From: Deltaproteobacteria bacterium
GTDB lineage: Bacteria > Desulfobacterota > Deferrimicrobia > Deferrimicrobiales > Deferrimicrobiaceae
DNA: 64,000 bases
Reading direction: 5' to 3'
Assembly: GCA_016218975.1 (NCBI GenBank)
Contig: JACRCO010000072.1
Span: 1 to 64,000 of the forward strand
Shown piece after piece: positions 1 through 64,000 of this stretch; the first letter of the stretch is position 1; each line of letters starts with the position of its first letter. Under the pieces are notes generated by a model, which was given only the letters and a program-made list of their open reading frames with translations, made no database searches and was not told the origin of the DNA. The position numbers and the translations under genes are program-made.

Positions 1-201
1 CGGCCATGGAGCGAGAACCAACGTGTGGAATACATACTGTGGTTCGAGCTCCGAGGCAAGCGCCGAGCGATAAGCGAGGAAAAGGCGCCAGGGACGGCGC
101 CGACAGCTTGCCGAGGCGGACCGATTCCGACCGGACAGGAAGTCCGGGCGGAAGCGGGCCGGGCAAGGCGTCCCCCGCGAGGGGTACCCCGTGAGGCGTG
201 C
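1..201 (+). ncRNA. Structured non-coding segment with GGA-loop hairpins (candidate sRNA, 5' end outside window)
   Basis: No convincing protein is encoded here. Several hairpins are visible. GGCGCC (84-89) pairs with GGCGCC (96-101) around loop AGGGAC. CCGGAC (131-136) pairs with GTCCGG (142-147) around loop AGGAA. A longer imperfect stem runs from GGAGC at 9 to GCTCC near 53. Exposed GGA in a hairpin loop is the known CsrA/RsmA recognition element. The final 41 nt (161-201) recur in inverted orientation at 5958-6000, which suggests one RNA or repeat family. The segment could instead be the untranslated leader of tupB. Function is inferred from structure only. Confidence 0.4.
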
Positions 202-282
202 GTAGCCCGCGAAACCGTATCCCGCGAAGGCAAGGCTCTTTGGCACAGGATACGTTGCAGTAATTATGGAACGGAGAACTGA

Positions 283-969
283 GTGGGTTTTCTGCTCGAC
301 TCGTTGAGGGACTCCCTCGCTTTGATTGCGACGGGGGATCCGGCGTTCACGCACGCGGTGTGGATGTCCCTGTACGTTTCGTTCTGGTCGATCATTTTCG
401 CTTCACTCATCGGTATCCCGGCGGGGCTCGCGGTCGGGCTTTCGGAATTTCCGTTGAAGCGGAGCGTCATCACCGCGCTCAACAGCCTGATGGCGGTCCC
501 GACGGTGCTGATCGGACTGTTGGTCTACGGGTTCATCAGCCGGCAGGGGCCTGCCGGGGGGCTTGGCCTCCTGTTCACCCCATCCGCAATCATCGCCGGA
601 GACGCGTTTCTCGCCGCCCCGATCGTGGCCAACCTGGCGTTGAGCTCGGTGCGCGGCGCGCATGCCGCCATCCTTCCCACCGCGAAAACATTGGGCGCCG
701 ACCGGTTCCAGAGCCTGTTCATGCTAATGTCCGAGATCAGGTTCGGGATGATGGCCGCCGTGATCGCAGGGTTCGGCCGGGTCGTTTCCGAGGTCGGCGT
801 TGCGATGATGCTTGGCGGGAACATCCTCGGTTACACGAGGACGATGACCACAGCCATCGCCCTGGAGACCAGCAAGGGGGAGTTCGCCCTGGGGATCGCG
901 CTGGGGATCGTGCTTATGGGGGTCGCGCTGGCGGTGAATGTCATATTCCAGTTTCTGCAGAAGAGGTAG
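283..969 (+). CDS. tupB: Tungstate ABC transporter permease TupB
   Basis: Encodes a 228-aa, strongly hydrophobic inner-membrane permease for oxyanion uptake. Its length and sequence fit TupB: an N-terminal segment, a membrane stretch around residues 25-50, a loop typical of tungstate/molybdate-type permeases near residues 140-165, and a C-terminal membrane segment ending in FLQKR. The start is GTG at 283, preceded by GGAG with suitable spacing. The ATPase gene follows two bases after the stop, and moeA overlaps the ATPase, so transport and cofactor insertion are co-expressed. No periplasmic tupA is present in the window; it may lie just upstream. A tungstate rather than molybdate or sulfate substrate is inferred from family resemblance. 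Confidence 0.83.
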   Translation: MGFLLDSLRDSLALIATGDPAFTHAVWMSLYVSFWSIIFASLIGIPAGLAVGLSEFPLKRSVITALNSLMAVPTVLIGLLVYGFISRQGPAGGLGLLFTPSAIIAGDAFLAAPIVANLALSSVRGAHAAILPTAKTLGADRFQSLFMLMSEIRFGMMAAVIAGFGRVVSEVGVAMMLGGNILGYTRTMTTAIALETSKGEFALGIALGIVLMGVALAVNVIFQFLQKR

Positions 970-971
970 CT

Positions 972-1703
972 GTGGATCCTCTCTTCTTTCTGGAGGCTGT
1001 CGGAAAACGGTACGGGGACAGGGAAGTTCTTTCCGTCCCTTCGCTGGAGATCCGGGAGGGGAGCTTCCTGCTCCTCACCGGCCCGAACGGCTCGGGGAAG
1101 ACCACGCTCCTTTCGATACTTGCTTTCCTGCTCCGTCCGACGGCCGGAAAGTTGTTCTACGCGGGGAGGCGCGTGGATTGGAAGGGGCGGTCCCTCGTGG
1201 CGTTGCGCCGTGAAGTGACGCTTCTCCACCAGTCGCCATACCTCTTCGAGGAAACGGTCGACTCCAATGTCGCTTACGGCCTCAATGTCAGGGGAATCGA
1301 AGGCGGGAACCGGAAAGAAAGGGTTGACGAAGCGTTGAAAATGGTAGGATTGCAAAGGTTCGGGGACCGGCGGGCACGCGCGCTGTCGGGAGGCGAAATG
1401 CAGCGGGTGGCCCTTGCGAGGGCCCTTGCGATTTCGCCCCGCGTTCTCCTTCTGGACGAGCCGCTTGCCAATGTGGACCGTGAGAGCGCGGAAGTGATCC
1501 GGGGGATCATCTCCGGATTACCCGCCCGCGGAACCACCGTTCTCATGGCTACGCACGACCCGGACCGGACAGGTGGGGGTAACGGCGGCTTCATACGCCT
1601 CGAGGAAGGGAAACTTTCCCAAGGGCGATGCGGGGCCGGCGGATTCGACGACAGGAAGATGAATGACCGAGCGGCTTCGGATGACGACATTCGACGAGGC
1701 TAA
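972..1703 (+). CDS. tupC: Tungstate ABC transporter ATP-binding protein TupC
   Basis: A 243-aa ABC ATPase that powers the TupB permease. The Walker A motif GPNGSGKTT lies near residue 37, the signature LSGGEMQRVALARA near 138, and the Walker B LLLDEPLANVD near 160, followed by the H-loop (MATHD). The GTG start at 972 is two bases after the tupB stop, and the protein begins with the usual hydrophobic first strand. A much longer reading in this frame, starting inside tupB, is not needed. The 3' end overlaps moeA by 41 nt, implying coupled translation. The protein is shorter than molybdate ModC proteins because it lacks the C-terminal TOBE/regulatory domain, which fits the Tup type. Confidence 0.85.
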   Translation: MDPLFFLEAVGKRYGDREVLSVPSLEIREGSFLLLTGPNGSGKTTLLSILAFLLRPTAGKLFYAGRRVDWKGRSLVALRREVTLLHQSPYLFEETVDSNVAYGLNVRGIEGGNRKERVDEALKMVGLQRFGDRRARALSGGEMQRVALARALAISPRVLLLDEPLANVDRESAEVIRGIISGLPARGTTVLMATHDPDRTGGGNGGFIRLEEGKLSQGRCGAGGFDDRKMNDRAASDDDIRRG

Positions 1704-2886
1704 AGACCTGATCCTTTCCCGCGTCTCGCCGCTGGGGCGCGAAAGGGTCTCAATCTCCGCGGCGGCCGGCAGAGTGCTCGCCGAGGAAATCCGCGCACCG
1801 TGGGACATGCCGTATTGGGACAACTCCGCCATGGACGGCTACGCCGTCCGGAGCGTCGATTGCGCCGTGCCTTCGACGCTTACGATCACCGGATACCAGG
1901 CGGCCGGGGATGCAGTAAGCCCCAGGGTCTCCCCCGGCTGTGCCGTCAAGATAATGACCGGCTCCCCCATCCCGGAAGGGTGCGACGCCGTCGTTCCCTT
2001 CGAGGAAACGGAAGAGTCCGGTGGTTTCGTGAAGGTGCTTTCACTTGCAAAGCCGCGCGCACACATAAGGTTCCGCGGAGAAGACGTGAGGGCGGGAGAC
2101 CTCGTCATCCCCGCGGGGACGGTGCTCCGCCCGCCTGAAATCAGCATGCTGGCGTCGTTCGGCAGGGCGTTCGTCTCCGCCTGCCGCCGGGCAAGGGTAG
2201 CGGTGCTCTCCACCGGCGACGAGTTGGTAGAGCTCGGCGAACCGCTTTCCCCGGGCAAGATCATCAACAGCAACACCCATTCGCTCGCCGCCGCCGTCGA
2301 GGAGGCGGGCGCCGTGCCGGTGCTTCTCGGCATCGCCCCTGACGACAAGGAAGCATTAAGGGAGAAGATCGAGGAAGGGCTCAAGGCGGATATCCTTGTC
2401 ACCTCGGCCGGGGTGTCCGCGGGCGACAGGGACTTCGTCCGCGAAGTGATGTCCGAACTTTCCGTGAAGGAGGTTTTCTGGAAGGTGGGCGTCAAGCCGG
2501 GGAGTCCAACGGCTTTTGGAACGAAGGACGGCAAGCTCGTATTCTCATTGCCCGGGAACCCGGTATCTTCACTCGTTACCTTCGAGGTTTTCGTCCGGCC
2601 TGCACTCCTTAAAATGATGGGGCATCCGGATCCGCTGAAACGTCTCGTCAAAGCGACCCTGAAGGAGCCCGTCCGCAAGAAGGCGGGAAGGGTTCATTTC
2701 TTCCGCGTCCGGGTGTGTGTGGAGGACGGGGAGTATGCCGCCCTGACATCGGGAGACCAGAACACCGGCATACTGCGTACGATGGTCCAGGCCAACGGGA
2801 TAGCCGTCCTTCCGGCGGATCGAACCGTCTTCGAATCGGGCGAAAAGGTTGACGTTTATCTCCTTTACCAGTCAACATCCCCTTGA
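1663..2886 (+). CDS. moeA: Molybdopterin molybdenumtransferase MoeA
   Basis: A 407-aa cytoplasmic enzyme that inserts molybdate, or here possibly tungstate, into adenylylated molybdopterin. Family landmarks are visible: NSAMDGYAV near residue 52, GDAVSPRVSPG near 84, the MTGSPIPEGCDAVVPFE block near 98-114, STGDEL near 185, the SAGVSAGDRDFV loop near 247, and FSLPGNPVSS near 290. The length is typical (about 400 aa). The ATG at 1663 follows AGGAAG, and the gene overlaps tupC by 41 nt. This overlap with a tungstate transporter suggests a copy specialised for tungsten cofactor, supplying tungstoenzymes such as formate dehydrogenase or aldehyde ferredoxin oxidoreductase. That specialisation is inference. 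Confidence 0.93.
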   Translation: MTERLRMTTFDEAKDLILSRVSPLGRERVSISAAAGRVLAEEIRAPWDMPYWDNSAMDGYAVRSVDCAVPSTLTITGYQAAGDAVSPRVSPGCAVKIMTGSPIPEGCDAVVPFEETEESGGFVKVLSLAKPRAHIRFRGEDVRAGDLVIPAGTVLRPPEISMLASFGRAFVSACRRARVAVLSTGDELVELGEPLSPGKIINSNTHSLAAAVEEAGAVPVLLGIAPDDKEALREKIEEGLKADILVTSAGVSAGDRDFVREVMSELSVKEVFWKVGVKPGSPTAFGTKDGKLVFSLPGNPVSSLVTFEVFVRPALLKMMGHPDPLKRLVKATLKEPVRKKAGRVHFFRVRVCVEDGEYAALTSGDQNTGILRTMVQANGIAVLPADRTVFESGEKVDVYLLYQSTSP

Positions 2887-3047
2887 TTGGCCGACTGCCG
2901 GACTATCCCCGAAAAAAATTCCTTAAAAGCAGCGATTATTGATGTTTTTTGTTCCATCGGTGTAATAAGATCCAATTGAAGTTCGGCCACAGGGAGTCCG
3001 ATAAGATTACCGGTCTGAATTTTTCCGAGCCGTTCCGATTCTTGCAT
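2865..3047 (-). CDS. Possible small ORF or gene remnant (60 aa), function unknown
   Basis: A 60-aa minus-strand frame beginning MQESERLGKIQTGNL. It lies in a visibly more AT-rich gap of about 230 bp between moeA and the sensor kinase and overlaps the moeA stop by 22 nt. The residue mix is protein-like, and the frame stays open another 15 codons upstream of the ATG to an in-frame stop. It could be the 3' remnant of a lost gene. No domain was recognised and no ribosome-binding site stands out. Confidence 0.25.
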   Translation of the reverse strand: MQESERLGKIQTGNLIGLPVAELQLDLITPMEQKTSIIAAFKEFFSGIVRQSANQGDVDW

Positions 3048-3120
3048 TGAATAGTCGTAATAAATCTCAACGAAACCCGGCGTGCCGCCGCCCTGTCATT
3101 CGGCAGCAGGATAAGCAGCG

Positions 3121-5406
3121 ATGAGCGAATTGCAGATAATGGCCGCCCGCAAGACCCGCGTAGATCGATATATCCTTCTCGCCGCCCTGGTCTGGACGGC
3201 GCTTGTCGGCTCCGCCCTTCTGTACAATGTCCGCGAATACCGGAGCGCTATCCGCGACATTGCGCGTTCGGAAGCCCGATCGAGCATCAACAAGGATCTC
3301 GTATACCACCGTTGGGCATCGACGCATGGCGGGTTGTACGTTCCCGTTACGAAAGATACTCCGCCGAATCCTTACCTGTCGGGCCGCGGCGAGCGCGACG
3401 TCCGGACGCCTTCGAACCGCCTGCTGACCCTGATAAATCCGGAGGAGATGACGCGCCAGGCCCATGAGCTGGGCCTGGAGCGGTACGGGTTCCGCGGGCA
3501 CATAACGAGCCTCAAACCGATCCGCCCCGGGAACGCCCCGGATCCATGGGAGGCCGAAGCGCTCCGTGCCTGCGAACACGGCGAGGCGGAGGTAAGCTCC
3601 GTCGAAACGATCGAGGGCAAGCCCTTTCTGCGGTTGATGCGTCCCTTTGCGGCCGAGCCGCACTGCCTCGCCTGCCACGGAGGGCAGGGATACAAGGAAG
3701 GCGACATCCGCGGGGGGATCAGCGTGTCCGTTCCGCTCGAACCGTTTGAGGGCGCGATGGCGGCGCAGCTGCGGACGGAATCGACCGGATACGGTCTTAT
3801 GTGGTTACTCGGACTGGCGGGCATCGGCGCGGGGGGCTTCCGCATCCGGAAACAGATTCGAGAGCGCGACAGGTCCGATGAAGCGCTGCGCGACGCGCAC
3901 CAGCGGCTTACCTTCAATATCGAGCGTATGCCGATGGGGTACATCGTGTGGGGAAGCGATTTCAGGGTGCGGGAGTGGAATCCGGCGGCGGAAAAGATCT
4001 TCGGGTGGTCCGCCGAAGAGGCCGTCGGAAGGCATTCCTACGAGCTGATCGTTCCCCACGAAACCCAGCCGGTTATGGATATGGTCTGGGCGAAACTGCT
4101 GGATGGGGAAGAGCTGATACACTCCGTCACCAAAAACCTGAGGCGGGAAGGAAAGGAAATCCGGTGCGAGTGGTTCAACGCCCCCTTGCGCGGCGCTGAC
4201 GGAAGCTTGATAGGCGTGATTTCCATGGTCCACGACATCACGGAGAAGGGACGGCTCGAGCAGCAGCTTCAGACTGCGCAGCGGATGGAGACGGTGGGGA
4301 CGCTTGCCGGCGGCATCGCGCACGATTTCAACAACGCGCTGACGGGGATACTCGGATTCGGCCAGTTGCTGCGGTTGAAGATGGCCGGGGATCAGAAGGT
4401 GACGGGCGATCTCGACGAGATAATGCGCTGCGCCGAACGGGCCGCGACGTTGACGAGGCAGCTTCTGACATTCGCACGGCGCCAGGTGATCGAGCCTGTC
4501 AACCTGGACCTCAACGCAGCCGTCGTCGACCTCATGAAGCTCATCGGGAAACTGGCGGGGGAGAATATCGAGGTAAAGGGGGTCTTCGCCGAAGGCGTTC
4601 CCACCATCCGCGCGGACCGCGCCCAACTCGAGCAGGTGCTCGTAAACCTGTGCCTGAACGCCCGGGACGCCATGGCAGCCGGGGGTGTCCTGACGGTGAA
4701 AACCGGAGAGATCACCGTCGATGAACCGTACATCGACCGGCATCCGTACGCGAAGGCGGGACGGTATGCGTCGCTGGAAATTTCGGACACCGGGACAGGC
4801 ATGGACGAAAAGACGCGCGAGCGCGTGTTCGAGCCGTTCTTCACCACGAAGGCACCGGACAAGGGGACGGGGCTCGGGCTGGCGATGGTGTACGGGATAG
4901 TGAAGCAGCACGAAGGGTTCATCCACCTGTACAGCGAACCGGGGAAGGGAACCACTTTCAAGGTATACTTTCCGGCGGTACAGGCTGCCCCGGACGCCAT
5001 CAAGGAAAAAAGTGCGGAGCCGCTCCGGGGCGGGTCTGAAACGATCCTGCTGGCGGAGGACGAAGATACGATCCGGACGCTCGCGGAACGGATTCTCAGG
5101 GAGTACGGTTACACGGTGCTGACGGCACGGAACGGGGAGGAGGCGATCGAGACCTTCCGCCGGAACAGAGGAATATCGCTTGCGGTGCTGGATGTCGTCA
5201 TGCCCGGAATGGGCGGCAAGGATGCCTTCGAGGCGATGCGCGCGGACAAGCAGGAGTTGAAGGCCATCTTCACGAGCGGTTACTCGGCCGACGCGGTGAA
5301 GGAATCGTTCGTCATGAAGCCCGGCATGCTTTTCCTGCCCAAGCCGTACACTCCCACCATCCTGGCCCGGAAAGTGCGGGAAGCGCTCGATTCCCCCTCG
5401 ATTTGA
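3121..5406 (+). CDS. Haem-binding-type (DUF3365) PAS hybrid sensor histidine kinase
   Basis: A 761-aa membrane sensor kinase. Order of parts: a membrane anchor at about 17-37; a periplasmic Tll0287-like/DUF3365 domain containing one c-type haem motif CLACH (182-186); a second membrane segment near 224-240; a PAS domain at about 260-375; a HisKA dimerisation domain with phospho-acceptor His401 in GGIAHDFNN; a HATPase domain with DTGTGMDE and GTGLGLAM; and a C-terminal receiver with acceptor Asp691 in VLDVVMPG. Domains of this periplasmic type are known to bind haem and sense redox state or gases such as NO, so it probably reports redox at the cell surface. There is no adjacent response regulator; output presumably passes through the fused receiver or a distant partner. 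Confidence 0.92.
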   Translation: MSELQIMAARKTRVDRYILLAALVWTALVGSALLYNVREYRSAIRDIARSEARSSINKDLVYHRWASTHGGLYVPVTKDTPPNPYLSGRGERDVRTPSNRLLTLINPEEMTRQAHELGLERYGFRGHITSLKPIRPGNAPDPWEAEALRACEHGEAEVSSVETIEGKPFLRLMRPFAAEPHCLACHGGQGYKEGDIRGGISVSVPLEPFEGAMAAQLRTESTGYGLMWLLGLAGIGAGGFRIRKQIRERDRSDEALRDAHQRLTFNIERMPMGYIVWGSDFRVREWNPAAEKIFGWSAEEAVGRHSYELIVPHETQPVMDMVWAKLLDGEELIHSVTKNLRREGKEIRCEWFNAPLRGADGSLIGVISMVHDITEKGRLEQQLQTAQRMETVGTLAGGIAHDFNNALTGILGFGQLLRLKMAGDQKVTGDLDEIMRCAERAATLTRQLLTFARRQVIEPVNLDLNAAVVDLMKLIGKLAGENIEVKGVFAEGVPTIRADRAQLEQVLVNLCLNARDAMAAGGVLTVKTGEITVDEPYIDRHPYAKAGRYASLEISDTGTGMDEKTRERVFEPFFTTKAPDKGTGLGLAMVYGIVKQHEGFIHLYSEPGKGTTFKVYFPAVQAAPDAIKEKSAEPLRGGSETILLAEDEDTIRTLAERILREYGYTVLTARNGEEAIETFRRNRGISLAVLDVVMPGMGGKDAFEAMRADKQELKAIFTSGYSADAVKESFVMKPGMLFLPKPYTPTILARKVREALDSPSI

Positions 5407-5508
5407 TGACCGCGCGGTTTCCGGCGGCGCGCTCCTGTACCCGCTGCCTTGTATCTATCTCCGTCTACAACGCCTCGCCATGACCCCCGGTGAGAAGAGA
5501 ACCGGCTG

Positions 5509-5949
5509 ATGCGCGTCCTTATCCAGCGCGTAAAGAGCGCCTCCGTTTCCGTGGAGGGGAAGGTCCTCGGGCAAATCGGAAAAGGGCTTCTCGTCTTCGC
5601 GGGATTCAGGCACGGAGACGATGAATCGCGCATTCGGTGGATGTGCGAGAAGATACTGCGCCTGCGTATATTCGAGGACGAGGCCGGGAAGATGAACCTT
5701 TCCGTCGCCGAAGCGGGCGGGGGGATCCTCGTCGTTTCGCAATTCACGCTCTACGGAGACGCGTCGAAGGGGAACCGCCCCTCGTTTACGGAAGCCGCCC
5801 CGCCGGAGATCGCCGAGCCTCTTTACGACGAAATGGTCCGCCTTCTTCGGGAGGTGGCACCGCTGCCCGTGGAAACCGGCGCGTTCCGCGCCGTGATGGC
5901 CGTATCGCTTGTGAACGACGGCCCGGTGACTATTCTTCTGGAGAAGTAG
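5509..5949 (+). CDS. dtd: D-aminoacyl-tRNA deacylase
   Basis: A 146-aa cytoplasmic enzyme that hydrolyses D-aminoacyl-tRNA, proofreading against D-amino acids. It begins [15 protein letters not shown], has the catalytic-region motif VSQFTLYGD near residue 80, and carries the NDGPVTI block (GxP-containing signature) close to the C-terminus. Length is exactly that of the family. The ATG at 5509 is the only sensible start. The last 24 nt of coding sequence (5919-5942) are repeated exactly at 18284-18307, beyond the CRISPR island, where they would encode ...GPVTILLER-stop instead of ...GPVTILLEK-stop. The present 3' end therefore appears to have been supplied by the inserted island. Confidence 0.95.
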
Positions 5950-5951
5950 CG
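5919..5951. repeat. Left copy of direct repeat flanking the CRISPR island (att-like)
   Basis: The 24 bases from 5919 to 5942 (starting CGGCCCGGTGAC, ending TTCTTCTGGA) match 18284-18307 exactly. After three mismatches the match resumes for GTAGCG, giving 33 aligned bases. The block is the 3' end of dtd including its stop codon. Target sites at 3' ends of conserved genes, with the gene restored by the incoming element, are the hallmark of site-specific integration, although no integrase gene is visible between the copies. Confidence 0.8.
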
Positions 5952-6130
5952 GGCTCGGCACGCCTCACGGGGTACCCCCTTGCGGGGGACGCCTTGCCCG
6001 GCCGTCCATGGCCGGGCTGCGGCTCCGTAGCTCCTTGCTCCGCCCTCCCTGGCTCTCGCTTCGTCGCTACAGGCCCCCGCAAGGGGTACCCCGTGTCGGC
6101 GGCTCGCCCGCGTTGAGGTCCGACCTTAGG
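5950..6130 (-). ncRNA. Candidate structured RNA or repeat module related to 1-201
   Basis: On the minus strand this gene-free segment holds a strong hairpin, CCCGGCC and GGCCGGG around loop ATGGAC (about 5997-6016). It is followed by the module GGGCAAGGCGTCCCC...ACCCCGTGAGGCGTGC (about 5958-6000), which is nearly identical to 161-201 on the plus strand. A partial copy of the GGGGTACCCC-containing part recurs at 6076-6095 in the opposite sense. No ORF here is credible. It may be an RNA with CsrA-type AYGGAY loops, a dispersed repeat, or the terminator region of dtd. Confidence 0.35.
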
Positions 6131-6211
6131 ACCCCCCTGCCCGTATGGGGCATCTTTTTCCGTATACAACGTTTGGTTTGTCACGCCTGCCGGTTTTGTC
6201 ACCGAAAAATA

Positions 6212-6257
6212 TTGCAAGTTCTTCTCAACTCGCATATAGTTATTAGCAGATGATAAC
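6212..6257 (+). promoter_or_regulatory. Promoter and possible operator of the tumE-tumA pair
   Basis: A -35 TTGCAA (6212-6217) is followed after exactly 17 bp by a -10 TATAGT (6235-6240), a good sigma-70 match. An inverted repeat, GTTAT (6239-6243) and ATAAC (6253-6257), overlaps the -10 and start region. It is a plausible site for autorepression by the HTH antitoxin encoded downstream. The predicted start site is about 30 nt before the tumE ATG. Confidence 0.5.
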
Positions 6258-6278
6258 ATACGGACAGGTCGCGATCTG

Positions 6279-6641
6279 ATGTCACTTGGCAAAGAAACAG
6301 GTCTTGAAACATTACTCGACCTGGATGGAATTACTTATCGGCTCGATAATGGTTACTGGGTGAAGTTCGAGGCGCATATCGTGCAGACAACAGAGAAAAG
6401 ACCTCACGGTGTTTCGTATTCGCTTACGCTCCATGACCGTTACAACACCAGGGTCATCGGGTTTGACAATTCACACGGATGTCCGCCGCCACGTCGCAAG
6501 AAATTCGGTGGGCGAAAGATTACTTGGGATCACCGGCACCACAACGAAAAAATCGTCCCGTATGAATATGAATCGGCCGCTCAACTCATCGAAGATTTCT
6601 GGTCAGAAGTGGAAAGCATCATTGGAGGAGACGCGCCATGA
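6279..6641 (+). CDS. tumE: TumE-family toxin (formerly DUF6516)
   Basis: A 120-aa basic protein that resembles the TumE toxin family: an N-terminal beta-rich stretch (LDLDGITYRLDNGYWVKFEA), a central block resembling the family's SYSLTLHDRYNTRVIGFDN, a GGRKITWDHRHHN segment rich in Arg and His (about 96-107), and an acidic helix at the C-terminus. Members are found as the first gene of toxin-antitoxin pairs with an HTH antitoxin, as here. The stop overlaps the next ATG by four bases (ATGA), so the pair is co-translated. It is the first gene inside the repeat-flanked island and may stabilise it. Activity is inferred from family and context. Confidence 0.72.
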   Translation: MSLGKETGLETLLDLDGITYRLDNGYWVKFEAHIVQTTEKRPHGVSYSLTLHDRYNTRVIGFDNSHGCPPPRRKKFGGRKITWDHRHHNEKIVPYEYESAAQLIEDFWSEVESIIGGDAP

Positions 6642-7024
6642 CACGTAAGTACATGAAGGTCGGAATTATGTCCCGCGAGGATTTCAAGAAAAGGACCATC
6701 GGCATCGCCAAAGGCGAATACAAGCCGCGCAAGGACGAGCCGAAAATCTGGTTTGAGTCCATCCAGTCGTTTGCCCAGGTGCTAAGCGACGACAACCGGC
6801 TTCTGCTACATATTATTGAAGAGCGGAAACCAAAGTCGCTCCGTGAATTGGAAGTGCTGTCCGGTCGAAAGAAAAGCAATCTATCCCGTACCTTACACAC
6901 TTTGGCGGGATACGGCATAATCGATTTAGTGCGGAAAGAGACACGAGAACTGGAGCCGCATGTCAAGGCAAACCAATTCTCTTTGGAGATAGGTCTGCCC
7001 CCGGTATGTGGCTTTTGCAGGTAA
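6638..7024 (+). CDS. tumA: TumA-type HTH antitoxin (HVO_A0114-like winged helix)
   Basis: A 128-aa protein with a winged-helix DNA-binding core at about 45-115: FAQVLSDDNRLLLHIIEE, then the recognition region SLRELEVLSGRKKSNLSRTLHTLAGYGIIDL. This layout matches the HTH proteins that partner TumE toxins. The ATG overlaps the tumE stop, and GGAGGAGA precedes it. It should bind and neutralise the toxin and repress the promoter at 6212-6240. The C-terminal tail (VCGFCR) is short and cysteine-containing. An alternative reading is a lone ArsR/MarR-like regulator, but the overlap with tumE makes the antitoxin role likelier. Confidence 0.72.
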   Translation: MTRKYMKVGIMSREDFKKRTIGIAKGEYKPRKDEPKIWFESIQSFAQVLSDDNRLLLHIIEERKPKSLRELEVLSGRKKSNLSRTLHTLAGYGIIDLVRKETRELEPHVKANQFSLEIGLPPVCGFCR

Positions 7025-7312
7025 TGAGCAGCCTGGTCACCATACTTCCGGGGCGGTAGCGGGCGCCAAATCTCCGATTCCTAAAGCCCTGCCCGATTGG
7101 GGCAGACCTTCCAGATTTGCAACAAAATTATTGTGTAACACGTTCGTTGCACAAAGATTGGCACTACCTGCAGGAACAACCCAACCGATTGTTGAATTAA
7201 ATCTAATAACGCCGTAAGATGCAGCATATTGAAATCCCGGGTGGTTTAACTCAAGCGGTTGAGGTTTTTCAGACCACCTTCTTTTTATCCACCAATCTGG
7301 CGAGGGATAAAT
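7025..7312 (+). promoter_or_regulatory. Upstream region of the cmr operon with candidate promoter 7192-7220
   Basis: This 288-bp gap holds no credible gene. A possible sigma-70 promoter is TTGAAT (7192-7197), 17 bp, TAAGAT (7215-7220), which would start transcription around 7227 toward the CARF and cmr genes. A small hairpin, CTGCCC and GGGCAG, occurs near 7090-7105 and could terminate tumA transcripts. The sequence is more AT-rich than the coding flanks. Confidence 0.35.
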
Positions 7313-8218
7313 TTGTACCGTCGCCCGCCGAAGCTCGAGGCCGACTACGCCTTGCAAGTCCTTAAGGCGGTCTTTCGGTCCGCCAGCGTCCTTGTAGGGA
7401 CACTCGTTCTACTCCTGCTGCTCACCTTCAACTGGACCAGCATGAGTCTGTACGAAATGACTAAAGGAGAGTTCAGCCTTCGCCAACTTGTACCCGTCGC
7501 TCTCTTCCTGTTACTTGCTCTTGCACTCCTCCTCAAGGCCCGCAAGGTTTCCCTGCATGGAACATTCATTGTTGATGAGAAAGCCGATCCACAGAAATGC
7601 CAGGCCTTGATCGTCTTCTTGAGCCCACCAGGAATGGACAGTAAGTGGTTGGAAGGACGGCAGGCCGACGAGATCCTGAGCGGAATCCACGATGAGCTAA
7701 TTCGCCAAAGGTTCGATGGGCCTTGGAGAATGCCGGTCGAGGCAATCGCTCATCATCTGGAATGGTTGGACACAGTCGTTGTTATTCCGTCGGCGGATGC
7801 CGAGAAGAGACAAACCCAGCAAGAAACGGCATCGTCGGCGCACTTGCTTGATAAGAAGAAGACTGAGCCGGGCACATGGCGCGATATGGACCTGTTCAGA
7901 AAAACGATCGAACTTCTCACCGGTAGACAAAATCGGCCCCGGATCATGACAATCGGGGAGATCGACGACAGGTGGAAGGCAGGCGTCGATTTCGAGAAGG
8001 TTGGAGATCTCATCAATGCCGTCGAGCAGGCTTACGATTGGCTCAACGAAAACGGCGCCGCCGATTACGAAATCATGGTCGATATCACCGGGGGCCAGAA
8101 GGTACCCGCGGTTGCCGGTGCCGCCATGGCCCTTGGTGTGGGGAGACGTTTTCAGTACGTAAGCCGCCGAGACTATGTGGTGCGATCTTACGATGTGACC
8201 TATAGGCCTTCCGTATGA
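7313..8218 (+). CDS. Membrane-anchored CARF-like protein of the type III CRISPR locus
   Basis: A 301-aa protein. Two hydrophobic segments near the N-terminus (about 24-42, SVLVGTLVLLLLLTF; about 59-75, VPVALFLLLALALLL) are followed by a soluble Rossmann-type domain. That domain has a first strand ALIVFLSPPG (98-107), a strand DTVVVIPS (about 153-160) and the motif DITGGQK (257-263) leading into a small-residue helix. A D-x-T-G-G-x-K motif in this position is characteristic of CARF domains that bind cyclic oligoadenylate made by Cas10. No HEPN or nuclease motif is seen, so the membrane part may be the effector, as in Cam1-type proteins. TTG at 7313 has GGCGAGGG six bases upstream and is preferred to TTG at 7259. 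Confidence 0.72.
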   Translation: MYRRPPKLEADYALQVLKAVFRSASVLVGTLVLLLLLTFNWTSMSLYEMTKGEFSLRQLVPVALFLLLALALLLKARKVSLHGTFIVDEKADPQKCQALIVFLSPPGMDSKWLEGRQADEILSGIHDELIRQRFDGPWRMPVEAIAHHLEWLDTVVVIPSADAEKRQTQQETASSAHLLDKKKTEPGTWRDMDLFRKTIELLTGRQNRPRIMTIGEIDDRWKAGVDFEKVGDLINAVEQAYDWLNENGAADYEIMVDITGGQKVPAVAGAAMALGVGRRFQYVSRRDYVVRSYDVTYRPSV

Positions 8219-8276
8219 CGATTTTCGATAAGAGATGTTACGAACAGCAGTGGTGATGCCCGATGGAGAGGTTCCC

Positions 8277-9548
8277 ATGAAAAGGGTCGAATTCATGCTT
8301 GAATTTGTCACACCCGGTTTTTTAGGGGGCGCGGACAACAAGACCACGTCGGAGTGGCGTGCCCAGTCGATTAGGGGCCAGCTTAGGTGGTGGATCCGGG
8401 CTGTGGCTGGGGGCTTTTACAAGGGAGACATCGCTAAGGTCCGCACAGTTGAGGATACCCTTTTCGGTACGACGTCCTTGTCTTCGGCGGTTCGGGTAAT
8501 CCCGACAGGGCCGCCGCCGAAGGCTGTGAAGAATGGTGGTGAGTGTGTTTGGGGTAATACCATAGACGAAAATGGGCTCGCCGGGAGGTGGGGAGACTCA
8601 ACCGCAGAAACGAAAGCCAGGCTCAAATTAAGAGGCAAATCAAATTCAATTTATTATCTCGGCTATGGTGTGATTGTCTGGAATAAGGAAAAGAAGTTCG
8701 TGGAATATGTCCGTAGCAGGATTGAAGCGGGCAACAGGGCCAACTTCATCTTACAAATCCAGCGGCCTGCCTCCGAGTGCTTCGAGTTGCTTGCGAAGTC
8801 AGTCCGGGCATGGCTTTTCCTGGGAGGTATCGGCGCCAAGAGCCGGAAGGGGTTCGGCTCGATGTGCTGCACGGATGTATCCAACGACATTTTGGGGTCA
8901 AAAGGCAAGTTTATTCCCTCAAACATCGGAGAGTTCAAGGAGGGACTCAAGGACATCTTGGAAGGCATACGTAATTCAGGAACCGGATCGGCTTCTGTAG
9001 AGGCTCCATGCGAGTGGTCGCATTTTTCACCTGCCTCGATGGTTTGCATCGGCAAGACATCACACAATAACTGGGTAGACGCCATGATGGCCACCGGAAG
9101 CTGGCTGATCGCTTTCCGGCGCCGCTACGGTTATCCAAACGACGCCAGAACTTGGCGCGGGAATAATATCGGACAGGATTACGATTGGGCGGCTCCGAAT
9201 GGAAGCAAACGGCGCGGGAATATTCCCGATCGTTCCGGATTTGGTTTGCCGCTTCCCTTCGGGATGGGGGGTGAGACCGTCACCTGGATGAACGTCGGAG
9301 GGGGTGGTAAGGAAGTCGAGGACAATCGGAGGGCCTCGCCCCTTCTCATACATATCGCGAAGTTGGGAAAAGACTATTACCCTATTTTCACCTTCCTGCC
9401 CGCCCGCCTTGTGCCCGAAGGAGCTATGCTTGGATTCAAAAACCATTCTTCCTCCTTCACCTTCTCCGAGACGAGCAATCAACGTTCGGTCGGCCGTCAT
9501 TTCCTCGATGACTTGGTGGTGAAAAAACTTGTCGAGGAGGTGCGTTGA
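8277..9548 (+). CDS. cmr1: Type III-B CRISPR RAMP protein Cmr1
   Basis: A 423-aa RAMP-fold subunit of the Cmr effector complex that contacts the 3' side of the bound crRNA-target duplex. The N-terminus EFMLEFVTPGFLGGADN, followed by RAQSIRGQLRWWIRAVAGG (about 25-45) and the GTTSLSSAVRV block, is typical of Cmr1. So is the glycine-rich FLGGIGAKSRKGFGSM loop near 180-195. ATG 8277 is chosen because GGAGAG lies just upstream; an earlier in-frame ATG at 8235 has no site. The stop overlaps the cmr2 start by one base (TGATG), giving coupled expression. Confidence 0.9.
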   Translation: MKRVEFMLEFVTPGFLGGADNKTTSEWRAQSIRGQLRWWIRAVAGGFYKGDIAKVRTVEDTLFGTTSLSSAVRVIPTGPPPKAVKNGGECVWGNTIDENGLAGRWGDSTAETKARLKLRGKSNSIYYLGYGVIVWNKEKKFVEYVRSRIEAGNRANFILQIQRPASECFELLAKSVRAWLFLGGIGAKSRKGFGSMCCTDVSNDILGSKGKFIPSNIGEFKEGLKDILEGIRNSGTGSASVEAPCEWSHFSPASMVCIGKTSHNNWVDAMMATGSWLIAFRRRYGYPNDARTWRGNNIGQDYDWAAPNGSKRRGNIPDRSGFGLPLPFGMGGETVTWMNVGGGGKEVEDNRRASPLLIHIAKLGKDYYPIFTFLPARLVPEGAMLGFKNHSSSFTFSETSNQRSVGRHFLDDLVVKKLVEEVR

Positions 9549-11161
9549 TGTCGGGCAAGCCATCACTGATGACCTTCTCCATAGGCCCCGTCCACACTTT
9601 CATCGCCCAGGCCCGTCGGGTGGCCGACCTCTGGGCGGGAAGTACCATACTTTCCCATCTCGTTTCGACGGCAATAAGGGTGCTTCTTGAGAGGGGCGGC
9701 GAGATGGTTTTCCCCTGCATCAGCGAAAAGGGACGAATTCCTACCGGCCTTCCCAACCGGTTCGTGTGCCGTATCCCCTCAACGGAGGCAGGAGACGTAG
9801 CTAAGGCCATGAAGAAATCCGTCGAGGTGGAATGGACAAGATTGTCGGTAGAGGCCGCCAGGATCCTTGCCGAAATCGGTGTGCTGGGAACGTCCACCGT
9901 TCCCGATCCATTCCAGGAACAGGTTTCGCAGGCGATCGAGGTGGCTTGGTCATGGGTCGAGCAGGATGAAGGAAACTACGCTGGTGCCTCCCGGAAGGGA
10001 GCCGCGCAATTTGCCGGAGCGCGGATGTTTCGCCCCTACACGCAAGACTCCGAAATCGGTGTCAAATGCGCCGTCTGCGGCGAAAGAACGGCACTCCCCG
10101 ATGGCGTCGGGAAGAACGTCCGGGCTGCTTGGGAAAAGGCGGAAGCCGCAAGCAAAGGCAACAAACGCGAGAGGTATTTCAGGAAGGACCAGACCCGTCT
10201 TTGCCTTGTATGCGCGACGAAAAGGCTGTATCCCGTCACCGGTGGAAGCGGCAGGGACGCCTATTTTTCCGCATTCGATCGGTTCGAGCCGCAGGAAGAT
10301 GGTCCAAACGGAAGGGAAGCGAGGCAGCCCTATTTCGCCGTTGTTTCCATGGACGGCGACAACATGGGGCGTGTCCTGGGATGGGATGCCTCCCGGGTTC
10401 ATAACGTCGAAGGATTTCACAGGAGAGTATCCGAGATTCTTACCGCCTTTGCGGAAAGGCTTAGGACTGCGGGGTCACCGGAACTGAACCTTGCGACATT
10501 GAAATACACGCCGAAAGGGGATAAGCCCCCTCAGCTCGTTTATGCCGGTGGGGAAGACATCCTGTTCATCTGTGGTCCGCGTGACGCCCTGCCGCTGGCA
10601 AAAGCCATAAGGGAAGAATACCGCCGCTCCTTCGATGGGGATTCCGATCTCCGGGACTTGGTGAAGGACGCGGTGAACATCCGGAAGTTCACCATATCAG
10701 CTGGAATTCTCTTCGCTCACACGAAACATCCAGCGGGCCTCGTCTTCCGGGATGTCCAGGATCTGCTTTCCCGGAAGGCCAAGGATGAGGAAGGGCGCGA
10801 CGCCGTGGCTATTCGGCTCGACAAGCGGGGTGGAGTTCCGGTCGAGGTTGCCTTCAAGTGGGACGGGGATGCGGGCGGTCGTGCTTGGCCCGAAGCGCTT
10901 GAAGGAATCGTGGATTGCCTGGTTGAAGGGACACTCTCATCCGGAAGGACCTTCGACCTTAGGGAGGAGGAGCGGATACTATCGGCCATTTTCCAAACAC
11001 CGGAGCAATGGAATAGCTGGCTCACGGAAAAGCTGTCCCGGGGCGAAGGGAACGGTGCTATGGTCGAGCGCCTGGCGGGACTCATGGGGCCTTTCTTTAT
11101 TGGCGGGAAAATAGAGGCCCTGCGCATCGCGCGCTTCCTGGGAAGGGAGGTTGGCCAATGA
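9548..11161 (+). CDS. cmr2: Cas10/Cmr2, HD-less, with GGED palm motif
   Basis: A 537-aa large subunit of the type III-B complex and the candidate cyclic-oligoadenylate synthase. It starts directly with the post-HD segment (FSIGPVHTFIAQARRVADLWAGS), so the N-terminal HD DNase domain of full-length Cas10 is absent. A zinc finger is formed by CAVC (174-177) and CLVC (219-222). The palm domain shows SMDGDNMG (Asp269 and Asp271) and the catalytic loop YAGGEDILFI with GGED at 334-337, where GGDD is usual. A second palm-like region follows near 390 (KFTISAGILFAHTKHP). Both acidic positions are kept, so synthesis of the second messenger is plausible, feeding the upstream CARF protein. Confidence 0.92.
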   Translation: MSGKPSLMTFSIGPVHTFIAQARRVADLWAGSTILSHLVSTAIRVLLERGGEMVFPCISEKGRIPTGLPNRFVCRIPSTEAGDVAKAMKKSVEVEWTRLSVEAARILAEIGVLGTSTVPDPFQEQVSQAIEVAWSWVEQDEGNYAGASRKGAAQFAGARMFRPYTQDSEIGVKCAVCGERTALPDGVGKNVRAAWEKAEAASKGNKRERYFRKDQTRLCLVCATKRLYPVTGGSGRDAYFSAFDRFEPQEDGPNGREARQPYFAVVSMDGDNMGRVLGWDASRVHNVEGFHRRVSEILTAFAERLRTAGSPELNLATLKYTPKGDKPPQLVYAGGEDILFICGPRDALPLAKAIREEYRRSFDGDSDLRDLVKDAVNIRKFTISAGILFAHTKHPAGLVFRDVQDLLSRKAKDEEGRDAVAIRLDKRGGVPVEVAFKWDGDAGGRAWPEALEGIVDCLVEGTLSSGRTFDLREEERILSAIFQTPEQWNSWLTEKLSRGEGNGAMVERLAGLMGPFFIGGKIEALRIARFLGREVGQ

Positions 11162-12393
11162 GCGGGGCGGGATGGAAAGCATTCTCGCTGCATCCTGACG
11201 ATCTCCTATTCTTCCGCGACGGGAAACCATCCGCCAGGGGAGAAGACCATTACCTCCGCTCCCTCTTTCCACCAAATCCATCCACGTTGTACGGGGCGCT
11301 CCGCACGCGGCGTCTCATGGATGAGGGCATTTCCCTGGATGGCCTTGACGAAGTCGCCTGGAGAAGTATGGGTTCGGCTCTGCGGATGGAGTTGGGTGAA
11401 TGGGGGGGATTCGGAGAGATGACGATCCGAGGGCCGTGGTTGGTCAAGGACGGGAGCGTCCTGCTCCCAGTGCCGGCGGATCTGGGTCTGGTATTCAAGG
11501 AGAAATCTGGAAAAAAACAGACGGGAATTAAGTTTGCTGAAGTGCAGATCCCGGCCTGCGAGCGCATAGAACGGATGGTCCGTTATCGGCCGGTTGACGT
11601 TGATCGCGGGCGTTGCTCTCATCCTCTTGCGCTCATGACGCCGTTCTTCTTGGAAAACGGAAAATGGGAGGAAGTGCCTGGAGACATCGAACCTGAAATG
11701 TCATCGGGCTGGTTCCTGAAACCGGAAGGAATAATCCGATGGATGGACGGGATACTTCCCGACAAGACGTCGCTTGTCCACCGGACGGATCTCTGGCTCG
11801 AAGAAATGCGGACGGGCGTGGGTCTCAAGGAATCCGAGCGGACCCATGAAGAGCATCAGCTTTATACCTTCGGACATATACGGCTCAAAACGAATGTTGC
11901 CCTCGGTTTCGAAGTCAGCGGCAGTGGGCTTGCTTTCGGCGGGCACATCCGCATCGGGGGAGAAGGGCGGACAGCAAGACTCGATGACGGCCCGCTCTTC
12001 CCGTTTACGAAGTCGATGACGGTGGAAAGAACGACACGCAGAGTTGCGGTTTGTCTCGGGACTCACTCCCTTACCCGTACCGGCGTTTATTTTCCCGGAT
12101 TCTCGGAACGAATCCTGAGCGGGAGCGTGGGCGGGATCCCTTGTCGGTTGGTCGGAGCGGTCGTAAAAGGGCATGTCCTCGTCGGTGGATGGGACCTTGC
12201 CCGAAAGGAGCCAAAGTCTCTGCGCCGGGCAATCCCTGCCGGTTCCGTTTTCGTTTTCGAGACTACTGGCGAAGAAGCTTCGACGGAATCGGTGGCGGCG
12301 ATCTCCGGGTGTAACTTTTCGGATGCATTTCCCGGGAACGGGAATCTGAAAAAGCAGGGATTTGGCCTCGCCTTAGCGGGGGCAAGCCTTTAA
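11158..12393 (+). CDS. cmr3: Type III-B CRISPR RAMP protein Cmr3
   Basis: A 411-aa Cas5-like RAMP subunit that binds the 5' handle of the crRNA next to Cas10. The N-terminus WKAFSLHPDDLLFFRDGKP followed by SLFPPNPSTLYGALRTRRL (about 39-57) is the recognised Cmr3 signature. A glycine-rich RAMP loop appears at the C-terminus (NLKKQGFGLALAG). It overlaps cmr2 by four bases. The length is within the family range. A 19-bp gap with AGGAGGA separates it from cmr4. Confidence 0.9.
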   Translation: MSGAGWKAFSLHPDDLLFFRDGKPSARGEDHYLRSLFPPNPSTLYGALRTRRLMDEGISLDGLDEVAWRSMGSALRMELGEWGGFGEMTIRGPWLVKDGSVLLPVPADLGLVFKEKSGKKQTGIKFAEVQIPACERIERMVRYRPVDVDRGRCSHPLALMTPFFLENGKWEEVPGDIEPEMSSGWFLKPEGIIRWMDGILPDKTSLVHRTDLWLEEMRTGVGLKESERTHEEHQLYTFGHIRLKTNVALGFEVSGSGLAFGGHIRIGGEGRTARLDDGPLFPFTKSMTVERTTRRVAVCLGTHSLTRTGVYFPGFSERILSGSVGGIPCRLVGAVVKGHVLVGGWDLARKEPKSLRRAIPAGSVFVFETTGEEASTESVAAISGCNFSDAFPGNGNLKKQGFGLALAGASL

Positions 12394-12412
12394 CCAGGAG
12401 GAGGATATAAGG

Positions 12413-13309
12413 ATGGGCGGAAAAACGTTCGGCCCCATCGGGGTCCTGGGTCTTTACACGGAGACGGCGCTTCATTGCGGCGCCGAGAGTGGGTTGGGAT
12501 ATGTTGATCTTCCCGTACAGAGGGAGCGGCACACCAACTTTCCTGTCATTCCGGGGTCCAGCATCAAGGGCGTCCTCCGGGACGAGATGAAGGGGAAACC
12601 GGGTGACACGGGGAAGCTGAGTGACGAAGAGGTGAAAAAGTTTTTCGGTTCAGAGGACGCCAAGACGCCCGGCTCCGTTTCCTTCGGCGACGGCATTGTA
12701 GCGGTTTTCCCAATACGTTCGACGGGAGTGCCGTTCCACTGGGTGACATGTCCTTTCGTCCTGGAGCGGGTCTTCCGTGCCATGGGTACCGCGTGGACGG
12801 AAAAGGGGACTCCACCGAGGGACAAGGCATGGGGCAAGGGAAATGGAGAGTTGTTGCTCGAAGAGATCCATGTGGTGAAGGATATTTCAAAAGCTGCTCT
12901 ATTCAATGGCGGTAAAGGCCAGGGGCTGGGTCTTCTCCTTTCGCTTCTTCCGGCCTCCAATGAATATCAATATACCAGGGACCAGTTCCTCGACCGGCTC
13001 CTCGTGCTCAACGATGAAGACTTCGGCGAGCTTGTCGATACGGGGACGGATGTGGTGACGCGGATAAAGCTCAACGCCCTCGGGACGACGGTGAATCTCA
13101 AGGAAGGCGTGCATCCGGAAATAAGCAGGAAGGAAAACCGCGAGGGGAATATGTTTGTGGAGGAGCTTGTTCCGCCGGAATCCCTATTCGTCTGTCCTCT
13201 GCGTGCTCCCGCCGATACCGCATTCGATTCCCAAAAATTACCCGTTGTCATCCGGCTGGGGGGCGATGAGACAATCGGCCGGGGTGTCACGCGCGTGACT
13301 TTCAGATAA
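12413..13309 (+). CDS. cmr4: Type III-B CRISPR RAMP protein Cmr4 (target RNA nuclease subunit)
   Basis: A 298-aa Cas7-like backbone subunit, present in several copies per complex, that cleaves bound target RNA at 6-nt intervals. The region LHCGAESGLGYVDLP carries the conserved Asp32, equivalent to the catalytic aspartate of characterised Cmr4 proteins. It is followed by the RERHTNFPVIPGSSIKGVLR signature (about 37-56) and a C-terminal GGDETIGRGVTRV glycine-rich loop. The RNase activity therefore appears intact. The start has AGGAGGA eight bases upstream. Confidence 0.93.
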   Translation: MGGKTFGPIGVLGLYTETALHCGAESGLGYVDLPVQRERHTNFPVIPGSSIKGVLRDEMKGKPGDTGKLSDEEVKKFFGSEDAKTPGSVSFGDGIVAVFPIRSTGVPFHWVTCPFVLERVFRAMGTAWTEKGTPPRDKAWGKGNGELLLEEIHVVKDISKAALFNGGKGQGLGLLLSLLPASNEYQYTRDQFLDRLLVLNDEDFGELVDTGTDVVTRIKLNALGTTVNLKEGVHPEISRKENREGNMFVEELVPPESLFVCPLRAPADTAFDSQKLPVVIRLGGDETIGRGVTRVTFR

Positions 13310-13329
13310 GGCGTTTGGAGGTTATGAGC

Positions 13330-13725
13330 ATGATGACGAGAGAGCAGAAGCGTGCCCGGTTCGCTCTGGAAAAGATTCAATCGGTGGCAAGTGGCACTGA
13401 CAAGGTTAAATACAAGACCCAGCTTCTCAAGTTGCCGGGCCGGTTGCACAGCAACGGGCTGGGGCAGACAGTGGCGTTCTACCTGTCGGCAGGTAAAGAC
13501 AAGCCCGAGGCGAAGATATGCGGATGGCTTGGCGAATGGCTGAAGCCGCATGTCTATTCCAAGGAATGCTTCAAAGAAGGGAAATTGATTTGCTGGATAA
13601 CCGGCGAGGGTGTGCAGGCGGGGCCAGATCTGGATCCGGAGGATTTGTACCGGAGGGCTTCGGTGGAAGCCCGTGCGCTGTCGTTATGGCTTAAACGTTT
13701 CGCGGAAGCTTTCCTGGAGGAATAG
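13330..13725 (+). CDS. cmr5: Type III-B CRISPR small subunit Cmr5
   Basis: A 131-aa, mostly helical small subunit (Cas11 role) that lines the effector alongside Cmr4. The pattern of a charged first helix (MTREQKRARFALEKIQSV), then KYKTQLLKLPGRLHSNGLGQTVAFYLS, is characteristic of Cmr5, including the conserved LP..IH.NGL..T..F motif. ATG 13330 is chosen because GGAGG (13317-13321) sits eight bases before it; the ATG at 13324 would be too close. The gene is followed three bases later by cmr6. Confidence 0.88.
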   Translation: MMTREQKRARFALEKIQSVASGTDKVKYKTQLLKLPGRLHSNGLGQTVAFYLSAGKDKPEAKICGWLGEWLKPHVYSKECFKEGKLICWITGEGVQAGPDLDPEDLYRRASVEARALSLWLKRFAEAFLEE

Positions 13726-13728
13726 TTC

Positions 13729-14607
13729 ATGGGACGACTGCCGTTGCCACGCAATATCGCCCGGTGGCTGGATTTATCGAATTACAGGGGTAACTTGTCG
13801 CTCCTGTTCGACAGGGGGATGGACGGCTATGGGCAGGAATGGGGGATCCGCAAGGCCGACCCAAAGAAGGGGGAAGAGGAGGGGCGAAAGAAATTCCTCA
13901 CCGATTTTGTCGAATCCTTCTCGAAAGCTCCCCTGCCCGAATACGATGCTTTTATCGCCAGGAGGCATGCTTCCTTTGAATTTGGGGTTAAGGCTGGCGG
14001 TTTTTCCGCGAAAAGAGTGGAACTGAAGTCCGGGAACAGGTTGGTCATCGGGTTGGGACTTCCTCATCCCACCGAGACAGGATTCCTTTTCGACCGCCTC
14101 ACAGGTTGCCCCTACCTACCGGGGTCGAGTGTGAAAGGGATGCTCCGTGCGGCCGCGGGCTTGACGGCTGAGGGGAACCTCGAAGGCGATACTGTTTTCT
14201 GGCGCTACCACCAGCGACGGATATTCGGCTCCGATAAGAGTGATCCTGCGGGTCTCGCGAAAGGGAGGATGGTGTTTTACGATGCCTTTCCCAAGAAATG
14301 GCCGCGTCTTGCGATAGATATCCTGACGCCGCACTATCCTGGGTATTACTCGGGAAAGGGGAACCCTTATCCGGGCGATTGGGAGAGCCCCCGGCCCATA
14401 CCTCTCATCACTATCGAGGCCGGTGCGACGTTCGTCTTTCATATAGAGTCCATCGAACGGGAAGAGAAGGATAGAAAACAAGACGAATTAGCCGTGGAAG
14501 GTTTGCTGACCGTCGCGCTCGATTGGCTCGGGATCGGCGGCAAGAAGTCCGCCGGATACGGGATGATTTGGGAGAAAGTCGAGACTCCTGTTGCGACAGG
14601 AAATTAG
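13729..14607 (+). CDS. cmr6: Type III-B CRISPR RAMP protein Cmr6
   Basis: A 292-aa RAMP subunit that caps the Cmr4 backbone at the crRNA 3' end together with Cmr1. Features: NLSLLFDRGMDGY near residue 22, the RLVIGLGLPHPTETGF strand near 104-119, the YLPGSSVKGMLRAAA signature (about 130-144), and a GIGGKKSAGYGMI glycine-rich loop at the C-terminus. ATG at 13729 follows GGAGGAATAG. It overlaps the small frame at 14591-14755. Confidence 0.92.
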   Translation: MGRLPLPRNIARWLDLSNYRGNLSLLFDRGMDGYGQEWGIRKADPKKGEEEGRKKFLTDFVESFSKAPLPEYDAFIARRHASFEFGVKAGGFSAKRVELKSGNRLVIGLGLPHPTETGFLFDRLTGCPYLPGSSVKGMLRAAAGLTAEGNLEGDTVFWRYHQRRIFGSDKSDPAGLAKGRMVFYDAFPKKWPRLAIDILTPHYPGYYSGKGNPYPGDWESPRPIPLITIEAGATFVFHIESIEREEKDRKQDELAVEGLLTVALDWLGIGGKKSAGYGMIWEKVETPVATGN

Positions 14608-14755
14608 AGCTCAGGGAGAACGGCTGGAATGCGGCAGGCAGTTCGGAGCCGCACTTTACATCGGAGCCCAACTCGACAATTGGACGATGGTGAAGGTATT
14701 CCAGATGAACCCGGCGACAAGGCAGTACGAATTCTGGGGTCTGTTGCAGAAATAG
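14591..14755 (+). CDS. Small unrecognised ORF between cmr6 and csx3
   Basis: A 54-aa frame beginning at TTG 14591, inside the last codons of cmr6, and ending at 14755. Its second half (GRQFGAALYIGAQLDNW, then TMVKVFQMNPATRQYEFWGLLQK) has protein-like strand patterning and fills an otherwise empty gap in a tightly packed operon. The start is uncertain: the AGGGAG at 14612-14617 would suit an initiation near 14624 (CTG). It may be a small CRISPR accessory protein or the 3' fragment of one. No family was recognised. Confidence 0.35.
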   Translation: MRQEIRAQGERLECGRQFGAALYIGAQLDNWTMVKVFQMNPATRQYEFWGLLQK

Positions 14756-14767
14756 GGGAGACTGTCC

Positions 14768-15049
14768 TTGATCCTCGACCTGTCTCTCGGCAATGCTGAT
14801 CTCTACAGGGGGCTGAAGATCGAAAACTTGGCCGGCAAGCTTACGTTGCTGGATCATCCCGAAAAAGCCATCTCTGTGATTGCCTCCAATCTCAAAGGAA
14901 TGGAAATCGACAACAACGAAGTCGTTCTCACCGGCGGCATGGCCATATGGGTCTATCTCGTGGTTTTCCATTTTCTGCACGGGAGGACGAAGCGGATCTA
15001 CTACGAGGATGGCAGGGGAAACCGAATCTTGGTTGCTGCACATGGATAA
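14768..15049 (+). CDS. csx3: Csx3/Crn3-like ring nuclease
   Basis: A 93-aa protein. The C-terminal half (VVLTGGMAIWVYLVVFHFLHG, split around the TGG-M-P/A-W pattern, then YYEDGRGNRILVAAHG) follows the Csx3 layout of G-x-x-P/I-W helix, H-x-L, then D-x-R-G and a terminal (S/A)H. Csx3 family proteins degrade cyclic tetra-adenylate and so switch off type III signalling. The TTG start at 14768 has GGGGAG about eight bases upstream. Its place between cmr6 and the cas6-RT gene and the presence of a CARF effector support an off-switch role. It is slightly shorter than most Csx3 proteins, and the assignment is by eye. Confidence 0.62.
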   Translation: MILDLSLGNADLYRGLKIENLAGKLTLLDHPEKAISVIASNLKGMEIDNNEVVLTGGMAIWVYLVVFHFLHGRTKRIYYEDGRGNRILVAAHG

Positions 15050-15116
15050 GTTCAGACCAATAAATCCGGATCAAGATTGTACCGATGACGGGCTGACGAT
15101 TGAAAAGGAGAGTTGA
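15042..15116 (+). CDS. Possible 24-codon coupling ORF
   Basis: ATG at 15042 overlaps the csx3 stop and its TGA (15114-15116) overlaps the cas6-RT ATG at 15116. It encodes MDKFRPINPDQDCTDDGLT plus five residues. The double overlap suggests that ribosomes could pass from csx3 to cas6-RT through this frame. It may be a chance frame or the stub of a gene. Confidence 0.25.
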   Translation: MDKFRPINPDQDCTDDGLTIEKES

Positions 15117-16993
15117 TGGGGGAGTCGTGGGATGCCCGACTTAAGTTCCAGCGCTACTTGGCCGTGCTGCGCTTCACACGGCCGGCGGTCTTCCACCACT
15201 TTCAACATGGGGCTGTAATTCGGGGTACAATCAGTTCAGCCTTAGGCGTACATTACTTCCCCCATGGACTTATCCCATTTGCCTGCGAATCTGGTCGGGT
15301 CCGATTTGAGGTCGGTGAGAAGTACCGTATCGGCATCACTGTGGTGGGCATGGCAGAAAAAGGGAGGTCCCTACCAGATCGCCTTTCGGAAGGACTTCGC
15401 CGCATCGGCCGGGAAAAGCCATCCCATAGAGGGCCTCTTCCGGTCCTCGGAGGCAACTTCAATCTACTCTCCTTCGAGCCCATACCGCCGCCCGATCTGG
15501 CAAGAGAGCAGGAGGCACTGGCTGGCCGAACTCAGATCACGCTGCGATTCCTGTCACCGTTTCGCCTCGAGCGTCCCCAGGAATTTATCGTCAAGGGAGC
15601 AAAATACCTGAACCAGGAATGCTTTCCACCGCAACAATTCCTTTCCCGCCTTTGGAATCACTTATTCAATCTGGAAAACGGTCGGTACGCGACAATAGAA
15701 GAGATAACTTCCTCCTGCTTACCCGTTCCCGCCGATGTACGCACGGATCCATTGAACCTCCAATGGATAGACATACCGGATGACGGGAAGCCGGCGAGGA
15801 AGCCGGAACAACCGAAGGGCATTACTCTGGGTGGCATTGTCGGCAGGGTTGTCTTTACCGGTTTATCCGATAACTGGAAGGAAGCTATATCTCTGGGGCG
15901 GCATCTCCACGTTGGGAAGAGCACTGCCTTTGGACAAGGGCGGTACATTATCGAGGAGGTTGCTGAAGGAGTTTCCGATCCTTTCCGACCTTCTGCCTCG
16001 TTGCTTGAAAGGGTTGCCGATCCCAACATGCTTGACAAAGCGTTGTCCCATGTCCTGAGCCGTCCCGAGGCCCCTGGAGTGGACAATGTCTCATGGAGTG
16101 ATTTCGCTCTGTCCCGAAACTTCCTCCTCGAAAATCTCTCCCGGGATCTCCTGGAGGGAAGGTATAAGCCTTCTCCTCTCCTTTGGTCCGTTGAACCTAA
16201 TGACAACGGGCGGTTGCATGCTTTTGCCACTCCTACCGTACGCGATCGAGTGGCCCAGCAGGCGGCGTGCGAAGTGTTGGGACCAGCGGTGGAAATTCTA
16301 TTGGAAGACTGCTCCTATGCTTACAGGAAAGGTTTCTCCCGGAAGGGAGCGGCACAGGCTGTTTGGGAAGCGCACGAGGAGGGGTACCGGTTCGTTCTCG
16401 ACGCCGACATCACATCACTTTTCTATTCGGTTGATTGGGAACGCCTCTTCGGCAAACTCGACGCACTTTTTCCATTCGAGCCGTTAATCGGGATCGTCAA
16501 GGAATGGATTCGGGCACCGGTCATCTTTGAGGGGAAGCATATCGAGAGGACCAGAGGGCTTCCGCTGGGGCCGGACATCTCTCCGCTCATAGCGAAACTA
16601 TTTCTAAGCGAATTCGAGGATGAGCTGTTAGGGCGGGATTTCCGTATTGTCCGCCAGGACGACTTCGTCGTCCTATGCAAGGACATGGAAGCAACACGGA
16701 AGGCAAAGAAAGAATCCGAGGAAGTCCTCACGCGGTTGGGACAAAATTTAATAATTGGAAAGAAAGACGCTCGCTCATTGGACAACGAATTCCCTTTCTT
16801 GATCAACAGTATTTGCTGTTCCTCTGCGTTTGTGAACGGCATAGATACTGAAATAATTTCTCAACCGCCATGTGACTCCCTTGTCCCTTCTTCGTTATGG
16901 CTGGCGCAGGTTCCACTACAAACCGTCAAGATCTTGTCGCCTCGGAAGAGCGCTGCAACACGTCGTCTGAAAAAGAAAGAGGATAGTGTTTAA
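15116..16993 (+). CDS. Cas6-reverse transcriptase fusion lacking Cas1
   Basis: A 625-aa fusion. Residues 1-285 form a Cas6-type RAMP endoribonuclease, ending in the glycine-rich LGRHLHVGKSTAFGQGRY loop (about 260-278), which processes the CRISPR transcript. Residues 300-565 are a group-II-intron-like reverse transcriptase: TVRDRVAQQAACEVL, LDADITSLFYSVDWE with catalytic Asp431, RTRGLPLGPDISPLIAKLFL, and the catalytic box VRQDDFVVL (RQDD, 513-516) where YADD is usual; both aspartates are kept. Related Cas6-RT-Cas1 proteins continue into Cas1, but this one ends after about 60 further residues (PSSLWLAQVPLQTVKIL...), 106 bp before the array. No cas1 or cas2 occurs in the window. ATG 15116 follows GGAG by five bases. 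Confidence 0.88.
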   Translation: MGESWDARLKFQRYLAVLRFTRPAVFHHFQHGAVIRGTISSALGVHYFPHGLIPFACESGRVRFEVGEKYRIGITVVGMAEKGRSLPDRLSEGLRRIGREKPSHRGPLPVLGGNFNLLSFEPIPPPDLAREQEALAGRTQITLRFLSPFRLERPQEFIVKGAKYLNQECFPPQQFLSRLWNHLFNLENGRYATIEEITSSCLPVPADVRTDPLNLQWIDIPDDGKPARKPEQPKGITLGGIVGRVVFTGLSDNWKEAISLGRHLHVGKSTAFGQGRYIIEEVAEGVSDPFRPSASLLERVADPNMLDKALSHVLSRPEAPGVDNVSWSDFALSRNFLLENLSRDLLEGRYKPSPLLWSVEPNDNGRLHAFATPTVRDRVAQQAACEVLGPAVEILLEDCSYAYRKGFSRKGAAQAVWEAHEEGYRFVLDADITSLFYSVDWERLFGKLDALFPFEPLIGIVKEWIRAPVIFEGKHIERTRGLPLGPDISPLIAKLFLSEFEDELLGRDFRIVRQDDFVVLCKDMEATRKAKKESEEVLTRLGQNLIIGKKDARSLDNEFPFLINSICCSSAFVNGIDTEIISQPPCDSLVPSSLWLAQVPLQTVKILSPRKSAATRRLKKKEDSV

Positions 16994-17099
16994 CGGTATT
17001 ACCGGCGATCGCGTAAACCGTTAGGTTATGCATGGAATCAGGAAGATTTTCCGGCAAACTATTTTCATAAGGATTGGCAAGAATGTTCTTTGACAAGTG
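16994..17099 (+). promoter_or_regulatory. Presumed CRISPR leader
   Basis: This 106-bp AT-richer segment lies between the cas6-RT stop and the first repeat. It is the leader side because repeats are intact here and decay at the far end, and because the repeat 3' end ATTGCGAC has the form of a type III crRNA 5' handle on the plus strand. No clear sigma-70 hexamer pair was found in it, so the array may also be read through from the cmr operon. Confidence 0.55.
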
Positions 17100-18250
17100 A
17101 AGGACATCACGAAAGGCCGGATAGGGATTGCGACACGAATATCTCCGTTGTGTTGTCCGTGTCCGTCCCGGAGGAAATCACGAAAGGCCGGATAGGGATT
17201 GCGACAGTGCGACGTTATCGCCAATGGATGCGGATACGGAGGAGGAAATCACGAAAGGCCGGATAGGGATTGCGACTCGATAAACATTCTGGGTCGTTAC
17301 CGGCGCGCACCCGAGGACATCACGAAAGGCCGGATAGGGATTGCGACTTGACCCCGATCACTTCGTTCCAGTACGGTATCCACGGTTTGAGGAAATCACG
17401 AAAGGCCGGATAGGGATTGCGACTGATCCCGTATTGCCCCCAAATCGATGGGTGGTAAGGAGGAAATCACGAAAGGCCGGATAGGGATTGCGACATATCA
17501 ACCCACCATTGGAAAATATCCATGTCATTTTGAGGAAATCACGAAAGGCCGGATAGGGATTGCGACCTTCACCTCCACGGGTTTCCAATCGTACCGTTGG
17601 GCGGTCATGGAGGAAATCACGAAAGGCCGGATAGGGATTGCGACTGAAGTCCACTCCCGGATTTGGATCGAACTCGTTGTGGAGGAAATCACGAAAGGCC
17701 GGATAGGGATTGCGACGACGCGGTACGCCACTTGCCCGAGCTTCGCGGCGGGAGAGGAAATCACGAAAGGCCGGATAGGGATTGCGACCACACCTGCCCC
17801 TCCAACTCGGCAATGCGGGCGTCTTGAGGAAATCACGAAAGGCCGGATAGGGATTGCGACTTTGTGTTCCAGAGAGGAACCACACAGAGCACACAGTGTC
17901 AGAGGAAATCACGAAAGGCCGGATAGGGATTGCGACGGGCGTTAGCGGCTGTCAGCAACGCGGGACGTATTGTGAGGAAATCACGAAAGGCCGGATAGGG
18001 ATTGCGACCACAATCCGCCAACCCTTCGCGTCGTAATCCGGCTTGGAGGAAATCACGAAAGGCCGGATAGGGATTGCGACGGACATCGTTCCCGGAAGGA
18101 AAGGGATAATTCCCTTGCCGGAAGCGGGTTTGTGAAGGGTGCGGAGGACATTACGAAAGGCCGGATAGGGATTGCGACATGCGTCCATCCGGCGCATCTG
18201 ACCTGCGACAGAAGACAGGAGGATCAACGAAAGGTTAATAGGGATTGCGG
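17100..18250 (+). CRISPR. CRISPR array, 15 good repeats plus one degenerate, 15 spacers
   Basis: The 35-bp repeat begins GAGGAAATCACG and ends GGGATTGCGAC. Repeat starts: 17100, 17171, 17242, 17313, 17389, 17460, 17532, 17610, 17682, 17754, 17826, 17902, 17974, 18046, 18144, and a decayed copy at about 18219-18250. Repeats 1, 4 and 15 carry GAGGACAT in place of GAGGAAAT; repeat 1 also has A at its first base and repeat 15 has TTACG. Spacers are 36-43 nt except spacer 14 (18081-18143), which is 63 nt. The 8-nt repeat end resembles the ATTGAAAC handle of type III systems. Short proteins readable across the array are artefacts of repetition. Confidence 0.98.
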
Positions 18251-18283
18251 ATTTTACAGGTGATAACGTGATGTGGACGGTAG

Positions 18284-18316
18284 CGGCCCGGTGACTATTC
18301 TTCTGGAACGGTAGCG
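18284..18316. repeat. Right copy of direct repeat flanking the CRISPR island (att-like)
   Basis: Bases 18284-18307 equal 5919-5942. In the dtd frame this copy reads ...GPVTILLER-stop, i.e. a valid dtd C-terminus no longer attached to dtd. On the minus strand the same bases supply the stop codon and last residues (VPEE) of gltD. Before insertion dtd and gltD would have been convergent and overlapping here. Confidence 0.8.
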
Positions 18317-19731
18317 AGGTAGCGGTCGATGCCGTCCGCCGCGAGGCGGCCGTCGTCGATGGCGCGGACGACCAGGGACGCACCCAGCTTGGCGTCTCCG
18401 GCCGTGAAGATTCCGGGGGTTGAGGTCATCCGGTTTTCGTCCACCTGGATGTTTCCCCGCGGGTCGATCGCAAGGGAAAAGTCGTTGACCAGCGGGCCGT
18501 GCTCCACGTGGATGAAGCCCATCGCGAGCAGCACGAGGTCCGCGGGCAGTTCGAACCCGGAGCCCGGGATCTCCCGGAAGTTAGAGCGGCCGGATGCGTC
18601 GGGCGCAGACAACTCGGTCCGGACGCAGCGAAGTTTGCTTACATGCCCGCCTGTGCCCATGAATTCCTTCGTGGAAACGCTCCAGGACCGCTCGCAGCCT
18701 TCCTCCTGGGCGGAAGATGTCCGGAAGACGTTGGGCCATGTCGGCCACGGGTTCGTCGGCACCCGCTCGTCGGGGGGCTTCGGAAGTATTTCGATCTGGT
18801 GGATCGACGACGCCCCGTGGCGCCTGCTCGTCCCGATGCAGTCCGAGCCGGTGTCGCCGCCGCCGATGACCACCACGTCCTTTCCGGCTGCGTTGATTTC
18901 ATCGAGGGCCGACGGTTCCCCGCCGATCCGCTTGTTCTGCTGGGTCAGAAATTCCATAGCGAAGTGGATGCCTTTGAGGTCCCGCCCCGGAACGGGAAGG
19001 TCCCTGGGAACCGCGGCGCCCGTGGCGATGAGGAGGGCGTCGTAGGTCCGGCGAAGGTACCGGGCGGAAATGTCCTTCCCCGCGTTGACGCCCGTTTCGA
19101 AGACGACCCCTTCGGCCTTCATCTGCTCCAGGCGCCTGTCGATGATCCATTTTTCGAGTTTGTAGTCCGGGATGCCGTAACGCAGCAACCCGCCGGCTTT
19201 CGGCGCCTTCTCGAATACCACCACGCCGTGCCCCTTGCGGGCGAGCTGCTGGGCTGCCGATAGCCCCGCCGGGCCCGAGCCGATTACCGCCACCTTCCTG
19301 CCTGTCTTGAACTGCGCCGGTTCCGGGACGATCCACCCCTCGTTCCATCCCCGCTCGACGATCTGCAGCTCGATGTGCTTGATCGTCACGGGAGGCATGT
19401 TGACTGCCAGGGTGCAGGCCGGCTCGCAGGGGGCGGGGCAGACCCTCCCCGTGATCTCCGGCAGGTTGCAGGTGTTGTGGAGCAGGTCGAGCGCTTTCCT
19501 CCATTGTTTACGGTAGACCGCGTCGTTCCACTCGGGGATCCGGTTTTTCACCGGGCAGCCGAGGGCGTGGCAGAAGGGGATGCCGCAATCCATGCACCGG
19601 GACGCCTGTGCCTCCAGTGTCTTGCGCGGAAGCATCCCGTCGATCTCCACGAAGTCCCTGATACGCTCGGCGACGGGGCGATAGGGAGGATTCTCGCGTG
19701 GGAATTCCAGGAAGCCGGTCTGCTTACCCAC
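18295..19731 (-). CDS. gltD: Glutamate synthase small subunit (NADPH)
   Basis: A 478-aa flavoprotein that passes electrons from NAD(P)H to the GltB subunit. N-terminal cysteine motifs for [4Fe-4S] clusters (CMDCGIPFCHALGCPVKN, then CNLPEITGRVCPAPCEPAC) precede the FAD motif VIGSGPAGLSAAQQLA and the NADPH motif VIGGGDTGSDCIGTSRRHGA. The C-terminal FTAGDAKLGASLVVRAI is typical. GTG at 19731 overlaps the gltB stop (CGTGGGTAA) and gives the expected N-terminus GKQTGFLEFPR; upstream extension into gltB is spurious. Its 3' end lies in the right direct repeat of the CRISPR island. Confidence 0.96.
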   Translation of the reverse strand: MGKQTGFLEFPRENPPYRPVAERIRDFVEIDGMLPRKTLEAQASRCMDCGIPFCHALGCPVKNRIPEWNDAVYRKQWRKALDLLHNTCNLPEITGRVCPAPCEPACTLAVNMPPVTIKHIELQIVERGWNEGWIVPEPAQFKTGRKVAVIGSGPAGLSAAQQLARKGHGVVVFEKAPKAGGLLRYGIPDYKLEKWIIDRRLEQMKAEGVVFETGVNAGKDISARYLRRTYDALLIATGAAVPRDLPVPGRDLKGIHFAMEFLTQQNKRIGGEPSALDEINAAGKDVVVIGGGDTGSDCIGTSRRHGASSIHQIEILPKPPDERVPTNPWPTWPNVFRTSSAQEEGCERSWSVSTKEFMGTGGHVSKLRCVRTELSAPDASGRSNFREIPGSGFELPADLVLLAMGFIHVEHGPLVNDFSLAIDPRGNIQVDENRMTSTPGIFTAGDAKLGASLVVRAIDDGRLAADGIDRYLATVPEE

Positions 19732-22700
19732 GGTACACCTCTTCGGTGGCCGAAAGGGTTTCGGCCTCGTGGAACTCTTCGAGCTGCATCCGCTCGAGGA
19801 CCTTACGGTAATCGACGGGCATGACCTTGACGAAGAGCGGGAGGCGCGATTCCCAGTCATCCAGGATCATCTTCGCGCGGGCGCTGCGCGTGTAACGGAG
19901 ATGGTTTTCTATCATCGTCCGGAGCTGTTTCGCATCCTCGGGCGCCCACACGCTTTCGACGTCCACCATGTCGAGGTTGCAGCGGGTGTCGAACAGCTCG
20001 GTCTCGTCGTAGACGTAGGCGATCCCTCCGCTCATCCCCGCCGCGAAGTTGACGCCCGTGCGGCCGAGAACGACGACGATGCCGCCCGTCATGTACTCGC
20101 AGCCGTGGTCGCCCACCCCCTCGACGACCGCTTTCGCCCCGCTGTTGCGCACGGCGAAGCGCTCGCCCGCCACCCCGTGCAGGTAAAGCTCGCCGCCCGT
20201 CGCCCCGTACAGGACGACGTTGCCGGCTATGATGTTCCTGTGCGGCAGGAAAGCTGCGCCGGGAGGCGGCGTGACGACGATCCGGCCGCCGGACATCCCC
20301 TTTGCGAGGTAGTCGTTCGCGTCGCCCTCGACCCGGATGGAGATTCCAGGTGCGAGGAAAGCGCCGAGGCTCTGGCCCGCCGAGCCGGTGAAGCGCAGGT
20401 CGATGGTGCCTTCCGGCAATCCCTGAGCGCCGAATCGTCTTGCAACCTCTCCGGACAGGCGGGTCCCTACCGTCCGGTGGACGTTCCGGATCGGCATCGC
20501 GATACGGACGGGCTGCCCTTTCACGAGAGCGTTCTCCGCCTGGCGTATCAGTTCGACGTCCAGCGCCGAATCGAGGTCGTGCTCCTGCGGCCGTATGCGG
20601 CGGCGCACTCCGTTCTCCGGATCGCCCGCCGGTACGAGGATCGGTGAGAGATCCACCCCTTTCGCCTTCCAGTGGTCGACGGCCTGCTGCACTTCGAGCA
20701 TGTCCACCCGCCCCACCATCTCGTCCACCGTCCGGAAGCCCAACTCCGCCATGATCTCCCGGAGTTCCATGGCGACGAAGCGCAGGAAACGCTCAGGGTG
20801 CTCGGGCTTCCCGGCGAACATCGCCCGCAACGCGGGATCCTGGGTCGCCACGCCGACCGAACACGTGTTCATGTGGCATTTCCGCAGGAGGATGCAGCCA
20901 AGGGTGACCAGCACCGACGTTCCGAACCCGAACTCCTCGGCTCCCAGGAGCGCCGCGACGGCCACGTCCCGTCCCGTCTTCAGCTGCCCGTCGGTCTGTA
21001 CGACGATCCGGTCGCGGAGCCGGTTGAGAATAAGCGCCTGCTGCGTCTCGGCGAGGCCGAGCTCCCAGGGGAGCCCGGAATGCTTGATGGAAGTGAGAGG
21101 CGACGCCCCCGTGCCGCCGTCGTGGCCGGAAATGAGGACCAGGTCGGACTTCGCTTTAGCGACACCCGCAGCGACCGTCCCGACACCGACCTCGGAAACG
21201 AGTTTCACGGAAACTTTCGCATCGGGATTTGCCGATTTCAGGTCGTAGATGAGCTGCGCGAGGTCTTCGATGGAGTAAATATCGTGGTGCGGCGGCGGGG
21301 AGATGAGCGTCACTCCCGGCGTCGTGTGCCGGACCCGCGCGATCTCGGCGCTGACCTTGTGGCCCGGGAGCTGGCCCCCCTCTCCGGGCTTCGCCCCTTG
21401 CGCCATCTTGATCTGCAGTTCGTCGGCGTTGATCAGATACTCGATGGTGACGCCGAAACGGCCCGAGGCGACCTGCTTTATCTTCGAGCGGAGACTGTCG
21501 CCGTTGGACAGCGGAACGTACCGCGCGGGGTCTTCCCCCCCTTCACCCGAGTTGCTCCGCCCGCCGAGCCGGTTCATCGCGATGGCGATCGTCTCGTGGG
21601 CCTCCTTGCTGATCGACCCGTACGACATGGCCGCCGTGACGAAGCGCGGGGTGATCTTCTCCACCGGCTCCACCTCGTCGATGGGCGCCGGCTTCATTTT
21701 CCGGAACCGGAAGAGGGAGCGCAGGGTAGCCCGCTGGCGGGATTGGTCGTTCACGATGGCGGAAAATTCCTTGTAGACCTTGTAGTCGTCGGTCCGCACC
21801 GCCTGCTGAAGCTTGTAGATCGCCTCCGGCGGCCACAGGTGCTTCTCTCCGCCGACCCGCGTCTGGTAAATCCCGCCGGGATCGAGGAGCCGGGCGACCG
21901 GACCGCCCTTCGGCCAGGCGCGGCGATGGCGGGCGTTCGCCTCCATCGCGATCTCGTCGAGCCCGATCCCGCCGATCCGCGATGCGGTGCCGCAGAAATA
22001 CCTGTCGACGACGGCGCGCCCGATCCCCACGGCCTCGAATATCTGCGCCCCGAAATAGCTCCTGATGGTCGATATGCCCATCTTGGAAAGAATCTTAAGA
22101 AGCCCTTTCTTGACCGCGGTGACGTAGGCGTCCACCGCGTCTCCGGGCAGGAGAGGCTTTTCGAGCAGTTCCCCCTCCGCCATCGCCCGGACGGTCGAGA
22201 AGGCCACGTAAGGGCAAACGGCGTTCGCCCCGTATCCGACGAGAAGCGAATAGTGCATGACTTCCCGCGCTTCCCCCGTTTCCACGATGATCCCCGCGTG
22301 GGTACGCAAACCCCGGCGGATCAGGTGATGATGAAGCCCCGAAGTGGCCAGCACCGCAGGAATCGGCGCCCGGTCGGGGCCGATGTTCCGGTCGGTCAGC
22401 ACCAGGAGGGTCGCACCTTCCGCAATGTGCTTGTCCGCCTGCACGAACATGGCGGCCAGGGCCGCCTTGAGCGAGGCTCCATCACCCTCGGCCGGGAAGA
22501 GAATGTCTATCTCGCGGGTCACCACGTCCGGGTGGGACGCGTTGCGCAGCCGGACCATGTCCTCCGGCGTGAGGATGGGGTGGGGGATCTTCAGCATCCG
22601 GTAGTGGGCAGGCGTCTCGTCGAGGAAATTCTTCTCGCGTCCGACGAAGGACCGCAGCGACATGACGAGCTCCTCGCGGAGCGGGTCGATCGGCGGGTTC

Positions 22701-24301
22701 GTGACCTGGGCGAAGAGCTGCTTGAAATAGTTGTAGAGCAGGTGCGGCCTGTCGGAAAGGACCGCCAGCGCCGCGTCGTCCCCCATCGAGCCGACCGGCT
22801 CCTGCCCCTGGGACGCCATCGGGGCGATTATCAGCCGCAGGTCCTCTTCCGTGTAGCCGAAGGCGTGCTGCTGCTGCATGAGAACGTCCGGATCTTCCGG
22901 ATGGATCTCCGGCGGAGCGAAGAGTCCCCGCATCTCGATCTTGTTGTCCTTGACCCAGTGGCGGTACGGCCTCTGCCGTGAAATCTTCGCTTTTATCTCG
23001 TTGTCGGGGACGATCCGCTTTTCCTTGAGGTCGACGAGGAACATCTTGCCGGGCTGCAGCCGTCCGCGCTGGACGATCTCGTCCGGGTCGAAGTCGAGCA
23101 CCCCCGTCTCGGAGGCGAGGACGATCAGGCCGTCCCGTGTAACCGTGTAGCGGCAAGGCCGCAGGCCGTTCCGGTCCAGCGTGCCTCCGATGTAACGGCC
23201 GTCCGTGAAAACGAGGGCCGCCGGGCCGTCCCAGGGCTCCATGAGGGCCGAATGGTACTCGTAGAACGCCCGCTTGTCCTCGCTCATCTGGTACTTGGGG
23301 CCGAACGCCTCCGGCACCATCGTCATGACCGCGTGCGGCAGCGAGCGCCCGGCCATGACGAGCAGTTCGAGCCCGTTGTCGAAGATGGCCGAATCGCTCC
23401 CCGATTCGATCAGGACAGGCCGGATTTTCTCGATGTCCGCACCGAAGAGGTCTGAGGCCATCTGGGCTTCCCGAGACCGCATCCGGTTTATGTTCCCCCG
23501 CAGCGTGTTGATCTCCCCGTTGTGCGCGAGGAACCGGAACGGATGGGCGAGATGCCACGTCGGCAGGGTGTTGGTGCTGTACCTCTGGTGGACGATGGCG
23601 AACGGACTCGCGAACAGGTCCACTTCGAGGTCCGGGTAGAATTGCGGAAGCTGGGACCCGGTGAGGAGCCCTTTGTAGACCAGCGTTCTGGAAGAAAGGC
23701 TCGAAATGTAGAACTGGCTGTAATCCGCGTCGTCCCGCCCGCCGATCGACTTCTCCGCGAGACGGCGGATCACGTAGAGTTTCCGCTCGAATGCATCGGT
23801 TCCGGCATTCCCCCTGTCGAGGAAGCATTGGGAGATCTCCGGCTTCGTGCAGCGGGACAAATCCCCCAGAAGTCCTTCGATATGAGGCACTTTTCTCCAG
23901 CCGAGTACCGGGTGCCCTTCCTCCCGTGCGATGCGTTCCAGCGTTTCGATGCAGCGCTGCGCGAGCTTTCCGTCGGAAGGGAGAAACACCATGCCGACCG
24001 CATAGCTTCCTTGCGGGGGAAGGGCGAAAGGAAGTCCGGCGAGCCGGAAGAAGGTGTCGGGAATGCGGACGAGGATGCCCGCGCCGTCGCCTGTCGACTT
24101 GTCTCCCCCGATTGCGCCCCGGTGCTCGAGATTGACGAGGATCCTGATTCCCTGTTCGACGATCGAGTGGCTCGGCTCCGCCGAAAGCGTTGCGACGAAT
24201 CCGACCCCGCAGGCGTCATGCTCCAGCGAGGGGTCGTACAGGCCCCGGCGTCCGGGCGTCCCGGCCGCGTTGCGTTCGAAATAGTCGTTTCCGTCAGTCA
24301 A
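19724..24301 (-). CDS. gltB: Glutamate synthase large subunit
   Basis: A 1525-aa enzyme making glutamate from glutamine and 2-oxoglutarate. It has the N-terminal class II amidotransferase with nucleophile in EHDACGVGFVA (Cys31 before propeptide removal), the central linking domain, the FMN-binding synthase domain (GGRSNSGEGGEDPARY, SGHDGGTGASPLTSIKHSG, CHMNTCSVGVATQDP for the [3Fe-4S] cluster) and the C-terminal GXGXG beta-helix (GMSGGRIVVTP, GATGGELYLHG, GMSGGIAYVYD). The length is standard. It is co-transcribed with gltD and divergent from the second, split glutamate-synthase operon starting at 24655. Confidence 0.97.
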   Translation of the reverse strand: MTDGNDYFERNAAGTPGRRGLYDPSLEHDACGVGFVATLSAEPSHSIVEQGIRILVNLEHRGAIGGDKSTGDGAGILVRIPDTFFRLAGLPFALPPQGSYAVGMVFLPSDGKLAQRCIETLERIAREEGHPVLGWRKVPHIEGLLGDLSRCTKPEISQCFLDRGNAGTDAFERKLYVIRRLAEKSIGGRDDADYSQFYISSLSSRTLVYKGLLTGSQLPQFYPDLEVDLFASPFAIVHQRYSTNTLPTWHLAHPFRFLAHNGEINTLRGNINRMRSREAQMASDLFGADIEKIRPVLIESGSDSAIFDNGLELLVMAGRSLPHAVMTMVPEAFGPKYQMSEDKRAFYEYHSALMEPWDGPAALVFTDGRYIGGTLDRNGLRPCRYTVTRDGLIVLASETGVLDFDPDEIVQRGRLQPGKMFLVDLKEKRIVPDNEIKAKISRQRPYRHWVKDNKIEMRGLFAPPEIHPEDPDVLMQQQHAFGYTEEDLRLIIAPMASQGQEPVGSMGDDAALAVLSDRPHLLYNYFKQLFAQVTNPPIDPLREELVMSLRSFVGREKNFLDETPAHYRMLKIPHPILTPEDMVRLRNASHPDVVTREIDILFPAEGDGASLKAALAAMFVQADKHIAEGATLLVLTDRNIGPDRAPIPAVLATSGLHHHLIRRGLRTHAGIIVETGEAREVMHYSLLVGYGANAVCPYVAFSTVRAMAEGELLEKPLLPGDAVDAYVTAVKKGLLKILSKMGISTIRSYFGAQIFEAVGIGRAVVDRYFCGTASRIGGIGLDEIAMEANARHRRAWPKGGPVARLLDPGGIYQTRVGGEKHLWPPEAIYKLQQAVRTDDYKVYKEFSAIVNDQSRQRATLRSLFRFRKMKPAPIDEVEPVEKITPRFVTAAMSYGSISKEAHETIAIAMNRLGGRSNSGEGGEDPARYVPLSNGDSLRSKIKQVASGRFGVTIEYLINADELQIKMAQGAKPGEGGQLPGHKVSAEIARVRHTTPGVTLISPPPHHDIYSIEDLAQLIYDLKSANPDAKVSVKLVSEVGVGTVAAGVAKAKSDLVLISGHDGGTGASPLTSIKHSGLPWELGLAETQQALILNRLRDRIVVQTDGQLKTGRDVAVAALLGAEEFGFGTSVLVTLGCILLRKCHMNTCSVGVATQDPALRAMFAGKPEHPERFLRFVAMELREIMAELGFRTVDEMVGRVDMLEVQQAVDHWKAKGVDLSPILVPAGDPENGVRRRIRPQEHDLDSALDVELIRQAENALVKGQPVRIAMPIRNVHRTVGTRLSGEVARRFGAQGLPEGTIDLRFTGSAGQSLGAFLAPGISIRVEGDANDYLAKGMSGGRIVVTPPPGAAFLPHRNIIAGNVVLYGATGGELYLHGVAGERFAVRNSGAKAVVEGVGDHGCEYMTGGIVVVLGRTGVNFAAGMSGGIAYVYDETELFDTRCNLDMVDVESVWAPEDAKQLRTMIENHLRYTRSARAKMILDDWESRLPLFVKVMPVDYRKVLERMQLEEFHEAETLSATEEVYRG

Positions 24302-24654
24302 TATGCCGGCCTCGGTATGTGAAGTTGGAATCTTTCATTATAACCGCGATATCTCCACTGCGCCGGGAAACCTCCATTTGTAGGTTGTTTGGCGACCGGG
24401 AAAGCATAATGCGGCGATTCCTTTCGACGGGAACAATGATACCACACCGGATTCCCGGCGTAGCGGATGATGACGTCAATTTTCCGCCGCACCCGTAAAA
24501 TCCGGTTTTCAACACACCGGATCTCTGTTACTATTCAATTTTTTTTAGAACCAAACAGGAATCGTATGCAGCTGCTTTCCCTTTCGATCAAGCTTCGGCC
24601 AGCCTATGTCGCCAGGGATGCCGCTCCCCTCATTCGTGGGGCAAGGAAGGGAAG
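24302..24654. promoter_or_regulatory. Divergent intergenic region between gltB and the hdr/met operon
   Basis: This 353-bp, AT-enriched gap contains no credible gene. A possible plus-strand promoter is TTTTCA (24506-24511), 17 bp, TACTAT (24529-24534), overlapping repeated CCGG half-sites (24502, 24517). A run of eight T follows near 24538. The region presumably holds start sites for both directions. No riboswitch was recognised. Confidence 0.4.
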
Positions 24655-25116
24655 ATGACACCGTCCGCGTCTCCGGACATCGTCGTATATATCTGCTGCA
24701 ACTGCATTGCGAAGGAGGCCCGGCTTCCCCGGCAGTGGCAGGAGAACGGCGCGCACGTGCTTGTGCGGGAGATGCCTTGCAGCGGGAAAATGGACGCCCG
24801 GTATCTGTTACACGCGTTCGAGGGCGGAAGCCGCGGACTTTGCGTGGTGGCGTGTCCCAAGGGCGAGTGCCGCCTGGCCCAGGGAAATTACCGGGCGGAG
24901 ATCCGCGTCGGCGTCGTCAGGCGGCTTCTCGCCGAGATCGGCGTCGAGGCGGAGAGGGTCGAATTGCTGCACGTATCCCCGAACGATCCGCCCGACCGGC
25001 TCGAGCCCGTTCTGCGTGACGCGGTGCGGCGTATCTGCTCATTGGGGGCGATAACTCCTTCAGCACTTAATTCGGCGGGCAAGGCCGACAGCGCCGGGTC
25101 CGCACCGGGCGGGTGA
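24655..25116 (+). CDS. MvhD/FlpD-type iron-sulfur electron-transfer protein (hydrogenase iron-sulfur subunit family)
   Basis: A 153-aa small iron-sulfur protein. Cysteines follow the MvhD pattern: CCNC (about 15-18), PCSGKMDARYLLHAFEGG (about 40-57) and CPKGECRLAQGNYRAEIR (about 66-83). In methanogens and acetogens MvhD carries electrons between a donor and HdrA. This copy is divergent from the second copy at 39297-39797 and opens the operon, two bases from metF. Having two such proteins at opposite ends of one operon suggests that two electron-entry routes meet at the Hdr core. ATG at 24655 follows GGAAGGGAAG. Confidence 0.8.
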   Translation: MTPSASPDIVVYICCNCIAKEARLPRQWQENGAHVLVREMPCSGKMDARYLLHAFEGGSRGLCVVACPKGECRLAQGNYRAEIRVGVVRRLLAEIGVEAERVELLHVSPNDPPDRLEPVLRDAVRRICSLGAITPSALNSAGKADSAGSAPGG

Positions 25117-25117
25117 C

Positions 25118-26062
25118 ATGGAAACGGAAAAGACCGATTTTCAGAAGCATATAGAATCCGGGAAACCGGTCCTCCTTGCGGAATTGTCTCCTCCCAGGGG
25201 AGCCGATCCCGCCCCGTTGCGCGCCGCCGCCGGGCTCTTCGCGGGGAAGGTGCATGCAGTCGGCATCAACGACAACCGCGACGGAGTCCGCATGTCCGCC
25301 CTGGCCGCCGCGTCGCACGTTCTCGCCGAGGGGGTCGAGCCGATCCTTCACATCACGACCCGGGACCGGAACCGCATAGCGCTGGCTTCCGATTGCCTTG
25401 GCGCGCAGGCCCTGGGCGTACGCAACCTGCTCTGCGCCACGGGAACGCACCAGACCCTCGGTCCCTTCCGCCGCGCGAGGAACGTGTTCGACATCGACCC
25501 GATCCAGATGCTCGAAATGATCGAAGGGCTTGCCCGCGATGCATCGCTGTTGGGTGAGGACCGCATCGACGGAGCCGGGCCGTTCTGCCTGGGCGCGAAG
25601 GCCTCGCCGTACGAGGACCCGATGGGGCTGCAGGTCATCAGGCTTGCGAAAGCCGTTGCCGCCGGCGCGAAATTCATCATCACCCAACCGGTATACGACA
25701 TCGAAAGGTTCGAATTCTGGTGGGCGGAGGCGACCCGGCGCGGCCTGCATGAAAAGGTCGCCGTCATTGCGGGAATCCGCCTGCTGGCGAACGCGGATTT
25801 CGCGCGGACATGCGCCGCAAGGCGCCCCGATCCGAAGATCCCCGCCGCGCTTCTCGAGCGCATCACGGCGCCGGGAGACCGGAAAGGTCAGCGCGACGTC
25901 GGGGTGGAGATCGCCCTCGAGACGGTCCAGCGTCTTTCCGGCCTCAAGGGTTTGCGCGGTTTCGAAGTCCGCGTCGACGAGGACACCGACCTCGCCGTCG
26001 AATTCCTGGAGAGATCGGGTCTGGAAATAGACCAGGAATGGAAATCGGCGCAGCGTGCCTGA
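25118..26062 (+). CDS. metF: Methylenetetrahydrofolate reductase MetF
   Basis: A 314-aa TIM-barrel flavoprotein that interconverts 5,10-methylene-THF and 5-methyl-THF. Landmarks: AELSPPRGADPAPL near residue 18, GINDNRDGVRMS near 50, LHITTRDRNRIAL near 78-90 (the FAD-contacting T-x-R-D-x-N-R), LCATGTHQT near 107, and ITQPVYDIERFEFW near 185. Its partner metV ends the same operon, so the enzyme is of the MetFV type found in acetogens and sulfate reducers, fed by iron-sulfur proteins and not by direct NADH. The downstream gene overlaps it by eight bases. It may run in a Wood-Ljungdahl pathway in either direction. Confidence 0.92.
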   Translation: METEKTDFQKHIESGKPVLLAELSPPRGADPAPLRAAAGLFAGKVHAVGINDNRDGVRMSALAAASHVLAEGVEPILHITTRDRNRIALASDCLGAQALGVRNLLCATGTHQTLGPFRRARNVFDIDPIQMLEMIEGLARDASLLGEDRIDGAGPFCLGAKASPYEDPMGLQVIRLAKAVAAGAKFIITQPVYDIERFEFWWAEATRRGLHEKVAVIAGIRLLANADFARTCAARRPDPKIPAALLERITAPGDRKGQRDVGVEIALETVQRLSGLKGLRGFEVRVDEDTDLAVEFLERSGLEIDQEWKSAQRA

Positions 26063-27458
26063 TAAATACCATATCCATACGGAACACGCCCCGCCCCGTT
26101 TCCGGCCGGTGGGGAAGTTCGGCATCGTGGATTGGCGGGAGGACTGCGCGGGCTGCCACAACTGCGTGAAGCGCGCCTGCGCCTACGGGTTTTACAAGGA
26201 CGAGGCCGATACCCTGCACGGCGAGATCGGCTACCTCGATTACATCTACCAGTGCAAGGGCTGCTTAAGCTGTGTGCAGGACTGCACGAAGGGAATCCTG
26301 ACCCGCGTCCTCAATCCCGAATACAACCGCATCGGTGACTCCTACTACACGCCTTCCATCGTCCTTTCCACCTGGTTCCAGGCCGATTCGGGCCGTATCC
26401 CGGTGTCGGGGGCCGGCTACGGCGGGCCGTTCACCGGTTCCGGGTTCGATTCGATGTGGACCGACATGTCGGAGATCGTGCGGCCCACGCGTGACGGCAT
26501 CCACGGACGGGAGTACATAAACACTTCCGTCGACATAGGGCGGAAGAACGACCACCTGGTTTTCGTAAACGGCGAATTGGCGGCATCCCCGCCGTTGCTG
26601 GAGATCCCCCTGCCGGTGATTTTCGGGGCTCTCCCCGCCCGCTGGCTCCGCGGAGCGGCGCCGGAAGCCGTTTCCGGGGCGGCTGCCGAATTGGGATTGA
26701 TGTCGGTCGTGCCCGGCAACCTGGTTCCGCGAGGCCGGTCCGTCGAATCCGAAAAGATCGTCCCCCTGCTGAACACTCCGGAATCCCTTTCCGATCCGGC
26801 ATTCGCGGCCGCGGAAATGATCATCGTCCCGGACCGTCCCGACATCGGCGCCGTGCGGGCCGCGCTTAAAGACAGGAACGGGCGGCAGGTGGTCGCCATC
26901 GCCCTTAACGCCTCGGCGGGCACGGCGGAGCGGGCCGTTGCCCTGACGCGGGAAGGAGCCGAAGTCCTTTTCCTTGTTTTCGATTCCCACGGCCGGGAAA
27001 CCGCTCCAGCCGGGCCGCGACATATGCGCGACGTCCTGCGCGAAGTGCACGTCGCGCTGGTCAAGGACGGGACGCGGGACCGGGTGACGCTTATAGCCTC
27101 TGGGGGGATCGCCCAGGCCGAACATATGGCAAAGGCGATCATCTGCGGAGCGGACCTGGTGACCGTCGACATACCCCTCATGATCGCATTGGAATGCCGC
27201 CTTTGCGGCGAGTGCGACCGGGGAGAGCCATGCCCGGTCGCCTTCGACGAGATCGATCCGAAGTTCGCCGCGCGGCGGATGACCAACCTGATGGGGGCCT
27301 GGCATTCGCAGCTACTTGAGCTGATGGGCGCAATGGGCATGCGGGAGGTGCGACGGATGCGCGGCGAGGTCGGCCGCTGCATGTTCTTCGAGGACCTGGA
27401 GCGGGAAATCTTCGGTCCGTTGTTCGGGACGCGAAAAAAGGAAGGTGCGAGGGCGTGA
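26055..27458 (+). CDS. Ferredoxin-containing glutamate-synthase-like FMN domain protein (divergent paralogue)
   Basis: A 467-aa protein. Two N-terminal [4Fe-4S] motifs (CAGCHNCVKRACAYG, about 33-47; CKGCLSCVQDCTKG, about 71-84) precede a barrel domain related to the FMN domain of glutamate synthase (DSMWTDMSEIVRPTRDGIHG near 136-155, then LIASGGIAQAEHMAKAIICGADLV near 345-370) and a CRLCGECDRGEPCPV cysteine block near 382. It is a diverged paralogue of the next protein and lacks some of the glycine-rich FMN motifs seen there, so it may be structural or electron-transferring, not catalytic. GTG at 26055 overlaps metF by eight bases. Confidence 0.75.
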   Translation: MPDKYHIHTEHAPPRFRPVGKFGIVDWREDCAGCHNCVKRACAYGFYKDEADTLHGEIGYLDYIYQCKGCLSCVQDCTKGILTRVLNPEYNRIGDSYYTPSIVLSTWFQADSGRIPVSGAGYGGPFTGSGFDSMWTDMSEIVRPTRDGIHGREYINTSVDIGRKNDHLVFVNGELAASPPLLEIPLPVIFGALPARWLRGAAPEAVSGAAAELGLMSVVPGNLVPRGRSVESEKIVPLLNTPESLSDPAFAAAEMIIVPDRPDIGAVRAALKDRNGRQVVAIALNASAGTAERAVALTREGAEVLFLVFDSHGRETAPAGPRHMRDVLREVHVALVKDGTRDRVTLIASGGIAQAEHMAKAIICGADLVTVDIPLMIALECRLCGECDRGEPCPVAFDEIDPKFAARRMTNLMGAWHSQLLELMGAMGMREVRRMRGEVGRCMFFEDLEREIFGPLFGTRKKEGARA

Positions 27459-29029
27459 GCGCCCCCGGTGCGAAGATGGCGGAACCCGGCTCGGCGTCTC
27501 TCCGCATGCCCGAGGAATTCCTCGACCGGCGCGGTTACGCGGATGTCGCGCGGGACGTCCGGCCCGCCCTGCCCCGCTACAGGAACGAGATCGGGAGGTT
27601 CAGCGTGCATCGGGCGTCGAACTGCATCGCCTGCGGCCGCTGCGTGGAAATCTGCGCGCACGACGTCCACAAGCGGCCTGAAGGGTACCGGCCCGTCACC
27701 CGCCCGCTGGATTACCGCTGCATCGGCTTCGACTGCGCCGGCACCGGCGCATATTGCATCGACGCCTGCCCGCAGGGGGCGCTGTCGCTCGCGTCGAACC
27801 CGGCGTTCGATACCCTGGGCGACCGGCGCTGGACGCCGGACCTGATCGCGAGCACCTGGCGGATGGCAGAAACGGGTCATGCGCCGCGACACGGAATGGA
27901 ATGCGAGACGGGGGGAAGCGGCGGCGGTTTCGACCGGATACGCATCAGGTTCCCGGAAGCTCCGCCCGCAGGCCTTCGCCGGGAGGACATAAGCACGAAG
28001 CTGCTGCTCAACCGCCGGAACGACTCGCGGCCGCGGCTTGCGATCGACGTCCCCTGGTACGGCGGCGGCATGTCGTTCGGCTCGACCAGCATCAACACGA
28101 TCCTTAGCCGCGCCCGGACCGCCAAGGCCTGGAACACCCTGACCTGCACCGGCGAAGGGGGATACGTCGACCGGCTGATCCCGTACGCCGGGCACGTGAT
28201 CACGCAGGTGGCGACGGGGCTTTTCGGCGTGCGCGAGGAGACGATCCAGCGGGCCCCCGTCGTCGAATTCAAGTACGCCCAGGGGGCCAAGCCGGGGTTG
28301 GGAGGCCATCTTCTCGGAGACAAGGTGACCCCGCCGGTCGCGGCGATGCGCGAAGCGGTAGTGGGATTCCCGCTGTTCAGCCCCTTCCCCTTCCATAGCG
28401 TCTACTCCGTGGAGGACCACAAGAAGCACATAGACTGGATCGCCCACGTCAACCCGCGCGGGTTGATCTCCGCAAAGGTCTCGACGCCGGTCGACGTGGA
28501 CATGGTGGCGGTCGGGTCGTACTACGCGGGGGCGCACATCGTCCATCTCGACGGAAGCTACGGCGGCACCGGCGCTGCGCCGAACATCGCCAAGAAAAAT
28601 ATCGCCATGCCGATCGAATACGGGATCAGCCGGGTCCACAGGTTCCTCATGGCCGAGGGGATACGCGATTCGATCACCGTCATCGCCAGCGGCGGCATCC
28701 GCACGCCCGCCGACATCGTCAAGGCTATCGCGCTCGGCGCGGACGGAGTCGTGATAGGCACGGCCGAGCTGATCGCGGTGGGTTGCATACGCTGCGGAAA
28801 CTGCGAGAGCGGCTGCGGCTGCCCGCGGGGGATCACCACCACCGCCACCGGCTACTGCGACAAGGTTTCCATCGATTGGGGGACGCAGCGGCTGGTCAAC
28901 CTGTACAACGCGTGGCGGGAAATGCTGGTCGATATCCTTTATAGGCTGGGATTGGAGTCCGTCTCCGCCCTGCGCGGCCGGACCGATCTCCTTTTCCATC
29001 TCGATTACGAGCCGGGAGACGGGGAATGA
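27455..29029 (+). CDS. Archaeal-type glutamate synthase, FMN-binding synthase subunit
   Basis: A 524-aa protein with an N-terminal ferredoxin domain (CIACGRCVEICAHDVHK near 52-68; CIGFDCAGTGAYCIDACPQG near 88-107) and a glutamate-synthase FMN barrel: PWYGGGMSFGSTSI, GEGGYVDRLIPY, QGAKPGLGGHLLGDKVTP, HLDGSYGGTGAAPNIAKKN and ASGGIRTPADIVKAIALGADGV. A cysteine block CIRCGNCESGCGCPRG near 450 is the [3Fe-4S]/[4Fe-4S] site. In archaeal-type enzymes this unit makes glutamate using ammonia from a separate amidotransferase, here the next gene. It overlaps neighbours on both sides by four bases. Confidence 0.88.
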   Translation: MSAPGAKMAEPGSASLRMPEEFLDRRGYADVARDVRPALPRYRNEIGRFSVHRASNCIACGRCVEICAHDVHKRPEGYRPVTRPLDYRCIGFDCAGTGAYCIDACPQGALSLASNPAFDTLGDRRWTPDLIASTWRMAETGHAPRHGMECETGGSGGGFDRIRIRFPEAPPAGLRREDISTKLLLNRRNDSRPRLAIDVPWYGGGMSFGSTSINTILSRARTAKAWNTLTCTGEGGYVDRLIPYAGHVITQVATGLFGVREETIQRAPVVEFKYAQGAKPGLGGHLLGDKVTPPVAAMREAVVGFPLFSPFPFHSVYSVEDHKKHIDWIAHVNPRGLISAKVSTPVDVDMVAVGSYYAGAHIVHLDGSYGGTGAAPNIAKKNIAMPIEYGISRVHRFLMAEGIRDSITVIASGGIRTPADIVKAIALGADGVVIGTAELIAVGCIRCGNCESGCGCPRGITTTATGYCDKVSIDWGTQRLVNLYNAWREMLVDILYRLGLESVSALRGRTDLLFHLDYEPGDGE

Positions 29030-31683
29030 ACCGCACAAATCCGCCCGCCGGGAGAACCCGCATCGACCTGCCTGATGCGCTTCTCCGCGCACGCGCGGAA
29101 TTCCGGCCGGAAGGTGAGTGGCGCAGGACGCCGCCCGAGGCGGAGGGGGGCTGCGGAGTCACCGGTTTCGCATGCACCGTGCCGGTCCGCGGCAAGCACA
29201 TCTACGAGCCGTCGAAGCAGATGCGCAACCGGGGAAACGGCAAGGGTGGCGGCATCGCGGCCTGCGGTCTCGTGGCCGAGGACCTCGGCGTCACACCGAA
29301 AGTGTTGAGTGAGGATTACATACTCCAGGTCGCTCTTCTCGACTCGGCCGCGCGCGGCGAAGTCGAGCGGAAATACGTCGAGCCGTTCTTCGATATTGAC
29401 CACGGCGGTCTCATTCCGACGGTGGACGACTACCGGGAAGTGCCGTTGCTCGAGGTCCGGCCGCCCGACGTCGCACGGTACTTCGTCCGGCCGAAGCCCT
29501 GCGCGCTCGAACGGTTCGCCGTCGAGAAGGGGTTGGAGGGCCTTTCCGAAACTGAACTCGCGGAGGAGTTCGTCTGCCGGAATTCGCTGCGGCTGAACAG
29601 GGAGTTCTACGCCTCCCTCGGAGAGAAGCGCGCCTTCGTCATGTCCCACGCCCGCAACCTGATCATCCTGAAGATCGTCGGTTACGCGGAGGCTTCGGTC
29701 CAGTACTATCGCATGGAGGATTCGCGGGCCCACGTATGGATCGCCCACCAGCGCTTCCCCACGAAAGGGCGCGTCTGGCATCCGGGCGGCGCGCACCCGT
29801 TCATCGGCATGAACGAGGCGCTGGTCCACAACGGCGACTTCGCCAACTATCACTCGGTCTGCGAATACCTCGCGCAGCGCAACATCTTCCCGCAGTTCCT
29901 TACCGACACGGAAGTATCGGTCCTTCTCTTCGACCTGCTCAACCGCGTCTACAAGTACCCGCTCGAATACATCATCGAGGCGATGGCTCCCACCACGGAA
30001 TTCGATTTCGACAGGCTGCCCGAAGAGAAGCGGCGGATCTACCGGCAGATCCAGGCGATGCACATGCACGGCTCGCCCGACGGCCCCTGGTTCTTCATCA
30101 TCGCCCGCAGCCTGGCGGCGGAGGGGAAGTTCCAGCTGATCGGGATCACCGACACCGCGATGCTCCGGCCCCAGGTGTTCGCGCTCCAGGAAGGGGAGGT
30201 CTCGATCGGTCTCATCTGCTCGGAGAAGCAGGCGATCGACGCGACCCTGGCGAGCCTGGCGACCGAAGACAAGCGCTTTACGCCGATCGCCGACCGGTAC
30301 TGGAACGCCCGCGGAGGCAGCCATACCGACGGCGGCGCGTTCGTCATGACCGTCTCCCCGGCTGAGGGCGGGAACGGCGCGGGGTATTCGTTGTCCGTCG
30401 CCGACAAGTTCGGCACTCCGCTTTCGATCGACCGCGAAAAGGAACGCTGCGACCTTTCGGCGCCCTGTCGCCTTCCGGACGAGACGCGGAAAGAGGCCGC
30501 CCTCATCGCGCAGGCGGTCGCCGATCGCGCCCCGAAGGTCCTGTTCGAGCACCTGCGAGGCGCGGCCGCCGGATGGGACTTCGACCGGCTCCGCTGGTTC
30601 GCCGGAGAAATCGCAAAAAAAACCGCCTTCGAAGCGCCCTCCGTCGGGATCGAAGCGCTGACGCTGGCGATCGACCGCCGCTACCCGACGGGCCGCAAAA
30701 AGAGGAGCTCCGTACTGACAATCTTGCGGAACGCATTGGAGGAGATCTTCTCGGCGCAACCGCTCTTCGGGGAAGGCGCCGCGGAAGGGACCTGCCGCAG
30801 GATCACGTGGAAGACGCGGGACCGGCTGCGCGGCCCGTCGGGAGCGGAGACCACCCTGCTCATGGATGCGAGCGGTTTCGAACCCGAGGGACCCGATTGC
30901 GACGCAACGCTGGCGGTGCGGGCCTATCGACTGGGATGGCGGCATCTTGTGCACTTCAACAGCCGCGGGACGCGCTTCCACGCCGCCGGGTTCGGCCCGA
31001 AAACGGACGGGCTGCTCGTGGAGTGCTACGACAACGCCGGAGACTACCTCGCTTCCGGCATCGACGGGCTTACTGCTGTCGTCCACGGCAATGCGCAGGA
31101 TCAGCTCGGCCAGATCACGAAGCGCGGCAAACTCGTCATTTTCGGCGACGTGGGGCAGACGTTCCTCTACGGCGCCAAGGGCGGCGATTTCTACGTGATG
31201 GGGAACGCCGCAGGCCGTCCGATGATAAATGCCGTCGGGAAGCCTCGCGGAGTCATCAACGGAACGGCGCTCGATTTCCTCGCCGAATCGTTCATGGCGG
31301 GTAATCCGCACGAAGGAGGCGGTTTCGCCGTCGTCAACGGCGTCCGGTTCGACGAAGACGGAAAGGTCATCCCGCTGGATACGCCGTATCCGGGGAGCAA
31401 TCTGCTATCCCTGGCGTCTGGCGGCGCGATCTATATTCGCGATCCGCACCGGACGCTGGTTCCCGAACAATTGAACGGCGGGAAGTACGGGAAGCTTTCC
31501 GAGGCGGACTGGAAGTTGATCCTTCCTTATCTCAAGGAGAACGAAAGGTTGTTCGGCGTAGAGGTGGAACGGGACCTCCTGACGGTGGACGGAGCCCTGC
31601 GCGATCCCGGTGAGGTCTACCGGAAGGTCATGCCGGCCAAGGACGCCGAGGCGGAGTTGGAAATGGAAGGGTTGGGCGCGTAG
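29026..31683 (+). CDS. Class II glutamine amidotransferase fused to glutamate-synthase GXGXG domain
   Basis: An 885-aa protein. Residues about 40-430 form a class II (Ntn) glutaminase with nucleophile Cys43 in EGGCGVTGFACT, NRGNGKGGG and the HQRFPTKGRVWHPGGAHPF block. Residues about 600-880 resemble the GXGXG beta-helix of glutamate synthase (GRPMINAVGKPRG, GGGFAVVNGVRF). It supplies ammonia to the FMN subunit just upstream, so the three genes 26055-31683 form a split, ferredoxin- or Hdr-linked glutamate synthase. The 42 residues before the cysteine would need removal for activity, longer than in GltB. It is followed two bases later by hdrC. Confidence 0.86.
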   Translation: MNRTNPPAGRTRIDLPDALLRARAEFRPEGEWRRTPPEAEGGCGVTGFACTVPVRGKHIYEPSKQMRNRGNGKGGGIAACGLVAEDLGVTPKVLSEDYILQVALLDSAARGEVERKYVEPFFDIDHGGLIPTVDDYREVPLLEVRPPDVARYFVRPKPCALERFAVEKGLEGLSETELAEEFVCRNSLRLNREFYASLGEKRAFVMSHARNLIILKIVGYAEASVQYYRMEDSRAHVWIAHQRFPTKGRVWHPGGAHPFIGMNEALVHNGDFANYHSVCEYLAQRNIFPQFLTDTEVSVLLFDLLNRVYKYPLEYIIEAMAPTTEFDFDRLPEEKRRIYRQIQAMHMHGSPDGPWFFIIARSLAAEGKFQLIGITDTAMLRPQVFALQEGEVSIGLICSEKQAIDATLASLATEDKRFTPIADRYWNARGGSHTDGGAFVMTVSPAEGGNGAGYSLSVADKFGTPLSIDREKERCDLSAPCRLPDETRKEAALIAQAVADRAPKVLFEHLRGAAAGWDFDRLRWFAGEIAKKTAFEAPSVGIEALTLAIDRRYPTGRKKRSSVLTILRNALEEIFSAQPLFGEGAAEGTCRRITWKTRDRLRGPSGAETTLLMDASGFEPEGPDCDATLAVRAYRLGWRHLVHFNSRGTRFHAAGFGPKTDGLLVECYDNAGDYLASGIDGLTAVVHGNAQDQLGQITKRGKLVIFGDVGQTFLYGAKGGDFYVMGNAAGRPMINAVGKPRGVINGTALDFLAESFMAGNPHEGGGFAVVNGVRFDEDGKVIPLDTPYPGSNLLSLASGGAIYIRDPHRTLVPEQLNGGKYGKLSEADWKLILPYLKENERLFGVEVERDLLTVDGALRDPGEVYRKVMPAKDAEAELEMEGLGA

Positions 31684-31685
31684 CG

Positions 31686-32246
31686 ATGGCAGACCCGATC
31701 GTCTGGAAAGCCTCCGCGTTTCTTTCGGAAGTGGAGCGGCGCAGCGGGACGAAGGTCAGCGCCTGTTTCCAGTGCCACAAGTGCTCGACCGGCTGCCCCG
31801 TAGGCCCGGACATGGATATTCTGTCGAGCCAGGTTATGCGGCTGATCCACCTCGGGCAGGAACGTAAGGCGCTCGAATCCCGGGCGATATGGCTCTGCGC
31901 CTCGTGCGAGGCATGCACCACCCGCTGCCCGATGCAGGTCGACATCGCCGCCGTCATGGATGCGCTGCGGCAGATGGCGGTGGAGATGAAAGCCCGAATT
32001 CCCGACGCGCGCGGCGAGCAGTTCAATCGTTCCTTCCTGGGGAGCGTCCGCCGCAACGGCCGGGTATTCGAGATGGGGATGATGGCCGCCTACAAACTGC
32101 GGAGCGGGGATTTCCTGAGCGACGTGGAGAAGACCGGGCAGATGCTGGCAAAGGGAAAGCTCTCGCTCCTGCCGAAGCGGAGCGGAAGCGCCGCAGAGGT
32201 GCGCGAGCTTTTCCGGCGATCCGAGGAGGAAGAGAAGAAGCGATGA
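31686..32246 (+). CDS. hdrC: Heterodisulfide reductase subunit C-like protein
   Basis: A 186-aa iron-sulfur protein with two [4Fe-4S] motifs, CFQCHKCSTGCPVGP (about 27-41) and CASCEACTTRCPMQVD (about 75-90), the HdrC hallmark. It passes electrons between HdrA and HdrB. The middle region DILSSQVMRLIHLGQERKAL is typical. Its stop overlaps hdrB (ATGA). The C-terminal 40 residues are charged and less conserved. In this operon it should be part of the complex with MetF/MetV rather than a CoM-S-S-CoB reductase, since coenzyme M is not expected in this organism. Confidence 0.92.
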   Translation: MADPIVWKASAFLSEVERRSGTKVSACFQCHKCSTGCPVGPDMDILSSQVMRLIHLGQERKALESRAIWLCASCEACTTRCPMQVDIAAVMDALRQMAVEMKARIPDARGEQFNRSFLGSVRRNGRVFEMGMMAAYKLRSGDFLSDVEKTGQMLAKGKLSLLPKRSGSAAEVRELFRRSEEEEKKR

Positions 32247-33139
32247 AGTACGCCTTTTTCCCCGGGTGCAGCCTCGAATCGACGGGATGGGATTTCGACC
32301 AGTCCACGCGGGCGGTCTGCCGTGCATTGGGGATCGGGCTGGAGGATATACCCGGCTGGACCTGCTGCGGATCGACGCCGGCGCACGCGACGAATGCGAC
32401 TTTAAGCGTAGCGCTGCCCGTGTTCAATCTCCGGAAGGCCCAGGAGATGGGATTGCCGGTTCTGACCGCGTGCGCTTCCTGCTATTCGCGCCTTCGCACC
32501 GCGAACCATGCCGTGCGAACCGATCCGGAAGAGCGGAGCCGCGCCGCGAGGGTAACCGGAAAACCGTACGACGGCGGCGTGGAGGTCCGGCACCTGCTCG
32601 ACGTGCTCGTCAACGACCTCGGTATCGACGCCATCCGGGAAAAGGTTCGGCGTCCCCTGAGCGGACTCAAGGTCGCCTGCTATTACGGGTGCCTCCTTAC
32701 CCGGCCGCCGGGAATCGTCGCCTTCGACGACGCGGAGCACCCGAGCGGCATGGACAGGCTGCTCGGAGCGATCGGCGCGGAAAGCGTGGAGTGGCCGTAC
32801 AAGACGGAGTGCTGCGGGGCATCCTTGTCGCTTACCGGTTCGGGGGTCGCGCACCGTCTCGCTCATCGGCTCCTTTCGATGGCGCGGCAGGCAGGCGCAG
32901 AGGCGCTGGCCGTCGCCTGTCCCCTGTGCGAGAGCAACCTCGACCTGCGGCAGGCGGACGCCGTGAAGGCGCATGGACCGATACCCGAAACGCCGGTCCT
33001 GTACGTCACGCAACTCCTGGGGCTTGCCCTGGGACTGACGAAGGGGGAAGTCGGGCTCGATGCCCTGTTTGTCGGCGCCGATCGGCTTCCGGCGATCGCG
33101 GGGATCGATGCAACGGCGGCAAGGGGAGCGGCCCGATGA
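32243..33139 (+). CDS. hdrB: Heterodisulfide reductase subunit B-like protein (CCG-domain)
   Basis: A 298-aa protein with two CCG-type cysteine-rich domains. The first has FFPGCSLES and WTCCGSTPA with ACASCYSRL near 80. The second has CYYGCLLTRPP near 155, KTECCGASLSLTG near 190 and ACPLCESNLDLRQ near 225. These bind the noncubane [4Fe-4S] clusters of HdrB, where the terminal substrate is reduced. ATG at 32243 overlaps the hdrC stop, and the long upstream extension of this frame is spurious. All cluster cysteines appear to be present. Confidence 0.93.
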   Translation: MKYAFFPGCSLESTGWDFDQSTRAVCRALGIGLEDIPGWTCCGSTPAHATNATLSVALPVFNLRKAQEMGLPVLTACASCYSRLRTANHAVRTDPEERSRAARVTGKPYDGGVEVRHLLDVLVNDLGIDAIREKVRRPLSGLKVACYYGCLLTRPPGIVAFDDAEHPSGMDRLLGAIGAESVEWPYKTECCGASLSLTGSGVAHRLAHRLLSMARQAGAEALAVACPLCESNLDLRQADAVKAHGPIPETPVLYVTQLLGLALGLTKGEVGLDALFVGADRLPAIAGIDATAARGAAR

Positions 33140-34065
33140 GCGCCGACAAGGTGAGCGCGGAAAGGAGCCGTGGAAACGTGATCCCGCTGAAGGGCGGCGA
33201 AAACGAGCCCTATGGAGCCGTCCTTGTCTGCGGTGGAGGGATCGCGGGCATCCAGGCGTCGCTCGATCTTTCCGCTTCCGGATTCCGGGTCTACCTGGTG
33301 GAAGAGAGCCCGACCATCGGCGGGGGGATGGCCCGCCTGGACAAAACGTTCCCGACGGGCGACTGCGCCACCTGCATCATTTCCCCCAAGCTCGTGGAAT
33401 GCATGCGTGACTTGAACATCGAAGTCCTTACGATGTCGGACGTGGCCGCGCTGGACGGAGAGGCGGGCAGGTTCCACGCGACCGTTCGGCGGCGCCCCCG
33501 AAGCGTCATCCCCGAAAAGTGCACCGGCTGCGGCGACTGCTGGCAGAGCTGCCCCGTGACGAACGTCCCGGAGCCGACGCCGCCTTTTTCGCCGTCGCAG
33601 GCCATGGACGCCGAAGGCGCCGCCCGCCTTCAGCCGATCTTCGACCGCCACCTGAACGAGCCGGGGCCGCTGCTTCCGATCCTGCAGGACATCAACGACG
33701 ATTGGGGGTATCTCCCGCGTCCGGTCCTCGAGCGGGTGGCGGGGCACCTTGCGGTGCCGCTCCCCGAGATCCTGCGCGTGGCGAGCTTCTACAATGCGTT
33801 CAAACTCGAACCGGCGGGGAGGCACACGATAGAGGTATGTCTCGGCACCGCCTGCTTCGTCCGCGGATCGGGATTGCTGCTTGAACATATCGAGCAGGAG
33901 CTGGGCATCCGCGCGGGAGGCACGGACAAGGAGCGGCGATTCACCCTGAACACGGTCCGCTGCATCGGCTGCTGCGCGCTGGCGCCGGCGATGCGGATCG
34001 ACGGCGTGACCTTCGGCAGGATCCGGCTCAACATGGTGTCGAACATACTGGAGCGCTTCGAATGA
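33136..34065 (+). CDS. HdrA N-terminal FAD fragment fused to NuoE-like [2Fe-2S] domain
   Basis: A 309-aa fusion. Residues 25-145 are the amino half of HdrA: the FAD motif VLVCGGGIAGIQASLDL, then SPTIGGGMARLDKTFPTGDC and a [4Fe-4S] motif CTGCGDCWQSCPV (129-141). The HdrA sequence then stops abruptly, and residues about 160-309 are a NuoE/HymA-type thioredoxin-fold domain with four [2Fe-2S] ligands (C235, C240, C276, C280). The missing remainder of HdrA is found after residue 208 of the protein encoded at 35968-39288. ATG at 33136 overlaps hdrB by four bases. The fusion would bring NAD(H)-derived electrons directly to the bifurcating flavin. Confidence 0.9.
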   Translation: MSADKVSAERSRGNVIPLKGGENEPYGAVLVCGGGIAGIQASLDLSASGFRVYLVEESPTIGGGMARLDKTFPTGDCATCIISPKLVECMRDLNIEVLTMSDVAALDGEAGRFHATVRRRPRSVIPEKCTGCGDCWQSCPVTNVPEPTPPFSPSQAMDAEGAARLQPIFDRHLNEPGPLLPILQDINDDWGYLPRPVLERVAGHLAVPLPEILRVASFYNAFKLEPAGRHTIEVCLGTACFVRGSGLLLEHIEQELGIRAGGTDKERRFTLNTVRCIGCCALAPAMRIDGVTFGRIRLNMVSNILERFE

Positions 34066-35975
34066 GCGTCCCCGTCCGCGTCGAAAAGGACCTTGACCGG
34101 ATCGGCACGGCCGGGAAAGCGGCGCTTTATCCGGAGCGGCTCAAGATCCTTGTCGGCTCCGCAACGTGCGGTATCGCGGCGGGAGCACGCGAGGTCGAAG
34201 CGGCCGCGCTGGATGCGGTAAAGGAATTCGGGCTGGACGCAGTCGTGGCGCGGACGGGATGCATCGGTTTCTGCCAGCGGGAGCCGCTGCTGGATCTGTT
34301 GCCGCCGAACGCGCCGCGGATCAGCTACGGCAACATGACGCCGAAAAGGACCCGCGACCTTATCGAGGCATATGCCACGGCCGGGGATTTGAAAACGAAG
34401 CTCGCTCTGTGCCGTATCGATGAAGAGGAGCACGTCGCTACAGGCGAACGGCATGTGTACCCCGCCTCTTCCAACGGAGCGGGCGCGATTCCCGCCTGGT
34501 CCGCCCTCGGGTTCTACCGCATGCAGCGCAGGGTGATCCTGCGGAACTGCGGCACGATCGATCCGATGGAAATCGGCGAGGCGATCGCCCGCGGAGCGTA
34601 CCGCGGAGCCGCCGGGGCCATGACGCGGATGACCCCGGAGCAGGCGATAGCCGAAGTGCTGCAGTCCGGACTGCGCGGCCGCGGCGGCGCCGGTTTCCCC
34701 ACGGGGCGGAAGTGGGAATCCGCCCGCCGCTCCGCATCCGATATCAAGTACGTAGTATGCAACGCCGACGAAGGCGATCCCGGCGCATTCATGGATCGGA
34801 GCGTCCTCGAGGGGGATCCGCACGCCGTCATCGAGGGAATGCTCATCGGGGCGTATGCGATCGGCGCCCGGGAGGGGATCGTCTACGTTCGCAGCGAATA
34901 CCCGCTTGCGGTCACGACGATCCGGCATGCCATCTCCGAAGCGGAATCGCTGGGCCTGCTCGGCGACGACATCTTCGGCAGCGGATTTTCCTTCCGGCTC
35001 AAGGTGCGGCGGGGGGCCGGAGCGTTCGTCTGCGGAGAGGAAACGGCTCTGATCGCCTCCATCGAGGGCCGGTCGGGCGAGCCGCAGCCGCGTCCCCCGT
35101 ATCCGGCGGAGAAAGGCCTCTGGGGGAAGCCGACCGTCATCAACAACGTCAAGACGTGGGCGAGCGTGGGCCCCATCCTTTCCCGCGGCGCGGCGTGGTA
35201 CGCCGCCATGGGCGCCGAGCGCAACCGCGGGACGACGGTCTTCTCGCTGGTCGGGGCCGTTAAGAACACCGGGCTGGTGGAGGTTCCGCTCGGCATCTCG
35301 CTCAGGGAAATGGTCCACGAGATCGGCGGCGGGATGAGCGGAAAACGGCCGCTGAAGGCCATACAGACCGGAGGACCGTCCGGCGGCTGCCTCCCGGAGT
35401 CGCTCATCGATCTGCCGATCGATTACGAGAAGCTTGGCGAAGCAGGGTCCATGATGGGATCGGGCGGCATGATCGTGATCGACACCGGGACATGCATGGT
35501 GGACCTGGCGCGGTTTTTCCTCGCCTTCACCGCCGACGAGTCCTGCGGTAAATGCGCACCGTGCCGCGAAGGAACACGGCACATGCTGCGCATCCTCACG
35601 CGGATCTGCGAAGGCAAGGGTGATTCCGGCGACCTTGCGCTGCTGGAGCGCCTCGCGACGACGGTCCGGGCGGTTTCGCTTTGCGGGCTGGGGTCCACCG
35701 CGCCGAACCCGGTATTGACGGCGCTTGCGTATTTCCGGCCGGAGTTCGAGGCGCATATCCTCGGCAGGAAGTGCCCAGCGGGCGTCTGCCGTGACCTGAT
35801 CACGCTGCGGATCGACGAGGCTGCCTGCACCGGCTGCGGGGAGTGCGTGAAGGTCTGCGCGCCGAAGGCGATCCGCGGTGAGAAGAAGCAGGCCCACGCG
35901 ATCGACCCGGCTGTCTGCTCGCGGTGCGGAGCGTGCAGGAGCGTATGTCCGAAGGAGGCGGTGGTCAGTGCCTGA
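34062..35975 (+). CDS. NuoF/HymB-like NADH-binding flavoprotein subunit
   Basis: A 637-aa NADH:acceptor oxidoreductase subunit. An N-terminal thioredoxin-like [2Fe-2S] segment (SATCGIAAGAREVE; GCIGFCQREP near 70) is followed by the FMN/NADH core: GLRGRGGAGFPTGRKWE, NADEGDPGAFMDRSVLEGDP, CGEETALIASIEG and the [4Fe-4S] motif CGKCAPCREGTR near 495. The C-terminus has two ferredoxin motifs (CTGCGECVKVCAPKA and CSRCGACRSVCPKEA). This arrangement matches HymB/HoxF-type subunits of electron-bifurcating enzymes. It lies between the two halves of a split HdrA, overlapping both neighbours, so it should give the Hdr complex NAD(H) activity. Confidence 0.93.
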   Translation: MSVPVRVEKDLDRIGTAGKAALYPERLKILVGSATCGIAAGAREVEAAALDAVKEFGLDAVVARTGCIGFCQREPLLDLLPPNAPRISYGNMTPKRTRDLIEAYATAGDLKTKLALCRIDEEEHVATGERHVYPASSNGAGAIPAWSALGFYRMQRRVILRNCGTIDPMEIGEAIARGAYRGAAGAMTRMTPEQAIAEVLQSGLRGRGGAGFPTGRKWESARRSASDIKYVVCNADEGDPGAFMDRSVLEGDPHAVIEGMLIGAYAIGAREGIVYVRSEYPLAVTTIRHAISEAESLGLLGDDIFGSGFSFRLKVRRGAGAFVCGEETALIASIEGRSGEPQPRPPYPAEKGLWGKPTVINNVKTWASVGPILSRGAAWYAAMGAERNRGTTVFSLVGAVKNTGLVEVPLGISLREMVHEIGGGMSGKRPLKAIQTGGPSGGCLPESLIDLPIDYEKLGEAGSMMGSGGMIVIDTGTCMVDLARFFLAFTADESCGKCAPCREGTRHMLRILTRICEGKGDSGDLALLERLATTVRAVSLCGLGSTAPNPVLTALAYFRPEFEAHILGRKCPAGVCRDLITLRIDEAACTGCGECVKVCAPKAIRGEKKQAHAIDPAVCSRCGACRSVCPKEAVVSA

Positions 35976-38900
35976 TCCGGGCCGCATAACGATCGTCGTG
36001 GACGGCCGCACGGCTGAAGTGCCCCGGTCGGCGACGGTCCTCGATGCCGCGAGACAGGCGGGCATTTCCATCCCGACGCTCTGCCACGCGAAGGGGCTGT
36101 CCCCTTACGGCGCCTGCCGGGTCTGCGTCGTCGAGATCGAATCGCCGCGCGGCGGGCGGCTCGTCGCGTCCTGCGCCTACCCGGTCGAGGAAGGTCTCGT
36201 AGTCCGGACAGATACCGGGCTGGTGCGGTCTTCGCGCCGCACGGTGCTCGAGCTGCTGCTTGCCCAGGCCCCGCAATCGGCCGAACTTGCGGCGTTCGCC
36301 TCGGGGCTCGGGGTCGAATCCACCCCGCTGGAACGCACGGAGACCGGCAAATGCATCCTGTGCGGACTATGCGTACGCGTGTGCAACGACCTGATGGGCC
36401 GTGGGGCGATAAGCCTGTTCGGACGGGGCCCCGGGCGGAACGTGCGCACCGCCTATTCGGAGCCGACCGACCAGTGCCAGGCGTGCGGAGCCTGCGCGTT
36501 CGTCTGCCCCACAGGCGCCATCGACCTCGCAACGATCACGTCGCGCCGCCCGCGTCCTCATAAAACGAACCACGATCAGCATCTCACGGCCCGTCCCTGC
36601 ATCGACCTCGCGCATCCCCAGGCCGCGCCACGCGTACCGTTCATCGACCGCGACGCCTGCGTGCATTTCCGTACGGGGGAATGCGGGCTCTGTTCCACGG
36701 TGTGCCAGGCAGGCGCCGTCGATTACGATCAGGCGGAAGAGACATTGGAGCTCAAGGTCGGCGGCGTCGTGCTGACTCCGGGCTTCGAGGCGTTCGACGC
36801 GACCCGGCGGGGCGAATTCGGTTTCGGCTTCGCGCCGAACGTGCTGACGAACGTGCAGTTCGAACGGATGCTGTCCGCTTCCGGACCCACGCGCGGACAC
36901 CTCGTCCGCCCGTCCGACGGCACGGCGCCGAAACGGCTGGCGTTCATCCAGTGCGTCGGCTCGCGCGACGCCGGCTGCGACAACGACTACTGCTCCTCGG
37001 TCTGCTGCATGGCGGCAACCAAGGAGGCGATCCTCGCAAGGGAGCACGAGCCGGGGCTGGAGGTCACGGTCTTCTTCCTCGATCTGCGCGCCTTCGGCAA
37101 GGATTTCGACCGTTACTACGAGCGGGCAAGGAAGCAGCTCGGGGTCCGGTACGTCCGTTCATTCATTTCCCGCACCTACGTGATGCCGGGGACGAAGAAC
37201 CTGCGTCTTGTCCACATGACGCCGGGGGGGAAGCAGAGCGAGGAAGAGTTCGACATGGTGGTTCTCTCCCTGGGTCTCGAACCCGGCGCGTCGCTTGCGG
37301 AACAGGCGAAAGCCCTGGGAGTTGCGCTCAACCGCTGGGGCTTCGCGCAGACCGGAGAGCTTGCGCCGCTGGATACGACACGTCCCGGCGTCTTCGTCGG
37401 CGGCGCTTTCCAGGAGCCCAAGGACATACCCGACACCGTCATGCAGGCGAGCGCCGCGGCCTCCCGGGCCATGTCGCTGCTGGCCCCGGCACGCGGCACG
37501 CTGGTGCGGAAGAAGAGCTATCCGCCGCAGCGCGACGTCACCGACGAGCCGCCGCGGATCGGCGTGTTCGTATGCCATTGCGGAAGCAACATCGCCTCGG
37601 TCGTCGACGTGGAGGCGGTCGTGCAACGGGCGGGGGAATTGCCGCACGTGGTGCTTGCCGAGCACAACGTCTACGCCTGCGCGTCGAACAACCAGGACCT
37701 GATCAAGGAAAAGATCGCGGCAAACGGCCTTAACCGGCTCGTCATCGCCTCGTGCACCCCGCGTACCCATGAACCGATATTCCGCGACACCATGCGGGAC
37801 GCGGGGCTTAACCCGTATCTATTCGAGATGGCCAATATCCGCGACCAGTGTTCATGGGTGCACTCGGCAACCCCTGAGAAGGCAACAGCCAAGGCGGTCG
37901 ACCTTGTGAGGATGGCCGTGGGGCGCGCGGCGAGGCTCTTGCCGCTGAACCAGGAGACGGTACCGGTAAGCAGCGGCGCCCTGGTCGTCGGAGGCGGAAT
38001 CGCAGGCATGACCGCGGCGCTTGCTCTTGCCGAGCAGGGGTTCCGCGTTCACCTTGTGGAAAAAGCCTCCCGGCTCGGCGGCACAGTCCGTGAGATCCAC
38101 CGCACGATCGGACGGGACGACGTCCAGGCGTTCCTCGACAGGACGATCCAGCGCGTGAAAGCCGGCAGGCTGATCACGGTCCATCGTTCCGCCTCCGTCG
38201 TCAAGGTGGAAGGGAACGTGGGAAGCTTCACCTCCCGGATTTTCGCGAACGGACAGAATATCGATATCCGGCACGGTGTGGTGGTGGTAGCCACCGGGGC
38301 TACGGAGAAGAAACCGGAAACCTATGGCTACGGCAGGTGCGACAGGGTGCTGACGCAGCTGGAGCTGTCGGGCCGGCTTGAACGGGGAGAGATCGACCTA
38401 TCCCCCGGCTCCACGGTGGCCATGATCCAGTGCGTCGAGCAGCGAAGCGGGGAGCGGCCTTACTGCAGCCGGGTCTGCTGCGCCACCGCGGTCAAGAATG
38501 CCCTTCTCCTGAAGGAGAAGTTCCCGGATGCGCGGATCGTGGTCCTTTACCGCGACATGCGGACCTACGGATTCCGGGAGGCGGCATACCGCGAAGCGAG
38601 GGAGAAGGGGGTCCTGTTCGTCCGGTACGAGCCCGAGCGGATGCCCGAGCTGACGAACGGCGGGAAGCTCGATCTGCGTGTCTTCGAGCCGACCCTTGGG
38701 CGCGATCTCCGGATCGAGCCCGACCTGGTCATCCTGGCCGCCCCGATGGAGCCGCGCGCGGACAGGAAAGAGCTCTCCGAGCTGCTTCGGGTGCCGCTGA
38801 ACGCCGACGGGTTCTTTCTGGAAGCCCACATGAAACTGCGGCCGGTCGATTTCGCGAGCGAAGGCATCTTCCTCTGCGGCACGGCACATTCTCCGAAATT

Positions 38901-39288
38901 CATCGGCGAGACCGTATCCCAGGCGAACGCGGTGGCGGCGCGGGCGGCGACTATCCTTTCGCACAAGCGGATGCCGGTGAGCGGGCAGATCTCGTACGTC
39001 GATCCGGACAAGTGCGTCGGGTGCATGACATGCGTCCATCTTTGCCCCTACATGGCGCCGCGGATCGGGGCCGACAACAAGGCCGAAGTGCAGGGAGTGG
39101 TTTGCATGGGATGCGGAAGTTGCGCCTCGGAGTGCCCCGCCAAGGCCATCACGCTGCGGCATTACGTGGACTTCCAGGTCCTGGCCGCGGTCAACAGCCT
39201 GCTCGGGGCTGACCCGGAAGAAAAGCCGGCGGTCCCGGCGTATCCGGACAGGGCGGGGATAGCGCCTCCGAAATGGCACAGGAGCTGA
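35968..39288 (+). CDS. NuoG-like N-domain fused to HdrA C-terminal half and a second complete HdrA
   Basis: A 1106-aa protein. Residues 1-205 are a NuoG/HoxU-type module: a plant-type [2Fe-2S] site (C39, C50, C53, C69) and [4Fe-4S] motifs CILCGLCVRVCN and CQACGACAFVCPTG. At about residue 208 HdrA sequence resumes exactly where the 33136 protein left it (CIDLAHPQAAPRVPFID, then CGLCSTVCQAGAVDYD, CVGSRD, SSVCCMAATKEAILAREH) and runs to about 510. A second HdrA follows from about 530: IGVFVCHCGSNIASVVDVE, FAD motif VVGGGIAGMTAALALAEQG, CCATAVKNALLLKEK and two C-terminal ferredoxin motifs (CVGCMTCVHLCPYMAP, CMGCGSCASECPAKA). GTG 35968 has GGAGG nine bases upstream. Confidence 0.9.
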   Translation: MPDPGRITIVVDGRTAEVPRSATVLDAARQAGISIPTLCHAKGLSPYGACRVCVVEIESPRGGRLVASCAYPVEEGLVVRTDTGLVRSSRRTVLELLLAQAPQSAELAAFASGLGVESTPLERTETGKCILCGLCVRVCNDLMGRGAISLFGRGPGRNVRTAYSEPTDQCQACGACAFVCPTGAIDLATITSRRPRPHKTNHDQHLTARPCIDLAHPQAAPRVPFIDRDACVHFRTGECGLCSTVCQAGAVDYDQAEETLELKVGGVVLTPGFEAFDATRRGEFGFGFAPNVLTNVQFERMLSASGPTRGHLVRPSDGTAPKRLAFIQCVGSRDAGCDNDYCSSVCCMAATKEAILAREHEPGLEVTVFFLDLRAFGKDFDRYYERARKQLGVRYVRSFISRTYVMPGTKNLRLVHMTPGGKQSEEEFDMVVLSLGLEPGASLAEQAKALGVALNRWGFAQTGELAPLDTTRPGVFVGGAFQEPKDIPDTVMQASAAASRAMSLLAPARGTLVRKKSYPPQRDVTDEPPRIGVFVCHCGSNIASVVDVEAVVQRAGELPHVVLAEHNVYACASNNQDLIKEKIAANGLNRLVIASCTPRTHEPIFRDTMRDAGLNPYLFEMANIRDQCSWVHSATPEKATAKAVDLVRMAVGRAARLLPLNQETVPVSSGALVVGGGIAGMTAALALAEQGFRVHLVEKASRLGGTVREIHRTIGRDDVQAFLDRTIQRVKAGRLITVHRSASVVKVEGNVGSFTSRIFANGQNIDIRHGVVVVATGATEKKPETYGYGRCDRVLTQLELSGRLERGEIDLSPGSTVAMIQCVEQRSGERPYCSRVCCATAVKNALLLKEKFPDARIVVLYRDMRTYGFREAAYREAREKGVLFVRYEPERMPELTNGGKLDLRVFEPTLGRDLRIEPDLVILAAPMEPRADRKELSELLRVPLNADGFFLEAHMKLRPVDFASEGIFLCGTAHSPKFIGETVSQANAVAARAATILSHKRMPVSGQISYVDPDKCVGCMTCVHLCPYMAPRIGADNKAEVQGVVCMGCGSCASECPAKAITLRHYVDFQVLAAVNSLLGADPEEKPAVPAYPDRAGIAPPKWHRS

Positions 39289-39296
39289 GAGCGCCG

Positions 39297-39797
39297 ATGG
39301 CCGAAAAGGAACCCCTGATCCTCGCCTTCTGCTGCCACTACTGCGCGTATGCCGCGGCCGACCTGGCGGGCTCGATGCGCCTGCAGTACCCGGACAACGT
39401 GCGGGTCTTGAGGCTCCCCTGCACCGGGAAGGTGGAGGTGAATTACATAATGACCGCCTTCGAACGGGGAGTGGACGGTGTTATCGTGGCGGGTTGCCTG
39501 GAGGGCGGCTGCCACTACCTCGAAGGGAATTTGAGGGCGCGCCGCCGTGTCGAGCGGGCGAAAGGAATCCTGGCCGAGATCGGCCTGGAGCCGGAGCGGC
39601 TGGAAATGTTCAACCTGTCGTCGGCCGAGGGGATCAGGTTCGCGGAGATCGCGGCCGAAATGACCGCCCGGCTGAAGGGCCTGGGCCCGAGCCCGTTGCG
39701 CAACGAGGGAAGCGGCGCTGAAGAAGGCATACGGGAAATGACGCTTAAGGCGGAAAGCACACTGGCAGGAGAAAAGCATGATTGTCGCCGATCGTAA
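39297..39797 (+). CDS. mvhD: MvhD-type iron-sulfur protein
   Basis: A 166-aa electron carrier with the full MvhD pattern: FCCHYCAYAAADLAGSMRLQY (CxxC, about 12-15), LPCTGKVEVNYIMTAFERG (about 38-57) and GCLEGGCHYLEGNLRARRR (about 64-82). It links HdrA to an electron donor or acceptor enzyme, here probably MetV/MetF. ATG 39297 gives the usual short N-terminus; an in-frame ATG at 39273 would overlap the preceding gene by 16 bases and is the alternative. It overlaps metV by 20 bases. It is much closer to classical MvhD than the copy at 24655. Confidence 0.9.
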   Translation: MAEKEPLILAFCCHYCAYAAADLAGSMRLQYPDNVRVLRLPCTGKVEVNYIMTAFERGVDGVIVAGCLEGGCHYLEGNLRARRRVERAKGILAEIGLEPERLEMFNLSSAEGIRFAEIAAEMTARLKGLGPSPLRNEGSGAEEGIREMTLKAESTLAGEKHDCRRS

Positions 39798-40470
39798 GGA
39801 CATACGTGAAATACGGGAAATGATAAAGGACCATGAAAAGGTCCTTCTGGTGGGATGCGGCACCTGCGTCACCGTCTGCCTTGCCGGAGGGGAGCGCGAG
39901 GTGGGGATCCTCGGTTCCGCGCTTCGCATGTCCCTGAAGCTTGCGGGGCGGGGCGGGGTGACCGTCGACGAGTGCACCATCGAACGGCAGTGCGAAGACG
40001 CCTTCATCGACGCGCTGGCCGGGCAGGGATCGAAATACGACGCCATCGTGTCGTTCGGCTGCGGGGCGGGCGTCCAGGCGCTGGCCGGCCGCTTTCCGAA
40101 AACGGCCGTCTATCCCGGCCTGAACACCCAGTTCATCGGCATCCTGGAAGCGCAGGGGGTATGGGCGGAGAAGTGCGCCGGCTGCGGCGATTGCAGGCTC
40201 GGCGAATTCGCCGGCATCTGTCCGATCACCCGCTGCTCCAAGCGCATGTTCAACGGCCCGTGCGGCGGCTCCCGGGAAGGGAAGTGCGAGGTACGGGAGG
40301 AGAGGGACTGCGCCTGGCAGCTTATTTACGACCGCGCGAAGGAAACCGGCACGCTGGAGAAACTGGAGAAGATCGCCGCTCCGCACGACTGGTCGAAAGG
40401 TCAGGACGGCGGTCCGAGAAAGGTAATCCGCGAAGACCAGTGCATCGCGGGTCTCGGGCCGAAGGCATAA
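39778..40470 (+). CDS. metV: MetV, zinc/iron-sulfur partner of methylene-THF reductase (MTHFR C-terminal domain)
   Basis: A 230-aa protein of the MTHFR_C family. It has an N-terminal GCGTCVTVCLAGGEREV motif (about 23-39), a second cysteine set SFGCGAGVQAL near 97, and a C-terminal block CAGCGDCRLGEFAGICPITRCSKRMFNGPCGG (split here for reading: CAGCGDCRLG, then CPITRCSK, then GPCGGS) near 137-170. MetV binds iron-sulfur clusters and supplies electrons to MetF, which is the operon's second gene. It is the last gene; the next gene is convergent, 30 bp away, with only a weak inverted repeat between them. Confidence 0.92.
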   Translation: MIVADRKDIREIREMIKDHEKVLLVGCGTCVTVCLAGGEREVGILGSALRMSLKLAGRGGVTVDECTIERQCEDAFIDALAGQGSKYDAIVSFGCGAGVQALAGRFPKTAVYPGLNTQFIGILEAQGVWAEKCAGCGDCRLGEFAGICPITRCSKRMFNGPCGGSREGKCEVREERDCAWQLIYDRAKETGTLEKLEKIAAPHDWSKGQDGGPRKVIREDQCIAGLGPKA

Positions 40471-40500
40471 ATTACCGAAATCCCCGGTCGGAGATCATCC

Positions 40501-42945
40501 CTATGTCTTCTTCGCGTCCAGCACTGCGCGCACCTTGCGCGCGAGGGCATCCGGCGAAAACGGCTTTTCGATGAAGGCGGTGCCGGGATCCAGGACGCCG
40601 CGGTGCACGATGGCGTTGTCGGTGTATCCCGACATGAACAGGACCTTCATATCCGGCCGGGAAAGCGCGATTTTCCGCGAGAGATCCGCTCCGCTCATCC
40701 CCGGCATCACCACGTCGCACAGCATGAGGTCGATCTTTCCTTCGTACCTGGCGGAAGTGCGCAAGGCTTCCTCCCCGTCGCCGGCGGCAAGGACGGTATA
40801 GCCGTTCATCACCAGGATCTCCAGCGCCAGCATCCGGACCGCCTCCTCGTCTTCCGCCAACAGGACCGTCTCCGTACCCTGTATCAGTTCCTTCGGTTCC
40901 GGGGCCGGTTCCGGAACGTCCGCCGTCTCCTCCACGCTCGGCAGGTAGGTCTTGAACGTCGTGCCGCGGCCGGGCTCGCTGTAGACCCATATATGGCCGC
41001 CGCTCTGCTTGACGATCCCGTAGACGGTCGACAGGCCGAGCCCCGTCCCCTTTCCCTTTTCCTTGGTGGTGAAGAAGGGTTCGAAAATCCGGGATAACGT
41101 TTCCTGGTCCATTCCGACGCCGGTATCGCTCACCGCGATCATCACGTAGGCGCCGGGATGCATTGTGGCGTGACCGCGCGCGTAAGCCTCGTCGATGTAG
41201 ACATTGGCCGTTTCGATGGTCAGTTTCCCTCCCGTGGGCATGGCGTCCCGGGCGTTGACGGCCAGGTTCATGATCACCTGTCCGATCTGCCCGGGATCCG
41301 CCTTGGTCAGCCGGAGATCGGGGTCGAGGGAGGTGAAGAGGTCGATATCTTCACCGATCAGGCGTCGGAGCATCCGGTCGATGTCCCTGACGACCGCGTT
41401 CAGGTCGATGATTCTGGGTTGAAGGATCTGCCGGCGGCTGAATGCCAGCAGTTGCCGCGTCAACCCCGCGGCCCGACCGGCGACGTCACGGATCTCCTTT
41501 ACATAGCCGTGCACCGGGTCGCCTTCGGCCGTCCTGGCGAAGGCGAGCTCGCTGTAGCCCGTAATCGCCGTCAGGAGGTTGTTGAAATCGTGCGCGACTC
41601 CGCCGGCAAGCCGCCCGACCGCTTCGATCTTCTGCGCCTGGCGGAGCTGCTCCTCCATCTTACGTTCTTCGGTTACGTCCCGTTTTACGGCCACGAAGTT
41701 CATCAGGCGGCCTGCGTCGTCCCGCACCGGGGAGATGATCGCATCTTCCTCGTACAGGCTTCCGTCTTTCCGCTTATTGATCAATCCGCCCGTCCAGACC
41801 TCCCCACGCTTGAGGGTTTCCCACAAATTCCTGTAGAACTCCTCGTCGTGCCTTCCGCTCTTGAGGATCCGCGGGTTGCTGCCGATGGCCTCCTGACGGC
41901 CGAACCCGGTGATCCGCTCAAAAGCCGGGTTGACGTATTGGATCGCCCCTTCGGTATCCGTGATGAATATGATCTCGGCGGTTTGTTCGACTGCAGCGGC
42001 AAGGCGTTGCAGGGCCTCTTCCGACCGCTTCCGCTGTTCGTATGCCAGGTCCAGGGCACGGCCTACGGCCGTCGCCACCCGCGACACGACGAATGCCGAG
42101 ATGGCTGCGGATATCGTTGCCATCATCGCCGCAGCCAGCGCGTCGTTCGCGGAGAAATAATCCGGAACGATCCCGTGAAGCGCCTCCAGCGCAACGACCA
42201 GGAAGACCGTCAGGGGAACGAAGGCCCGCAACAATCTTGCCCGCGCGGATGGACCGACGAGGTACTTCAACGGTATGCAATCCGGTCCGGTGGCCGCGGC
42301 CACCCCTGTCCCCAGCGACACGAAACCGCAAGCGGTAAAAACCGCCACCGGAATGACTCCGCTGCCGTAGAGAAAAGGCGATCCGTACATGTATCCGAGG
42401 AGGAACGTCACTCCCGCCGCAGCGGCCAGGCTCCCCAGTACGCCTGCAAGATTCCCGGCGAACCTTATGCGGGCCTCGTTTCCTTCGCGAAGGAGAACAA
42501 GGAATATGCCGCACCCGATCATGGAAAACAGGACGCCCGTCGCCGGAGACATACGTGCTATGGGGACCCCGCCGATCATCTTTGGAACTGGATATATGAA
42601 CGATTCCACCGGCAGTCGCACGCCGTTCCAGAGAGTAGTGAATGTGAGCAGACCGTAGACGGCGATCAGCCCGGAAACCGCCGACGCGAAAATCCTGCCT
42701 CCACCGCGCCAGGGCTTGATTGCGTGGACCGAAACGATCGCACCGAGCGATACCAGTGCGAAAGCGGTGAGAGGGGCGACGGGAATGTAGGCCGGGTGGG
42801 GGCTGGCAAGGAATTGCAGCCCGGGAATCCATCCGAGCAAGGCGATCAGACCGATTATGGAAGACGCGGCGCCGGACAGAAACGCTGCCCGACCGATGTG
42901 GCCGGAAACGAAATTCTCCGGAGAAAGAATAGAGCGCGATCCCAC
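40501..42945 (-). CDS. Membrane PAS hybrid sensor histidine kinase
   Basis: An 814-aa sensor. The N-terminal 280 residues hold about eight membrane segments (for example IIGLIALLGWIPGL, LTAFALVSLGAIVSV, FVPLTVFLVVALEAL), followed by a PAS/PAC domain (about 315-440, TDTEGAIQYVNPAFERITGFG), HisKA with phospho-acceptor in GGVAHDFNNLLTAI, HATPase (DTGVGMDQ, GTGLGLS) and a C-terminal receiver with LMLCDVVMPGMSG. No recognisable ligand pocket was seen in the membrane part. Its kinase-receiver half resembles that of the kinase at 3121, but the input domain is unrelated and has no haem motif. No response regulator adjoins it. Confidence 0.9.
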   Translation of the reverse strand: MGSRSILSPENFVSGHIGRAAFLSGAASSIIGLIALLGWIPGLQFLASPHPAYIPVAPLTAFALVSLGAIVSVHAIKPWRGGGRIFASAVSGLIAVYGLLTFTTLWNGVRLPVESFIYPVPKMIGGVPIARMSPATGVLFSMIGCGIFLVLLREGNEARIRFAGNLAGVLGSLAAAAGVTFLLGYMYGSPFLYGSGVIPVAVFTACGFVSLGTGVAAATGPDCIPLKYLVGPSARARLLRAFVPLTVFLVVALEALHGIVPDYFSANDALAAAMMATISAAISAFVVSRVATAVGRALDLAYEQRKRSEEALQRLAAAVEQTAEIIFITDTEGAIQYVNPAFERITGFGRQEAIGSNPRILKSGRHDEEFYRNLWETLKRGEVWTGGLINKRKDGSLYEEDAIISPVRDDAGRLMNFVAVKRDVTEERKMEEQLRQAQKIEAVGRLAGGVAHDFNNLLTAITGYSELAFARTAEGDPVHGYVKEIRDVAGRAAGLTRQLLAFSRRQILQPRIIDLNAVVRDIDRMLRRLIGEDIDLFTSLDPDLRLTKADPGQIGQVIMNLAVNARDAMPTGGKLTIETANVYIDEAYARGHATMHPGAYVMIAVSDTGVGMDQETLSRIFEPFFTTKEKGKGTGLGLSTVYGIVKQSGGHIWVYSEPGRGTTFKTYLPSVEETADVPEPAPEPKELIQGTETVLLAEDEEAVRMLALEILVMNGYTVLAAGDGEEALRTSARYEGKIDLMLCDVVMPGMSGADLSRKIALSRPDMKVLFMSGYTDNAIVHRGVLDPGTAFIEKPFSPDALARKVRAVLDAKKT

Positions 42946-43273
42946 CCTCTGCCGCTCCCTGTTCTCCAGCGATTAAATTAGGGAAACTCCATGATATACA
43001 TTTTAAACCGATTATTGAATTTTCGATGCAATATTAATTAATTTGTTTCCGAATTATATATTTTGGGTAAGCAGGATCGAATCGCTCCGACGCGAATTTA
43101 AAACCCATGATCATGATGTTGTCCAACGGTCTTCGAGGCAGGCGGCCTCATTCTTTTTTCCCGTTCCCGGCACCTCCCCCTGTCGGTAATTCATCTTAAA
43201 AAGGGAGAAGTATTTAGCGTCATGGGGATAATTTGGTTTTGAAGCTTTTTCTCATTGGAAAGGGGGCCGGAAC
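42946..43273. promoter_or_regulatory. AT-rich divergent intergenic region
   Basis: This 328-bp gap separates the minus-strand kinase from the plus-strand ComA-like gene. It is markedly AT-rich (43000-43070 contains runs such as ATATTAATTAATTTG) and so is likely to hold both promoters, but no pair of hexamers with proper spacing stood out. A strong GGAAAGGGGG site lies just before the ATG at 43274. No gene or RNA was seen. Confidence 0.4.
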
Positions 43274-44167
43274 ATGGGCGTAGGAAGCGGTCGAAGTTTC
43301 GATTTCCTGCCGGTGAACGAGCGGGAAGGCAAACCCCGCAAGCGCGGCGTCACGGAGATGCGAGGCCCTTATTACGCGCCGGTAGGGAAACGGTACCTGC
43401 AGGACATCCTGGAAACCATGGGTTACTACATCGATATATTCAAATTCAGCGGAGGTTCCTTCAGTCTCATGCCGGAAAAGGCGGTCAGGGAGCTGATCGA
43501 TACGTGTCACGAGCATGACGTACTGGTATCGACTGGCGGCTTCATCGAACGCGTGCTGACCCACGGCGGGGATGCGGTGGACCGTTACCTGGAGGAATGC
43601 AAAAGGCTGAAATTCGACGTCGTCGAGATTTCAAGCGGCTTCATTACGGTGCCCCAGGGCGATCTGCTCGGCCTGGTCCGAAAGGTCACGGACCTCGGCA
43701 TGAAACCCAAGCCGGAAGTGGGGATACAGTTCGGCGCAGGGGGAGCCAGCTCGGTCGAAGAGCTCGAGGCGGAGGGCACATCGGACCCGTCGCAGGCGAT
43801 CCGTGCCGCGAAGCAGTACCTGGATGCCGGCGCGCACCTGATCATGATCGAATCCGAGGGGATCACGGAAAACGTGAGGAAGTGGCGCACCGACGTGGTG
43901 GCCAAAATCGTTAACGAAATAGGTCTCGAGAAGGTGATGTTCGAAGCGGCCGACCCAGAGGTGTTCTCATGGTACATCAAGAACTTCGGGCCGGAGGTCA
44001 ACCTGTTCGTCGACCACTCGCAGGTGGTGCAGCTCGAGTGCCTGCGCTCCGGAATCTGGGGGACGAAGAGCACGTGGGGCCGGGTAGTCACGTTCAAGGA
44101 AAAAGGCCGCGCCGCCGCACCTTCAAAGCCGAAGCTGGTCGCGCCCCCGGGAAAAAGCGGGAGGTGA
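43274..44167 (+). CDS. Phosphosulfolactate synthase-like (ComA family) protein
   Basis: A 297-aa TIM-barrel protein of the ComA family. In methanogens ComA adds sulfite to phosphoenolpyruvate in the first step of coenzyme M synthesis. Family segments seen: YLQDILETMGYYIDIFKFSGG near 40-60, VSTGGFIERVL near 84, FDVVEISSGFITVP near 113-127, GAHLIMIESEGITENV near 192-207 and VMFEAADPEVFSWYIKNFG near 225. Bacterial relatives exist with uncertain roles, and no comB or comC is nearby, so coenzyme M synthesis is not implied. It is followed four bases later by a PrpD-family gene, suggesting a joint, undefined sulfonate or organic-acid function. Confidence 0.82.
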   Translation: MGVGSGRSFDFLPVNEREGKPRKRGVTEMRGPYYAPVGKRYLQDILETMGYYIDIFKFSGGSFSLMPEKAVRELIDTCHEHDVLVSTGGFIERVLTHGGDAVDRYLEECKRLKFDVVEISSGFITVPQGDLLGLVRKVTDLGMKPKPEVGIQFGAGGASSVEELEAEGTSDPSQAIRAAKQYLDAGAHLIMIESEGITENVRKWRTDVVAKIVNEIGLEKVMFEAADPEVFSWYIKNFGPEVNLFVDHSQVVQLECLRSGIWGTKSTWGRVVTFKEKGRAAAPSKPKLVAPPGKSGR

Positions 44168-44171
44168 CGGA

Positions 44172-45569
44172 ATGGCGCAGTTATCCTCCGCCGTAAGGGG
44201 CGGAGATGAAAGGGAACCGACCCGTTCCGAGCAGTTGGCATCCTTCGTCGAGCGCGCCGCCTGGGAGCACATCTCCACGGCGGCACGCGAGGCGTTGAAG
44301 ATCCGCGTGCTCGATTCGCTCGGATGCGCGTTCGGAGCGATTTCCGGCCACCCGATCCGGCTCATCCGCGCCGAGGTCGAGGAGTTCGGCGGAAATCCCC
44401 TTTGCTCCCTGATCGGAGGAGGGTATTCCGCGCCCGACCGGGCGGCCTTCTTCAACGGCGCCCTTGTCCGTTACCTGGATTTCAACGACAGTTATCTCGC
44501 CAAGGGAGAGACGTGCCATCCGAGCGACAACGTGGGCGCGGTGCTTGCGGCGTCGGAGTATTCGCTGGCTTCCGGGCGGCAATTCCTTACCGCGCTGGCG
44601 GTCGCGTACCATGTGCAATGCCGCCTTTGCGACGTCGCCCCGGTGCGCGCGAGGGGTTTCGATCATACGACCCAGGGCGCCTTCGCGGCGGCGGCGGGAG
44701 TGGCGAAAGCGCTGGAGCTCGACGCGCCGAGGATCGCCAATGCCCTGGGCATTTCGGGCACGGCAAACAACGCGCTCCGGGTAACCCGTACGGGCGAGCT
44801 GTCCCACTGGAAAGGCCTTGCCTATCCGAACACGGCCGTCGACGCGCTTCGGGCGGCCTTCCTGTCGATGCGCGGGATTACGGGTCCCCGGGAAGTGTTC
44901 GAAGGGAACAAGGGGTGGTGCCAGACGATCTCGGGGGATTTCGAGATCGACTGGTCGAGGGAGAACCTGGAGAGGGTCACGCGCACGATACTGAAGAAAT
45001 TCAACGCGGAAGTCCATTCCCAGTCGGCCATCGAGGGGATGATCGAGCTGATGCGGGAAACGGGGTTCCAGGGCAGGGAGATAGACCGGATCCGGATCGA
45101 CATTTTCGACGTGGCGCACCTGATCATCGGCGGCGGTGCCGAAGGCGACAAGACTGTCGTCCGCACCAAGGAAGAAGCCGATCACAGCCTGCCGTACATG
45201 GTGTCCGCAGCCGCGCTCGACGGGCAGGTTATGCCCGAGCAGTACGAGCCCGAGCGGATAACGAGGGGCGATATCCAGTCGCTGCTGCGCCGCGTCACGG
45301 TCGTTCCGGACCCCGGCTTCTCCCGTCGTTTCCCCGACGAGCACGCCTGCCGGCTCACCGTCACGCTCAAGGACGGCCGGTCTTTGATAAAGGAAAAGTA
45401 CGATTACGAGGGGTTCCACACTCGCCCGATGTCGTGGGCGAAGGCGGAGGAGAAGTTCCACCGGCTGGCGGAGAAGGCGGTAGACGTGTTCCGCCGGTCC
45501 GAGATCGTGGACGCGGTGCGCCGCCTGGACAACATTTCCGTCAGGAACCTTACTGCGCTCCTGGTTTGA
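44172..45569 (+). CDS. MmgE/PrpD family protein
   Basis: A 465-aa protein of the family that includes 2-methylcitrate dehydratase PrpD and cis-aconitate decarboxylase. Landmarks: ALKIRVLDSLGCAFGAISG near 36-54, FFNGALVRYLDFNDSYLAKGETCHPSDN (in two pieces: FNGALVRYLDFNDSY and GETCHPSDN) near 95-120, HTTQGAFAAAAGVAKAL near 158 and KFNAEVHSQSAIEGM near 277. No prpB, prpC or acnD neighbour supports a methylcitrate cycle here; instead it pairs with the ComA-like gene. The substrate is therefore unknown. Confidence 0.88.
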   Translation: MAQLSSAVRGGDEREPTRSEQLASFVERAAWEHISTAAREALKIRVLDSLGCAFGAISGHPIRLIRAEVEEFGGNPLCSLIGGGYSAPDRAAFFNGALVRYLDFNDSYLAKGETCHPSDNVGAVLAASEYSLASGRQFLTALAVAYHVQCRLCDVAPVRARGFDHTTQGAFAAAAGVAKALELDAPRIANALGISGTANNALRVTRTGELSHWKGLAYPNTAVDALRAAFLSMRGITGPREVFEGNKGWCQTISGDFEIDWSRENLERVTRTILKKFNAEVHSQSAIEGMIELMRETGFQGREIDRIRIDIFDVAHLIIGGGAEGDKTVVRTKEEADHSLPYMVSAAALDGQVMPEQYEPERITRGDIQSLLRRVTVVPDPGFSRRFPDEHACRLTVTLKDGRSLIKEKYDYEGFHTRPMSWAKAEEKFHRLAEKAVDVFRRSEIVDAVRRLDNISVRNLTALLV

Positions 45570-45681
45570 CCGGATGAGATTTGCGGACTGACGATCGGCG
45601 CCGCGCCTGCGGGGGTCAGTGTTTCAGCCTGCCACGGCCCATCGCGGCCGCGGAAAAGAACCCGCCGGCGCGGGGAAAGGA

Positions 45682-46200
45682 TCAGTTCCGCCGCCCGGTT
45701 TTTTCCTTTGCCGACAATACCCCGCGAAAATCTTTAAGCGTTGAGGGACGCTTCCTTTTTTTACCACCAGGTATCGGAGTGAAATCCGCCAACCCGAGAA
45801 TATTCTTTGCTCCTTTCACCCGTTCACGGAACTTGTAATCGGCGGTAATCAGCATCTTTCTCTCGTTTTGGGCCAGTGCAAGAAAACATGCGTCGTAGAC
45901 GGTGACATTGAACGAGTATGCAAGTTTCACGGCGTTTGTCGCCAAATCCGCCGAAATGTTGCGGACGTCGAATTCCAATTGGAACACCGCTTCCACCGCT
46001 TCGTTTACCTCTTCGGAGGATAGCCCGGGATTGAATCGCAAAGCATTGGAGAGTTCGTAGAAGAGAAGGTCGGGAATCGTTATGGAATAATCTCCTTCCA
46101 GAATCCCGCGCCGAAGATCTTGCGCGTTTTCCAGGTCCGATTCGTTCCGATCACTGAACCACTTGCAGACTACCGAAGTGTCGAGGACGTATCCCGTCAT
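45682..46200 (-). CDS. PIN-domain ribonuclease toxin (VapC-like)
   Basis: A 172-aa PIN-fold protein. Acidic active-site residues are visible: Asp7 in YVLDTSVVCKWF, a Glu in LLFYELSNALRF near 50, Asp in TVYDACFLALA near 112 and Asp in LITADYKFRERV near 132. It would cleave RNA when free of its antitoxin. ATG 46200 overlaps the antitoxin stop by four bases; a longer version of this frame reaching into the antitoxin is spurious. The C-terminal 30 residues (PGGKKRKRPSTLKDF...) are basic and unusual for VapC, perhaps aiding RNA binding. Confidence 0.85.
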   Translation of the reverse strand: MTGYVLDTSVVCKWFSDRNESDLENAQDLRRGILEGDYSITIPDLLFYELSNALRFNPGLSSEEVNEAVEAVFQLEFDVRNISADLATNAVKLAYSFNVTVYDACFLALAQNERKMLITADYKFRERVKGAKNILGLADFTPIPGGKKRKRPSTLKDFRGVLSAKEKTGRRN

Positions 46201-46457
46201 TTCGAGGCGTCCCGCCATTTCCTCACTTCCGAGACTCCATCCCATGCGCCGGATTTCTTTTTCAGCCGATCCATGGCCTCGAAGGCGGCTTCTCTTCGTG
46301 CCCTCCGCCGGAGTTCTTCCGCCTTGCGGCGCCTCTCCTCGATGACCTTTTCCGCCGCTTCCCGAAGAATCAAGCTGCGGCTCTTCCTTTCCTGCTTCGC
46401 GATAACGTCGATCTCCTCCAGGATGTCCTCGGAAAAAATGACATTGATCCTCACCAT
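46197..46457 (-). CDS. Ribbon-helix-helix antitoxin of the PIN pair
   Basis: An 86-aa protein. The first 45 residues (VRINVIFSEDILEEIDVIAKQ, then ERKSRSLILREAAEKVIEE) form a ribbon-helix-helix DNA-binding fold. The rest is a highly charged, long helix (RRRKAEELRRRARREAAFEAM) ending in a tryptophan-containing tail likely to wrap the toxin. It precedes and overlaps the PIN gene, the standard order for vapBC. CATTGCTACACCTCCCC just upstream on this strand shows a strong GGGGAGG ribosome-binding site. Confidence 0.85.
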   Translation of the reverse strand: MVRINVIFSEDILEEIDVIAKQERKSRSLILREAAEKVIEERRRKAEELRRRARREAAFEAMDRLKKKSGAWDGVSEVRKWRDASK

Positions 46458-46565
46458 TGCTACACCTCCCCATTACATACTGCATATACATCATTGCGCA
46501 TTCCGGGCGATACATCAAGTTTGTTGACTACAAGCGCCCATAACGATTTCGGTTTCAAAAATGCG

Positions 46566-46949
46566 CTACATCGGCGGCATGCCGGAGGAAGGTGTCCTTG
46601 AGATGTGGAACCGGTTCTTCGCAAACCAGCGGTAAAAGGCGCTGGAGAGAAGGCCGGCGCCCGGCAGGCGGAACAGGGCTGCGACCAAACGATAGCGCCG
46701 AATCCGCCGCAGGATTTCAGGGATTGCCCGTTCCCCGACAAGGATATTACCGCCGGGAAGGACCAGGTGCATCGCCTGCAAGCAGGCCAACCGTTCGATC
46801 TGCGGAAACCGTTTCGCAAGATCGTCCGAATGGCAGGAGAGGAACTCGAACGCGTCCGGGTCCGAGCGGGAAGCGATCCACTCCGCCGTCTTCCGGCAGA
46901 ATGCGCAATCCCCGTCGTAAATGAGAACAGCTTTTCCGGGACGCTCCAT
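46566..46949 (-). CDS. DCC-family (DUF393) thiol-disulfide oxidoreductase-like protein
   Basis: A 127-aa protein with the defining motif YDGDCAFCRKTAEW (about 11-24) near the N-terminus and the family's LVLPGGNILVGERAIPEILRRI segment near 63-84. A CxxC-type pair (Cys16, Cys19) follows the YDGDC pattern of this family, thought to act in thiol-disulfide exchange. It has no operon partner: the antitoxin upstream and hypE downstream are separated by gaps of about 70-110 bp. Substrate unknown. Confidence 0.85.
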   Translation of the reverse strand: MERPGKAVLIYDGDCAFCRKTAEWIASRSDPDAFEFLSCHSDDLAKRFPQIERLACLQAMHLVLPGGNILVGERAIPEILRRIRRYRLVAALFRLPGAGLLSSAFYRWFAKNRFHISRTPSSGMPPM

Positions 46950-47017
46950 AGTTCCAGTATCGTCCCTTGGCCCGTATTCCGCACCGGGCCCCGAGCGTCT
47001 TCGGTGGATGCTCCGAT

Positions 47018-48028
47018 CTAACAGATACGCGGTAACTGTTCTCCCACCGGGTAATCGACGGCGCGTAATCCCCCGATGACGGTCTTCATGAAAACGCCGG
47101 GAGAGCCTTTAACTACCTCTCCGATCACCGCTGCGTTCAGTCCGTATTGGGTCTTCCGAAGCGAATCCACGATCGGTTCCGCAGCGCTTCCATCCACGAT
47201 CAGGAGCGCTTTTCCCTCGTTGGCGAGGTAGATCGGGTCGAAACCCAGTATTTCGCAGATGCCGCGAACCTCATCCGCCACCGGCAGCCTGCTTTCGTCG
47301 AGGACGATCCGGACTCGGGACGATTCCGCCATCTCGTTCAGGGAAACGCCCACGCCGCCCCGGGTCGGGTCCCGCATGAACCGCACGGATCCCCCGAAGG
47401 AGGAAAGAATATCAAGCAGCATCGAGGAGAGCGGAGCCACGTCCGACAGGACCTTCGCGGCGATCTCCAGCCGGTTCCTCGCGATCAGCACCGCCGCCTG
47501 GTGGTCCCCCATCGTCCCGGTGAGGATCACTCGGTCGCCGGGCCGGACGTTTTCCGGGGCGGGTCGCCAGCCGTCGTTCACGATCCCGATGCCCGACGTT
47601 GTGATGAAGATCCCGTCGGCGTTCCCCTTTTCCACGACCTTCGTATCGCCGCAGGCGATGGTGACGTTCCCTTCCTTTGCCGCCGCCTCCATGGAGTCCA
47701 GAATCGTCTCCAGCGTCTCGACGGGGAACCCTTCTTCCAGGATGAGGGAGCAGGAGATCGCAACGGGCCGGGCCCCGCAGACGGAGAGGTCATTAAGCGT
47801 CCCGCACACCGCGAGCCTTCCGATGTCCCCGCCGGGGAAGATCGCGGGGGTGATCACGTAGCCGTCGGTGGTGAAGGCGATCTCGCCGTCCAGCCGCCCG
47901 AGGAGCGCCGAATCGAACAGCGGGGAAAGGACGGGATTTTCGAACCGTTTCGCGATTACCTTCCGGATAAGCTCCCTGGTCCGTTTCCCGCCTTCTCCGT
48001 GGGATAGGAGGATTTTATCTCCCGGCAT
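47018..48028 (-). CDS. hypE: [NiFe]-hydrogenase maturation protein HypE
   Basis: A 336-aa enzyme that dehydrates the S-carboxamide on its own C-terminal cysteine to make the cyanide ligands of the [NiFe] site. It ends in the required PRIC sequence. The PurM-like ATP-binding core shows LSHGEGGKRTRELI at the N-terminus, FTTDGYVITPAIFPGGDIGRLAV near 50-72, GDTKVVEKGNADGI near 125 and RDPTRGGVGVSLNEMA near 220. Its start abuts the hypD stop, so hypC-hypD-hypE run as one minus-strand unit. No hydrogenase structural gene lies in the window. Confidence 0.96.
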   Translation of the reverse strand: MPGDKILLSHGEGGKRTRELIRKVIAKRFENPVLSPLFDSALLGRLDGEIAFTTDGYVITPAIFPGGDIGRLAVCGTLNDLSVCGARPVAISCSLILEEGFPVETLETILDSMEAAAKEGNVTIACGDTKVVEKGNADGIFITTSGIGIVNDGWRPAPENVRPGDRVILTGTMGDHQAAVLIARNRLEIAAKVLSDVAPLSSMLLDILSSFGGSVRFMRDPTRGGVGVSLNEMAESSRVRIVLDESRLPVADEVRGICEILGFDPIYLANEGKALLIVDGSAAEPIVDSLRKTQYGLNAAVIGEVVKGSPGVFMKTVIGGLRAVDYPVGEQLPRIC

Positions 48029-49126
48029 TTATTGCACCCCGTACTTGTAATATGCGGCGCAGGTCCCTTCGCTCGACACCATGCAGGGGCCGTACGGCTC
48101 GGCGGGGGTGCATGCATTGCCGAAGAGCGGGCACTCGCGCGGCGTGATCTTCCCTTTCAGCACGTCCCCGCACCGGCAGGCCGTCTTATCTTCCGTGAAG
48201 GGGATCTCCACCCCGAATTTTTTTTGCGCGTCGAACTCCGAGTATGCATCCGCGATGGCGAGCCCCGTCCCGGGAAGGACGCCGATCCCGCGCCATCCGA
48301 TGTCGCTTTCCCGGAAGACCGTTGCAATGATCTCACGGGCCTTCCGGTTGCCGGAAGGCGTTGCGACGCGGGAGTATTCGTTCTCGACGACCGCCGCCCC
48401 GCGGATCTTCTGGCGTAACAGCAGGTATATCCCGTAAAGGATGTCGAGCGGCTCGAACCCGGCCACCACGCAAGGGACGCCGAACTTTTCCGCCAACGGA
48501 AGGTAGGCGTCGGAACCGATGATAGCGCTGACGTGCGCGGGGCAGAGGAACCCCTCGATCCGAACTTCGGGGTCGGAGGCCAGTGCCTCCATGGCCCGCG
48601 GTATGGTTCGGACGGATGAGAGGACCGAGAAGTTGCCGATATCCCGTACCGCCGCCGAAAGGATCGCTCCGGCGATCGAAGGTGCGGTTGTCTCGAAACC
48701 GACGCCCAGGAAGATCACCTCTTTTCCCGGGTTGCCGGCTGCGGTCTCCACCGCGTCCAGCGGGGAGTAGAGGATGCGAACGTTCACCCCGCCGCTCCGT
48801 TCCTTTTCCAGGGAGGAATGTCTTCCGGGGACGCGAAGCATGTCCCCGAAGGTGGCAAGGATCGTGTCCGGCCTTTTTCCGAGCGTGATGGCCGCGTCGA
48901 TGTAGCCGTCCGGCGTCACGCAGACGGGGCAGCCCGGGCCCGATACCATCGTCACCGCCCCATCCAGGAGAGAGCGAATACCCGCGCGGGCGATGCTCAC
49001 GGTGTGGGTCCCGCAGACTTCCATCAGCCGCATGGGCGGCCGCTCGCCCCAGGAGGTCCGTATGGCATCGACGACGCGCCGGGCAAGCTCCGGATCGCGG
49101 AACTCGTCGATGTATTTAAGCCGCAT
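48029..49126 (-). CDS. hypD: [NiFe]-hydrogenase maturation protein HypD
   Basis: A 365-aa [4Fe-4S] scaffold on which the Fe(CN)2CO unit is assembled with HypC. Conserved parts: MEVCGTHTVSIARAG near 35-49, GPGCPVCVTP near 65, FLGVGFETTAPS near 141, FLCPAHVSAIIGS near 193, VVAGFEPLDIL near 222 and a C-terminal cysteine cluster (ACRCGDVLKG, CPLFGNACTP, GPCMVSSEGTCAAYY). The natural N-terminus MRLKYIDEFRDPEL starts at 49126. That start codon, together with its ribosome-binding bases, sits inside the right arm of a perfect 19-bp inverted repeat (49117-49175), an unusual arrangement. Confidence 0.96.
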   Translation of the reverse strand: MRLKYIDEFRDPELARRVVDAIRTSWGERPPMRLMEVCGTHTVSIARAGIRSLLDGAVTMVSGPGCPVCVTPDGYIDAAITLGKRPDTILATFGDMLRVPGRHSSLEKERSGGVNVRILYSPLDAVETAAGNPGKEVIFLGVGFETTAPSIAGAILSAAVRDIGNFSVLSSVRTIPRAMEALASDPEVRIEGFLCPAHVSAIIGSDAYLPLAEKFGVPCVVAGFEPLDILYGIYLLLRQKIRGAAVVENEYSRVATPSGNRKAREIIATVFRESDIGWRGIGVLPGTGLAIADAYSEFDAQKKFGVEIPFTEDKTACRCGDVLKGKITPRECPLFGNACTPAEPYGPCMVSSEGTCAAYYKYGVQ

Positions 49127-49175
49127 TTCTCACCACGCTTCTGCTGCGGCGAACCATGGTGAGAAATGCGGCTTA
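49117..49175. repeat. Inverted repeat (MITE-like) between hypC and hypD
   Basis: TAAGCCGCATTTCTCACCA at 49117-49135 is the perfect reverse complement of 49157-49175, with 21 bp between. One end forms the hypC stop codon (TAA at 49175-49173, minus strand) and the other contains the hypD GGTGAG ribosome-binding bases and ATG. The arm core CTCACCACGCTTCTGCTGCGGCG also begins the larger element at 56985-57170, so both belong to one dispersed family. Confidence 0.85.
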
Positions 49176-49391
49176 CGTTGCATCCCGGATCTCACGGAGG
49201 TATTGGAGCGTCTTTTCCGCCTCTTCGGGGGAGAGTTTGGAGATGGCGAACCCGGCGTGGAGGATGACCCAGTCACCCTCGCGGACATCCTCGAGGAGCA
49301 TGACGGAAATCTCGCGGCGCGCCCCTCCCACCTCCGCCGTCGCGCTGGTTCCCGAAATCGACATCACCCTGACCGGCACGCCCAGGCACAT
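49173..49391 (-). CDS. hypC: [NiFe]-hydrogenase maturation chaperone HypC
   Basis: A 72-aa chaperone beginning MCLGVPVRVMSISG; the cysteine immediately after the first methionine is essential for shuttling the Fe(CN)2CO unit from HypD to the hydrogenase large subunit. For that reason ATG 49391 is chosen over an in-frame start 16 codons upstream. The middle (GGARREISVMLLEDVREGDWVILHAG, in pieces: RREISVMLLEDV and GDWVILHAGFAI) matches the family. The gene ends within the inverted repeat that separates it from hypD. Confidence 0.93.
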   Translation of the reverse strand: MCLGVPVRVMSISGTSATAEVGGARREISVMLLEDVREGDWVILHAGFAISKLSPEEAEKTLQYLREIRDAT

Positions 49392-49481
49392 CGCGCAATC
49401 CTCCGGGATCGAATGTACCGCAAATTCTGCTTGTCCCACAGTCTACCAGAACCGCCGGCGGGCCACGCCCGCCTCGTGGTG

Positions 49482-49487
49482 TATAAT
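49482..49487 (+). promoter_or_regulatory. Candidate -10 element of the hypBA promoter
   Basis: A perfect TATAAT at 49482-49487 lies 38 bp before the hypB start. The -35 region 17 bp upstream is GC-rich and matches poorly, so an activator or an alternative signal may be involved. The 133-bp gap 49392-49524 also must serve hypC on the other strand. Confidence 0.4.
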
Positions 49488-49524
49488 TCAACGACCTACC
49501 CACCGAATTAACGGGGCATACGCG

Positions 49525-50181
49525 GTGAAAGTGGACATCGAACAGGAGATCCAGCGGTCGGCGGAAGACGCGGCGCGGAATATTCGCTTGTTGCTCGCGG
49601 AAAAGAAGGTATTCGCCGTGAACCTCATCTCCTCGCCCGGATCGGGGAAAACAACCCTGATCGAGCGGACGATCGAAGCGTTTCGCGGTAAGTTGCGGGT
49701 GTCGGTGATCGAGGGAGACATCGAGACCGACATCGACGCAGCCCGTATACGGAAACACGGGGTGCAGGTCCACCAGATAAATACCCGTTCCTCCTGCCAC
49801 ATCCCGCCGTTCCTCCTCCTTTCCGCCCTGGAGCGTATCGACCTGGACGCCACGGACCTTCTCTTCGTGGAAAACGTGGGCAACCTCGTCTGCCCCGCGG
49901 AAGTGCCGCTGGGCGAAGACCTGCGCGTCGTCGCGCTGAGCACGGCGGAAGGGGACGAAAAACCGCTGAAGTACCCGCTCGTGTTCAAGACCTCCGGCAT
50001 GCTCGTCATCACGAAAACCGACCTGCTCCCCTACGTCCGGTTCGACATGGACAGGGTGAAGGCGGCGGCCCGGGCAGCCAATCCCCGTGTGGAGATCTTC
50101 GAGACATCGTCCGTCACGGGAACCGGCTTGTCCTCCTTCGTCGGCCGGGTCGGGGAGCTCTGCAGGGAAAAGACCGGATAA
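49525..50181 (+). CDS. hypB: Hydrogenase nickel-incorporation GTPase HypB
   Basis: A 218-aa SIMIBI-class GTPase that, with HypA, delivers nickel to the hydrogenase precursor. It has Walker A SSPGSGKTTL (about 36-45), EGDIETDIDA near 72, the metal-site motif RSSCHIPP near 93, FVENVGNLVCP near 120, and ITKTDLLPY (NKxD-like guanine site) near 168. The N-terminus is short, without the histidine-rich nickel store or CxxCGC motif of some HypB proteins. GTG 49525 is the best start; a long upstream reading through the hypC region is spurious. hypA follows after four bases. Confidence 0.93.
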   Translation: MKVDIEQEIQRSAEDAARNIRLLLAEKKVFAVNLISSPGSGKTTLIERTIEAFRGKLRVSVIEGDIETDIDAARIRKHGVQVHQINTRSSCHIPPFLLLSALERIDLDATDLLFVENVGNLVCPAEVPLGEDLRVVALSTAEGDEKPLKYPLVFKTSGMLVITKTDLLPYVRFDMDRVKAAARAANPRVEIFETSSVTGTGLSSFVGRVGELCREKTG

Positions 50182-50185
50182 CCTC

Positions 50186-50545
50186 ATGCACGAGCTGGGA
50201 ATCGCCAGGGACATACTGGACATCGCGGTCGCCGAAGCCGGGAAGCACGGAAGCCGCCGAATCACCCGCGTGGACATCGAAGTCGGCGTGCTGCGCGGAG
50301 TGGTTCCCGAGAACCTTGCCTTCCTCTTCGGGTATGCGGCAAAAGGGACGATTGCCGAGGGGGCGCGGCTGTCGATAGAGGAACAACCGGCACGGGTCGA
50401 TTGCGGTGCGTGCGGCCCGGCCGAGGTCCGCGCGTTCATCGTGGGTTGCCCGGAATGCGGAAGCCCGACCGCAAGGATAGATGGGGGAGACGCCCTCCGG
50501 ATTCTATCCATCGAAATCGACGATCCGCCGCCGCGGGAGGCCTGA
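50186..50545 (+). CDS. hypA: Hydrogenase nickel-incorporation protein HypA
   Basis: A 119-aa nickel chaperone. It starts MHELGIARDILDIAV, with the nickel-binding His2 next to the initiator, and carries the structural zinc site from two cysteine pairs, VDCGACGPAE and VGCPECGSP, at about 72-95. The conserved VDIEVGVLRGVVPENLAFLFG segment is near 32-52. It overlaps neither neighbour but is followed directly by the dikinase-like gene (TGAATG), which therefore may be co-expressed. Confidence 0.93.
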   Translation: MHELGIARDILDIAVAEAGKHGSRRITRVDIEVGVLRGVVPENLAFLFGYAAKGTIAEGARLSIEEQPARVDCGACGPAEVRAFIVGCPECGSPTARIDGGDALRILSIEIDDPPPREA

Positions 50546-53149
50546 ATGAGCAAGGCGCGCACAAATCCGAGCACGGGTCTGCCGGGGCTGGACCGGGTGG
50601 TCCAGCGGCTCCTGCCGGGCGACAACATCGTCTGGCAGGTCGATGCCGTGGAGGACTATCTCCCGTTCGTCGCGCCGTACTGCGAGGACGCGGTCCGCAA
50701 GGGGAAGAAGCTCGTCTACTTCCGCTTCGCCCGCCACCCGGAGCTTGTGAGCGAGGAGAGCGGTGCAGAGATCCACCGCCTTAACCCGGAAGTGGGGTTC
50801 GAGACGTTCACCGCGGATATCCACAAGGTGATCGAGCGGGCGGGACGCGGAACGTTCTATCTCTTCGACTGCCTGTCCGACCTGGCGGCGGACTGGTACA
50901 GCGACCTGATGCTCGGCAACTTCTTCATGGTGACCTGCCCGTACCTATACGAGCTGGAAACGATCACCTACTTCGCTCTCCTCCGCGACCGCCATTCGTT
51001 CGAAGCGGTCTCCGCGATCCGCGACACGACGCAGCTTCTCCTGGACGTCTTCCGCCACGGAGGGAAGCTCTACGTCCACCCATTGAAGGTCCACCAACGG
51101 AATTCGCCGACGATGTACCTCCCGCACGTCCGGGAAGGGGAGGAGTTCCGGCCGCTTACGGAGAGCGCCGTCCTGTCGGAAGTGCTTGCGGAGATCACTT
51201 CGCAGCGCATCGACCCGGTCCCGCGCACGCAGGACATCTGGGACCGAAAATTCCTCCAGGCGCGGGAGATCCTGGGCGATGTGGAGGAGGGCCGCCGGAC
51301 GCGCGAGGAGGCCGGGGAAACCCTGCATCGCCTCCTCCGGATGATGGTGACACGCGACGAGCGGGTGATCGCGCTGGCCTCCCGGTACCTCGACCTTTCG
51401 GATCTTCTCGCCATCCGGAAGCGGATGATCGGGACGGGGCTGATCGGGGGAAAATCGGTCGGCATGCTCCTCTCCCGGTCGATTCTCGCCCGCACGGACG
51501 GGCGTTGGCGGGAACGGATGGAGACCCATGACTCCTTCTACATCGGCTCGGACGTTTTCTATACCTACCTGGTGAGCAACGGCCTCTGGAAGGCGCGGCG
51601 GGACCAGAGAGACCCCCTCTCATTCCTCGCCGGGGCGAAAGGGGCCCGGAAGAAGATCCTTTCGGGGACGTTCCCCTCGTTTCTCCGCGGGCAGTTCCTC
51701 GCGATGCTGGAGTACTTCGGTCAGTCGCCGATCATCGTCCGGTCCAGCTCCCTCCTGGAGGACAGCTTCGGCAACGCCTTCACGGGTAAGTACGAGAGCG
51801 TGTTCTGCCCGAACCAGGGATCGCCGCAGGAGCGGCTGGAGGCCTTCCTGTCGGCCGTAAAAGCCGTGTACGCGAGCACGATGAGCGAGGAGGCCCTCCT
51901 GTACCGCGCTCACCGGGGGCTCCTCGACCGGGACGAGCAGATGGCGCTCCTCGTGCAGCGGGTGTCGGGGGCCATCCACGGCAACCTGTTCTACCCGCAG
52001 ATCGCGGGAGTCGGGCTTTCCTACAATCCTTTCGCGTGGAGCGAGTACATCGATCCCCAGGCGGGGATGCTGCGGGTCGTCTTCGGCCTCGGGACGAGGG
52101 CGGTCGAGCGCACCGACGACGACTACACGCGCCTTGTCGCTCTTAATGCTCCCGACCGGCGGCCGGAAGCGGACTTCGGCGAGGTCATGGAATTCGCACA
52201 GCGCCGCGTGGACGCCCTCGACCTCTCCGCCAACCGGTTCGTCTCGCTGAACGTCGACGACGTGGTCAAGGTCAGCCCCAACCTGCCGATCGAAATGTTC
52301 GCGGCGCGCATGGAGCCGGCCGTAGGGCGGTCGAAGGCCGGCCCCCCGTCACGTTGCGTCCTGACCTTCGACCGGATGCTATCCGCCACGCCGTTCGTGT
52401 CGGACATGAAGGAGATGCTAGCCGTGTTGCGGGACGCCTACGATTATCCCGTCGATATCGAGTTCACCGCCAACTTCCTCCCGGACGGGAGCTACCGCAT
52501 CAACCTCGTCCAGTGCCGCCCACTCCAGGTCAAGGAGGGGGGAGGGATCCCGGCGCCTCCCGAGACGATCGCGAAGAAGGACCGGGTGTTCGAATCCCGC
52601 GGTCCGATCGTCGGCCAGAGCTCCCACACCGCCCTCGACCGGCTGATCTACGTGGACCCCTCCGCCTATGTGAAGCTGTCGATCGGCGACCGCCACTCCG
52701 TCGCGCGGCTGGTCGGCCGGATCACGCACGTCGAGGAGCCGGGGGAGAAGAAAACCATCCTGCTGCTCGGGCCGGGCCGTTGGGGAACGAAGATGCCGTC
52801 CCTGGGCGTGCCGGTGTCGTTCGCCGAGATCGCCCCCGTCTCCGTCCTGTGCGAAATTGTCTCCATGGGGGCGATCATCGTTCCGGACGTTTCCCTGGGA
52901 ACCCACTTCTTCAACGACCTCGTTGAGGCGAACATGCTCTACCTCGCGGTCTTCCCGAAGGGGAAAGAGAGCCCGCTGAACGAGGGCTTTTTCCTCCGGT
53001 CGAAGAACCGCCTCAAGGACCTGCTGCCCGAGGACGCCGAGTGGTCGGAAGTGGTGCGGGTCATCGACGTTCCGGCCGGGCGGAGCGGGCGGAAGCTCCT
53101 CCTCAATGCGAACACGCTGAAGCAGCGGGCTGTCTGCTACTTCACCTGA
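50546..53149 (+). CDS. PEP/pyruvate-binding-domain protein with degenerate KaiC-like N-terminus
   Basis: An 867-aa protein. The first 230 residues resemble a RecA/KaiC-like fold (STGLPGLDRVVQRLLPGDNIVWQVD) but have no Walker A lysine. The central part is the ATP-grasp domain of PEP synthase/PPDK: LIGGKSVGMLLSRSIL near 293, SPIIVRSSSLLEDSFGNAF near 394-412, and NPFAWSEYIDPQAGMLRVVFGLG (in pieces: YNPFAWSEY and MLRVVFGLGTRAV) near 495-520. The phosphohistidine swivelling domain with its G-G-x-x-S-H motif is not seen, nor is a PEP-binding barrel, so it should not be a complete dikinase. It directly follows hypA. Role unknown, possibly nucleotide-dependent regulation. Confidence 0.8.
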   Translation: MSKARTNPSTGLPGLDRVVQRLLPGDNIVWQVDAVEDYLPFVAPYCEDAVRKGKKLVYFRFARHPELVSEESGAEIHRLNPEVGFETFTADIHKVIERAGRGTFYLFDCLSDLAADWYSDLMLGNFFMVTCPYLYELETITYFALLRDRHSFEAVSAIRDTTQLLLDVFRHGGKLYVHPLKVHQRNSPTMYLPHVREGEEFRPLTESAVLSEVLAEITSQRIDPVPRTQDIWDRKFLQAREILGDVEEGRRTREEAGETLHRLLRMMVTRDERVIALASRYLDLSDLLAIRKRMIGTGLIGGKSVGMLLSRSILARTDGRWRERMETHDSFYIGSDVFYTYLVSNGLWKARRDQRDPLSFLAGAKGARKKILSGTFPSFLRGQFLAMLEYFGQSPIIVRSSSLLEDSFGNAFTGKYESVFCPNQGSPQERLEAFLSAVKAVYASTMSEEALLYRAHRGLLDRDEQMALLVQRVSGAIHGNLFYPQIAGVGLSYNPFAWSEYIDPQAGMLRVVFGLGTRAVERTDDDYTRLVALNAPDRRPEADFGEVMEFAQRRVDALDLSANRFVSLNVDDVVKVSPNLPIEMFAARMEPAVGRSKAGPPSRCVLTFDRMLSATPFVSDMKEMLAVLRDAYDYPVDIEFTANFLPDGSYRINLVQCRPLQVKEGGGIPAPPETIAKKDRVFESRGPIVGQSSHTALDRLIYVDPSAYVKLSIGDRHSVARLVGRITHVEEPGEKKTILLLGPGRWGTKMPSLGVPVSFAEIAPVSVLCEIVSMGAIIVPDVSLGTHFFNDLVEANMLYLAVFPKGKESPLNEGFFLRSKNRLKDLLPEDAEWSEVVRVIDVPAGRSGRKLLLNANTLKQRAVCYFT

Positions 53150-53150
53150 A

Positions 53151-53267
53151 CCCAAGAATCGGGACGTTCCTAAGAAGTTGATCCGGTTCTCCGGTTCAAT
53201 TTCCTGCGAATGTTCCTTCCTTTGACCGCCCCGGCTTCCCCCCGAGTTCTTAGGAACGTCCCGGTTC

Positions 53268-53272
<5 letters not shown>
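53151..53272. repeat. 122-bp element with 26-bp terminal inverted repeats
   Basis: The left arm 53151-53176 (core CGGGACGTTCCTAAGAA) and right arm 53247-53272 are reverse complements with two mismatches, separated by 70 bp. It occupies the gap between two convergent genes, and its right arm contains the stop codon of the Fic gene. It could be a MITE or REP-type element acting as a two-way terminator. Confidence 0.8.
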
Positions 53273-55832
<2,560 letters not shown>

Positions 55833-55855
55833 CGGCGGATTTGCAAGCGGAATAA

Positions 55856-55888
55856 GGGCCGCGTCATCACTGCGCGGCCCTTTCTTTT
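55856..55888 (+). terminator. Rho-independent terminator after gdhA
   Basis: GGGCCGCG (55856-55863) pairs perfectly with CGCGGCCC (55873-55880) around a 9-nt loop, followed directly by TTTCTTTT. It lies 24 bp after the gdhA stop. Confidence 0.9.
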
Positions 55889-55950
55889 GTGTCGGGGAGA
55901 GCTCCGAACCCGGTGGTAAAATGAAAAGTTAATATTGCCGGGGGGGAGCG

Positions 55951-56283
55951 ATGACCACCATCTCACTTCTGTTCTGCTCCAACATCTTCATGACGTTCGC
56001 CTGGTACGGGCACCTGAAGGACATGAACACCAAGCCCTTGATGCTTGCCATCCTGGCGAGCTGGGGGATCGCCTTTTTCGAGTACGTCCTCCAGGTGCCC
56101 GCCAACCGCATCGGCTATCAAAGCTTTACCTTGCCGCAGCTCAAGGTGATCCAGGAAGTGATCACGATGATCGTCTTCGCCGGGTTCGTCACGTTCTACA
56201 TGCGGCAGCCGCTCAAGCTCGACTACCTTTGGGGCGCTCTTTGCCTCGTAGGGGCGGCCTACTTCATGTTCCGGTCGGCGTAG
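55951..56283 (+). CDS. DMT-superfamily DUF486 membrane protein
   Basis: A 110-aa integral membrane protein with four predicted helices: about 4-20 (SLLFCSNIFMTFAWYGH), 28-46 (PLMLAILASWGIAFFEYV), 66-84 (VIQEVITMIVFAGFVTFYM) and 92-108 (LWGALCLVGAAYFMFR). The pattern ANRIGYQSFTLPQLKVIQE near 51-69 is the family signature. The function of this family is unknown; the fold is that of small drug/metabolite transporters. It stands alone between gdhA and the CBS gene. Confidence 0.88.
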   Translation: MTTISLLFCSNIFMTFAWYGHLKDMNTKPLMLAILASWGIAFFEYVLQVPANRIGYQSFTLPQLKVIQEVITMIVFAGFVTFYMRQPLKLDYLWGALCLVGAAYFMFRSA

Positions 56284-56329
56284 CCCGCGGATATAATGTG
56301 CGCAAAGCCCGCATGAAAAGGGGAGTGCC

Positions 56330-56962
56330 ATGCTCGTAGGCAGGCGGATGACGAAGGACCCGAAGACGGTGTCGCCGGAGGACACGCTGGCGCGGGCGGC
56401 CGGCATCATGCGGGAACTGAGGATCAACCATCTTCCGGTCGTGGAAGGGGGAAAGCTGGTCGGGATACTGACCGACACCGACCTGCGGAACGTATCACTT
56501 ACGGGGGAACCGGAGGCAGGCGGGGCCAGACCGCCGGACCGACGCGTGCGCGAGGTGATGAAAACGGATGTCTGGTCGCTCACTCCCGAAGACGCGGTTG
56601 AGGACGCCCTGCTCATCATCCGGCGGAAGCGGTTCGGGGCGCTTCCGGTGCTCTCGGGGGACCGGCTTGTCGGCATCATCACCAAGATCGACCTGCTGAA
56701 CGCCGTGATCGACGTCCTGAACCTGGAGGAAGTGGGGGTGCGGATCGAGGTTTCCTTCCCGCGGAGCATGGACCGGTTCGAGGAGCTTATGTCCTCCCTC
56801 GCCGGGATGTCGGTCAAGGTGCGAAGCTGCATCGTTACGCCGGACGAGGATTCGGACAGGATGACCGCGCTCATACGGCTCGACACGATCGAAGGCCAGA
56901 AGGTGATCTCCGCCTTGCGCGCAAAAGGGTTCGACGTGCCGGGAAGGGCGGAGCTTTCCTGA
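56330..56962 (+). CDS. Tandem CBS-domain protein with C-terminal ACT-like region
   Basis: A 210-aa cytoplasmic protein. Two CBS motifs, MTKDPKTVSPEDTLARAAGIM with LPVVEGGKLVGILTDTDL (about 8-55) and VMKTDVWSLTPEDAVEDALL with LPVLSGDRLVGIITKIDLL (about 75-125), form one adenine-nucleotide-binding Bateman module. The last 75 residues (VGVRIEVSFPRSMDRFEEL...) look like an ACT-type ligand-binding fold. Such proteins sense energy state or small metabolites; the target is unknown. GGGGAG precedes the ATG. Confidence 0.88.
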   Translation: MLVGRRMTKDPKTVSPEDTLARAAGIMRELRINHLPVVEGGKLVGILTDTDLRNVSLTGEPEAGGARPPDRRVREVMKTDVWSLTPEDAVEDALLIIRRKRFGALPVLSGDRLVGIITKIDLLNAVIDVLNLEEVGVRIEVSFPRSMDRFEELMSSLAGMSVKVRSCIVTPDEDSDRMTALIRLDTIEGQKVISALRAKGFDVPGRAELS

Positions 56963-56984
56963 ATAAGGTTGAGTAATACCCGGA

Positions 56985-57170
56985 GTTAACCCGCAATTCT
57001 CACCACGCTTCTGCTGCGGCGGCGGATACGGGCATGTCTACTGCGTTGCGCTCGGTCGGGCTCCTCGACGTAGTGTCAACTACGCCTGCGGTGCCCTCGG
57101 TCGCGACGCCTTGTAGCCATACCCGTCTCCACCGTCTCGCGACGAACCGTGGTGAGAAATGCGGGTTAAC
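56985..57170. repeat. 186-bp MITE-like element with 23-bp terminal inverted repeats
   Basis: The left arm 56985-57007 (GTTAACCCGCAATTCTCACC...) and right arm 57148-57170 are reverse complements with a single mismatch. The arms share the core TTCTCACCACG and the inner CTTCTGCTGCGGCG with the element at 49117-49175. The 140-bp interior contains smaller inverted segments but no ORF. It lies between the convergent CBS and aconitase genes and overlaps the last bases of acnA. Confidence 0.85.
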
Positions 57171-59856
57171 CCGCTCCAATAAGTCTACGCAGCACGTATG
57201 GCAGGATCCCGCCGTGGAGGTAGTAGCGCACCTCCTCGGGCGTGTCGATGCGTGCGACCGCCGGAAAAGATATTTCCCTTCCATCCAGGCATGCGTGCAC
57301 CGTCAGCCTTTTCCGCGGAACGAGCTCTACGGCGATCCCCTCGACGGAAAAAAGTTCCTTTCCCGTAAGTCCGAGACGATCCCGGTCGGCCCCGTCCGCG
57401 TAGGTGAGCGGAAGTATGCCCATGCCGACGAGATTGCTCCGGTGGATCCTCTCGAAGCTTTCCGCCAGGACCGCCCGTACGCCGAGGAGCATCGGCCCCT
57501 TGGCCGCCCAGTCCCGTGAAGAGCCGGAGCCGTACTCCTTTCCGGCGAGCACCAGAAGGGGTACGCCTTCCCGCGCATAGCGCATTGCCGCGTCGTAGAT
57601 GGTGTCCTTTTCCCCGTTCGGAAGATAAAGGGTCCATCCCCCTTCGGTTCCCGGCGCGAGGAGGTTGCGCAACCGGATATTGGCGAAGGTCCCGCGCATC
57701 ATCACCTCGTGATTCCCCCGGCGGCTCCCGTAGGAATTGAAATCCTCCTTCCTCACGCCGCGCTCGAGGAGATATCGCCCGGCGGGGCCGTCCACCGCGA
57801 TGTCGCCGGCCGGGGAGATGTGGTCCGTGGTAACGGAATCGCCGAGGACCGCGAGGACACGCAGCCCCGAAAGGTCTCCCCGGGGCGGGGGGGCGGCAGG
57901 CAGGTTCTCGAAGAAGGGGGGATGCTTGACGTATGTCGAGGAATCTTCCCACGCGAAGCAATCCGCCATGGGAACCGGAAGCCCTCTCCACTCCGCGTCT
58001 CCCGCGAAGACTTCCCCGTACTCCTTCCTGAACATATCCGAAGCGACGCTCGAACGGACGGTCTCTACGATCTCCGCGGGCGAGGGCCATATCTCCCGCA
58101 GGAAGACCGGCGATCCGTTCGGATCGTGTCCCACGGGGTCCCTCGACAAATCGATATCGACGGTCCCCGCGAGAGCGTAGGCTACGACCAACGGAGGAGA
58201 GGCGAGGTAGTTCGCGCGGCACAGGGGATGTATCCGCCCCTCGAAGTTCCGGTTTCCGGAAAGGACCGAAGCGACGGAGAGATCCGCCTGGCGGACCGCG
58301 TCGGCGACAGGCACGGGAAGCGGCCCGGAATTTCCGATGCAGGTGGTGCAGCCGTATCCCGCCAGGTGGAATCCCAGGGCTTCGAGGTACGGAGTCAGCC
58401 CTGCCCGGTCGAGGTACCGGGTTACGACTTTCGATCCCGGGGCGAAGCTGGTCTTGATCCACGGACGGGCACGCAGCCCCCGTTCCACCGCCTTTTTCGC
58501 CAGCAGTCCGGCCCCGATCATCACGGACGGGTTGGAGGTGTTTGTGCAGCTCGTGACAGCCGCGATCACCACCGCGCCGTCCGCGAGGTGGAACGATTCG
58601 CCGTTATGTTCCACCGGGACCGCTTCCGTCGATGCCTCTTTACCCCAGCCGGCCAGCGCGTTGCGGAACGATTCCCTGACGCCGTCAAGTTGAACACGGT
58701 CCTGCGGGCGCTTCGGCCCCGCAAGGCAGGGACGGACGTCGGAAAGGTCGAGCGCCAGCGTGTCCGAAAAGACGGGATCGGGCGTCCGGTCCGTGCGGAA
58801 CATTCCCTGGAGCTTGCTGTAGTCCTCCACGATCTTCACCTGACCCGCCCGCCGTCCCGTGAACCGCAGGTAGGAAAGCGTCTCGCGGTCCACGGGGAAG
58901 AAACCGATCGTCGCCCCGTACTCGGGCGACATGTTCGAGATCGTCGCCCGGTCGGCTACCGAGAGGGATGAGAGACCCGAACCGTAGAACTCCACGAATT
59001 TCCCCACGACCCCCTTGGCGCGCAGCATCTGCGTCACGGTCAGGACGAGATCGGTCGCCGTCGCTCCCTCGGGGAGGCGTCCCGAAAGACGGAAGCCCAC
59101 CACTTCCGGGATCAGCATGGAAACCGGTTGCCCGATCATCGCCGCTTCGGCTTCGATCCCGCCCACTCCCCAGCCGACGACGCCCAATCCGTTGATCATC
59201 GGGGTGTGGGAATCCGTGCCGAGAAGAGTGTCGGGGAACGCCTGGTGGACACCCTGCACCTTTGTGCGGAAAACCACCGGAGCCAGGTATTCCAGGTTCA
59301 CCTGGTGGCATATGCCGGTCCCGGGCGGGACCACGCGAAGATTCCGGAAAGCCTGCTGCCCCCACCGCAGGAAGGCGTACCGTTCGCCGTTACGCTCGTA
59401 CTCGCGTCCCACGTTGGCGGCGAAGGAGTCGCGCGTGCCGAACCGGTCCACCTGGACGGAATGGTCGATCACCAGGTCCGCCGGCATAAGAGGATTGACC
59501 TTTTCCGGATTCCCGCCGAGGTGCAAGGCGGCGTCGCGCATTGCCGCGAGGTCGACCAGCGCCGGCACGCCGGTGAAATCCTGCAGGAGAACGCGGGAAG
59601 GGCGGAAGGCTATTTCCCGGTCAGGTACCCTCTCCGGCGACCAGCGTGCAAGGGCCTCTATATCCCCGGCCCGGACGGTCGTCCCGTCTTCCCATCGCAG
59701 CAGGTTTTCAAGAAGGATCTTGATGGAAAAAGGCAAGCGGGATACCGGCCCGACGCCGCGTTTTTCGAGTGATTCGAGGCGGAAGATTTCGCATGGGCCC
59801 GGCCCTATCTTTCTTCGGGTCCGGCACCCGAAACTGTCTGGATGCTTTCCGGCCAT
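57166..59856 (-). CDS. acnA: Aconitate hydratase (AcnA type)
   Basis: An 896-aa monomeric aconitase that interconverts citrate and isocitrate. The [4Fe-4S] ligands appear in [17 protein letters not shown] near 440 and [15 protein letters not shown] near 505. Other landmarks: [27 protein letters not shown] (in pieces: [13 protein letters not shown] and [11 protein letters not shown]) near 215-240, and the swivel-domain [18 protein letters not shown] near 770. ATG 59856 gives the normal N-terminus; a start 15 codons upstream is possible. It is divergent from mntP with 53 bp between the starts. The end touches the MITE-like element. Confidence 0.96.
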
Positions 59857-59909
59857 CGAGGGTGCTCCCCGGATTCGGATGGTATAACGAAATGGTACCA
59901 TGTGGTCGG

Positions 59910-60515
59910 ATGCGCGGACGGCGCATTCGTTTCGCCGCCGGACGCCACGGGGGTGCTTCTGTAGATACGCTCACGCTTCTCGGCATTGCGGCTGGGCTGG
60001 CGATGGACGCGCTGGCGGTCGCTATCGCAACGGGAATCGTTCTGGGGAAGGTGTCGGGACGGCAGACGTTCCGCCTTGCCTGGCATTTCGGCCTGTTCCA
60101 GTTCATGATGCCGGTGATCGGCTGGCAGGCGGGGCTTTCCGTCGTCCGCTACTTCTCCGGCTACGGCCATTGGATGGCGTTCGGGCTCCTCGCCTTCATC
60201 GGAGGGAAAATGATCTACGATGCCTTCCGCGAAAACGGAGAGGAGGATACTCCGTCCGACCCGACGCGGGGAGTTTCCCTCGTCGTGCTTTCGGTTGCCA
60301 CGAGCGTGGACGCTCTTGCGGCGGGATTGAGCCTTGGGGTGCTGCGCCTCGAGATCTGGTATCCCGCGGTGGTTATTGGGGTGGTCGCCTGCGTTTTCAC
60401 GGCGGCGGGAATGCATCTCGGAGCGCCGCTGGGACGCAAGTTCGGCCGGAAGATGGAGGTCGCCGGCGGCCTCGTCCTCATCGGGATCGGCATCAGGATC
60501 CTTTTCCGGATGTGA
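59910..60515 (+). CDS. mntP: Manganese efflux pump MntP
   Basis: A 201-aa membrane protein with six predicted helices and two copies of the MntP repeat. The first half has [20 protein letters not shown] with its conserved Asp, and the second has [19 protein letters not shown] with its conserved Asp, the residues implicated in Mn2+ export. The ATG at 59910 adds about 20 residues before the first helix compared with most relatives; no nearer ATG, GTG or TTG is in frame. It lies two genes from a TerC-family protein, also often linked to manganese. Confidence 0.9.
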
Positions 60516-60723
60516 ACAGCGTGATCTCCCACGAATCCTCCCCCCTGTCGAAGCGGATGATGTACCGGTTTCCGTCCGACGCGGCGATCTTGAAATATTC
60601 GTGGTCCTCCCCCCGCCAGCGGTCCAGGACCTCCTCGACTTCGAGCCGCCGCTCCCCCAGGTAGAACGCCCTGGGAGTTTCCCGCGCGGCGTATCCCTCG
60701 TAGCAGAGAACGCGTATTTTCAT
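60493..60723 (-). CDS. Small conserved-type protein of unknown function
   Basis: A 76-aa protein starting MKIRVLCYEGYAARETPRAF and ending [12 protein letters not shown]. It is rich in beta-strand-forming and charged residues (RRLEVEEVLDRWRGEDHEYFKI, in pieces: RRLEVEEVLDRW and DHEYFKIAAS). It overlaps the 3' end of mntP by 23 bp. The same frame extends upstream into the hairpin repeats at 60815-60997, but that part is just translated repeat and is rejected; ATG 60723 is the sensible start. No function is assigned. Confidence 0.7.
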   Translation of the reverse strand: MKIRVLCYEGYAARETPRAFYLGERRLEVEEVLDRWRGEDHEYFKIAASDGNRYIIRFDRGEDSWEITLFTSGKGS

Positions 60724-60814
60724 CAGTTCGACGCCTCTCCGATATTTTCGCACGGACAGCCTTGCGGCTTCCCGAAAACGGCTCGCAGGTGTATCATCGC
60801 AACGTTTTTGATTT

Positions 60815-60997
60815 ATGCTGCCATGGAGGGCAGCATGTCGTGATGCACAGGGATGTGCGAATGCCGCGGGCGCATGGATGCGCAGGAGCGGCCGGAGGCC
60901 ATGGATGGCCGGGAGCGACAGCCTGCCATGGAGGGCAGCATGTCGTGATGCACAGGGATGTGCGAATGCCGCGGGCGCATGGATGCGCAGGGGCGGC
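60815..60997 (+). ncRNA. Candidate Csr/Rsm-type sRNA: seven GGA-loop hairpins in a 75-bp tandem repeat
   Basis: This gene-free segment has a 75-bp direct repeat (60818-60892 and 60923-60997, one mismatch) and seven short hairpins that all show GGA in the loop: 60815-60836 (stem ATGCTGCC, loop ATGGAG), 60845-60858 (GCAC, AGGGAT, GTGC), 60870-60883 (GCGC, ATGGAT, GCGC), 60897-60910 (GGCC, ATGGAT, GGCC), 60923-60938 (CTGCC, ATGGAG, GGCAG), 60950-60963 and 60975-60988. ACAGGGATGT in hairpins 2 and 6 matches the core of the known CsrA consensus ACARGGAUGU. CsrB-like RNAs titrate CsrA with such arrays. On the opposite strand the loops would read TCC, so plus is the likely sense. Confidence 0.6.
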
Positions 60998-61034
60998 AAC
61001 CTGCAAATAGCGGTTTTTGTCCCGGAGGGGTTCG

Positions 61035-62030
61035 TTGCCGGCGTCGATCGGAACTCCGGTCCTATGGGTCGGGTTCACCCTTTTCGTTCTCGCCTTGCTT
61101 GCCGTAGACCTGCTCGTCTTCCACCGGAGGGCGCACGAGGTCCGCCCGAAGGAGGCGCTCGCCTGGACGATAGGCTGGGTTGCGCTTGCACTGTTGTTCA
61201 ATGCGGCGATCTACCGTTTCTTTGGTCCGGTCCGCGGACTGGAATTCTTCACCGGCTACCTCATAGAACTGTCGCTGTCCGTGGACAACCTGTTCGTCTT
61301 CATCCTCATCTTTTCGACTTTCGGCGTTCCTCCCGCCAGTCAGCACAAGGTTCTTTACTGGGGAATTCTGGGCGCCCAGATCATGCGGGCGGTCTTCATC
61401 CTCATCGGCACCGCGCTCATCTCCGCGTTCCATTGGGTCCTGTACATCTTCGGCGCGTTCCTCCTCTTCACCGGGGCGAAGATCGTCCTTGGCCACGGCA
61501 CGGAGATCCACCCGGAGAAGAACCCGGTGCTTAAGCTGTTCGGTAAGTTCATCCCCACCCTTCGCGAATTCCACGACGGAAAGCTCATAGTCAGTATCGA
61601 CGGGAAACGGTACGCAACGGCCCTGCTCCCGGTTCTCGTCGTGATCGAGGCGAGCGACCTTGTTTTCGCGGTAGATTCGATTCCGGCGATCTTCGGGGTG
61701 ACGCTCGATCCTTTCATCGTCTACACATCGAACATATTCGCCATCCTTGGATTGAGGGCGCTCTATTTTCTGCTGGCCCACGCGGTAGAAAACTTCCGGT
61801 ACCTGAAATATGGCGTCGGATTGGTTCTTTTCTTCATAGGGGGGAAACTGTTGTCCAGCGGCTGGTATGATGTTTCGATAAAGGTGTCGTTGGCCGTCGT
61901 GGTCGCCCTCCTCGGGGTCTCCGTTCTCGCTTCGCTCCTTTTTCCTCATCGGGAGGAAGGAGCCATTGCCGGACGGGAGGCACGGGACGGGGAAGACGGT
62001 GATAAGATGGACCCGCCCCGCGGGAATTGA
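61035..62030 (+). CDS. TerC-family integral membrane protein
   Basis: A 331-aa membrane protein with about eight or nine helices and the TerC signatures: VDLLVFHRRAHEVRPKEAL near 24-42, the metal-site motif ELSLSVDNLFVFILIF near 82-97, and a second, VIEASDLVFAVDSIPAIFG near 205-223, each with conserved acidic residues in membrane helices. Relatives export or supply manganese to secreted enzymes; others were named for tellurite resistance. TTG 61035 is chosen because GGAGG (61023-61027) precedes it; TTG 61017 is an alternative. It begins just after the GGA-hairpin repeats, so those could also act as its 5' leader. Confidence 0.93.
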   Translation: MPASIGTPVLWVGFTLFVLALLAVDLLVFHRRAHEVRPKEALAWTIGWVALALLFNAAIYRFFGPVRGLEFFTGYLIELSLSVDNLFVFILIFSTFGVPPASQHKVLYWGILGAQIMRAVFILIGTALISAFHWVLYIFGAFLLFTGAKIVLGHGTEIHPEKNPVLKLFGKFIPTLREFHDGKLIVSIDGKRYATALLPVLVVIEASDLVFAVDSIPAIFGVTLDPFIVYTSNIFAILGLRALYFLLAHAVENFRYLKYGVGLVLFFIGGKLLSSGWYDVSIKVSLAVVVALLGVSVLASLLFPHREEGAIAGREARDGEDGDKMDPPRGN

Positions 62031-62093
62031 GGGCAGGGGCTGCCGCATTTAATCAGGTATCGCCATATTCAGCGGAATCAGGAGGCGGAACTC

Positions 62094-64000
62094 GTGGACC
62101 AGGGAACTCTCGCCGCGCGCGCCATCAACGCAATCCGGTTTCTGTCGGTCGATGCCGTCCAGAAAGCGAAGTCGGGGCACCCCGGAACCCCTATGGGACT
62201 TGCCCCGCTGTCCTACCTGTTGTGGACCCGCCACCTGCGATATAACCCGAAGAACCCGGACTGGCCGGGACGGGACCGTTTCGTCCTCTCCTGCGGCCAC
62301 GCATCCATGCTCCTCTATTCACTCCTGCACCTGGCCGGTTTCGACCTTTCCATGGAAGACATCAGGCAGTTCCGGCAATGGGGCGGCAGAACGCCGGGGC
62401 ATCCGGAAGCGGGGCACACACCCGGCGTCGAAGTGACCACCGGTCCCCTCGGGCAGGGGATCTCCAACGCGGTGGGGATGGCGCTGGCCTCCCGAATGCT
62501 CGCGCAGCGGTTCAACCGTCCGGGGTACGAGATCGTTTCCGACCGTATCGTGGCCCTTTGCTCGGACGGCGACCTGATGGAGGGCGTCGCCTCGGAGGCC
62601 GCCTCTCTGGCGGGTTTCCACCGGCTGGGCAACCTCACGGCGTTCTACGACGACAACCGGATCACTATCGAGGGATCCACCGACCTGGCGTTCCGCGAGG
62701 ACGTGGCCGGACGGTTCCGGGCCTACGGCTGGAACGTGCTCTCCGTGGCAGACGGGGACGAGGACCTCGAAGGCATGTCGCGGGCGATCGAGGCGGCGTT
62801 TGCGGAGCGGGAAAAGCCCACACTCGTGATCGTGCGCACGCACATTGCGTTCGGAAGCCCCAACAAGCAGGACACTGCGGACGCCCACGGCAGCCCCCTG
62901 GGGGATGCGGAGATCGCCCTGACGAAGGAAGCGCTGGGGTGGCCGAAAGAACCGGTGTTCCACGTCCCGGAGGACGTTCTCGCCCATTTCCGGGAAGCGG
63001 TCCCCCGGGGCGAACGGTTGGAGCGGGAATGGCGGGTGAAGATGGCGGAGTACATGCGCGCCTTTCCCGATCTTGCGATGGAGTGGGAGAGGCGGAACTG
63101 GGGCGACCTGCCCGAAGGATGGGAGGTAGGGCTGCCGGCCTTCCCGCCGGATCCTGGAGGGATGGCCACCCGGAGCGCGTCGCACAAGGTTATCAACGCC
63201 ATCGCCCCCCGGATCCCCGAGCTGGCCGGCGGATCGGCGGACCTCGCCCCTTCGACGAATACACTCATTACGGCGGGAGGGGATTTCCTCCCGGACGCTC
63301 CGCCGGGGGGCCGCAACTTCCACTTCGGCGTTCGCGAGCACGGGATGGGAGCGATCCTGAACGGGATCGCGCGCCACGGCGGGGTCATCCCGTACGGGGC
63401 GACCTTCCTCATCTTCTCCGATTACATGCGGCCTTCCATCCGGCTGGCCGCCCTTATGGGAATCCGTGTGATCTACGTGTTCACTCACGATTCCATCGGG
63501 CTGGGCGAAGACGGCCCGACCCATCAGCCGGTCGAACACATCGCCTCCCTGCGGGCGATGCCGAACCTTTACGTGATCCGGCCGGCCGACGCCAACGAGA
63601 CCGCGGCGGCCTGGAGGATGGCGCTGGAGAGGACGGGGGGGCCGAGCGCGATCGTCCTGACCCGCCAGAAGGTGCCGGTCCTTCCGCCGGAGGCTGTTTT
63701 CCGCGGCGGCAACGTATACAGGGGCGCCTACATCTATGAAGAAGGCGCCGGGGGGAGCCCGAAGGCGATCCTGATCGCTTCGGGATCGGAGGTGCACGTG
63801 GCGCTCGGCGCGAAGAAGCTTCTCGAAGCCGGCGGGATTACGGCGCGCGTGGTCAGCTTCCCGTGCCGGGAACGGTTCGAGGAGCAGACCGAAGAATACA
63901 GGAACCTGGTGATCCCCCCTTCCATCCGCGCCCGCGTATCCGTGGAAGCGGGGAGCACCTTCGGGTGGGAAAAGTACGTCGGCGAGGAGGGAGCGTCCGT
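62094..64000 (+). CDS. tkt: Transketolase (3' end outside window)
   Basis: The first 635 residues of a thiamine-diphosphate enzyme that transfers two-carbon ketol units in the pentose phosphate pathway. GTG 62094 follows AGGAGG. The sequence shows [19 protein letters not shown] near 27-45, [14 protein letters not shown] near 68, [20 protein letters not shown] near 118-137, the ThDP motif [19 protein letters not shown] near 159-177, [21 protein letters not shown] near 248-268 and the pyrimidine-domain [19 protein letters not shown] near 415. It continues past the window edge; about 30-40 residues are expected to be missing. Confidence 0.96.

Follow-up and report, generated by a model that had tools for sequence, protein, structure and literature searches.

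Between mntP and terC, the 64,000-nt stretch of DNA analysed here (the window) carries a tight array of hairpins with GGA in their loops, and the question raised by this locus is what such an array is. The earlier note proposed a CsrA-sequestering RNA of the CsrB/RsmZ type or, alternatively, a CsrA-controlled leader of terC. Our analysis points to a different origin, namely that the array very probably arose from a short mobile DNA element, non-autonomous and ~52 bp long, which has two hairpins with CsrA-type GGA loops.

The description of the array itself stands. All seven GGA-loop hairpins are present on the plus strand within 174 nt (60815-60988), each with a perfect Watson-Crick stem, and the consensus core ACAGGGAUGU does occur twice. 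Gene calls likewise confirm the position between mntP and terC, adding a small minus-strand ORF on the mntP side. The features of the locus are the following:

60003-60515, plus strand: mntP (manganese efflux pump), upstream neighbour; PF02659, 2.1e-51
60493-60723, minus strand: small ORF of 76 aa, pointing away from the array, without a Pfam match
60815-60836, plus strand: GGA hairpin 1, 8 bp, AUGGAG loop
60845-60858, plus strand: GGA hairpin 2, AGGGAU loop, GCACAGGGAUGUGC
60870-60883, plus strand: GGA hairpin 3, AUGGAU loop, GCGCAUGGAUGCGC
60897-60910, plus strand: GGA hairpin 4, AUGGAU loop, GGCCAUGGAUGGCC
60923-60938, plus strand: GGA hairpin 5, AUGGAG loop, CUGCCAUGGAGGGCAG
60950-60963, plus strand: GGA hairpin 6, AGGGAU loop
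60975-60988, plus strand: GGA hairpin 7, AUGGAU loop
61035-62030, plus strand: terC, downstream neighbour; PF03741, 3.7e-52; SD-like GGAGG at 61024-61028

Each of the seven hairpins folds by itself. The array also contains a direct repeat of 75 nt (99% identity, spacing 105 nt), which had been taken as a sign of expanding binding sites. The repeat is real, but simple expansion does not describe the array, in which nesting came first: a 52-nt unit (U2) went into another (U1), and a partial 105-bp tandem duplication then yielded hairpins 5-7. Read in this way, the array has five parts:

60815-60840, plus strand: left part of U1, with hairpin A (AUGCUGCC-AUGGAG-GGCAGCAU) and the 5' strand of the outer stem (GUCG)
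60841-60892, plus strand: U2 (52 nt), inside U1; covariance-model match and fold
60893-60921, plus strand: right part of U1, with hairpin B (GGCC-AUGGAU-GGCC), GGGA and the 3' strand of the outer stem, GCGACAG
60923-60945, plus strand: second copy of the left part of U1, truncated, with hairpin CUGCC-AUGGAG-GGCAG; 75-nt direct repeat
60946-60997, plus strand: second copy of U2, with one difference, AGGGGCGGC; covariance-model match of 70.4 bits at 60947-60999

The first copy of U2 comprises hairpin A (GCAC-AGGGAU-GUGC), the linker GAAU and the stem GCCGC/GCGGC around hairpin B (GCGC-AUGGAU-GCGC), with the internal loop GG/AGGA; it matches the covariance model at 60842-60894 with 77.3 bits, a score to be read with its own sequence being part of the model. 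When the two halves of U1 are joined, they agree in 50 of 54 positions with an uninterrupted unit of the same genome (L191:10046-10099, minus strand). In the predicted fold of 60815-60922, GUCGU pairs with the GCGAC region and thereby encloses U2 and hairpin B, and this fold beats shuffled sequences (z -3.2; z -2.8 for the full 232-nt region). Elsewhere in the window, the unit model scores weakly (17.4 bits, E 0.04) at 26998-27044 on the minus strand, where there may be a decayed copy or a mere coincidence.

The unit is not peculiar to this array. Using the array region as a query, blastn hit 13 places in its own genome (12 further matches) and dozens in four genomes of the same family, and covariance model R1 counted 23 copies in the own genome (G000), 21 in G011, 24 in G016, 16 in G022 and 13 in G013. 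Beyond the own family, units are carried by Gammaproteobacteria, Desulfobulbales-type bacteria and Firmicutes, with 57 model copies in a Sedimenticola genome and 56 in a Marinobacterium genome. A sequence-only pattern matched at least 120 stretches among the genomes of 84,980 species, a minority of these being chance matches in genes; among the matches listed are Sedimenticola, Marinobacterium, Nitrincola, Amphritea, Acidiferrobacterales, Desulfobulbaceae, Desulfosporosinus, a Syntrophomonadaceae MAG and others. Carriers from the environment that are in culture include Marinobacterium ramblicola, Sedimenticola hydrogenitrophicus and Desulfosporosinus. The collections of plasmids and annotated phages gave no match to the gammaproteobacterial consensus of the unit. 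In some Gammaproteobacteria (L099, L025, L077, L113, L141) units stand head to tail in tandem with a 51-nt period and up to four copies. Genus g9 has a repeat family of ~300-350 bp with many units inside (L283-L292, L306, L309, L332), whose copies differ by indels of about one unit.

The dispersed unit has a well-defined architecture of ~52 nt: hairpin A (stem of 4-8 bp, ANGGAN loop), a linker ending in T, and the stem GCCGC/GCGGC enclosing hairpin B (ANGGAY loop), with GG(A)/[AG]GGA as the internal loop. A structural search for the two-hairpin unit returned 138 instances from the retrieved loci plus the window but not one from order-1 Markov sequence totalling 978 kb, which excludes chance. 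Supporting this is hairpin A itself, a GGA hairpin being found at 81 of 98 pattern matches and in 12 of 885 control windows, where the pattern left the upstream part unspecified and so avoided circularity. In the alignment of 123 distinct copies (A6), which was fitted to the covariance model, 99% of cells are paired, 255 cells are changed on both sides (63 in shuffles), and the covariation score is 0.445 versus 0.106 in shuffles. Another alignment (A4) gave very high covariation, which is biased by the choice of rows with perfect stems, so that A6 and the unconstrained hairpin A test are the better guides. The compensatory changes that the earlier note had looked to in relatives do exist.

The loops behave differently from the stems. 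In hairpin A the loop has A in 120 of 121 copies, then any base or none, then G, G and A, and mostly T or C at the end; the loop-closing pair is C-G in most copies. The resulting logo, C-A-(N)-GGA-N-G, stays steady while the stems covary strongly, and in the AYGGAY-type loops of the unit the second base is G as frequently as T. Wobble pairs are rare, G-U accounting for ~17 of 1571 cells in the 123-copy alignment, and among one-sided stem changes there is no wobble excess (G-U 9, A-C 12). Such scarcity of wobble is unusual for RNA under selection and fits the decay of DNA insertions.

Evidence that the unit moves comes from filled and empty sites. A palindromic host repeat of ~230 bp in the own genome has two of them: site 1 is filled in L184-L188 and empty in L193/L196, and site 2 is filled in L193/L196 and empty in L184-L188. 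At both sites the junctions are clean, and neither a target duplication nor terminal inverted repeats were seen. A second case is a glutamate-synthase-like gene (GXGXG), which in G016 holds three in-frame variant units of 63 nt and in the G011 orthologue none; the latter reads ...SPAEGSHRMRVANKFG... exactly at the place of the G016 insertion, again with no target duplication visible. The three tandem 63-nt in-frame variants at L294:1809-1996 code for DGHGWPSAGTGRDAHGNTVPA repeats, and the P1 stem of this variant is GCCGGGAC/GTCCCGGC. These filled and empty sites show the unit to be a dispersed mobile repeat that inserts precisely and leaves no visible target duplication. Independent insertions are fewer than copies, since many copies in G000 and G016 ride within larger repeats.

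Some surroundings of the unit deserve separate mention. The ~230-bp host repeat has at least seven copies with imperfect inverted ends (cccgcatttctcacca / tggtgagaaatgcgggtt), located on contigs C7, C19, C71, C80 and C89 (L184-L188) and on C58 and C80 (L193, L196). At L057:2309-2362 a unit directly follows an apparent tRNA gene fragment (antisense ...CAGCATTACGA), as if it lay in tRNA-derived sequence. At L049:453-505 and in L116 the two arms of a short inverted repeat (GGGCGGAT...ATCCGCCC) flank the unit.

Placement is strongly oriented. Among 98 distinct units, 25 begin no more than 4 nt from a same-strand T-run, which in 23 cases has a hairpin before it; the mirror arrangement (T-run in the reverse direction) was found for none of the 98. 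Sense placement directly behind intrinsic terminators is therefore far above expectation. In the own genome, 18 of 21 intergenic loci are downstream of a same-strand gene, a count in which copies within larger repeats are not independent; gene-orientation counts for the wider loci were left out, as crude ORF calling put many units in spurious ORFs. The strand bias could be due either to the way the unit inserts or to selection acting on RNA.

We propose that during movement the strand with the GGA loops would fold as single-stranded DNA (or RNA) and be recognised by an enzyme supplied in trans. A transcribed copy would offer CsrA one or two sites per unit, and insertion could thereby equip coding sequences, leaders or 3' regions with CsrA sites. 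Several points weigh against a mobile element: selection on RNA could instead account for the orientation bias and the CsrA-like loop logo, none of the elements found has an internal gene, many copies within larger repeats are not independent insertions, and no mobilising gene was identified. Of the two candidates for a mobiliser, Y1 transposase (PF01797) and reverse transcriptase (PF00078), neither tracks the unit. A typical DDE-type MITE was considered and rejected, inverted termini and target duplication not being found at the two host-repeat sites. A more specific possibility, less likely than not in our view, is that the unit belongs as a MITE to an IS200/IS605 or REP/RAYT transposase, which would recognise it as a hairpin of single-stranded DNA. 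The lack of a target duplication, the hairpin ends and the strand-specific placement all agree with it, and the rarity of G-U suits DNA more than RNA. However, copy-rich G016 (98% complete) lacks PF01797, many genomes without the element possess it, and the two hairpins have the same orientation rather than being inverted as in BIME. In the second order of bacteria surveyed, PF01797 is uninformative because it is near-ubiquitous there. The window also encodes a Cas6-reverse transcriptase fusion (15113-16993, plus strand; PF10040 and PF00078), which is unrelated to the array; it adjoins a RAMP-superfamily gene (13729-14607) and suggests a type III CRISPR locus with a reverse transcriptase.

What, then, of CsrA? 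The RsmE protein recognises the form (A/U)CANGGANG(U/A). For CsrA, the published consensus reads RUACARGGAUGU and places GGA in the loop of a hairpin (PMC7652899). The loops and closing pair of the unit match the CsrA/RsmE recognition sequence closely. The own genome does encode CsrA, a protein of 74 aa that retains L4 and R44. Its gene, on contig C29 from base 25768, lies between a flagellin-like ORF, which we take to be flgL, and fliW, which directly follows csrA. FliW is a protein antagonist of CsrA, and its presence reportedly anticorrelates with CsrB/C sRNAs (PMC4894983). Within the own family, csrA is present in each of the five copy-rich genomes, while the 16 csrA-less genomes include no copy-rich one (hypergeometric p 0.0013), an association confounded by phylogeny and incomplete genomes. 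The loss of csrA in this family (f1, G000-G023) is patchy: 16 of its 24 genomes lack the gene, among them the same-genus G003 (97% complete). Given the CsrA/RsmE-like loops, the intact CsrA and the co-occurrence with csrA in the own family, binding of transcribed copies by CsrA is plausible. The interpretation in the earlier note is thus supported in part: the loop and closing-pair match, csrA and covariation speak for it, whereas the assignment of the hairpins to a dedicated CsrB/RsmZ-type gene finds no support.

A second order (194 genomes around G062) presents a different picture: csrA is found in 22 of 27 genomes with the element, in 10 of 15 copy-rich ones and in 133 of 194 overall, that is, with no association between csrA and the element in this set. 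Moreover, G153 and G164, which may be incomplete, have no csrA match, yet their 29 and 11 copies all keep the loops intact. CsrA is therefore unlikely to be required for the spread of the unit. These data also bear on the idea that the dispersed units are genome-wide 3'-region CsrA sites kept by selection as a distributed sponge or decoy, which we think rather unlikely. The sense orientation behind genes and terminators, the fixed loops and closing pair over covarying stems, and the own-family association with csrA would all suit it. Against it stand the disappearance of that association in the second order, the copies in csrA-less G153 and G164, and the one-sided changes, which display none of the wobble excess; in addition, copies directly behind terminators should see little transcription.

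Could the array be a CsrA-controlled 5' leader of terC, with CsrA bridging the array hairpins and the GGA-bearing SD sequence? The array is on the terC strand, and a terC transcript from an upstream start would carry all seven loops, with the last one ending ~36 nt upstream of the SD-like GGAGG. In glgC, it is established that such bridging links an upstream hairpin with the SD (PMC7652899). That transcription runs through the array is an assumption, however, and terC was found in 15 relatives, among which the 13 loci scanned for the unit had none. Since at least six relatives retain the order mntP-terC and have no element in the gap, a conserved terC leader does not hold, and the leader reading as such strikes us as improbable. 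The array is a private insertion of its own genome, where it could still affect terC as a side effect.

Least probable of all, to the point that we set it aside, is a CsrB/RsmZ-type sRNA gene giving a CsrA-sequestering transcript of ~200 nt: seven GGA hairpins in so short a span, a loop logo suited to the CsrA/RsmE pattern and a csrA gene with L4 and R44 speak for it, but a consensus scan (sigma-70 only) found no promoter-like or terminator-like site, matches to the Rfam CsrB clan are far under threshold (CsrC 9.2 of 61 bits, RsmV 8.9 of 100), the unit is a dispersed mobile repeat with some copies inside genes, the csrA-fliW arrangement goes with the anticorrelation reported for CsrB/C (PMC4894983), and the array is absent at the locus in the csrA-bearing relative G013.

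Returning to the mobile element, short palindromic repeats and CsrA-type GGA hairpins are each already known, and the literature searched held neither an account of a mobile element conserving the CsrA/RsmE recognition loop nor a description of CsrA together with REP-like or mobile repeats. One might speculate further about a selfish two-hairpin element, spread over several phyla with CsrA-type hairpins as its core, that moves as a structured single strand and adds CsrA sites wherever it is transcribed. Mobile DNA would in that case seed or titrate a global regulon of RNA binding, and CsrA, or a protein like it, might even help the element to move or to be retained; as a whole we consider this scenario a long shot. 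If CsrA binds the unit, new CsrA targets would be readily supplied by mobile DNA. If it does not, clusters of GGA hairpins, the standard cue for CsrB-like RNAs, can flag a mobile repeat. The same caution perhaps extends to the TwoAYGGAY family, whose CsrA binding is a proposal based on matching motifs (PMC4333381).

TwoAYGGAY (RF01731, clan CL00106) is also the nearest known family. An Rfam 15 scan of the window and 18 carrier loci gave nothing of the unit's kind at threshold, TwoAYGGAY reaching 27 bits in L011 (aligned to core positions 46-112) against a gathering score of 43, so that the covariance search with AYGGAY and Csr models came out below threshold for both. The resemblance to the AYGGAY-loop motif noted earlier is nevertheless genuine, as the unit, like TwoAYGGAY, has two adjacent hairpins with AYGGAY-type loops. 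The two stems of TwoAYGGAY are longer, its consensus lacks the GG/AGGA internal loop, and mobility is not described for it in the literature examined. CsrB, CsrC, RsmX, RsmY and RsmZ likewise have hairpins in series whose GGA loops follow the CsrA consensus; they are encoded by dedicated sRNA genes, whereas the unit is a dispersed insertion element found also inside genes. Rickettsia palindromic elements (RPE) are, to our knowledge, confined to Rickettsia. They resemble the unit in being short, palindromic and placed in frame in unrelated genes (PMC10969869), but are ~150 bp long, whereas the unit measures 52-63 bp, occurs across phyla and has fixed GGA loops. Finally, like REP/BIME and other MITEs, the unit is short, dispersed, hairpin-forming, non-autonomous and largely intergenic; unlike them, it is without terminal inverted repeats or a visible target duplication, its hairpins share one orientation, and what it conserves is the sequence of the loops and not that of the stems.
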